From contig JAPLOI010000050.1 of the NCBI GenBank assembly GCA_026400815.1, positions 1 to 37,430 of the forward strand: a DNA stretch of 37,430 bases, in the 5' to 3' direction. Positions 1 to 37,430 of the stretch are shown piece after piece. The notes below the pieces were generated by a model that did no database searches, had not been told where the DNA came from, and worked only from the letters and a program-made list of their open reading frames with translations. The position numbers and the translations under genes were made by a program. The stretch is from Alphaproteobacteria bacterium (GTDB lineage: Bacteria > Pseudomonadota > Alphaproteobacteria > Acetobacterales > Acetobacteraceae). The first letter of the stretch is position 1; every line of letters starts with the position of its first letter.

Positions 1-108
1 AACCGACGCCTGGCCCGCGATTTCGAGCGGCATTGCCGCATCGCCGCGGCCTTCGTGCGTATGGCGATGATCCGCATCATGCTGCGGAGACTGGCACCAA
101 AGCCCTGA
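1..108 (+). CDS. IS5-family transposase, C-terminal fragment (runs off the left edge)
   Basis: Frame 1 is open from the first base to a TGA at 106-108, giving 35 residues beginning NRRLARDFERHCRIAAAF and ending RMLRRLAPKP-like. The RRLARDFE pattern, followed by a short hydrophobic helix and a LRRLA tail, is the usual C-terminus of DDE transposases of the IS5 group. The catalytic core lies outside the window, so activity cannot be judged. The identification rests on recognising the tail and on the adjacent terminal-repeat-like sequence. Confidence 0.75.
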   Translation, partial: NRRLARDFERHCRIAAAFVRMAMIRIMLRRLAPKP

Positions 109-138
109 GCATGATGCAGAACTTCCCGGATGGGTTCT
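1..138 (+). mobile_element. Right end of an IS5-family insertion sequence (partial)
   Basis: The segment holds the C-terminal end of an IS5-type transposase and then about 30 bp up to a putative terminal inverted repeat at about 120-138. The reverse complement of that repeat begins TGAGAACCCATCCGGGAAG. It resembles the left-end sequence at the other edge of the window (about 37291), sharing an AG..CCCAT...GGAA pattern. The exact outer boundary is uncertain by a few bases because the second half of this copy is outside the window. Target duplications cannot be checked. Confidence 0.7.
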
Positions 139-171
139 CAAGCCCATGCCGCTTCCGATCCCCCACACCAA

Positions 172-215
172 CAAATAAAGTCTTTTTTGCTTCTTTTTTC
201 TTCAGAAAAAAGAAG
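172..215. repeat. A/T-rich hairpin element, copy A (half element)
   Basis: Reading plus, it is an AATAAAGTC-T6-GCTTC-T6-CTTCAG-A6-GAAG arrangement. The pair CTTCTTTTTTCT/AGAAAAAAGAAG forms a stable A/T hairpin. The same right-hand half recurs at about 10909, 14045, 18387, 33803 and 35468. This copy lacks the left half found in the other five, and the IS end lies only about 35 bp to the left, so the missing half may have been lost with the IS insertion. On the minus strand it follows the peroxiredoxin remnant, where it would act as a transcription terminator. Confidence 0.75.
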
Positions 216-225
216 GTGCTTCCTT

Positions 226-411
226 ACTGCGCATGGTCTTGTCTGCCGCGGTGCGGCCTTCCGACGAGCCCGGCGCCGCATAGGGCAGCATGTTGTAGAG
301 CTTGGCGACGTTGAGGTCGGTATCGCCGATCATCGGGTCGTTCGGCGCGGTACCCTGGGTCTCCGCGAGGTCCTGGGCCCACTTGGCGTGGTTGTCCGTC
401 GGGTTCGGGCT
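226..411 (-). pseudogene. Remnant of a 1-Cys peroxiredoxin gene (middle portion only)
   Basis: One minus-strand frame encodes about 60 residues matching the centre of alphaproteobacterial 1-Cys (Prx6-type) peroxiredoxins. It starts NPTDNHAKWAQDLAETQG, continues TAPNDPMIGDTDLNVAKLYN, then MLPYAAPGSSEGRTAADKTM. In full-length members this stretch lies after the catalytic cysteine and before the VRTVFIIGPDKK-like strand. Here the N-terminal third with the peroxidatic Cys and the C-terminal third are both missing. An in-frame TGA stands just upstream (about 412-414), and downstream the frame runs into hairpin copy A. There is no start codon of its own, so it is a non-functional relic. The family call comes from recalled family sequence, not a search. 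Confidence 0.75.
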
Positions 412-420
412 TCAAATGGC

Positions 421-450
421 AACGCCGCCAGGAAGGATCCCGGCGGCGTT
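421..450 (-). terminator. Hairpin downstream of cobT
   Basis: A perfect 9-bp inverted repeat (AACGCCGCC at 421-429, GGCGGCGTT at 442-450) with a 12-nt loop lies about 25 bp beyond the cobT stop codon. It is placed and shaped like an intrinsic terminator, but only a short T run follows on the minus strand. Confidence 0.5.
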
Positions 451-473
451 GTCAGGCGGTGATGGTGTGGGGC

Positions 474-2360
474 TCAGGCGACCAGGGAGGCGCGCTCCAT
501 GCTGGCGCGGGCCCAGGCAGCGGCGGCGTCCTCGTCGAACAGCTCGGTAAGCTTCTTCATCATGGTGCCGCCGAGTTCCTCGGCATCCACGATCGTCACG
601 GCGCGGCGGTAGTAGCGCGTCACGTCGTGGCCGATGCCGATGGCGATGAGTTCCACGGCTTCGCGGTTCTCGATCTCGCGGATCACCTCACGCAGGTGCT
701 TCTCCAGGTAGTTGCCGGGGTTCACCGACAGCGTGCTGTCATCCACCGGCGCGCCGTCGCTGATCACCATCAGGATGCGGCGATGCTCCGGGCGGCCCAT
801 CAGGCGCTTGTAGGCCCACTGCAGCGCCTCGCCGTCGATGTTCTCCTTCAACAGCCCTTCGCGCAGCATCAGGCCAAGGTTCTTGCGGGCGCGGCGCCAG
901 GGGGCGTCGGCGGCCTTGTAGATGATGTGGCGCAGATCGTTCAGGCGGCCCGGGTTGCGCGGCTTGCCGTCGGCCACCCAACGCTCGCGCGCCTGCCCGC
1001 CCTTCCAGGCGCGGGTGGTGAAGCCCAGCACTTCCACCTTCACGCCGCAGCGCTCCAGCGTGCGCGACAGGATGTCGCCGCACATGGCCGCCACGGTGAT
1101 CGGCCGGCCGCGCATGGAGCCGGAATTGTCGATCAGCAGCGATACGACGGTGTCGCGGAAATCGGTATCCCGCTCCTGCTTGAACGACAGTGCGAGCAGC
1201 GGGTTGGTGACGACGCGAGCGAGGCGGCCGGCATCGAGGATGCCTTCGTCCAGGTCGAAATCCCAGCTGCGGGTCTGCTGCGCCATCAGCTTGCGCTGCA
1301 GGCGGTTGGCGAGCTTGGAGACGACGCCCTGAAGGTGCTGCAGCTGCTGGTCCAGCTGCTGGCGCAGGCGGGCGAGTTCCTCGGAATCGCAGAGATCCTC
1401 GGCGTCCACTTCCTCGTCGAAGGCGCGGACATAGGGCTTGTAGACGTTCTCGTTGTCGGCCAGCGGCTTGTCGCGGCGCGGCTGCGGGCCGCCGGGCTTG
1501 TCGTCGCCTTCGGCGGCGGCGGCTTCCTCCTCGGAATCCTCCGCACCCTCGTCCTCGGCGGCTTCGCCCTCCATTTCCTCGGGCTGGGCGCCGAGCATGG
1601 ATTCGCTCTCGCTGTCGGACTGGCCTTCGCTGTCCTGCGAGTTGTCCTGCTGGCCAGACTGCTCGCCGCCGTCCTCGCCGTCGTTCTCGTCGTTCTCGTC
1701 GCTGTCCACCTCGGCCTCGGCGAGGTCCATCGCGGCGAGCAGCTTGCGCGCGGCGCGGGTGAAGGTGGCCTGGTCGTCCATGGTGCGGGCGAGTTCGTCG
1801 AGCGCTTCGTCCGCCCCCTCGCCCAGCGTGCCGCGCCAGAGGTCGAGCACCTTCTGCGCCGCGGGGGGGCTCGGCTCGCCGGACATGCGCTCGCGCGCCA
1901 GCAGGGCCAGGGCCTGGTGGACCGGCAGCTGGTCCTTGCGGGTCATCCGGTCGAAGCCTTCGGCCTCGCATTCCTCCTGCAGGCGGACCCGCAGGTTGTT
2001 GGCCACGCCCGACATAAACTTGGCGCCGACCACTTCCACGCGCGCCTGCTCGATGGCGTCGTAGGCATCCTTCGCCTCGCGGCGCGCTGGCATGCGGGCG
2101 TTGTGCACGGCGTCGTCGTGGTGGCGCAGGCGCAGGGCGAGGCTATCGGCCGCGCCACGCAGCTTGGCCATTTCGTTGGCCGGCAGCGCGCGGGTGGGCA
2201 GCGGCAGGCGGGCGCGCTTGCCGGCGAGGCCCGAGGGCCCCGGCTGGAAGGCAACCTGCACCTCGTTGTTCTGGGCGATGGCGCGCAGCACGCCGGCGGT
2301 GGCGCGCTTGAACTCTTCCGTTCGGGTGTTGTCCTTGGAACCGGATCCGCTGCCGCTCAT
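474..2360 (-). CDS. cobT: Cobaltochelatase subunit CobT
   Basis: CobT works with CobS and CobN to insert cobalt into hydrogenobyrinic acid a,c-diamide in the aerobic vitamin B12 pathway. CobT and CobS form the ATP-dependent chaperone-like part, in the cytoplasm. The 628-residue product has the family layout: an N-terminal CobT domain, a very acidic linker at about residues 210-305 (long runs of D, E and S), and a C-terminal von Willebrand A domain. The MIDAS metal motif DNSGSMRG is at about residue 410. Length is normal for CobT. The ATG at 2360 is preceded by GAGG about 8 nt upstream. It lies downstream of cobS on the same strand, but a GxxExxY cassette of about 475 bp separates the two, so co-transcription would have to read through that cassette. 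No cobN is seen in the window. Confidence 0.95.
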
Positions 2361-2428
2361 CGTATCGCCTCACGCATCGAAGGGGGCCGGACGTCGCCTT
2401 GCGTTGGCGGCGTCAAGGAAAGGGAAGT

Positions 2429-2469
2429 GGTCACAGAGAGCACAGAGGGCCACAGAGAGCACGGAGAAG
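2429..2469 (+). repeat. 41-bp inverted repeat arm, left
   Basis: The arm starts GGTCACAGAGAGCACAGAG and ends CACAGAGAGCACGGAGAAG. It matches the reverse complement of the right arm at 40 of 41 positions. A further partial unit (TCACAGAGAG) follows at 2479-2488 and contains the stop codon of the GxxExxY gene. Confidence 0.9.
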
Positions 2470-2478
2470 AAAGAGGTA

Positions 2479-2862
2479 TCACAGAGAGTAGCGCTTCAGG
2501 CCCGCCGTCAGGCTGCGGGCGTGAAAGTTCATGAGCCGTCCACGGCGGTAGCCGCCGAAGCGGAGATAGGTCAGGACTTGGGACTCATGCACCGGCAACA
2601 CCTGTTCGACCGCCTTGAGTTCAACCACCAGTTCGCCGGCGACCAGCACATCGATCCGAAACCCGATGCCGACGGGTGTTCCCCGATAGCTGACGGGCAC
2701 CGGAAACTGTCGTTCGAAGGGAATGCCCGCCTGAGCCAGTTCCAGGCAAAGGCATTCCTCGTAGATCGACTCCAGCATGCCCGGGCCAAGTTCGCGATGC
2801 ACCGCGATGGCGCAACCGATGACCTCGTGTGTCAGCGAATCGCCAACCGGACCTTGCTCCAC
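2479..2862 (-). CDS. GxxExxY family protein (PD-(D/E)XK nuclease-like fold)
   Basis: This is a small protein of the GxxExxY family, whose role is not established; the family is placed in the PD-(D/E)XK nuclease superfamily. From the GTG at 2862 the product is 127 residues, the usual family size. The namesake motif is GMLESIY (Gly28, Glu31, Tyr34). The nuclease-like core follows: Asp71 in FRIDVLV, then Glu81 and Lys83 in VVELKAV. The frame stays open upstream to 3012 inside cobS, but that extension only translates the repeat arm and the cobS end. GTG is preferred because GGAG lies 3-7 nt before it and the length then fits. The last residues (YSL-stop) are encoded in a CACAGAG repeat unit. It sits between cobS and cobT on the same strand but has no evident role in cobalamin synthesis. 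Confidence 0.85.
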   Translation of the reverse strand: MEQGPVGDSLTHEVIGCAIAVHRELGPGMLESIYEECLCLELAQAGIPFERQFPVPVSYRGTPVGIGFRIDVLVAGELVVELKAVEQVLPVHESQVLTYLRFGGYRRGRLMNFHARSLTAGLKRYSL

Positions 2863-2903
2863 CTTCTCCGTGCTCTCTGTGGTCCTCTGTGCTCTCTGTG
2901 ACC
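2863..2903 (-). repeat. 41-bp inverted repeat arm, right
   Basis: This arm is the reverse complement of the left arm with one substitution. On the minus strand it ends CACGGAGAAG directly before a GTG codon, so its last bases (GGAG) form a plausible ribosome binding site for the enclosed gene. Confidence 0.9.
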
Positions 2904-2921
2904 GCTTTGCTTTCTTCTGTC

Positions 2922-3926
2922 CTAGCGCTTCATGAAGGCGCCGGTGGCGACTTCCGCGTTGAAGCAGCGCTGGAAATACTCGGCCACCGTCTGGCGCTCC
3001 GCCTCGTCGCACTTGTTCAGGAACGACAGGCGGAAGGCGAAACCGACATCGTTGAAGATGCGGGTGTTTTCGGCCCAGGTGATCACGGTGCGGGGGCTCA
3101 TCACGGTGGAGATGTCACCGTTGATGAAGCCGGCGCGGGTCAGGTCGGCCAGCGCCACCATGCTCTCGATCTGCTTCTTGCCCTTCGTGTCCGACGCGTC
3201 CATGCCCATCTTGGCCATGACGATTTCGGTTTCCTGGCCGTGCGGCAGGTAGTTCAGGGTGGAGACGATGTTCCAGCGGTCCATCTGGCCCTGATTGATC
3301 TGCTGGGTGCCATGATACAGGCCGGTGGTGTCGCCGAGGCCCACGGTGTTCGCGGTGGCGAACAGGCGGAAGCTGCGGTGCGGGCGGATCACCTTGTTCT
3401 GGTCGAGCAGGGTGAGCTTGCCCTCAACTTCCAGCACGCGCTGGATCACGAACATCACGTCCGGGCGGCCGGCGTCGTACTCGTCGAACACCAGGGCGCA
3501 GGCATGCTGCAGCGCCCAGGGGAGGATGCCCTCGCGGAACTCCGTCACCTGCTTGCCGTCCTTGAGGACGATGGCGTCCTTGCCGATCAGGTCGATGCGG
3601 CTGATGTGGCTATCCAGGTTGACGCGGATGCAGGGCCAGTTGAGGCGGGCGGCGACCTGCTCGATATGCGTCGACTTGCCGGTGCCGTGGTAGCCCTGGA
3701 TCATCACGCGGCGGTTGAAGGCGAACCCGGCCACGATGGCCAGCGTGGTCTCCTTGTCGAACCGGTAGGTCGGGTCGAGCTCGGGCACATGCTCGGTGCG
3801 GGTGGTGAAGGCCGGCACCTGAAGATCGCTGTCGATCCCGAACACCTCGCGGGCGTTCACGGTGGTGTCCGGCATATCAATCGCGGACGTCGGCGCGGGG
3901 CGGTCGGAGGCGGCAACCTGGTTCAT
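2922..3926 (-). CDS. cobS: Cobaltochelatase subunit CobS
   Basis: CobS is the AAA+ ATPase subunit of the aerobic cobaltochelatase. With CobT it forms the ring assembly that drives cobalt insertion by CobN. The 334-residue product is of normal length. It shows a Walker A motif GYHGTGKST at about residues 77-85, a Walker B-type [11 protein letters not shown] at about 142-152, and later AAA+ features ([12 protein letters not shown] as sensor region, [16 protein letters not shown]). The ATG at 3926 has AGGA about 10 nt upstream. It heads the cobS-cassette-cobT arrangement; the J-domain gene lies 116 bp upstream on the same strand, a common neighbour of cobS in alphaproteobacteria. Confidence 0.95.
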
Positions 3927-4042
3927 AGGCCAGCAATCCTGATGTTTCCGGGGACGATACTCCCGGGTTACGGCGATGTGTAGCCATGGGCGGCACGGCC
4001 AGGCAGATGCCTGCGCACCGTATCGGGGCAGACTAGCAGTGT

Positions 4043-4630
4043 TCAGCCCGCCGCCGCCATCCGGGGCTCGGAGGCGAGCTTTCCGCGCAGCGTGGCATAG
4101 GCAAGGTTGATGGTCTTCAGGCGTTCCTCGGCGCCACGGTCGCCGTTGTTGGCATCGGGATGGTGGCGCTTGGCCAGCTCATGATAGCGGGACTTGAGTT
4201 CTTCCATGGTCACGGGCCAGCCCAGGCCGAGCGTGGCCAGCGGCTCGCGCAGTTCCTGCGGCGCCCTGTCCGTCTTGGCGCGCTGCGGCTTGGCGTGCAG
4301 GGCATCCAGGATCGACATCGGGTCGCGCATCGCCTCTTCCGGCAGGCCACCGGCGCCCAGGCGGCCCAGCGGCCAGCTCGGCCGCTGCCAGGAGGTGTCG
4401 GCGCGCAGCTGTGCCTCGATCTGCGCCGGGGACATGCCTTTGTAGAAATCCCAGGAGGCGTTGTAGGCGCGCACGTGCTCCAGGCAGAACCACCAGTATT
4501 CATTCAAGGTCTGGCGCGAGCGCGGCGCACGGTAGCCGCCGGCTGCGGTGCAGTCCGGCATGTCGCACGCGCGGCCCGGAGCACCCGGATCGGGCGCATA
4601 GGCCCGGGATCTCTGGGAACGACGGGTCAT
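4043..4630 (-). CDS. J-domain (DnaJ-like) protein
   Basis: The 195-residue protein has a C-terminal J domain. The motif HHPD, in [12 protein letters not shown], is the Hsp70-stimulating HPD tripeptide, preceded by the usual helix with SRYHELAKR. The N-terminal half has no recognised domain but keeps a conserved-looking CDMPDC...FCLEH Cys/His pattern (four ligands spaced like a small metal site) and a [15 protein letters not shown] stretch. This architecture is typical of a short J-protein found next to cobS and bolA in alphaproteobacteria. It probably acts as a co-chaperone of DnaK; the client is unknown. ATG at 4630 was chosen over an in-frame TTG at 4648, and neither has a strong ribosome binding site. 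It diverges from the bolA gene, with 122 bp between the starts. Confidence 0.85.
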
Positions 4631-4752
4631 CCGGTGGTTTGTGGGCAAAGATGGCGCCTTTGGGAAGGGGCTTTCGCGAATCGGCCCGCATGCCCGCCCC
4701 GACCGGGCGCCGCCTTGCCGTGGCGGAACGCTGGGCCCATCTCATCGGCATC

Positions 4753-5043
4753 ATGACGACACGCGCCGCCCGCATAGAAACCCTGATCCGCCAGCACTTC
4801 GCCCCCGTGCAGCTGCGCGTGGCCGATGACAGCGCCCTGCATGCGGGCCACGCCGGCGCCCAGCCCGGCGGCGAGACGCATTACACCGTGCTCGTCGTCT
4901 CGCCGGCCTTCCAGGGCCAAACCCGCATCGCGCGCTCGCGCGCCGTGCATGCGCTGCTGGATGCCGAGTTCCAAACCGGCCTGCACGCCCTGGCGCTGAC
5001 CCTGCGCACCCCCGAGGAACAGGCCCGCGCCACCGGCGCATAG
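4753..5043 (+). CDS. BolA family protein
   Basis: The 96-residue protein shows the BolA fold pattern: N-terminal helix TRAARIETLIRQHFAPVQL, then the DDSALHAGHAG loop, strand HYTVLVVSPAFQGQTRIARS, and the helix RAVHALLDAEFQTGLHALALTLRTPEE. BolA proteins partner with monothiol glutaredoxins in iron-sulfur handling, and some regulate transcription. The conserved loop histidine (HAGH) is present and is a candidate Fe-S ligand. The ATG at 4753 was chosen because the family similarity begins there; longer in-frame starts only translate the intergenic region. It is divergent from the J-domain gene, a conserved arrangement near cobS. Confidence 0.88.
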   Translation: MTTRAARIETLIRQHFAPVQLRVADDSALHAGHAGAQPGGETHYTVLVVSPAFQGQTRIARSRAVHALLDAEFQTGLHALALTLRTPEEQARATGA

Positions 5044-5310
5044 CGCTGCCGGGGCACCTGGAACGGGTGTAACGCGCCAATTCGCGCGGTAAGTCTCCAC
5101 AAGTAGACGTTCAGGGCCACAGCGCGGTTTTTCTGGCCGCGCTGAGTCTCCATCTGTTCACAACCGCGTGGATGGCGGGATCTTGGGTGGAATTGGCCCG
5201 TGAACGGATCGCTAATATCCAAGCCAGTCGTGATCACGACTTCGGGATGTGCCGGAACCAATCGTACATGGCCTGCATCTAGTGGCAGGCAGCCAGAATG
5301 GGAGGGCAAC
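5044..5310. other. Intergenic region between bolA and the RHH gene, with two hairpins
   Basis: No coding sequence is supported here. A perfect 8-bp inverted repeat at 5120-5144 (CAGCGCGG / CCGCGCTG, T-rich loop) may end bolA transcription, although no T run follows. A smaller one at 5271-5290 (GCCTGC / GCAGGC) lies about 20 bp before the start of the ribbon-helix-helix gene. It could be an operator for that protein or a leader hairpin. Confidence 0.4.
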
Positions 5311-5646
5311 ATGAGTACCAGCAGGCTTGTCAATCGGAACGTCACCTCAACCAACGGCCGCACCAGCATGCGCCTTGAGCCCGAGCTCTGGTCAGCGCTG
5401 GAAGAAATCTGCCACCGTGAATCGATGACGTTGGCCGATCTCGTGAAATCCATCGAGCGCCGGGGCCATCCCGGCGGGCGCACCAGCGCGGTGCGCGTGT
5501 TCGTGCTGACCTATTTCCGCAATGCCGCGGGCGAGGAAGGCCACCGCGCCGCCGGGCACGGGCTGCTGGAACAGTTGGCCGACGCGCCGAAATCCGAATG
5601 GCGCACCGCGCAGCGCACCGCGGACCAGCAGGCGCCGCTCAGCTGA
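5311..5646 (+). CDS. Ribbon-helix-helix domain protein
   Basis: The 111-residue protein matches the alphaproteobacterial ribbon-helix-helix family (PF13467-like). Its core is RNVTSTNGRTSMRLEPELW followed by SALEEICHRESMTLADLVKS and a helix with GRTSAVRVFVLTYFRN. The short beta strand TSMRLEP and the two helices are the DNA-binding ribbon-helix-helix. Such proteins are probably small transcription factors; the target is unknown. The ATG at 5311 is chosen for the strong GGGAGGG 5-10 nt upstream and because the family similarity begins soon after. The C-terminal 30 residues are polar and probably disordered. It ends 7 bp before the convergent DUF2889 gene. Confidence 0.85.
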   Translation: MSTSRLVNRNVTSTNGRTSMRLEPELWSALEEICHRESMTLADLVKSIERRGHPGGRTSAVRVFVLTYFRNAAGEEGHRAAGHGLLEQLADAPKSEWRTAQRTADQQAPLS

Positions 5647-5653
5647 ACCGTAT

Positions 5654-6301
5654 TCAGTCGGCGGAGGCACCCTCTTTGGCGGGGGCACCTTCGGCCGGTT
5701 GGGTGCCGGCATAAAGCTCCGGCCAGCGCTTGCGCACCACGGCACCGGCGCTGGAATAGGCGAAGCAGGTGTTCAGCAGGCGGATCGAGCCGTCATCCTC
5801 CCCGGGATCCGCCCGCACCACCTTGGTCGGGTCCGCGCGCTGTTCCTCGGCGAGGCGGCGCGCACGCTGGCGTTCGCGCACCGGCCACATGGTCTGGTGC
5901 GCCACGGTGGCGATCTGCTGCAGCATCTCGCGGATATGGGTGCAGCCGAGCGGGCCGCGCAGCCGCTCATTGGCGGCCTTCAGGAACCCGGCCTTCAGCG
6001 CCAGTCCCGCCAGCACGCCCATGTTCGTGGCACCGCCGCCGCATTCCGGATACGGGCTGTGCAGCGTCACGGCCTCGCACGCCACGATCACCAGGCGCTC
6101 ATCCACCGTCATGCGCACCAGCATCTCGTGCAGCGGCTGGCCGGCGGGGATCTCGCCGGCCTCGTCGTTGGCGAAGGTGTACGGCTTGGTGTCCACCAGC
6201 CGCGCATCCACGTCCAGCAGCCCATCCTCGCGCAGGAAGCCCTGCACCTCGATACGCCGCGTGTGCATCGGCTCGCGCTTCACAGGCTCGCTCAGTGCCA
6301 T
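5654..6301 (-). CDS. DUF2889 domain protein
   Basis: This 215-residue protein of unknown function belongs to the DUF2889 family, recognised by MHTRRIEVQGFLREDGLLDV, then DARLVDTKPYTFANDEAGEI, and a central ECGGGATNMGVLAGLALKAGF with GPLGCTHIREML. The Cys-Gly-rich centre and the CTHIREML segment are the most conserved-looking parts and might form a ligand or metal site. No signal peptide or membrane segment is visible. ATG at 6301 (GGGTGG upstream) is preferred over the longer in-frame start at 6385. It is the last gene of a minus-strand group behind hotdog thioesterase, AEC permease and SDR genes, with a 101-bp gap to the SDR. In other genomes DUF2889 genes often sit with acyl-CoA or SDR genes (recalled, not checked). 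Confidence 0.8.
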   Translation of the reverse strand: MALSEPVKREPMHTRRIEVQGFLREDGLLDVDARLVDTKPYTFANDEAGEIPAGQPLHEMLVRMTVDERLVIVACEAVTLHSPYPECGGGATNMGVLAGLALKAGFLKAANERLRGPLGCTHIREMLQQIATVAHQTMWPVRERQRARRLAEEQRADPTKVVRADPGEDDGSIRLLNTCFAYSSAGAVVRKRWPELYAGTQPAEGAPAKEGASAD

Positions 6302-6402
6302 TTGACCACCCAGTTCTGGCTTTGCTGCAATGCGGCATAACCAGAGCCAAGGGTTGCTGCAAGCCTCGGTGCCGCACGGCGGCACTGCGCGGCCGGGTTG
6401 GG

Positions 6403-7095
6403 CTACACCCCGCCGTTCACGTCGATGGTCGTGCAGGTGACGAAGCTGGCGTCGTCGCTCGCCAGGAAAGCCACCACGGAGGCGATCTCCTCCGGCTCGC
6501 CAATCCGCCCCAGCGCACCACCCAGAGCCTTGCGCCGTGCGCCCGCCGGCACCTGGTCACCCATCGCCGTGTCGATCAGCCCGGGCGCGATCGCGTTCAC
6601 CCGAATGCCGTGCTTGCCCAACTGCCGCCCGATGCTCTTGGTCATGTTGATCACCGCGGCCTTGGAGGCCCCGTATTCCACCGCGGTACTGCCCATCTGC
6701 CCGGCGAGCGAGGCGGTGGTGATGATGCTGCCGCCCTGCCCTTCCGCGATCAGCCGCTTGGCCACCCACTGGGCCGCGAAATAGGGAACCTTCAGGTTCA
6801 CCGACAGCACGTCGTCGAACTGCTCCGGCGGCACATCCAGAAAGCTGTCAGAGGCGCGGTAGATGCCGGCATTGTTGAACAGCACCTGGATCAGCCCCTG
6901 CTCCGCCTCGATGCGCGCCAGCGTCTCGGCCATGCGGGCGAGGTCTGTCATGTCACAGGCGTAGTAGGGCCAGTTGCCGACGCTCTCCGCGCCGATATCG
7001 ATGCCGACGGCGCGGTAGCCATCCTGCGCCAGCCGGCGGCAGGTGGCCGCCCCGATGCGGCCGTTGGAGCCGGTGATGACCGCAACCTTCGCCAT
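6403..7095 (-). CDS. SDR family oxidoreductase
   Basis: This is a classical short-chain dehydrogenase/reductase of 230 residues. The cofactor motif is TGSNGRIG at residues 8-15, NNAG is at 74-77, and the catalytic residues Ser129, Tyr141 and Lys145 (YGASK) are present. The C-terminal motif APGLIDTAMGD and the final VNGG are also typical. An Asp after the second strand (GIDIG) favours NAD over NADP. The substrate cannot be told. The ATG at 7095 has AGAGGGG about 9 nt upstream. It follows the AEC permease by 33 bp, so the two are probably co-transcribed. Confidence 0.9.
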   Translation of the reverse strand: MAKVAVITGSNGRIGAATCRRLAQDGYRAVGIDIGAESVGNWPYYACDMTDLARMAETLARIEAEQGLIQVLFNNAGIYRASDSFLDVPPEQFDDVLSVNLKVPYFAAQWVAKRLIAEGQGGSIITTASLAGQMGSTAVEYGASKAAVINMTKSIGRQLGKHGIRVNAIAPGLIDTAMGDQVPAGARRKALGGALGRIGEPEEIASVVAFLASDDASFVTCTTIDVNGGV

Positions 7096-7128
7096 GGCGT
7101 GTTCCCCTCTCTTTTCGTTGGGGGAACC

Positions 7129-8070
7129 TCAGCCGATCCGCAGCAGCACCACAAGGGCCGAGACGGTGAACACCGAGGCGATGGTGGAAACCAGGATGGT
7201 GGCCGAGGCCCCGGCAACGAACCGGCCATACTCCCGCGCCAGCACGAAGCAGTTGGCCGCACTGGGCAACGCGGCGAGCAGCAGCGCGGATTTCATCCAC
7301 ATGTCGTCCATCGCCGGCACCACCGCCAGCAGGCCAAACGCCAGCAGCGGCTGCAACAACACCTTGCCGAAGCTGGCCCACCCCACCTCGCGCCATTCCT
7401 CGCCCACGCCCTGCTCGCTGAGGAAATGCCCGATGGCGAACAGTGCGCAGGGTCCGGCCGCACTGGCCAGCAGGTCCAGGAAGCGCCCGATGGGTGCGGG
7501 AATGGGCAGCGCCAGGGCCGAGACAAGCATGCCCAGCACCACCGCCTGCATGATCGGGCTGCGCAGCACCGCGCCGGCCACCCGCGCAACCGCGGCGGCG
7601 CGTGAGGGCGGCGGGTTGTCGCCGCCGAATTCCGCCACCACCAGCGCCAGTGTCAGCAGCCCCGCCGCGCCCAGCACCACGGCCAGCGTGGCCGGCAGCG
7701 CCCCCTGCGGGCCGAAGGCGGCAACGCACAGCGGAATGCCCATGTAGCCGACATTGCCGAACGAGGCGGCCAGGCCATGCAGGCTCATATGCGCCAGCCC
7801 CGCCCGCGCCACCACCCGGGCCGCGACCATGCCGACGAGATAGGTGGCCAACATGCTGCCACCGAACACAGCCACGAAGGGCCAGTTCAGGATCTCCTCC
7901 AGATGCACCTTGGCCAGCGCGCCGAACAGCATCGCCGGCAGCGCGAACCAGGTGACAAAGCCGTTCAGCGCCGTGGTGCCGTGCGCCCCCAGCAGCCGCA
8001 GCCTTCCGCCCAGCCAGCCAATGCCCACCAGCGCAAAGACCGGGAACGCAACGGTCAGGATCGCGTGCAA
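7129..8070 (-). CDS. AEC family transporter (auxin efflux carrier-like permease)
   Basis: This 313-residue inner-membrane protein has around ten hydrophobic segments and the AEC family pattern. The N-terminal helix is VAFPVFALVGIGWLGG, followed by LNGFVTWFALPAMLFGALAK, and the central motif LAASFGNVGYMGIPL marks the characteristic Asn/Gly-rich break. AEC proteins are secondary carriers, often of organic acids such as malate or malonate; the substrate here is unknown. The first codon fitting the family start is TTG at 8070, 7 nt after the stop of the upstream thioesterase gene, with AGGA about 13 nt before it. This spacing suggests translational coupling. Confidence 0.88.
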   Translation of the reverse strand: MHAILTVAFPVFALVGIGWLGGRLRLLGAHGTTALNGFVTWFALPAMLFGALAKVHLEEILNWPFVAVFGGSMLATYLVGMVAARVVARAGLAHMSLHGLAASFGNVGYMGIPLCVAAFGPQGALPATLAVVLGAAGLLTLALVVAEFGGDNPPPSRAAAVARVAGAVLRSPIMQAVVLGMLVSALALPIPAPIGRFLDLLASAAGPCALFAIGHFLSEQGVGEEWREVGWASFGKVLLQPLLAFGLLAVVPAMDDMWMKSALLLAALPSAANCFVLAREYGRFVAGASATILVSTIASVFTVSALVVLLRIG

Positions 8071-8077
8071 CTTGGGC

Positions 8078-8491
8078 TCAGTCCTTCTTGGGCGCCGCAG
8101 GCATGATCAATTGCGTCTGCGTCACCACCGCCACCAGCCGCCCATCGGCGCGGGTGATGCGCGTCTGCCAGATCATCGTGGTGCGGCCCTTGTGCATCGG
8201 CGTCGCCTCACCGGTCAGCACCATGCCGATCAGCGCCGGGGCAATGAAGTTGGTCTTGCTCTCCAGCGTGGTGGTCTGCATCCCATCCGGCAGGTTGATG
8301 ATGGTGCCGATGGCGCCCAGCGTATCGGCAAACGCCATCAGCGCGCCGCCATGAATGGCGCCGGTCCCGTTCGTCACCTCCTCCCGCACTTCCAGCGTGG
8401 CGGCCACGCGGTCCAGCTCAGTGGCGGTCAGCTCCATGCCCAGCAGGCGCGGGAAGGCCGGCAGGCGGTTCTTGAGGCGAACGGCGGTCAT
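8078..8491 (-). CDS. Hotdog-fold thioesterase (PaaI family)
   Basis: The 137-residue protein has the hotdog-fold hallmarks of PaaI-type acyl-CoA thioesterases: GTGAIHGGALMAFADTLGAI carries the HGG motif and the catalytic-type Asp, followed by TTLESKTNFIAPA and the late strand TMIWQTRITRADGRLVAVVT. It probably hydrolyses an acyl- or aryl-CoA thioester in the cytoplasm. The ATG at 8491 (GGAG 7 nt upstream) is preferred to an in-frame GTG at 8503. It is the first gene of the minus-strand group leading to the AEC permease, and diverges from the cobalamin riboswitch and receptor. Confidence 0.85.
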   Translation of the reverse strand: MTAVRLKNRLPAFPRLLGMELTATELDRVAATLEVREEVTNGTGAIHGGALMAFADTLGAIGTIINLPDGMQTTTLESKTNFIAPALIGMVLTGEATPMHKGRTTMIWQTRITRADGRLVAVVTQTQLIMPAAPKKD

Positions 8492-8528
8492 GCTTCTCTC
8501 CACGGCACGGACCAGCTAGGCTTCGCGC

Positions 8529-8722
8529 AGATGCAGGTGGCCCGCAAGGGCTGAAACGGGAACGCGACCGGCGGGGCAACTCGTCGCAGCGCGGCTGCCC
8601 TCGCAACTGTCGGCGGCGAGCCGGGCCCAACGTGCCATTGCTCCTTCAGGAGCGAGAAGGCGGGCCAGGCGCAGGTGGGCCATCCCCACCGGAAACCGCG
8701 AGCCAGGAGACCGGCCGGCATC
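8529..8722 (+). promoter_or_regulatory. Cobalamin riboswitch
   Basis: The leader of the TonB-dependent receptor carries the conserved blocks of an adenosylcobalamin-type riboswitch in the right order. These are GGCTGAAACGGGAAC (8549-8563), TCGCAACTGT followed by GGCGAGCC (8601-8622), GTGCCATTG (8632-8640), GAGAAGGCGGGCCAGGCG (8654-8671), and the B12 box GAGCCAGGAGACCGGCC (8700-8716). GATGC at 8529-8533 can pair with GCATC at 8718-8722 to close the P1 helix. Ligand binding would be expected to reduce expression of the downstream receptor when cobalamin is plentiful. Confidence 0.92.
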
Positions 8723-8801
8723 GAGACTGTTCGCACGTGCCGGGCGAGGTGCACCGGCGCAGCGGGAGAAAGACCCGTATGCGGCAGCCGCCCCTGACCC
8801 G

Positions 8802-8821
8802 GGCGCACCCCTTGGTGCGCC
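8802..8821 (+). promoter_or_regulatory. Hairpin between riboswitch and start codon (probable expression platform)
   Basis: A perfect 8-bp stem (GGCGCACC at 8802-8809, GGTGCGCC at 8814-8821) with a CCTT loop ends just before the ribosome binding site TGGAGG and the ATG at 8838. No T run follows, so control is more likely at translation start than by intrinsic termination. The assignment is structural only. Confidence 0.5.
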
Positions 8822-8837
8822 TAGCCTGGAGGCTTGC

Positions 8838-10820
8838 ATGCCCCGACTCCGCCTCGCGTCGGCATTTGCCGCCGCGTCCTTTCTGTTGCCCCCACCCCAA
8901 GCAATCGCCCAAGGGACGGTGCTACCCGAAAGCGTCGTTACCGCCACCCGCGTACCCACGCTGGTGCAACGCATCCCCGCCGGCGTCACGGTGATCGACC
9001 GCGCCACCATCGAGGCGCGCGGCTACACCACCCTGGCCGAGGCCCTCTCCGCCGTGCCCGGCATGCGCCTGGTGTCCTCCGGCGGGCTGGGCGGCAATGC
9101 CAGCGCCTTCACCCGCGGCACCAACTCCAACCACACGCTGGTGCTGCGCGACGGCATCCCCCTGAACGACCCCTCCGATGCCGGCGGCCTGTTCAACTTC
9201 GGCGTCGATACGCTGGGGGATGTGGAACGCATCGAGGTGGTGCGCGGCCCGATGTCCGGCCTCTACGGCTCCGGCGCCATCGGCGGCGTGGTGAACCTGA
9301 TCAGCCGCAAGCCACGCGGCCCGGCCAAGGGCTATGCCAGCCTCTCCGCCGGCCTGCCCGCCGCCGCCCAGGGCTCCGCCGGCTTCTCCGGCCGCACCGG
9401 GCGCTTCGACTACAACCTGCAAGCCGAGGCCCGCGCCGATCGCGGCTTCGACAACACGCCACGCCGCATGCGCAGCGTGCACACCGGCGAGCGCGACGGC
9501 TACGAAGGTGCGCTGGGCGCGCTGGAACTCGGCGTCTCCCCCACCGACACCACGCGCGTCTTCCTGGGCCTGCGCGCCCGCACCGCCCGCTTCGGCCTGG
9601 ATGACACCGGCTTCCCCGCCTACGACAGCCGCCGCTATTTCGGCCGCGACCAGAACGTGCAAACCCGCGCCGGCGCCACCGGCCTGTTCCTGGACGGCGC
9701 CTGGGAAACCTCCGCCACCATCGCCCACACCCGCTCCTTCCGCCACTACACCCAGCAGCTGGAAGCGCAGGACCCGAACCAGGCCAGCTCCAACAACCGC
9801 TTCCGCGGCGAGCGCACCGTGCTGCAATGGAGCAACACCGTGCGCCTGCCGGAATGGGGCCCCGCCTCCGACAACGCGCTGCGCTTCGGCGCCGAGCACA
9901 TGCAGGATTCCGCCCGCACCTCGCTGGACATCACCTCGTTCGGAACCCCATTCCTGTCCTCCGTCCGCGCCGCCTCCACCAGCAACGCGGGCCACGCCGG
10001 CGGCCAAACCACCCTGTTCGGCCGCCTGACCCTCACCGCCGATTTCCGCCAGCAGGAAGCCCGCTACGGCGGCAGCGCCACCACCTGGCGCACCGGCGCC
10101 GTGCTGGCGGTGCCCGAAGCATGGTCGCGCCTGAAATTCGCCTACGGCACCGGCTTCAAGGCGCCCTCACTGTTCGACCTCTTCGGCATCGACAATTTCG
10201 GCTACCGCGGCAACCCCGGCCTGCGCCCGGAACGCAGCCAGGGCTGGGAAGCCGGCTTCGCCATCGACATCCCCGGCGCCGGCCGCAAGGACATGGCCAC
10301 GATCGACGTGACCTACTTCGACAACCACATCCGCGACCTGATCAACACGGTGTTCAACCCCAGCTTCACCGCCTCCACCACGCAGAACGTAAACCGCGCC
10401 CGCAGCCACGGCGTGGAAGCCAGCCTCACCCTCCGCCCCGCCCCCTGGGCCGAAGCAATACTCGCCTACACCTACACCGAGGCCCGCGACCAAAGCACCC
10501 GCGCCCGCCTGCTGCGCCGCCCCCAAAACCAAGGCAGCGCCAGCCTGCGCCTCACCCCGCTGCCAGGCCTGGTGATCGCGCCCGAAATCACCTGGTCCGG
10601 CCCGTTCCGGGATTTCCTGATCGACGATTCCGGCTTCCCCGTGGGGCTGGGCCGGGCCAAGCCCGGGGCCGTGGCCAACCTCGCCGTCAGCTACGCCCTG
10701 ACGGAGAAAACCACGCTGTTCCTGGATGGGCGCAACCTCGGCGGCTCTCGTTTCGAGGCGGCGAACGGGTTCCAAATGCCCGGCGCTCGGGTGATGGCAG
10801 GGGTACGAAGCAAGTTCTAA
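8838..10820 (+). CDS. TonB-dependent receptor, probably for cobalamin (BtuB-like)
   Basis: This outer-membrane active transporter has 660 residues. The signal peptide is residues 1 to about 25 (hydrophobic stretch ending QAIAQ), followed by a TonB-box-like ESVVTATRVPT and a plug domain at about 35-155. Plug motifs include IPLNDPSDAGG, VERIEVVRGPMSGLYGSGAI and GGVVNLIS. The rest is a beta-barrel, with FKAPSLFDLFG typical of the barrel middle and a C-terminal Phe as in outer-membrane proteins. The upstream cobalamin riboswitch strongly suggests vitamin B12 or another corrinoid as substrate. BtuB itself is usually nearer 600 residues, so a BtuB-like rather than strict BtuB name is safer. No btuCDF genes are in the window. 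The ATG at 8838 has TGGAGG 7 nt upstream. Confidence 0.92.
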   Translation: MPRLRLASAFAAASFLLPPPQAIAQGTVLPESVVTATRVPTLVQRIPAGVTVIDRATIEARGYTTLAEALSAVPGMRLVSSGGLGGNASAFTRGTNSNHTLVLRDGIPLNDPSDAGGLFNFGVDTLGDVERIEVVRGPMSGLYGSGAIGGVVNLISRKPRGPAKGYASLSAGLPAAAQGSAGFSGRTGRFDYNLQAEARADRGFDNTPRRMRSVHTGERDGYEGALGALELGVSPTDTTRVFLGLRARTARFGLDDTGFPAYDSRRYFGRDQNVQTRAGATGLFLDGAWETSATIAHTRSFRHYTQQLEAQDPNQASSNNRFRGERTVLQWSNTVRLPEWGPASDNALRFGAEHMQDSARTSLDITSFGTPFLSSVRAASTSNAGHAGGQTTLFGRLTLTADFRQQEARYGGSATTWRTGAVLAVPEAWSRLKFAYGTGFKAPSLFDLFGIDNFGYRGNPGLRPERSQGWEAGFAIDIPGAGRKDMATIDVTYFDNHIRDLINTVFNPSFTASTTQNVNRARSHGVEASLTLRPAPWAEAILAYTYTEARDQSTRARLLRRPQNQGSASLRLTPLPGLVIAPEITWSGPFRDFLIDDSGFPVGLGRAKPGAVANLAVSYALTEKTTLFLDGRNLGGSRFEAANGFQMPGARVMAGVRSKF

Positions 10821-10827
10821 GAGAAAG

Positions 10828-10945
10828 ACTCTTCTTTTTGTGAACAAAAAGAAGCAAAAAAACTTCATAAACTTGATGCGGGAAGATCCGATCTTCCCGC
10901 ATCAGGTCATAAAAGTTTTTTGCTTCTTTTTTTCAAAAAAGAAGC
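10828..10945. repeat. A/T-rich composite hairpin element, copy B
   Basis: The left half is CTTCTTTTTGTGAACAAAAAGAAG followed by CAAAAAAACTT; the right half is AAAAGTTTTTTGCTTC-T7-CAAAAAAGAAG. Between them is a palindrome with perfect 13-bp arms (GATGCGGGAAGAT at 10875-10887 and its complement at 10891-10903). The element lies between the convergent receptor and pdxA genes, so it should act as a two-way terminator. Confidence 0.85.
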
Positions 10946-10972
10946 GCTTTCCTGTCCCTTTGGTTACCTGCC

Positions 10973-11950
10973 TTACCTGCTGAGTTCCGCCGCCAAGTCG
11001 ATCGCCGCGATCAGGCTCGTGGGATCCGCCTTGCCCGTGCCGGCGATGTTGAACGCGGTGCCGTGGTCCGGTGAGGTGCGGATGATCGGCAGGCCCAGCG
11101 TGGTGTTCACCCCATGGTGCATGTCCAGCGTCTTCAGCGGGATCAGCGCCTGGTCGTGGTACATGCCCATCGCCACGTCGTAGCGCGCCCGCATCTCGGG
11201 CGTAAACATGCTGTCCGCCGCGAACGGCCCCGTCACGTCATGCCCCTCGGCCCGCAGCTGGGCAATGGCGGGGGCGATGATGGTGATCTCCTCCTCGCCC
11301 ATCGTGCCATCCTCGCCGGCATGCGGGTTGAGCCCGGCAATGGCCACCCGCGGCCGGGCAATGCCCCAGTGCCGCTGCAGCGCCTCGATGGTCACGCGCG
11401 TCACGGCGACGATGCGCTCCTGCGTGATCATCTCCAGCATCCGCCGCAGCGAGGCATGCACAGTGATCGGCACCACGCGCAGATCGGGGCTCGCCAGCAT
11501 CATCACCGGCAAAGGCGCGCCGGTCAGCGCGGCGAGAAACTCGGTGTGGCCGGGATGCGCGAAGCCGGTGCCATAGAGCGTGGATTTATGGATCGGGTTG
11601 GTCACCACGGCGCCCGCCTCGCCCGCCAGCGTCAGCTTCGTCGCCTGCTCGATGGAGGCAATGACGGCGGCAGCGTTGGTGGGGTTGGGCGTGCCGGGGA
11701 TCGCGGGCGTCGCAAGCCGGATCGGCAGCACCGGCAACGCTTCGGCAAAGGTCTCCGCCCCCTGCGCCAGAGAGTTCACCGGCCGCACCGGCACATCCAG
11801 CCCCAGCGCGGCGGCGATGCCAGCCAAACGATCAGGGTCATCCAGCGCCACGAAGGGGCGTCCGGTGCGGCGCGCAAGCCAGGCGCGAACGGAAAGCTCC
11901 CCGCCAATGCCGGCGGGGTCGCCCATGGTGAGCGTGAGGGGCAGTGCCAT
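10973..11950 (-). CDS. pdxA: 4-hydroxythreonine-4-phosphate dehydrogenase PdxA
   Basis: PdxA oxidises 4-phosphohydroxy-L-threonine in the DXP-dependent pyridoxal phosphate pathway. The 325-residue product begins with the family motif [12 protein letters not shown] (usually GDPAGIGPE). It carries the metal-binding [20 protein letters not shown] region, [17 protein letters not shown], and near the end [14 protein letters not shown] with [19 protein letters not shown]. The Asp/His metal ligands of these motifs are present. The ATG at 11950 was chosen by similarity; longer in-frame starts run through the neighbouring gene. It lies 8 bp after the Spy-like gene, which follows lpd, so it may be the last gene of the TCA transcript. 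Hairpin copy B follows. The PdxA2 branch of this family acts in other catabolic pathways and cannot be fully excluded. Confidence 0.9.
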
Positions 11951-11958
11951 GGCGCCGC

Positions 11959-12519
11959 TCAGCCCGGCGCCCGGTAGCCGCGCAGCACGGCATAGCGGTC
12001 GCGCTGCGCGGGCGTCAGGACCTCGCGCGCGGCGATATGCGTCACCAGGTGAGCGGCGCGCACGTCGCCCTGGGCCGTGGTCACGGCCGCGACGGCGGCA
12101 CGCACCGCCTCCGGGCTGGCCGAGCCCTCGGCAAACAGCCGGTCCAGCGCGCGCTCGGCCACGATCAGGCGGGCCCCGGCGGCGATGGCGTCCGCGCGCA
12201 TGGTCTCCATCAGCTGCGCCATCCGCGCCCGCTGCCCGGCATCGAGCCCGAGTGCGTCGGCGTGTTCCAGCGCATGCATCGGGCCGGCATAGCCGTTGAG
12301 TTCGGCGGCAAGGGCAAGACCCATGCCGCGCCCGGCCTGCAGATCGGCGATCTCGGTCTCCGACAGCGCCTTGATGTCGCGCGATTGAAGCCCGGAATAG
12401 GGCGTGGCCGGCGCGGCATGGCCAGGGCGATGGCCGCCATGGTGCTGCGCCTGCGCCGGGCCGGCGAGCAGCAACATGGCCAATGCGCCAATGGCCAGGG
12501 TGGGGCGGCATGCTGTCAT
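11959..12519 (-). CDS. Spy/CpxP-like periplasmic protein
   Basis: The 186-residue exported protein has a signal peptide at about 1-24 (hydrophobic core [15 protein letters not shown], cleavage before QHHGGH). The mature N-terminus is His-rich (HHGGHRPGH), suggesting metal binding. The remainder is helical and Ala-rich, with [20 protein letters not shown] and the later [15 protein letters not shown], which resembles the LTxxQ motif of Spy/CpxP proteins. Spy-like proteins are periplasmic chaperones or metal-stress sensors; the role here is not known. A clear GGAGG lies 8 nt before the ATG. The gene is 26 bp after lpd and 8 bp before pdxA, and has no evident link to either. Confidence 0.75.
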
Positions 12520-12545
12520 CGAGGGCCTCCGTCGCGTTGCGGCCC

Positions 12546-13937
12546 TCAGATGTGCAGCGCGCGGCCTTCCACGGCAAGAGCGGCTTCCTTCACCGCTTCC
12601 GACAGCGTGGGGTGGGCGTGGCAGATACGGGCGATATCTTCGGAGGAAGCGCCGAACTCGATCGCGATCGCCATCTCATGGATCAGGTTGCCGGCTTCCG
12701 GCCCGATGATATGGCAGCCCAGCACAAGGTCGCTCTTCTTGTCGGCCAGCACCTTCACGAACCCATCCGTCATGCCGATGGCGCGGGCGCGGCCGTTGGC
12801 AGTGAAGGGGAACTTGCCAACATTGTACTCGATGCCGGCTTCCTTCAGCTGCTCCTCGGTCTGGCCGACGGAAGCCACTTCGGGCCACGTGTAGATCACG
12901 CCGGGAATGGCGTTGTAGTTGATGTGCGGCTTCTGCCCGGCCAGCGTCTCGGCCAGGGCCACGCCCTCGTCCTCGGCCTTGTGGGCCAGCATCGGCCCGG
13001 CAATCACGTCGCCGATCGCGTAGATGCCCGGCACATTGGTCGCGAAATGCCCGTCGGTGACAACCCGCCCACGCGCATCCAGCGCCACGCCGGCCTCGGC
13101 CAGGCCCAGGCCCTCGGTGTGCGGGCGGCGGCCGATGGCCAGCAGCACCACATCGGCCATCAGCGTCTCGCTGGTGCCCTTCTTGAGCGATTCCACGGTC
13201 AGCGCGACCTGATCGCCGTCCAGCTTCGCGCCGGTGACCTTGGTCGAAAGCCGGAACTTCAGGCCCTGCCGCGTCAGGATGCGCTCGAACTGCTTGGCCA
13301 CTTCGCCATCATTGCCAGGGATCAGGCGGTCGAGGAACTCCACCACCGTCACTTCGGCGCCGAGGCGCTTGTAGACGCTGCCGAGCTCCAGCCCGATCAC
13401 GCCACCGCCGATCACCACCATGTGGCCCGGCACCTGCGCCAGCTCCAGCGCGCCGGTGGAGGTCACGATGCGCTTCTCATCCACCTCCACGCCCGGAAGC
13501 GGGGCGCTCTCGCTGCCGGTGGCGATCACGATGTGCTTGGCGGCATATTCCGTGCCCGCCACGTCCACGCGTCCGGCGCCCAGGATGCGGGCAGCGCCCT
13601 TCAGCCACGTCACCTTGTTCTTCTTGAACAGGAACTCCACGCCCTTGACGTTGGCGCCCACCACCTCGCCCTTGCGGGCCTGCATCTTCGCCATGTCGAG
13701 CGTGACATTGCCCACCATCACGCCGTGGTCGGACAGGTGCGAAACCGCCTCGGCATATTTCTCGGAGGAGGAAAGCAGCGCCTTGGAAGGGATGCAGCCC
13801 ACGTTGAGGCAGGTGCCGCCCAGTGTCTCGCGCTTCTCCACGCAGGCCACCTTCATGCCCAGCTGGGCCGCGCGGATGGCGCAGACATAACCGCCGGGGC
13901 CGGCGCCGATCACGATGAGGTCGAAGGAGTCGGACAT
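12546..13937 (-). CDS. lpdA: Dihydrolipoyl dehydrogenase (E3)
   Basis: E3 reoxidises the dihydrolipoyl group of E2 using FAD and NAD, here most likely for the 2-oxoglutarate dehydrogenase complex encoded beside it. The 463-residue product has the FAD-binding [19 protein letters not shown] at its start. The redox-active disulfide [12 protein letters not shown] has Cys43 and Cys48, the NAD-binding [20 protein letters not shown] is central, and the C-terminal His442-Glu447 pair (HAHPTLSEA) is intact. The ATG at 13937 is preceded by GGAGAG. The frame extends upstream to 14003, but that stretch only translates hairpin copy C and is not part of the protein. Confidence 0.95.
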
Positions 13938-13959
13938 TTTTGGTCTCTCCGAAGGAAGA

Positions 13960-14090
13960 GTCTTCTTTTTGTGAACAAAAAGAAGCAAAAAAACTTTATC
14001 CACGGCGCCCGCAGAATGTGGCGAGGCGGTGCCGTCGGCGAACGGATAAAAGTCTTTTTGCTTCTTTTTCTACAGAAAAAGAAGACTCTT
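13960..14090. repeat. A/T-rich composite hairpin element, copy C
   Basis: The left half CTTCTTTTTGTGAACAAAAAGAAG with CAAAAAAACTTTATCC is matched by the right half GGATAAAAGTC-T5-GCTTC-T5-CTACAG-A5-GAAG. About 40 bp of GC-rich sequence without a perfect palindrome separates them. It lies between sucB (upstream in transcription) and lpd. On the minus strand it would form two successive A/T hairpins, so lpd may be partly uncoupled from sucAB. Confidence 0.85.
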
Positions 14091-14098
14091 GCCTTCCC

Positions 14099-15340
14099 TT
14101 AGATTTCCAGCAGCAGGCGGCGGGGGTCTTCGATGCTTTCCTTCACGCGAACGAGGAAGCTCACCGCCTCCTTGCCGTCCACGATCCGGTGATCGTAGCT
14201 CATCGCCAGGTACATCATCGGGCGGATTTCCACCTTGCCGGCAATCGCCACCGGGCGGTCCTGGATCTTGTGCATGCCCAGGATGCCCGACTGCGGCGGG
14301 TTCAGGATCGGGGTGGACATCAAGGAGCCGTACACGCCGCCATTGGTGATGCTGAACGTGCCGCCGGTGAGCTCATCCAGCTTCAGCGCGCCATCGCGGG
14401 CGCGGCGGCCGAAATCGGCCACCGACTTTTCCACCTGGGCGAGGCTCATCTGGTCGGCATGGCGAATCACCGGCACCACCAGCCCGTTCGCGCCGCCCAC
14501 GGCGATGCCCATGTGGACGAAGTTCTTGTAGACGATCTCATCGCCGTCGATCTCGGCGTTCACCGCCGGGAATTCCTTCAACGCGGCCACGCAGGCCTTC
14601 ACGAAGAAGCCCATGAAGCCCAGGCGGATGCCGTTGTGCTTCTTCTCGAACGTGTCGCGGTATTCGGCGCGCAGCGCCATCGCCGCACTCATGTCCACCT
14701 CGTTGAAGGTGGTGAGCATGGCGGCGGTGTTCTGCGCTTCCTTCAGCCGGGCCGCGATGGTGCGGCGCAGGCGGGTCATCTTCACCCGCTCCTCGCCGGC
14801 ATCCAGCGCGCGCGGCGCCTTCGCGGCGGCCGGGGCGGCGGCGGCAGGGGCAGCCGGGCGGGCCAGGAATTCCAGCACGTCGCCCTTGGTGATGCGGCCA
14901 TCCTTGCCGGTGCCGGCCCCCATGGCAGCCGCGGCCACGCCGCGCTCATCCATGATCTTGGCAGCAGCCGGCAGCGGCGCCTTGTCGGCCGGCGGGGTGG
15001 CCGGGCGCGCCACGGGGCCGGAGGGCGTCGGTGGCGCGTTCACGCCGGGCTGCGGGTTGGCGGCCGGGTTGGCATGCACGCTGGCCGGCGCCGTGGCGGC
15101 ACCGCCCTCCACCACCAGGCCCAGCACCGCGCCCACGCCCACTTCGCCGCCGGCGGCAACCACGATCTCCCCCATCGTGCCAGCGACCGGGGCGCCGACT
15201 TCCACCGTCACCTTGTCGGTTTCCAGCTCCACCAGCGGCTCGTCCGCCGCCACCGCCTCGCCGGGCTGCTTCATCCAACGGGCGACCGTCGCGGTCGTCA
15301 CGCTCTCGCCCAGGGTGGGCACCTTGATCTCGGTCGCCAT
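14099..15340 (-). CDS. sucB: 2-oxoglutarate dehydrogenase E2, dihydrolipoyllysine succinyltransferase
   Basis: E2 transfers the succinyl group from E1 through lipoyl-lysine to CoA and forms the core of the 2-oxoglutarate dehydrogenase complex. The 413-residue protein has one lipoyl domain (residues 1-75, lipoyl Lys43 in [10 protein letters not shown]), then a Pro/Ala-rich linker. An E3-binding domain follows at about 130-165 ([11 protein letters not shown] ... [15 protein letters not shown]), and then the acyltransferase domain. The catalytic motif DHRIVDG has His384 and Asp388. One lipoyl domain is normal for SucB. The ATG is 40 bp after the sucA stop, and hairpin copy C follows the stop. 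Confidence 0.95.
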
Positions 15341-15380
15341 GCGAAGGATCCAGTTCTTGGTCGTGCAGGGTATGCGGGGT

Positions 15381-18278
15381 TCAGACAGTGAGGGCTTCGG
15401 TCACCAGCGCAGCCTGCTCGGCGGCGTGCACCTTGGCGAGGCCGGTGGCGGGGCTGGCGGCGGCCTTGCGGCTGATCAGGCGCGGACGCTTGGCAGCGAT
15501 GCCCAGCGGCTCCAGCACCTCTTCGATGCGGCGATCCACGTGGTACCAGGCGCCATTGTTCTTCGGCTCCTCCTGGCACCACACCACTTCCGCGTTCTTG
15601 TAGGGCGCCAGCGCCTTGGGCAGCGAGATCACCGGGAACGGATACAGCTGCTCGATGCGCACGATGGCGACATCCTTGATGCCGCGGGCGCGGCGCGCCT
15701 CCAGCAGGTCGTAGTAGACCTTGCCGGTGCACAGCACCACGCGCTTCACCTGCTCCGGAGCCGCGATCGCATCGCCTTCGGGGATCACGTACTGGAAGCG
15801 GCTGCCGGGCGCGAAATCCGCCAGCGGGGAGACCGCCAGCTTGTGCCGCAGCAGCGATTTCGGCGTCATCAGCACCAGCGGCTTGCGGTAGTTGCGCTTC
15901 ATCTGCCGGCGCAGGGCGTGGAAGTAGTTGGCCGGGGTGGTGATGTTGCACACCGCCATGTTGCGCTCGGCGCACAGCTGCAGGTAGCGCTCCGGCCGGG
16001 CGGAGGAATGCTCCGGCCCCTGCCCCTCATGCCCATGCGGCAGCAGCATCACCAGGCCCGACATGCGCAGCCACTTGGTTTCGCCGCTGGCGATGAACTG
16101 GTCGATGATGATCTGCGCGCCGTTGGCGAAATCGCCGAATTGCGCTTCCCACAGCACCAGCGTGCGCGGATCGGCCAGGGAGTAGCCATATTCGAAGCCC
16201 AGCACGCCCACTTCAGACAGCAGCGAGTTGTAGATCTCGATCTTCTTCTGCTCGGCCTGGATGTTGTTCAGCGGCGTGTATTCGTTCTGCGTGGCCTGGT
16301 CGATCAGCACGGCATGCCGCTGGCTGAAGGTGCCGCGCTGCACGTCCTCGCCCGAAAGCCGCACCCGGTTGCCTTCCAGCAGCAGGGAGCCATAGGCCAG
16401 CGCCTCGCCCGTGGCCCAGTCGATCCCCTCGCCGGTTTCGATGGCGACGCGCTTGGCCTCCAGCTGGCGGGTGATCTTGCTGTTCACCTCGAAGTTGCTC
16501 GGCGCGGTGCTGATGGCGGCACCGATCTTGTGAAGCGTATCAACGGGCACGGAGGTATCGCCATCCGTCCACTCGGATTCCCGCTCCGGGGTGGACAGGC
16601 CAGACCAGTGGCCTTCCAGCCAATCCGCCTTGTTGGGCTTGTAGGTCTGGGCCGCCTGGTAGGCATCCTCCAGCTGGCCCGCGAAGCCGTCCCACATCTG
16701 CTTGGCGTCGTACGGCGTCATCACGCCCTCGGCCACCAGCTTGTCCGCATACAGGGTGCGGGTGGTCTTCAGCTCCTTGATCGCCTTGTACATGATCGGC
16801 TGGGTGAAGGCCGGCTCATCCGTCTCGTTGTGGCCGTGGCGGCGGTAGCACACGATGTCCAGCACGAAGTCGCCGCCGAAGGCCATGCGGAACTCGGTGG
16901 CCATCTCCGCCGCCCACACCACGGCTTCCGGGTTGTCGCCGTTCACGTGCAGGATCGGCGCCTGGATCGCCTTGGCGACATCGGTGCAGTACAGGCCCGA
17001 ATAAGCATGCGCCGGCACGGTGGTGAAGCCGATCTGGTTGTTGACGATCAGATGGATCGTGCCGCCGGTGCGGTAGCCGATCAGCTGGCTCATCGCCAGC
17101 GTCTCATACACCAGGCCCTGGCCGGCAAACGCCGCATCGCCATGCATCAGGATCGCCATCACGGAGCGCCGGCCGCGCGTATCGCCCGACATGTCCTGCC
17201 GGGCACGCACCTTGCCGACCACGACCGGGTCCACCGCCTCCAGGTGGGAGGGGTTCGGCTGCAGGGAGAGATGCACCTTGTGCCCGGCAATCTCGACATC
17301 GACCGAGGTGCCCAGGTGGTATTTCACGTCGCCGGAGCCCTGCACATCGTCCGGCTTGAAGCTCTCGCCGCCGAATTCGCTGAACAGCTGCGTGTAGGGC
17401 TTCTTCACCACGTTCACGAGCGTGTTGAGCCGCCCGCGATGCGGCATGCCGATGGCGATCTCGTTCACGCCGCCCTTGGCCGCCATCTCGATGATGGCCT
17501 GCAGGGCGGGGATGGTCACCTCGCCGCCCTCAAGACCGAAACGCTTGGTGCCAACGAAGCGACGCTGGCAGAACGTCTCCAGCCCCTCCGCCTCGGTCAG
17601 CTGCTGCAGGATGGTCTTCTTGCGCTCGGCGTCATAGGCGCTGGTCCAGGGGGCACCTTCCACGCGGCGCTGGATCCAGGCTTTCTGGTCCGGGTCCTGG
17701 ATGTGCATGAACTCCACGCCGATCGGGCCGCAATAGGTCTCGCGCAGCACCTTCAGGATCTGGCGCGGGGTGGCGGTTTCCAGGCCCAGCACATGGTCGA
17801 TGAAGATCGGCCGGTCCATGTCGGCATCGGTGAAGCCGTAGGTCGCCGGATCCAGCTCCGGATGCGGCTTGGGCATCTGCAGGCCCAGCGGATCCAGCTG
17901 CGCCTCCAGATGGCCGCGCACGCGGTAGGTGCGGATCATCATCAGGGCGCGCAGGCTGTCCTTGGTGGCGGCGCGCAGCTCATCGGGGGTGGGCGCGGCG
18001 GCGGCAGGCGCAGCCTTGGCCTCCTTGCCGGGCTTGGCGCCCTTGGCCGGGGCCGGCGGCGCGGTTTCCGGGCTCTCCGCCGACCAGCTGCGCGGCGCCC
18101 AGGAGGCACCGGCGGCATCGCCCAGGATCGCCCGCGCCTCGTCGTTCAGCGCCGCGAACAACTCCGCGAAGCTCGAATCCACCGAGCCGGGGTTGGCCAC
18201 CCAACGGGAATACATCTCGGCGATGAACGCCGCATTCGCCCCGTTGAAGGCAGTCGCCAGGATGTCGACACCAGCCAT
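15381..18278 (-). CDS. sucA: 2-oxoglutarate dehydrogenase E1 component
   Basis: E1 is the thiamine-diphosphate enzyme that decarboxylates 2-oxoglutarate and succinylates the lipoyl group of E2. The 965-residue product has the family order. A short N-terminal segment ([17 protein letters not shown], the E2-binding part) comes first, then [14 protein letters not shown], then [20 protein letters not shown] (thiamine diphosphate and Mg binding). Next is NNQIGFTT, and the C-terminal [20 protein letters not shown]. Length is slightly above that of the E. coli enzyme (933 residues). The ATG at 18278 has GGGGAATGGA upstream. sucB follows after 40 bp. Hairpin copy D separates sucA from sucD upstream, so sucAB may have a leader or promoter of its own. 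Confidence 0.96.
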
Positions 18279-18328
18279 CTATCCATTCCCCGTATCGCTT
18301 TGGCACCTGGCGAACCCGAAGGAAGGAC

Positions 18329-18428
18329 GTTCTTTTTTGAAAAAAAGAACCAAAAAACTTTCACTACTTTGGCCCGGGCGCAAAGGAATAAAAGTCTTTT
18401 TGCTTCTTTTTCTTCAGAAAAAGAAGAA
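18329..18428. repeat. A/T-rich composite hairpin element, copy D
   Basis: The left half is GTTCTTTTTTGAAAAAAAGAAC with CAAAAAACTTT. The right half is GAATAAAAGTC-T5-GCTTC-T5-CTTCAG-A5-GAAG. A GAAGGAAGGA sequence precedes the left half and CCTTCCTTC follows the right half. It sits between sucD and sucA, inside the TCA gene block. Confidence 0.85.
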
Positions 18429-18441
18429 TCCTTCCTTCTCT

Positions 18442-19320
18442 CTACCCGCGCCCGATCGCTTCCAACATCGTACTGCCCAGCGCCGCGGGGCTTTCGGCCA
18501 CGTGGATGCCTGCCAGGCGCATCGCCTCGAACTTCGCCGCCGCCGTGTCCTTGCCGCCGGAGATCACCGCGCCAGCATGGCCCATGCGGCGTCCAGGGGG
18601 GGCGGTGGCACCGGCAATAAAGCCCACGGTGGGCTTCTTCACCTTGTTGCGGGCGATGAACTCGGCCGCATCGATCTCGCTCTGGCCGCCGATCTCGCCG
18701 ATCATGATGATCATCTCGGTCTCGGTGTCGGCCAGGAACATCTCCAGCACCTCGATGAAGTCGGTGCCCTTCACCGGGTCGCCGCCAATGCCCACGCAGG
18801 AGCTCTGGCCCAGCCCGGCGGCCGTGGTCTGCGCCACCGCCTCATACGTGAGGGTGCCGGAACGCGAGACGATGCCCACCTTGCCGCGGCGATGAATGTG
18901 GCCCGGCATGATGCCGATCTTGCATTCGCCCGGCGTGATCACGCCCGGGCAGTTCGGCCCGATCAGGCGCGAGCGGCTGCCCTGCAGGGCGCGCTTCACC
19001 CGCACCATGTCCAGCACCGGAATGCCTTCGGTGATGCACACGATCAGCGGCAGCTCGGCGTCGATCGCCTCCAGGATGGCATCGGCGGCGAAGGGCGGCG
19101 GCACATAGATGGCCGTGGCATTGGCGCCGGTGGCCTCCACGGCCTGGGCGACCGTGTCGAACACGGGCAGGCCGATATGGGTGCTGCCACCCTTACCGGG
19201 CGTCACGCCGCCCATCATCTTGGTGCCGTAGGCGACGGCCTGCTCGGAATGGAACGTGCCCTGGGCCCCGGTGAAGCCCTGGGTGATCACCTTGGTGTTC
19301 GCGTTGACCAGAACTGCCAT
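18442..19320 (-). CDS. sucD: Succinyl-CoA synthetase alpha subunit
   Basis: The alpha subunit binds CoA and carries the phosphohistidine of succinyl-CoA synthetase. The 292-residue product starts with the CoA-binding [20 protein letters not shown]. It has [20 protein letters not shown] and the active-site [10 protein letters not shown] with phospho-acceptor His248. Length is normal. The start ATG overlaps the sucC stop by one base (TGATG), so the two subunits are translationally coupled. Hairpin copy D follows the TAG stop. Confidence 0.96.
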
Positions 19321-20515
19321 CAGGCGGCTTCCTTCACGGCGCGTACCACTTTCTCGGCGGCATCGGCGAGATTGTCGGCGGAGATGATCGGCAGGCCGGA
19401 GCGCGCCATGATCTCCTTGCCCAGCTCCACATTGGTGCCTTCCAACCGAACGACCAGGGGCACGCTGAGCGATACCTCCCGTGCGGCCGCCACAACGCCC
19501 TCGGCAATCACATCACAACGCATGATGCCGCCGAAGATGTTGACCAGGATGCCCTCCACATTGGGGTCGGACAGGATGATCTTGAACGCCGCCGTCACCC
19601 GCTCCTTGGTGGCACCGCCGCCAACATCCAGGAAGTTCGCCGGGGCCGCGCCATACAGCTTGATGATGTCCATGGTGGCCATCGCCAGGCCCGCGCCGTT
19701 CACCATGCAGCCGATCGTGCCATCCAGCGCCACGTAGTTCAGCGCGTATTTGGCCGCTTCCAGCTCCTTGGGGTCTTCCTCGGCCTCGTCGCGCAGCTTC
19801 TCGATCTCGGGGTGGCGATACAGCGCGTTGTCGTCGAAGCTCACCTTGGCATCCAGCGCCACAACATCCCCGGTGGTGGTCACCACCAGCGGGTTGATCT
19901 CCACGATGGCGCAATCCAGGTCCATGAAGGCCTTATAGAGCGCATCGATGAAGCCGCCGAACGCCTTCACCTGGCCACCCTGCAGGCCCAGCGCATAGGC
20001 CAGCTTGCGGGCCTGGAACGGCCAGGCGCCCGCGGCGGGATCAATCGCCACGCGCAGGATCTTCTCGGGGTGGCTGTGCGCCACCTCCTCGATCTCCATG
20101 CCGCCCTCGGTGGAGGCAACGATGGTCACGCGCGAGGTTTCGCGATCGACCAGCAGGGAGAGATACAGCTCGCGGGCGATCTGGCAGCCCGCTTCAACAT
20201 ACACCCGGTTCACGCGCCGGCCGGCGGGGCCGGTCTGCTTGGTGACCAGGGTGTGGCCGATCATCGCATCGGCCGCCGCGCGGACTTCCTCGGCCGACCG
20301 GGCGAGGCGAACCCCGCCCTTGCCGTTCGGGTCGTCGGCGAAGCGCCCGGCGCCCCGCCCGCCCGCATGGATCTGCGACTTCACCACGAACACCGGCCCG
20401 GGCAGCTTCTTCGCTGCCTCAACCGCCTCTTCCGGCGTCCAGGCGACATGGCCGTCAAGCACGGCCACCCCGTAGCGCCGGATCAGTTCCTTAGCCTGGT
20501 ACTCGTGGATATTCA

Positions 20516-20516
<1 letters not shown>
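19320..20516 (-). CDS. sucC: Succinyl-CoA synthetase beta subunit
   Basis: The beta subunit binds the nucleotide and succinate. The 398-residue protein begins [20 protein letters not shown], the usual N-terminus. It shows ATP-grasp features ([14 protein letters not shown], the Mg-binding [27 protein letters not shown]) and the C-terminal ligase domain [19 protein letters not shown] with [11 protein letters not shown]. The ATG at 20516 overlaps the mdh stop by one base (TGATG). The frame is open further upstream within mdh, but the family N-terminus fits the ATG at 20516. Confidence 0.96.
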
Positions 20517-21821
<1,305 letters not shown>

Positions 21822-24800
21822 ATGGCCACCAACCTGGTGACGGGCCTCGGCGGCCCCGCGGGCTTCGGCGAGAACGTACTGCCGGTTGGCGACGACAACA
21901 GCACCGGGTTCATCGACCTGCGCACGGTCTTTCCGCGCGGGATCAACGTCTTCGGCGTGGTCTACCAGGGGCTGTTCGTCAACAACAACGGCAGCGTGAG
22001 CTTCGGCACCCCCGTCGGCGCCGCCTCGGACATCCTTCAAACCGCGGGCTCTCCCGCCGCCTTCGCCCCGTTCCTGGGCGATGTGGACACGCGCGGCGGC
22101 GCCATCCCCACCTCCCCGGGCGCCACCTCCCCGGGCGGCACCTCCACCGGCGCCAACCGCGTCTGGTACGACCTGGACACCGAGGCCGGCGTCTTCACCG
22201 CCACATGGGACGATGTCGGCCGCTTCCCCTCCAAGACCGACGCAGCCAACGCCTTCCAGCTGCGCATCACCGCGGTGCCCGGGGCCGGCGGCATCCAGGC
22301 CGGGGACTTCAACGTCGAGTATCGCTACGAGGCGATCGACTGGCACACCGGCGATGGTTCGTTCATCGCCCGCGCGGGCTATTCCTCCGGCAACGGCCGC
22401 GACTACCTGGAGCTGCCCGCCTCCCGCGACCCGGCCGCGCTGCCGGGGCTCGCTTCCGCCTCCAACGTCGCCGATCCCGGCCGCTTCCTGTTCCAGTCGC
22501 GCGCCGGCCGCATCGTGCCGACCTTCTCCGCCGACTCGGTCCGCGTCGCCGAAGGCAGCGCCGCCGCCCCGGGCCAGGCCCTCGTCACCGTCACGCTGTC
22601 CACCCCGCTCAATGTTGCGGCCACCGTGCGCTACACCACCGAGGCCGGCAGCGCCGGCATCGGCACCGATTTCGCGCCGCGCTACGGCATCCTGACCTTC
22701 GCACCCGGCCTCACCACCCAGACCGTGCTGGTGGATCTGGTGGGCGACGACGTGGCCGAGGGGAACGAGAGCTTCACCCTCGCCCTCTCGCAGCCCAGCG
22801 CCGGCGCCACGGCGGTGTCCGGCACCGTCACCATCCTGGCCGAGGATGGCGTCCAGCCGCCGCTCACCCTGCTGGTCAGCGATGCCCAGGCGTCCGAATC
22901 CGCCGGCACGATCGATTTCGTCCTGCGCCTCTCCGCCCCGCAGGCAACTTCGGTGTCCGGCTTCTACAGTGCCATCGACGTGGAGAGCTCCACTGCCTCG
23001 GCGGCCGATATCACGATCCCGGAAACCGGCTTCTTCACCTTCGCGCCGGGCCAGACCCAGCTCACGGTCTCCGTGCCCGTGCTGCCCGACACCATCGTGG
23101 AGGGCGATGAGCACTTCTTCCTCAACTTCATCGCCGGCACGGTGGAGGGCACCTTCCCCGTGCGCGGCACCATCCGCGATGACGACGGCTTCACCATCAG
23201 CGACGCGGCCGTGACGGAGGCCGAGGGCGCCACCGTGACCTTCACCGTTTCGCGGATCACCCCGCTCACCGAGCAGTCCACCGTGTCCTGGGGCACCAGC
23301 TCCGGCACCGCCGGCGCTGGCGTGGACTACAAAGGGTCCAGCGGCGCGCTCACCTTCGCCCCCGGCGTGACCAGCCAGACCATCACGATCCCGATCCTGA
23401 ACGACACCATCGCTGAGATAGAGAAGCAGTTCACGGTCGTCCTCTCCGGCGCCTCGGCGAACACCGGCATCGCCCGCGGCACCGGCACCGCGACGCTCAC
23501 CGACGACGACGGGCTGCGCATCGCCGACCTGAGCGTGGCGGAGAACTCGAACAACAAGTTCAACACCGTCTTCATGTCGGTCACCCTGCCCCAGGCAGCC
23601 TTCGCCCAGGTGACGGTGGACTACAAGATCGAGGCCGGCACCGGGGACCCCGGCATCACCGACATCTCGCAGAACGGCCGCTCCGGCACCCTCACCTTCG
23701 CGCCCGGCCAGACCAAGGCCGAAATCCCGGTCGGCGTGATCGGCGACTCTACGCCCGAACCGGACGAGACCTTCCGCGTGGTGCTCAGCAACCCCGGCGG
23801 CCTCTCCGGCTTCCCCATCAGCGACGGCAGCGCGACGCTCACCATCCTCAACGACGACGGCGTGGCGCCGCTCGTCGCCACCATCGCCAGCCAGACGGTG
23901 AGCGAAGGCAGCAACACCGGCACCCAGATCGTGCCCATGACGGTGTTCCTGAACCGCCTCTCCACCCAGCCGGTCGAGGTCTCCTGGACCCTGCTGGGCG
24001 ACAATGCCGGCGGCGGCACCGCCACCCCGGGCTTCGATTTCGTGCAGGCCTCGGGCACCACGACCATCCCCGCCGGCAAGCTCACCGCCATATTCCCGGT
24101 GGAGGTGGTGCGCAATGCCATCATCGAGCCCGACGATACGCTCACGCTGCGCATCACCAAGATGATGGAAGGCGCCACCCCCCTCGGCACCACCGGCCCC
24201 GACGCCACGCTCACCCTCGCCAACGACGACACGACCTTCACCCTCATCTACCCGATGACCGCCCTGCCAGAGGCCGAATGGGCCGTCACCTCGTTCGAGG
24301 TCATGGTCGAGCGCGCGGGCGACCTGTCCCAGGCACAGACCGTGGGCTGGGAGATCCCCAGCAACACCTTCTTCGGCAGCCCCGTCTCCGCGGAGGATTT
24401 CTTCGCCAGCTCCGGCACCGTCTCCTTCGCGCCAGGCCAGACGAAAGCCGCCTTCACGGTGGCGGTGCGCGACGACACCGAGGTGGAGCAGGACGAGGGC
24501 TTCATCATCGCGCTCGCCCAGCTCCCGCCGGGGGGCCAGGTTGGCACGAGCGCGAACAACCCCCTGAGCATCCTCAACGACGACACCTCGATCACGCTGC
24601 ACGCGCCGCAAACCCCCTTCATCGGGCTGGAGAGCGGCCTCGGCGGGATTTCGAGGCCCATCTTCCGCGTCGACCTGGAGGGCGAGCTCGGCGTTGCGCG
24701 CTCGGTCACCTGGACCATCACCGGCTCCGGCCCCAACCCGGCCGATGCCGCCGACTTCAAGGCCATGACCGGCACCCTGGCGCTGCCGGCCAACACGGTC

Positions 24801-26828
24801 TCGGTGGAGCTGCTCATCCCGGTGCTGAACGATGCGGCGATCGAGCCGAACGAGGGCTATACCGTCACGCTGTCGAATGCCGGCCCGGGCGTGACATTCA
24901 CCCAGGCCAGCGCCGACTCCGTCATCGCCAACGACGACTACAAGGCCGCGCTGTCCATCGCCACGGCGAGCCAGGCGGAGGGCAGCGCCGGCGGCAGCAC
25001 CGCCTATGCCTTCACCGTCACCCTCGACCCCGCCCCACCGCGCAAGTTCGTCCCAAGCTTCGGCTGGAAGGTCGGCCCCGGTACCGCGCCGGGCACCGTC
25101 TCGGCCGATGCCGCCGATTTCGTCGGCGGCTTCCTGCCGCAAGGCACGGTAGCGGTGGGCCTCAACAACGCCACCGCCACCATCATCGTGCCCGTGGTGC
25201 AGGACACCGCGGCGGAGCCGAACGAAAGCTTCACCCTCACCTTGTTCGATGGGGGTGTCGTGGTCGGCACGGCACAGGCGACCATCCTGACCGACGACGC
25301 CAGCCTCTCCATCGCCGCCACCAGCGCCAACAAGCCGGAAGGCAGCGGCCCCGGCGCCACCCCCTACAGCTTCACCGTCACCCGCACCGGCGATGTCTCC
25401 AAGGCCGCCAGCGCCGCCTGGTCCGCCGCCGGCACCACCGGCAGCGGCACCCTGCCCGCCAGTGCCGCCGATTTCGCCGGCGGCGTGCTGCCCTCCGGCA
25501 CCGTCAGCTTCGCCGCCTTCCAGAAGACCCAGGTGATCACGGTGAACGTCGCCGCCGACCGCGCGGTGGAGAACAACGAGCGCTTCGCCGTCACCCTCGC
25601 CGCCCCTTCGGCCGGCACCAGCATCACCACCGCCACCGCAGGCGGGATCATCCAGAACGACGACACGGCCGGCACCGGCACGCTGTCCATCGCCCGCCTG
25701 CGCGCCGCCCGCGCCGAGGGCCAGAGCGGCAGCACCGACTTCACCTTCCTCGTCACCCGTGCCGGCCCCACCACCGGCACGGCCGCGGTGGACTGGGCCG
25801 TTACCGGCGGCGGCATCGCCGGCACCAACGCCGCCGCCGCCAGCGACTTCGCCACCGGCACGCTGCCCCGCGGCAGCGTCAGCTTCGCCGCCGGGGAGAC
25901 CAGCAAGCCCGTGACCATCCAGGTGAAGGGCGACACCGGCATCGAGCTGAACGAGAGCTTCACCGTCACCCTCGGCAACGCCTCCCAGGGTGTGGCGCTC
26001 ACCTCCGCCAGCGCCACCGGCCTGATCTGGAACGACGACACGCCCGGCACCGGCACGCTGTCGATCGCGCGGCTGGCGGCGCAGAAGGCGGAAGGTCACG
26101 CCGGCAGCGCCGCCTTCACCTTCACGGTCACCCGCACCGGCACGCTCACCGGCACCGCCAGCGCCGACTGGTCGGTGACCGGCGGCGGGGTTGCCAGCAC
26201 CGTGGCGGCCAGCGGTGCGGATTTCGTGGGCGGCCAGCTCCCCAATGGCCGCGTGTCCTTCATCGCCGGCCAGGCCAGCGCGACCGTGACGGTGAACGTG
26301 GTCGGCGACACCGCCGCGGAGGGGAACGAGAGCTTCACCATCACCCTCTCCGGCCTGCAGGCCGGCGTCGTGCTGGGCACCGCCGCCGCCACCGGCACGA
26401 TCCTGAACGACGACTTCGCCAGCACCGCGGCCAACCAGACCCTCACCGGCACCACCGGGCCCGATGTGTTCCTGCTCGGCGGCGGGCTCGACACGGTGGT
26501 CGGCCGGGCGGGGCTGGACCAGTTCCTGTTCGGCCCCGCGGCATTGGGCGACGCGTCGATCAACGCCACCGCGCTCAACGATTTCAGCCCCGCCGATGGG
26601 GAGAAACTCGACCTCTCGGCGATCGACGCCATCGCCGGTGGGGGGCTGGCCAACGACGCCTTCACCTTCATCGGCACCGCCGCCTTCAGCGCGCCGGGGC
26701 AGCTGCGCTGGCTGGATCTCGGCACCAGCCGGGCCGTGGTCGGCAGCGTCGATGCGGATGCGGATGCGGAGCTGACGATCTTCCTCGCCGCCCCCGGCCC
26801 GGTCACCAGCAGCTGGTTCGTTCTCTGA
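21822..26828 (+). CDS. Large NIDO and Calx-beta repeat protein with degenerate RTX C-terminus (probable secreted adhesin)
   Basis: The 1668-residue protein has a NIDO-like N-terminal domain (about 10-215; FVNNNGSVSFGTP, FAPFLGDVDTRGG, FNVEYRYEAIDWHTGDG). About eleven Calx-beta-type repeats follow (about 225-1530). Each is 100-125 residues and typically has an AEG or SEG entry, a central LTFAPGQT-like strand, an EPNESFTLTL-like strand and a closing NDD. The last four repeats share an extra SADFxGGxLPxGxVSF pattern and look like recent duplications. The C-terminus has degenerate RTX-like sequence (TGPDVFLLGGGLDTVVGRAG) and a serralysin-like end (LNDFSPADGEKLDLSAID). There is no N-terminal signal peptide, which fits type I secretion. 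Calx-beta domains bind calcium, so a calcium-dependent surface adhesin is likely. No type I secretion genes are nearby. ATG 21822 is chosen; an in-frame ATG at 21726 lacks a ribosome binding site. Confidence 0.85.
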   Translation: MATNLVTGLGGPAGFGENVLPVGDDNSTGFIDLRTVFPRGINVFGVVYQGLFVNNNGSVSFGTPVGAASDILQTAGSPAAFAPFLGDVDTRGGAIPTSPGATSPGGTSTGANRVWYDLDTEAGVFTATWDDVGRFPSKTDAANAFQLRITAVPGAGGIQAGDFNVEYRYEAIDWHTGDGSFIARAGYSSGNGRDYLELPASRDPAALPGLASASNVADPGRFLFQSRAGRIVPTFSADSVRVAEGSAAAPGQALVTVTLSTPLNVAATVRYTTEAGSAGIGTDFAPRYGILTFAPGLTTQTVLVDLVGDDVAEGNESFTLALSQPSAGATAVSGTVTILAEDGVQPPLTLLVSDAQASESAGTIDFVLRLSAPQATSVSGFYSAIDVESSTASAADITIPETGFFTFAPGQTQLTVSVPVLPDTIVEGDEHFFLNFIAGTVEGTFPVRGTIRDDDGFTISDAAVTEAEGATVTFTVSRITPLTEQSTVSWGTSSGTAGAGVDYKGSSGALTFAPGVTSQTITIPILNDTIAEIEKQFTVVLSGASANTGIARGTGTATLTDDDGLRIADLSVAENSNNKFNTVFMSVTLPQAAFAQVTVDYKIEAGTGDPGITDISQNGRSGTLTFAPGQTKAEIPVGVIGDSTPEPDETFRVVLSNPGGLSGFPISDGSATLTILNDDGVAPLVATIASQTVSEGSNTGTQIVPMTVFLNRLSTQPVEVSWTLLGDNAGGGTATPGFDFVQASGTTTIPAGKLTAIFPVEVVRNAIIEPDDTLTLRITKMMEGATPLGTTGPDATLTLANDDTTFTLIYPMTALPEAEWAVTSFEVMVERAGDLSQAQTVGWEIPSNTFFGSPVSAEDFFASSGTVSFAPGQTKAAFTVAVRDDTEVEQDEGFIIALAQLPPGGQVGTSANNPLSILNDDTSITLHAPQTPFIGLESGLGGISRPIFRVDLEGELGVARSVTWTITGSGPNPADAADFKAMTGTLALPANTVSVELLIPVLNDAAIEPNEGYTVTLSNAGPGVTFTQASADSVIANDDYKAALSIATASQAEGSAGGSTAYAFTVTLDPAPPRKFVPSFGWKVGPGTAPGTVSADAADFVGGFLPQGTVAVGLNNATATIIVPVVQDTAAEPNESFTLTLFDGGVVVGTAQATILTDDASLSIAATSANKPEGSGPGATPYSFTVTRTGDVSKAASAAWSAAGTTGSGTLPASAADFAGGVLPSGTVSFAAFQKTQVITVNVAADRAVENNERFAVTLAAPSAGTSITTATAGGIIQNDDTAGTGTLSIARLRAARAEGQSGSTDFTFLVTRAGPTTGTAAVDWAVTGGGIAGTNAAAASDFATGTLPRGSVSFAAGETSKPVTIQVKGDTGIELNESFTVTLGNASQGVALTSASATGLIWNDDTPGTGTLSIARLAAQKAEGHAGSAAFTFTVTRTGTLTGTASADWSVTGGGVASTVAASGADFVGGQLPNGRVSFIAGQASATVTVNVVGDTAAEGNESFTITLSGLQAGVVLGTAAATGTILNDDFASTAANQTLTGTTGPDVFLLGGGLDTVVGRAGLDQFLFGPAALGDASINATALNDFSPADGEKLDLSAIDAIAGGGLANDAFTFIGTAAFSAPGQLRWLDLGTSRAVVGSVDADADAELTIFLAAPGPVTSSWFVL

Positions 26829-26841
26829 GGCGCTCCCGCTA

Positions 26842-26879
26842 GATCAACACCCGACTGCCGATCCGGTCGGTTGTTGATC
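26842..26879. terminator. Two-way terminator hairpin
   Basis: The inverted repeat GATCAACA / TGTTGATC has perfect 8-bp outer arms and a second inner pairing, CCGAC / GTCGG. It lies between the convergent NIDO/Calx-beta gene (stop at 26828) and the exonuclease III gene (stop at 26890). It lacks long T runs on either strand. Confidence 0.65.
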
Positions 26880-26889
26880 GAACCCAGGC

Positions 26890-27714
26890 CTAAAGCGCCA
26901 GCTCCACGCACACCGGCACGTGGTCGCTGGCCTGCGTCCAGTCGCGCGCGTCCTTGAGGATGGTCTGCCGCGCGAGGCTGCCGCCCAGATCGTCCGTCAC
27001 CCACACATGGTCCAGCCGCCGGCCGCGGTTGGAGGCTCGCCAGTCCCGGTTGCGATACGACCACCAGGAGTAGAGCTTTTCGTCCTCGGGCACGAAGCGG
27101 CGCACCCCATCCACCCAGCCGGCGCTCTGCCAGGCCAGCAGCCCCTGGGTTTCGATGGGCGTATGGCTCACCACGTCCAGCAGCTGCTTGTGGCTCCACA
27201 CGTCGTGTTCCAGCGGCGCGATGTTGAGGTCGCCCACCAGCACGGCGCGGGAGAGCTTGGTGCGCGCGGCGAACCACTGGGTGGCTTCGGCCATGAAGTC
27301 CAGCTTGTGGCCGAACTTCTCGTTCACCGCCCGGTCCGGCACGTCGCCTCCGGCCGGGATGTAGAAATTGTGCAGCTCGATCGGCCCGCCGGGGGCGTCC
27401 AGCTCCACGGCAACATGCCGGCAATCGCCGCGGCCGCACCAGTCCGGCGCCAGGTCATGCGGGGCGAACGGAATGCGCGACAGGATCGCCACCCCGTTAT
27501 AGCCCTTCATCCCGCGGAAGCGGACGTGCTCGAACCCCAGCGCCTTCACGCCTTCCAGCGGGAACAGCTCGTCCGGCACCTTGGTTTCCTGCAGGCACAG
27601 CACGTCCGGCTCCAGCGCCTCGATCAGGCGCGGGAGCAGGGGCAGGCGCAGGCGCAGCGAGTTGATGTTCCAGGTGGCGATCCGCAGCGGCCGCCGCCGG
27701 GGGGCGGTTGCCAT
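26890..27714 (-). CDS. xth: Exodeoxyribonuclease III
   Basis: This is an AP endonuclease / 3'-5' exonuclease of the ExoIII (EEP) family for base excision repair. The 274-residue product contains the metal and active-site motifs: IATWNINSLRLR (Asn), CLQETKVPDE (Glu), GYNGVAILSR, NFYIPAGGD (Tyr), LVGDLNIAP (Asp and Asn), the DNA-binding SWWSYRNRDWRASNRGRRLDH-type loop, and the final catalytic SDHVPV. All catalytic residues are present. The ATG overlaps the stop of the upstream FAH-family gene by one base, so the two are coupled. Confidence 0.93.
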   Translation of the reverse strand: MATAPRRRPLRIATWNINSLRLRLPLLPRLIEALEPDVLCLQETKVPDELFPLEGVKALGFEHVRFRGMKGYNGVAILSRIPFAPHDLAPDWCGRGDCRHVAVELDAPGGPIELHNFYIPAGGDVPDRAVNEKFGHKLDFMAEATQWFAARTKLSRAVLVGDLNIAPLEHDVWSHKQLLDVVSHTPIETQGLLAWQSAGWVDGVRRFVPEDEKLYSWWSYRNRDWRASNRGRRLDHVWVTDDLGGSLARQTILKDARDWTQASDHVPVCVELAL

Positions 27715-28418
27715 CAGACGATCTTGGTGCGGACAGTGCCCACGCCTTCCACCACGCCCTCCAGCACGTCCCCGCGCTGCACGGCGGCCACGCCTTCGGG
27801 CGTGCCGGTGTAGATCAGGTCGCCGGGCGCGAGCGTGACCAGCTTCGACAGGTAGGAGATCGTCTCCGCCACGCTCCAGATCAGCAGGCTGAGGTCCGAC
27901 ACCTGGCGCACCTGGCCGTTCACCTTCAGCTCGATCTTGCCCTTGGTCGGGTCAGCGAGGGTGGAAGCGGGCACCAGCGTGCCGATCGGGGCAGAGTGGT
28001 CGAAGCCCTTGCCCATGTCCCAGGGCTTGCCTTCCTTCTTGGCCGCGTTCTGCAGGTCGCGCCGGGTCATGTCGAGCCCGGCGGCGTAGCCCCACACATG
28101 CTTCAGCGCATCGGCCTCGGCGATGTTGGCGCCGCCGGTGCCGATCGCCACCACCAGCTCCATCTCGTGGTGCAAATCCTTGCTCATCGGCGGGTAGGGC
28201 ATGTCGGCGTCGTTCATCAGCAGCGCATCGGCCGGCTTGCAGAAGAAGAACGGCAGCTCACGGTCGGGGTCGCTGCCCATCTCGCGCGCATGGGCGGCAT
28301 AGTTGCGGCCGACGCAGAAGATCCGGCGCACCGGAAACGCCCCGCCACCGGCCACCGGCACGGCGGTCACGGCGGGCGGTGCAATCACATAAGCAGAGGT
28401 CGCGGCATCCTGGGGCAT
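27714..28418 (-). CDS. Fumarylacetoacetate hydrolase (FAH) family protein
   Basis: The 234-residue single-domain FAH-family protein probably hydrolyses a C-C bond or acts on a beta-keto acid such as fumarylpyruvate or acylpyruvate. Motifs are [29 protein letters not shown], the metal-binding [11 protein letters not shown] (acidic residues after His-His), [21 protein letters not shown], and the terminal [22 protein letters not shown]. These fit the short bacterial hydrolases rather than the two-domain tyrosine-pathway FAH. The ATG at 28418 is taken from similarity; a much longer open frame upstream is antisense to the transglutaminase-like gene. It is coupled to the exonuclease III gene by a one-base overlap. 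Confidence 0.9.
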
Positions 28419-28538
28419 GGCTGGGGTCCCGACTGGCGAAAAAGGTCCGCTCCTATACCGAATACGAGGCATACCGCCTATCCCCGCACTGCCTCCGCTT
28501 TCGCTACACTGCACCCAACCAAGGATGGGGGCCCCCCG

Positions 28539-30416
28539 ATGATCGCCGTACCGATCCGCTTCGCCTTGCCCGTGCTGTTCCTGCTGCTCGCCCACGTGGC
28601 CGCATTCGCCCAGCCCACCACCCACGCCCGGCTGGACCGCTCGGTGGACCGCTACGTGGTGGCGCGCGACCTCACCTACGTGGAGACCACCACGCAAACC
28701 AGCACGCTGCTCACCCAGCGCGGCCTGCGCGCCGGCGAACGCGCCGCCCGCAGCTTCTACCCCGACAAGCAAACGCTGGAGGTGGTGGAAGCCTGGGTGG
28801 ACCAGCCCGACGGCACCCGCCTGCCGGTGCCCGCCTCCTCCATCTTCACCCGCCCCTCCGCCGCCAGCCAGGGCGCGCCCGGCTTTACCGGCAGCCTCAC
28901 CACCACCGTGCTGTTCCCGCAGCTGCGCGAGGGCAGCCGCACCCACATCACCTGGCGCCGCACCCAGAAGGTGCCGCCACTGATGGGCTTCAGCGTCTCC
29001 AACCAGGCCCTCATCGAATGGGCCACCACCGAAGACACCACGGAGATCGAACTCCCCGCCGACCTCCCCTTCGCCTGGCGCACCAAGGAAGGCCTTCTGG
29101 GCGGCCGCTTCCAGGTGGCAGACACCACCGAAGCCGGCACCCGCCGCATCCGCGCCACCATCCGCGACATCCCGGCGCGCGAAGCCGAACGCAACAGCGT
29201 CTCCAGCAGCGACTTCCAGCCCCTCTTCGTCGCGACCACCCAGCCGAACCTCGAAGCCCTCGGCGCCCTCTACCACCGCCAATCCGCCGACCGCATCGCC
29301 CCCACGCCAGAGATCCAGGCGCTGGCCGCGCGCATCGTCGGCGACAAAACCGGCCGCGACGCCGCCCGCGCCATCTACGAATGGATCACCGGCAACATCC
29401 GCTACGTCGCCGTCTATCTCGACCCCGATGACGGCTGGGTGCCCCACGCCGCCGCCGACATCCTCAAGAACGGCTACGGCGACTGCAAGGACCACGTCGC
29501 CCTGATGCAGGCCCTGCTCGCCGCCCGCGACATCCGCAGCTACGCCGCCATCATCGACTGGGGCAGCCGCACCACCGACCTGCCGCTCCCCATGCCCGGC
29601 CAGTTCAACCACGCCATCATCTACCTGCCGGACTGGGACCACTACGCCAACCCCACCGACCACTACGCCGGGTTCGACGCGCTGGACCGCCGCCTCTCCG
29701 GCAAAACCGTCGTCCTCGCCACGCCGGAAGGCCAGGTCGCCCGCACGCCCCCCTCCCGCCCCGAGCAAAACCGCTACCACCTCGCCACCACGCTCACGAT
29801 CGACGCCCATGGCACCATGAACGCCACCGCCCGCATCACCCTCTCCCCCAATACCGAAATCGGCCTGCGCAGCGCCATCGCCAGCGCCTCCTCCCTGCGC
29901 GACCTCGCCGAACGCATCCTCTCCGGCACCGCCGAAGGCGGCGTCGGCACGCTCAATGCCAGCAACCCCCGCGACCTCTCCCGCCCGCTCGATCTCTCCG
30001 CCACCTGGCAGGCCCGCAACGCCGTCACCTTCCAGAAGGACACCGCCTACCTGCGCATCCCCTCGGGCATCGACATCACCCCGCCCACCCGCCTGCGCAG
30101 CAAACTCGCCCCCGCCGGCACGCGCGAGACCCCCATGCTCGCCGATGTCGGCGAACACATCTGGGACACCACCATCACCCTCGCCCCCACCCTCACCGCC
30201 ACCCGCCTGCCCGACGATATCACCGTGGCCACCACCGCCGGCACCTACACCGCCACCTACCGCCGCACCGGCAACACCCTCACCATCCGCCGCCACCTCG
30301 TCGTGGCCCAGGACGTGATCCAACCGCAGAACTACCCCGCCCTCGAAACCCTCCTCGCCGCCCCGCTGGCGGACGCCCGCGTGGCACTGGTCCTGAAGCG
30401 GGGGGATGGCGAGTAA
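28539..30416 (+). CDS. DUF3857 and transglutaminase-like domain protein, exported
   Basis: The 625-residue periplasmic protein has a signal peptide at about 1-25 ([16 protein letters not shown]). A DUF3857 domain (about 50-210; [28 protein letters not shown]-like strand) is followed by a transglutaminase-like core at about 265-365. The likely catalytic triad is the Cys of [15 protein letters not shown], the His of [10 protein letters not shown] and the Asp of [11 protein letters not shown]. The remainder is a C-terminal beta-rich region without a name. Such proteins may be peptidases or cross-linking enzymes of the envelope; the substrate is unknown. The ATG at 28539 follows AAGGATGGGGG. The G run and the adjacent C run make a tight palindrome over the ribosome binding site. 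It is divergent from the FAH-family gene. Confidence 0.87.
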
Positions 30417-30427
30417 CGCTCGGCGGT

Positions 30428-30635
30428 CCGGAAGGAAGGCCAGGGCTCTGCCCTGGACCCGCCAGGGACCTGAGGTCCCTGGACCCACATCAGCTTCCGC
30501 CTTCGGCGGGGAGGGGCCGTCGAGGCGGTGGAGCAACCCGGGCGGCCCCTCCCCGCCGAAGGCGGAAAAAGGTCGAGGGGTCTGGGGCCTAAGGCCCCAG
30601 CGGGGTCGAGGGGCAGAGCCCCTCGCCTTCCCTTC
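30428..30635. repeat. GC-rich composite palindromic element
   Basis: Between two convergent genes lies a nest of hairpins. CCAGGGC-TCT-GCCCTGG is at 30440-30456, CCAGGGACC-TGA-GGTCCCTGG at 30462-30482, CTGGGGCCT/AGGCCCCAG at 30582-30600 and CGAGGGGC-AGA-GCCCCTCG at 30607-30625. A long-range pair of perfect 25-bp arms (30495-30519 and 30543-30567) occupies the centre. The outer hairpins have complementary loops (TCT and AGA), so the whole is roughly symmetrical. GGAAGGAAGG precedes it and CCTTCCCTTCC follows, as at several A/T-rich elements. A role as strong two-way terminator is likely. Confidence 0.85.
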
Positions 30636-30657
30636 CAGCCACCCAGCGCCTCTCGCC

Positions 30658-32223
30658 CTACCCTTTCTTCAGGTTCCAGTGCAGCGCGAACGGGCCGCGG
30701 ACGATGTCGGTGAGGTTGGTTCGGGCCGCCATCGGGTAGAACCATTGCCCGGTGGGGATCACCGGCACTTGCTGGAAGGCGTAGGCCTGGAGTTCTTCGC
30801 AGACCTTTTTCTGCGCGGCGCGATCCGGCGAATCCAGCCAGGCGTTGCGCAGCTCTTCCATTTTCGGGTCATCCGGCCAGCCGAACCAGGCGCCGTTGCC
30901 GTTGCCGCGGATCGGGAAGTGCCCGCCCGGGTCGATCACGGACATGCCGCCCCAGGAGGTGCAGAAGGCATTCCAGCCGCCCTTGTCCGGCGGCTCCCGG
31001 CTGGCGCGGCGGGCCACCAGGGTGGACCAGTCCATGGAGATGAACTCCACGTTCAGCCCCACCTTCACGAACACGTCGCGCACCACCTGCGTCATCTGCG
31101 CCAGGGCCGGCTGGTCGCTGGGCGACATCAGCACGATCTTCTCGCCTTTGTAGCCGCTCTCCTGCACCAGGCGGCGCGCCAGGGCGAGGTCGCGCTTGCC
31201 GGTGAGCACATCGAGCCCGGCCTTGTTGGCCATCGGCCCGCCTTCGGTGAAGAAGCCCACGGGCACGCGGCCCAGCTCCTTCTGGTCGCCAATCACCGCA
31301 TCCAGGAATTCCTGCTGGTCGATCGCCGGCAGGATGGCGCGCAGCAGGGCGCGGTTGTTGAACGGCGCGTGCAGGAAGTTCGGGCGGATCACGCCGATCC
31401 AGCCGAACGGGTCGTTCACGAAGGTCCGCACGCCGGGGAGCTTGCCCAGCATCGGCACCAGGTCGATCGTGGGCACGTGCACCCAATCGATCTCGCCGGC
31501 CCGCAGCGCCGCGGCTGCCGTGGCGCCATCGGGCATCACGATTTGCTCCACGCGATCCACGAACACCCGCTTGCCGCCGGCGAACATGTTCGGCGCTTCG
31601 TTGCGCGGGATGTATTTCTCGTTCTTCACCCACACCGCCTTGGCGCCGGAGATCCATTCATCGCGCTTGAAGATGAACGGCCCGCTGCCGGTGGTTTCGG
31701 TGATCTGGCGGAACGGGTCGGTCTGCGCCACGCGCTCCGGCATGATGAAGCAGTAGCCGTGCCCGAGGGCGGAGAGCGTGTGCGCGAACGGCTTCTTCAG
31801 GTGCATCGTGAAGGTGCGGTCGTCCACCACCTTCATCTCGTCCATCACCGCGCCCAGCGCCTGGCCCCAGGCCGCGCGCTTGGACCAGCGGCTGATGGAG
31901 GCGATGCAATCCTGCGAGCGAACCTTCTCCCCGTCATGGAAGGCCAGCCCGTCGCGCAGCTTGATCGTGTAGGTGCGCTTGTCGTCCGACAGCGTGTGCC
32001 CCTCGGCCATCTGCGGCTGCGGGTTCAGCCCCTCGTCGGAGCCGAACAGCGTGTCGTACACCATGTAGCCGTGCACGTTGGCGACGGTGGCCGTGGTCCA
32101 GACCGGATCGATGCTGGCCAGGTTGGCCTCGGGCGCGATCTTCAGCACCTTCGCCGGTTGCGCGATCGAGGGCATCGGCAACGCCGCCGCCGCCGTGGCC
32201 GAAAGGAATGTCCGCCGCTTCAT
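30658..32223 (-). CDS. ABC transporter substrate-binding protein, family 5
   Basis: The 521-residue periplasmic solute-binding protein belongs to the peptide/nickel (SBP_bac_5) family. The N-terminus [22 protein letters not shown] has a twin-arginine signal, with likely cleavage after SIA. Family landmarks include [51 protein letters not shown], and [20 protein letters not shown]. No permease or ATPase genes are adjacent, so it is either an orphan or served from elsewhere; the ligand is unknown. A ribosome binding site (GGAGG) precedes the ATG. A small hairpin (GCCCC / GGGGC, 32245-32260) lies in the leader. Confidence 0.9.
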
Positions 32224-32294
32224 ACCCGCCTCCGCTGTGTTCCAGCCCCTATCCTGGGGCCGGCGCGGGGGGGCGGGTCAAGCGGCTTGCGTGG

Positions 32295-32963
32295 TCAGGC
32301 GGCGCGGGTGCTCAGCACCTGCCAGGCCTGGGCGAAGGCTTCAGCCATCTGTTCGGCCGGCAGCGCGCCGGAAAACAGCAGGTAGCCACCCATCAGGAAG
32401 CTCGGCACGCCGGAAATCCCGCCCTGCCGCGCCGCCGCATCGCCGCGCAACACCACATCGCGCCCTTCGTCGCCCTCATACATCGCCACGAGCGCATCCC
32501 GGTCCAGCCCCGCCGCCACAGCCGTCTCGGTCAGCAGCGCGACATCGCCGAGATCGCCGCCTTCCACGAAATACAGCTTGAACAGCGCCTCCAGCACTGC
32601 ATCCTGCACCCCATGCTGCCCGGCGAGCCAAATCGCGCGATGCGCGTTCACCGTGTTCGGCGTGCGCGTCAGTCGGTCCAGGTGGAACTCCAGCCCGATC
32701 CCCGCCGCCGTCTCCGTGATGCGCGCATCCATCGCCTGGGACTTCTCCCAGGAGCCGAACTTCTGGATGCGGTATTCCTTCCGGTCCCACCCCTCCGCGG
32801 GCATGTCCGGGTTCAGCTGGAACGGGTGCCAGGCCACATCGAACCGCAGCCCCTTCTCCGCCAGCAGCGCCAGCGCGCGCTCCAGCTGCCGCTTGCCGAT
32901 GTAGCACCACGGGCAGATGGCGTCGGAAATCACGTCGATCCTGGGCGCAATGCTGCTGGACAT
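32295..32963 (-). CDS. DsbA family oxidoreductase (FrnE-like)
   Basis: The 222-residue thioredoxin-fold protein has the active-site pair in AICPWCYIGKRQLE (CPWC) and the inserted helical domain of the DsbA/FrnE group. It shows the cis-Pro loop GVPSFLMGGYLLFSGA. No signal peptide is present, so it acts in the cytoplasm, as FrnE-type proteins do. The likely role is dithiol-disulfide oxidoreductase or isomerase; some relatives act in polyketide synthesis or oxidative stress. It is on the same strand as, and upstream of, the solute-binding protein gene (71-bp gap) and divergent from the next SDR gene. Confidence 0.9.
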   Translation of the reverse strand: MSSSIAPRIDVISDAICPWCYIGKRQLERALALLAEKGLRFDVAWHPFQLNPDMPAEGWDRKEYRIQKFGSWEKSQAMDARITETAAGIGLEFHLDRLTRTPNTVNAHRAIWLAGQHGVQDAVLEALFKLYFVEGGDLGDVALLTETAVAAGLDRDALVAMYEGDEGRDVVLRGDAAARQGGISGVPSFLMGGYLLFSGALPAEQMAEAFAQAWQVLSTRAA

Positions 32964-33026
32964 GGTGCTGGCCTAGCGGTTGTGGTGCCCGCACTATAGC
33001 CGCAACGGCAACGCGGGAGCCACCAG

Positions 33027-33725
33027 ATGTCGACCCAGTATCGAACCGCCCTGATCATCGGCACCGGCCCGGGCCTGTCCTCCTCCCTGGCCCGCCTCTT
33101 CACCCGCAACGGCCTGTCCGTCGCCGTCGCCGCGCGCAACGTGGATAAACTCGCCGCCCTGGCCGCCGAAACCGGCTGCTCCACCCACGCCTGCGACGCC
33201 GCCGACCCCGCCGCCATGGAACAGCTCTTCACCGAAGTCGAAGCCCGCCACGGCGCGCCCGATGTCGTGGTCTACAACGCCTCCGCCCGAGCCCGCGGCC
33301 CGATCATCGGCCTGGACCCGGAAGCCGTGCGCCGCGCGCTGGAAATCTCCGCCTTCGGTGCCTTCCTCGCCGCCCAACAGGCCGCCCGCCGCATGCTGCC
33401 CGCTGGCCACGGCGCCATCCTCCTCACCGGCGCCACCGCCGGCGTGAAGGGCTTCGCCAACTCCTCCAGCTTCGCCATGGGCAAGTTCGCCCTGCGCGGC
33501 CTCGCCCAATCCCTCGCCCGCGAACTCGCCCCGCAAGGCGTCCACGTCGCCCACTTCGTCATCGACGGCGGCATCCGCAGCACAACCCGGCCCGGCACCA
33601 ACGACGCGCCAGACGCGCTGCTGGAGCCGGATGCCATCGCCGAGACCTACTGGCACGTGATGCACCAGCACCGCTCGGCCTGGAGCTGGGAAGTGGAAGT
33701 GCGGCCATTCGTGGAGAAGTGGTAG
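33027..33725 (+). CDS. SDR family protein lacking the catalytic tyrosine
   Basis: The 232-residue protein has a Rossmann fold of the short-chain dehydrogenase type. The dinucleotide motif is IGTGPGLSSSLAR (residues 11-23), and VVVYNASARARG replaces the usual NNAG. The YxxxK catalytic motif reads FAMGK, with Phe149 in place of Tyr and Lys153 kept, and Ala136 stands where the catalytic Ser is expected. The surrounding GKFALRGLAQSLARELAPQG and HVAHFVIDGGI are well preserved, which suggests a conserved subfamily rather than decay. It may bind NAD(P) without classical SDR catalysis or use other residues. The ATG at 33027 has GGGAG upstream. Hairpin copy E follows. Confidence 0.87.
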   Translation: MSTQYRTALIIGTGPGLSSSLARLFTRNGLSVAVAARNVDKLAALAAETGCSTHACDAADPAAMEQLFTEVEARHGAPDVVVYNASARARGPIIGLDPEAVRRALEISAFGAFLAAQQAARRMLPAGHGAILLTGATAGVKGFANSSSFAMGKFALRGLAQSLARELAPQGVHVAHFVIDGGIRSTTRPGTNDAPDALLEPDAIAETYWHVMHQHRSAWSWEVEVRPFVEKW

Positions 33726-33733
33726 GAAGGAAG

Positions 33734-33849
33734 CGGTTCTTTTTGAAAAAAAGAACCAAAAAACTTTTATGAATCTGCTGCTCGCCCTAAAGCGAGCGCA
33801 AACGAATAAAGTCTTTTTTGCTTCTTTTTTCTTCAGAAAAAAGAAGATG
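33734..33849. repeat. A/T-rich composite hairpin element, copy E
   Basis: The left half is GTTCTTTTTGAAAAAAAGAAC with CAAAAAACTTTTAT. The right half is GAATAAAGTC-T6-GCTTC-T6-CTTCAG-A6-GAAG, nearly identical to copy A. Between them is a small hairpin (GCTCGC at 33780-33785, GCGAGC at 33792-33797). It is flanked by GGAAGGAAG and CTTCCTTA, the last of which holds the stop codon of the dehydratase gene. It lies between two convergent genes. Confidence 0.85.
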
Positions 33850-33854
33850 CTTCC

Positions 33855-35378
33855 TTACATCGTCGCCCCAATCACCCAAGGCGCAAACTCCGCCGCGCCG
33901 AAATCAAACAACTCGCTCTTGCTCGGCTCACCCGAAGCCGTGCGGAGAAAAAGATCGAAAATCCGCGCCCCGCATTCGGCGATCGTCTCGTCGCCATCCG
34001 TCACGGTGCCGCAGTTGATGTCCATGTCCTCTTCCATCCGCCGGAACATGGCCGAGTTCGTCGCCAGCTTCAGCGAAGGCGCCGGCTTGCACCCGAACAC
34101 GCTGCCCCGCCCGGTGGTGAACGCCACCAGGTTCGCCCCACCCGCCACCTGGCCGGTCGCGGCCACCGGGTCGTAGCCCGGCGTGTCCATGAAGATGAAG
34201 CCCTTGCGCGTCGGCCATTCGGCGTAGCCCACCACCTCCACCAGGTTGGTGCTGCCCGCCTTGGCCATCGCGCCCATGGATTTCTCCAGGATCGTCGTCA
34301 GCCCCCCGGCCTTGTTCCCGGGCGAGGGATTGGAATCCATCTCCGCCCCCTCCCGCGCCGTATAGGCCTCCCACCACCGCATCAGCCCCACCAGCTTCTC
34401 GCCGACCGCCCGGTCCGGCGCCCGGCGCGTCAGCAGATGCTCCGCCCCGTAGGTCTCCGGCGTTTCCGACAGGATCACGCTGCCGCCATGCCGCACCAGC
34501 AGGTCGCTCGCCACGCCCAGCGCCGGGTTGGCGGAAACGCCGGAATACCCGTCGCTGCCGCCGCATTGCAGCGCCACGGTCAGCTCGCTCACCGGGCACG
34601 GCACGCGCACCACGTTGTTCGCCTCCGCCAGCACCTCGCGCACGAAGGCGATCGCCGCCTCCACCGTCTTGCGGCTACCGCCCATCTCCTGGATGTCCAT
34701 CCCGCGCATGCGGCCCGCGAGCTTCTGCTCCTGGATCATCCCCGCAAGCTGGTTCACCTCGCAGCCCAGCCCCAGCATCACCACGTGCGAGAAATTCGGA
34801 TGCCGCGCATACCCGCCCAGGGTCCGCCGCAGCAGCGCCAGCGGCTCGCCCTGCGCCATGCCGCAACCGGTCTTGTGCGTCAGCGCCACCACACCATCCA
34901 CGTTCGGGAACTCCGCCAGCGGGTTCTCCCCGGTCAGCGGGTTCTTGCGGAACGCCATCGCCACCAGCTCGGCCACATGCGCCGAACAGTTCACGCTAGT
35001 CAGCAGCCCAATATAGTTCCGCGTCGCCACCCGCCCATCGGCCCGCCGAATGCCCATGAACGTCGCCGGCTCTGCCACGAACTCGGTCGGCTTCGCATCC
35101 ACCCCGAACGCATAGTCGCGCGAGAAATCCCCCATGCCGAGATTGTGCACATGCACATGCTGCCCCGGCGCCACATCGCTGGTGGCAAACCCGATGATCT
35201 GCCCATACCGCCGCACCGCCTCGCCCTTGGCGATCGGCGCCACCGCCACCTTGTGCCCTGCCGGAATCCGCTGGCTCGCCGCAACACCCGGCGCCACTTC
35301 CGTGCCCGGCAACAGCGTGGCACGCGCGATCACCACGGAGTCAGTGTCATGCAGACGAATCACAACGGGGGGGGCCAT
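33855..35378 (-). CDS. UxaA/GarD family hydrolyase (altronate/galactarate dehydratase-like)
   Basis: The 507-residue protein has an N-terminal SAF domain (about 1-95, ending GQHVHVHNLGMGDFSRDYAFG). A large dehydratase domain follows: RADGRVATRNYIGLLTSVNC, ALTHKTGCGMAQG, MLGLGCEVNQL, LQCGGSDGYSGVSANPALGV, LSETPETYGAEHLL, and the late SNPSPGNKAGGLTTILEKS. The conserved Cys and acidic residues of the family (iron-dependent sugar-acid dehydratases) are present. It probably dehydrates an aldonate or aldarate to a 2-keto-3-deoxy acid; the substrate is unclear. The ATG at 35378 is preceded by GGAGG. The neighbouring HpcH/HpaI aldolase could cleave the product. Copy F lies directly upstream and copy E directly downstream. 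Confidence 0.9.
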   Translation of the reverse strand: MAPPVVIRLHDTDSVVIARATLLPGTEVAPGVAASQRIPAGHKVAVAPIAKGEAVRRYGQIIGFATSDVAPGQHVHVHNLGMGDFSRDYAFGVDAKPTEFVAEPATFMGIRRADGRVATRNYIGLLTSVNCSAHVAELVAMAFRKNPLTGENPLAEFPNVDGVVALTHKTGCGMAQGEPLALLRRTLGGYARHPNFSHVVMLGLGCEVNQLAGMIQEQKLAGRMRGMDIQEMGGSRKTVEAAIAFVREVLAEANNVVRVPCPVSELTVALQCGGSDGYSGVSANPALGVASDLLVRHGGSVILSETPETYGAEHLLTRRAPDRAVGEKLVGLMRWWEAYTAREGAEMDSNPSPGNKAGGLTTILEKSMGAMAKAGSTNLVEVVGYAEWPTRKGFIFMDTPGYDPVAATGQVAGGANLVAFTTGRGSVFGCKPAPSLKLATNSAMFRRMEEDMDINCGTVTDGDETIAECGARIFDLFLRTASGEPSKSELFDFGAAEFAPWVIGATM

Positions 35379-35399
35379 TTGAACCTCCAAAGCAAGCAC

Positions 35400-35511
35400 G
35401 TTCTTTTTTGAAAAAAAGAACCAAAAAACTTTTGTCCGTTTGATGCGGGTCCATCCGCATCAAACGGACAAAAGTCTTTTTTGCTTCTTTTTTCTTCAGA
35501 AAAAAGAAGAC
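35400..35511. repeat. A/T-rich composite hairpin element, copy F
   Basis: The left half is GTTCTTTTTTGAAAAAAAGAAC with CAAAAAACTTTT. The right half is AAAAGTC-T6-GCTTC-T6-CTTCAG-A6-GAAG. The centre is a large palindrome with perfect 20-bp arms (35429-35448 and 35455-35474, 6-nt loop) that joins both halves. It lies between the HpcH/HpaI and UxaA-like genes, both on the minus strand, and just upstream of the UxaA ribosome binding site. Confidence 0.9.
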
Positions 35512-35517
35512 TCTTCC

Positions 35518-36294
35518 TTAAGCGATGCCCTTGGCACCCTTCCGCGTCTCCGCGATGCAGGTCTTGGCAAAGCTCGCCATCATCCCGCTATCGTTCATCA
35601 GCGTCACCAACCTAAACCCACGCGCAATGCAGCGCGCCGCATCGGCCGAACCGCCGGTGTGGATGCCGGCATAGATCCCGCGCGTCTGGCACGCCTTCAG
35701 GATCTTGTCGTACGCCTTCAGGATCTCCGGCTCATCCCGGTCCAGCTTCGCCGGCAGCCCGAAGGAAAGGCCCAGGTCGCTCGGCCCGACATAGATGCCC
35801 GCAATCCCTTCCACATCCAGGATGGCGTCGATGTTCTTCACCGCCTGCTTGGTCTCGATCATCGGAATGCACAGCGTCTCGGTGTTCGCCGAGGCCTGGT
35901 AGGCACCGCCATCGCCATACATGCCGGCGCGGAACGCACCGTTGGAACGGGTGCCGAGCGGCGGGTACTTGCAGTACTGCACCATCGCCTCGGCTTCTTT
36001 CTTGGTGTTGATCATCGGGCAGATCACACCCATCGCCCCGGCGTCCAGCACCTTGCCGATGATCCCCGGCTCGTTCCACGGCACCCGCACCAGCGGCGTC
36101 ACCGGATGCGCCTGCATCGCCTGGAAGCACGCCAGCATGGAAAGGAAATCCTGCGCGCCGTGCTGCATGTCCACAGTCACGGAATCGAACCCGCTCTGCG
36201 CCATCACCTCGGCCGAAAAGCCAGAGGGAATGGCAAGCCACCCGTTGACCACCGCCTTGCCGGAGGCCCAGAGTTTCGCAACTTTTGTCGGCAT
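35518..36294 (-). CDS. HpcH/HpaI family aldolase
   Basis: This is a class II, metal-dependent aldolase of 258 residues. Motifs are GFDSVTVDMQHGAQDF (start of the barrel), PLVRVPWNEPGIIGKVLDAG with the substrate arginine, AMGVICPMINTKKEAE, CIPMIETKQAVKNIDAI carrying the metal-binding Glu, and IYVGPSDLGLSFGLP carrying the metal-binding Asp. It cleaves 2-keto-3-deoxy acids or related 4-hydroxy-2-keto acids to pyruvate and an aldehyde. ATG at 36294 is preferred (GGGAG about 11 nt upstream) over an in-frame GTG at 36327. It precedes the UxaA-like gene on the same strand, with copy F between, and diverges from the amidohydrolase, suggesting a shared catabolic role. Confidence 0.9.
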   Translation of the reverse strand: MPTKVAKLWASGKAVVNGWLAIPSGFSAEVMAQSGFDSVTVDMQHGAQDFLSMLACFQAMQAHPVTPLVRVPWNEPGIIGKVLDAGAMGVICPMINTKKEAEAMVQYCKYPPLGTRSNGAFRAGMYGDGGAYQASANTETLCIPMIETKQAVKNIDAILDVEGIAGIYVGPSDLGLSFGLPAKLDRDEPEILKAYDKILKACQTRGIYAGIHTGGSADAARCIARGFRLVTLMNDSGMMASFAKTCIAETRKGAKGIA

Positions 36295-36389
36295 GAGGCC
36301 GTTTCTCCCGTGAATAGATAACGGCACGCTAGGCCCGCCCCCGCCCCCCGGTCAAATAATCGGCTCAATTCGATCCGCTGGAATCCGCC

Positions 36390-37292
36390 ATGCCCTACGC
36401 CGGCCCCATCATCGACGCGCACCACCACCTGTGGGACCTCTCCCTGGGCCGCCACCCCTGGATCGCCGGCACCGACCCCGCCATGGCCTCCCTCGGCAAC
36501 CTCGATTTCCTGCGTCACGACTACCTGCCCGAACACTTCCTCGCCGATGTCGGCCAAACCAACCTCGCCGGCTCCGTCCACGTGGAGGCCGCCTGGGACC
36601 GCGCACGCGATCCGGTGGAAGAAACAAGCTGGCTCATGTCCATCCCCCGCCCCCGCAACGTGGCCCACCGCCTCGTCGCCTACGTCGCCCTCGAAGACCC
36701 CGCCGTGGAAAACCAACTCGCCGCCCATCGAGCCGCTGGCCCCGTCGTCGGCGTCCGCGAAACCATCCGATGGCACCCCGACCCCGCCAAGCGCTGGACC
36801 GAAGCCGGCCTGCTGAACCGCGCCGACAAACGCCGTGGCATCGCCACCCTCTCCCGCGCCGGCATGCTCCTCGAAGTCCTCATGAACCCGCACCAGAGCC
36901 AAGACGTCGCCCGCCTGGCGCAGGACATGCCAAGCCTCCAGATCGTCGTGAACCACTGCGCCACCCCGGTGGACCGCGACGAGGCCGGCCTGGACCGCTG
37001 GCGGAAAGGCCTCGCCCTCATGGCCGCCCAACCCAACGTCGCCATCAAGGTCAGCAACTTCGGCGCCTATGCGCCGGACAAATCCCCCGAAGGCCTCCGC
37101 ACCGCCGTCCTGACCTGCATCGACGCCTTCGGCCCAGACCGCTCCATGTTCGGCACCGACTACCCCGTCGGCCGCCGCGCGCTGAGCTACGCCGACAATG
37201 TCACCGGCTTCGCCCACGCCATCGCGGGCTTTTCGGAGGCTGAGCAAAGGGCGCTCTTCCACGACAACGCCGCACGGATCTACCAATTCTAA
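36390..37292 (+). CDS. Amidohydrolase family protein (lactonase-like)
   Basis: The 300-residue protein belongs to the amidohydrolase-2 family (PF04909), which includes 2-pyrone-4,6-dicarboxylate lactonase and sugar lactonases. The N-terminal metal motif is IIDAHHHLWDLS. Later come VVGVRETIRWHPD, IVVNHCATPVDRDE (His) and MFGTDYPVGRR with the catalytic-type Asp. It probably opens a lactone whose acid then goes to the dehydratase and aldolase encoded nearby; this is inference from context. The ATG has a weak TGGA about 10 nt upstream. The gene ends ATCTACCAATTCTAA; the IS5-type left end begins at this stop codon, so the insertion appears not to have shortened the protein. Confidence 0.88.
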   Translation: MPYAGPIIDAHHHLWDLSLGRHPWIAGTDPAMASLGNLDFLRHDYLPEHFLADVGQTNLAGSVHVEAAWDRARDPVEETSWLMSIPRPRNVAHRLVAYVALEDPAVENQLAAHRAAGPVVGVRETIRWHPDPAKRWTEAGLLNRADKRRGIATLSRAGMLLEVLMNPHQSQDVARLAQDMPSLQIVVNHCATPVDRDEAGLDRWRKGLALMAAQPNVAIKVSNFGAYAPDKSPEGLRTAVLTCIDAFGPDRSMFGTDYPVGRRALSYADNVTGFAHAIAGFSEAEQRALFHDNAARIYQF

Positions 37293-37430
37293 GAGCCCAT
37301 TTCGGAATCAACGCGGAACGTATGACGTGAGGGGTTGGCTGGCCGGGTTTGGTGTGATTCTGGGCAGGTGTTCGAAGCCTTGCCGGAGATCACATGTGGA
37401 GCCCGACCAGCCGCCGGCAACATAGCCGTG
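37291..37430 (+). mobile_element. Left end of an IS5-family insertion sequence (partial)
   Basis: The putative terminal repeat begins AGAGCCCATTTCGGAATCAA directly after the amidohydrolase stop. It matches the right-end repeat at the other edge of the window in an AG..CCCAT...GGAA pattern. About 100 bp of leader follows, then the transposase start. The rest is outside the window. The bases TAA at 37290-37292 could be a TNA-type target, but the other flank cannot be seen. Confidence 0.7.
37394..37430 (+). CDS. IS5-family transposase, N-terminal fragment (runs off the right edge)
   Basis: Only the first twelve codons are present, reading MWSPTSRRQHSR. This closely resembles the MWTPTTRRQHSR start of IS5-family transposases in Acetobacteraceae (recalled, not searched). 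Together with the terminal-repeat-like sequence at 37291 it supports an IS5 element running to the right in the same orientation as the fragment at the left edge. Confidence 0.7.
   Translation, partial: MWSPTSRRQHSR

Follow-up and report, generated by a model that had tools for sequence, protein, structure and literature searches.

A small gene enclosed by long inverted repeats lies between cobS and cobT in an Acetobacteraceae genome, raising the question of whether this cassette is a mobile element and, if so, of what kind. The features are listed in Table 1, with positions given in the window, which is the whole 37,430-nt stretch of DNA that was analyzed. Sequence comparison suggests that a small nuclease-like gene and matching repeat-word arms make up a kind of selfish DNA not described before, of which the host genome also holds many copies without the gene. 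The cassette itself is probably the gene-bearing copy of a repeat family similar to the REPIN/RAYT systems, with a PD-(D/E)XK enzyme that would read the repeat words, cut, and spread the repeats through repair.

Table 1. The cassette in the cobS-cobT spacer and the two adjoining genes.
Feature	Position	Strand	Properties
cobT-side arm	2418..2469 (core 2429-2469)		words CACAGAG, CACAGAG, CACAGAG, CACGGAG, spacing 9, 10, 9 nt; inverted-repeat search
cobS-side arm	2863..2914 (core 2863-2903)		reverse complement of the cobT-side arm; inverted-repeat search
GxxExxY / PDDEXK_3 gene	2479..2862	-	127 aa; GTG start at 2862, 2479 with stop; D71, E81, K83 core
cobS	2922..3926	-	TIGR01650, 584.8 bits (cut-off 558.55); upstream codirectional neighbor
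cobT	474..2360	-	TIGR01651, 826.3 bits (cut-off 759.05); downstream codirectional neighbor

The arms are a true inverted pair, but they are not unique to the cassette. Their cores are 41 nt long and 97.6% complementary in the inverted-repeat search, and with flanks included they reach 52 nt, of which 92% is matched. Each arm consists of four CACRGAG words at the spacing given in Table 1 and has an AAG-rich outer end. The preliminary description of 41-bp inverted arms around one small gene between cobS and cobT is upheld, the neighbors being identified by family models. One qualification is that the arm recurs at many places in the genome. The cobS-side arm ends on its inner side in GGAGAAG, directly next to the GTG start, and this sequence may serve the GxxExxY gene as ribosome-binding site. 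Since all three genes are on one strand, the order of transcription is cobS, GxxExxY, cobT.

The cassette protein is, by sequence, a plain member of the curated GxxExxY family (TIGR04256 / PF13366). The longer open reading frame that contains the gene is far over both family cut-offs, with 133.8 bits for PF13366 (cut-off 22) and 137.6 bits for TIGR04256 (cut-off 35). At E values up to 0.001 the protein matched PF13366 alone in Pfam and TIGR04256 alone in NCBIfam, with no match to TIGR02436. The GxxExxY motif (G28, E31, Y34) and the core residues D71, E81, and K83, both claimed from the start, are invariant in an alignment of 36 sequences. The AlphaFold2 model (pLDDT 91.7) has an order of helices and strands that fits the PD-(D/E)XK fold. 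The closest solved structures are those of SSO0001 (a Cas4), AdnAB, Exo5, lambda exonuclease, and a Holliday junction resolvase from an archaeon; these matches are weak, with a best E value of 0.005 and none at or below 0.001. The protein is thus predicted to adopt a PD-(D/E)XK fold that weakly resembles those of Cas4, Hjc, and lambda exonuclease, and a nuclease role is a prediction from that fold. A search of the PDB by sequence gave one match (E 0.5), which was taken as chance. Two other identities were considered and dropped: the protein matched no PADLOC anti-phage defense family at E up to 1, and no known phage family. The TIGR04256 and PF13366 models are silent on arms, gene-less copies, and function, and no function for GxxExxY was found in this analysis. 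No description of CACRGAG-type arm words or of such arm and gene elements was found in the openly available literature.

Plasmid or phage carriage was rejected, with GxxExxY present in 8 of 72,556 plasmid records and 0 of 50,697 phage records (E up to 1e-5). One of the plasmid copies, in Sphingomonas (NZ_CP155749.1, L186), is packed between fabD and fabG at distances of 33 nt and 2 nt, respectively, so that arms would hardly fit, and it is possibly a domesticated copy. A GxxExxY protein is also listed for a virus of the haptophyte alga Chrysochromulina parva in the accessible part of a report on that genome (PMC12085832).

The cobS-cobT spacers of related genomes indicate that the cassette is an addition. 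Nine genomes of the genus were compared, including its own (G000). The cassette is present in G000 and in G008, whose locus (L181) is 95.8% identical to the window over 6.2 kb. A diverged cassette occupies the site in G001, where the gene was found only as two pieces in different frames. The cassette appears to have been inserted, because four of the nine genomes (G002, G004, G005, and G006) have a short spacer without it; these are the close relatives with an empty spacer that the preliminary description had proposed to look for. G007 has another inverted repeat in the spacer, with GAGACGG-like words (L037, C338), and the assembly of G003 does not cover the site, the match there being confined to the end of a contig. 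The spacers without the cassette contain a short CCGGCGGA/TCCGCCGG hairpin (L036, L038, L039, L040), perhaps a terminator.

Most other copies of the arms in the cassette's own genome have no gene between them. An arm search gave 81 match rows, in which one arm may count up to twice. Gene-less inverted pairs were found by script at 19 of the 23 further places read, and a twentieth (L010) was recognized by eye. The arms read at these places begin AAGCGAAG-GGTCACAGAG, and they are arrays of words rather than short GTAG-tagged palindromes. Their loops are 14-70 nt long. Among the 16 loops of at least 20 nt, the longest match between loops is 10 nt and the longest match to the gene is 9 nt. The gene-less copies are therefore not deletion-derivative MITEs, as the interior of the parent is not kept and the loops are unrelated. 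They conserve the word and not a private stem. In 18 gene-less elements, the left and right arms of the same element match no better than arms of different elements (mean score 35.38 vs 35.45, p 0.54), and own-arm pairing was rejected as a conserved feature of these copies. The window cassette and L032 are exceptions, each having its own two arms as mutual best match. Wide occurrence of the arms with no gene inside had been proposed at the outset as evidence against a mobile cassette; the gene-less pairs are read here as its relatives, in the way that REPINs are related to a RAYT. The genome has two further GxxExxY genes, at G000:C28:1662-2009 (L077) and G000:C51:12619-12963 (L065). Both lie between inverted arms of their own, of related but different wording, so that the expectation of identical arms around each gene was not borne out.

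The gene-less elements are polymorphic among congeners, and both their loops and their word families turn over. The joined flanks of 14 gene-less elements were searched in six congeners. Empty sites were found for L009 (in G005 and G006), L010 (G001), L013 (G001, G005, G006), L017 (G006, G007, G008), and L025 (G001, G007). No target-site duplication was seen at the aligned empty sites, and at several sites there are 10-35 extra bases beside the arms. At other sites a different family of words is present. In G005, CGCCAAG words occupy L011 and L027, and CACGGAG/CGCGGAG words occupy L025 and L032; the former are also present at L010 in G007 and the latter at L027 in G008. At the L014, L020, L026, and L029 sites, one or more of G001, G005, G006, and G007 have an AT-rich hairpin. 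This AAGAAGCAAAAAGACTTT-like hairpin family (L315, L316, L319, L323, L324, L325, L311) sits where the own genome has CACAGAG elements. The same word family is kept between conserved flanks with a different loop at L010 and L025 in G008 and at L013 in G003; other orthologous pairs share the loop, for example L019 in G008.

The elements of the genus fall into three word families, whose numbers differ greatly between genomes. CGCCAAG triples number 34, 47, 37, 22, and 25 in G000, G003, G005, G007, and G008 and are absent from G001, G002, G004, and G006 (reversed control 0). The corresponding counts for CACGGAG/CGCGGAG triples are 9, 8, 23, 10, and 15 in the first group and 2, 0, 0, and 1 in the second (reversed control 3 in G000 and 2 in G008). 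Match rows to the window region, with the gene and its neighbors included, number 80, 105, 72, and 94 in G000, G003, G007, and G008 and 10, 5, 3, 4, and 3 in G001, G002, G004, G005, and G006. GxxExxY genes are present in seven of the nine genomes, with CGCCAAG arms in G003 and G008 and with CACGGAG arms in G003 and G005. Window-type arms abound in G007, as do CGCCAAG arrays in G000, G005, and G007; in none of these cases was a gene found with arms of the type concerned. The correspondence between genes and gene-less copies within the genus is therefore only partial. In six congeners a GxxExxY gene lies downstream of one shared flank (..GGACGTTCTTCTGA; L061, L065, L093, L094, L097, L105). At these loci the wording of the arms varies from genome to genome, and the two arms of a gene mostly change together.

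Arms of this kind accompany GxxExxY genes in many phyla. From 566 confirmed candidates, the 80 loci most similar to an LLES-type alignment were chosen regardless of arms. Flanking inverted repeats of at least 30 bits were found at 41 of the 80 loci vs 0 of 240 control windows taken within these loci, and at 26 bits the counts are 50 of 80 vs 4 of 240. The remaining 39 have no clear inverted repeat at 30 bits, and seven of them lie close to the end of a contig. Of 30 loci in a second set, 16 have repeats of at least 30 bits. Among the 41 armed loci, one (L156) is not word-like; by record titles the other 40 belong to Pseudomonadota, Acidobacteriota, Chloroflexota, Planctomycetota, Spirochaetota, Verrucomicrobiota, Bacteroidota, and Nitrospinota. 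That GxxExxY genes elsewhere would also lie between inverted repeats of related wording agrees with the original proposal. The genes are mostly oriented with their neighbors. By a simple open reading frame rule applied to 55 loci, 33 genes have the strand of both neighbors, 7 are opposed to both, and 15 are mixed (33 vs 7, p 4e-5). This codirectional bias suggests that the cassette genes rely on read-through for expression.

Orientation bears on two other explanations of the elements. GxxExxY could serve the host as a word-reading DNA-binding protein or a domesticated nuclease, with the gene-less hairpins acting as regulatory, terminator, or repair sites. Such a role would fit the conservation of words while loops drift, the intergenic position of the elements, the retention of genes in operons in sense orientation, and the tight placement of the Sphingomonas plasmid copy. 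It is nevertheless quite unlikely, given that elements and genes are patchy between congeners, that only 15 of 120 genomes of the family have GxxExxY, and that the gene is broken in G001.

The other explanation, which appears very improbable, is that the arms fold in the transcript and the cassette is cut out of the mRNA, as RNase III removes intervening sequences from 23S rRNA. Many PD-(D/E)XK proteins act on DNA, and the arms of a gene-less copy match each other no better than those of other copies. A search of 13 loci against Rfam gave 63 matches, mostly to miRNA hairpin models, none of which is over the gathering score. The read-through orientation agrees with excision from RNA. So does the presence, in some of the same genomes, of TIGR02436 genes between tandem-word arms; in Coxiella, an intervening sequence with an S23 open reading frame is termed a selfish element and is excised by RNase III, according to the accessible text of PMC4990558. 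TIGR02436 four-helix-bundle genes were found in 20 of 80 genomes, and the inverted repeats reach 30 bits at 6 of 17 loci examined. Inverted arms of 7-nt tandem words such as GAGGGGT, AGGCAAT, and AGATGTG are clearest at L264, L267, and L275 and also occur at L258, L259, and L261; no CACRGAG words were seen in the arms of the loci examined. These genes form a parallel system with another vocabulary.

The class of arm word follows the subfamily of the GxxExxY protein. At 169 loci, the words lying up to 220 bp from the gene were assigned to classes by a permissive rule under which 89 of 510 control windows also reach three words. LLES-type genes (133) have GAG-class words (GAG/AAG) in 126 cases, with 1 mixed, 6 without words, and none with GAT or AAT. 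FLEK/FLEx-type genes (26) have GAT words in 17 cases and AAT words in 3, with 1 mixed, 5 without words, and none with GAG. Other subfamilies gave 6 GAG and 4 without words. Words pointing inward outnumber those pointing outward by 855 to 183. On a FastTree protein tree built from few columns, with many forks unresolved, the three classes require 2 changes over 152 labeled loci, the minimum, compared with a shuffled mean of 19.3. The 12 FLE-type loci that were fetched after the GAT class was noticed gave 6 GAT, 3 AAT, 1 mixed, and 2 without words, the AAT class having been defined only after two of these 12 and the GAT loci L356 and L357 being near-copies. Four genomes (G022, G300, G339, G363) have both LLES and FLE subfamilies, each with its own words. 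The GAG class spans 20 NCBI phylum labels by the permissive count, several of them with one locus and with binning errors in metagenome-assembled genomes possible; its single archaeal locus has no clear inverted repeat. All GAT and AAT loci come from Pseudomonadota, apart from one on a Fusobacteria plasmid. Coevolution of the exact word with the protein was not upheld, as the signal inside the GAG class is weak (42 changes vs a shuffled mean of 63.4 at 122 loci, and 29 vs 35.3 at the 71 loci of L106-L185). The simplest reading of the correspondence between subfamily and word class is recognition of the word by the GxxExxY protein. This would give the family a directly testable function, sequence-specific recognition of that word.

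A different enzyme could also spread the elements, with the GxxExxY gene merely riding in some of the loops. This is an unlikely explanation, because arm wording tracks the GxxExxY subfamily even within one genome, which a passenger would not impose. What speaks for it is that some genomes have arms without a detected GxxExxY gene and that arms and gene do not co-occur beyond chance inside family f38. In 398 Pseudomonadota genomes the CACAGAG pattern occurs in 34, GxxExxY in 65 (64 over the cut-off), and both in 20 by hand count (p 3e-9). Fourteen of the 34 have CACAGAG arrays without a detected GxxExxY gene, for example G280 (43 matches) and G162 (18). In family f38 (74 genomes, hand count) there is no association, with GxxExxY in 17 of 26 genomes that have the pattern vs 28 of 48 others (p 0.62); outside f38 the fractions are 3 of 8 vs 17 of 316 (p 0.009). 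Because the pattern captures a single vocabulary, the test carries little weight in either direction, and co-occurrence was set aside as support, being weak overall and absent inside f38. The alternative enzymes that were compared, and the best known, are the Y1 transposases (PF01797), which match in 15 of 27 genomes. At none of the 20 Y1 loci examined (30 were fetched) does the best inverted repeat consist of these words, of which at most five, scattered, occur in 1.4 kb of flank. Several have GTAG or GGGGTCAGG-type arms. The Y1 gene of the own genome (L391, G000:C53:15978-16313) has a GTAG-type REP hairpin and served as a positive control of the arm method. Mobilization of the word-arm elements by Y1 or RAYT enzymes was rejected on these results.

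A PD-(D/E)XK enzyme that acts on the words of its own arms would account for the elements. The association of arms with genes, the correspondence of protein and word, the gene-less copies and their polymorphism among congeners, the differing loops at one site, and the orientation bias are read directly from the sequences; word binding, cleavage, repair-mediated spread, and read-through expression are what we infer from them. The GxxExxY nuclease would recognize the iterated words (CACRGAG here) and cut at or near elements that bear them. Repair would then take the arms from another copy and at times bring along the gene in its loop. Such copying would homogenize the arms within a genome, allow loops to turn over, and seed gene-less hairpins in intergenic DNA. 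The gene would be expressed by read-through from a codirectional operon, with the arm supplying the ribosome-binding site. The suggestion in the preliminary description of a minimal mobile element, or one mobilized in trans, stays plausible, with movement itself putative; no target-site duplication was seen. A tentative extension, possible though not the likelier outcome, is that GxxExxY proteins in general act as enzymes for a new class of selfish DNA, spread over many prokaryotic phyla. The protein subfamilies would read different iterated 7-nt words (GAG, GAT, AAT class), and the elements would not propagate as fixed sequences but spread by rewriting arms at intergenic sites, with loop and word family turning over. 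If so, intergenic hairpin repeats in several phyla would be explained.

Several known systems share features with these elements. The 23S rRNA intervening sequences also carry a small open reading frame in a selfish element (accessible text of PMC4990558), and several of the TIGR02436 genes seen here likewise have tandem-word arms; their protein is unrelated, their vocabulary is different (7-nt period in the clearest cases), and the window cassette is not in rRNA. The Rpn / transposase_31 proteins are PD-(D/E)XK nucleases with a proposed part in gene acquisition. However, the cassette protein matches PF13366 and not PF04754 or PF12784, and the accessible part of PMC5350276 describes RpnA as largely non-specific and makes no mention of arms. 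Insertion sequences with MITEs differ in that the aligned empty sites here lack target-site duplications and the gene-less copies lack a parental interior. TIRYTs and TIRtrons likewise have long inverted repeats around a small gene, and some are accompanied by repeat families that lack the gene, but in the part of PMC3733652 consulted they are Y1 transposases and the reported repeats share GGGGWSAS rather than CACRGAG words. The closest likeness is to REPIN/RAYT systems as presented in the accessible sections of PMC3116915 and PMC3733652. These also have inverted doublets of short repeats in intergenic DNA with many gene-less copies, one enzyme gene flanked by repeats that also occur without it (as holds for the window cassette), a repeat family that matches the type of enzyme, and no clean insertion footprint. 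The enzyme differs, RAYT being an HUH Y1 transposase according to the same sections and the enzyme here a predicted PD-(D/E)XK protein. The arms also differ, as they are iterated words without the GTAG tag, with unrelated loops and a word code that extends across several phyla. If the proposed mechanism is correct, a way of life like that of REPIN/RAYT systems has also evolved around an enzyme of unrelated origin.
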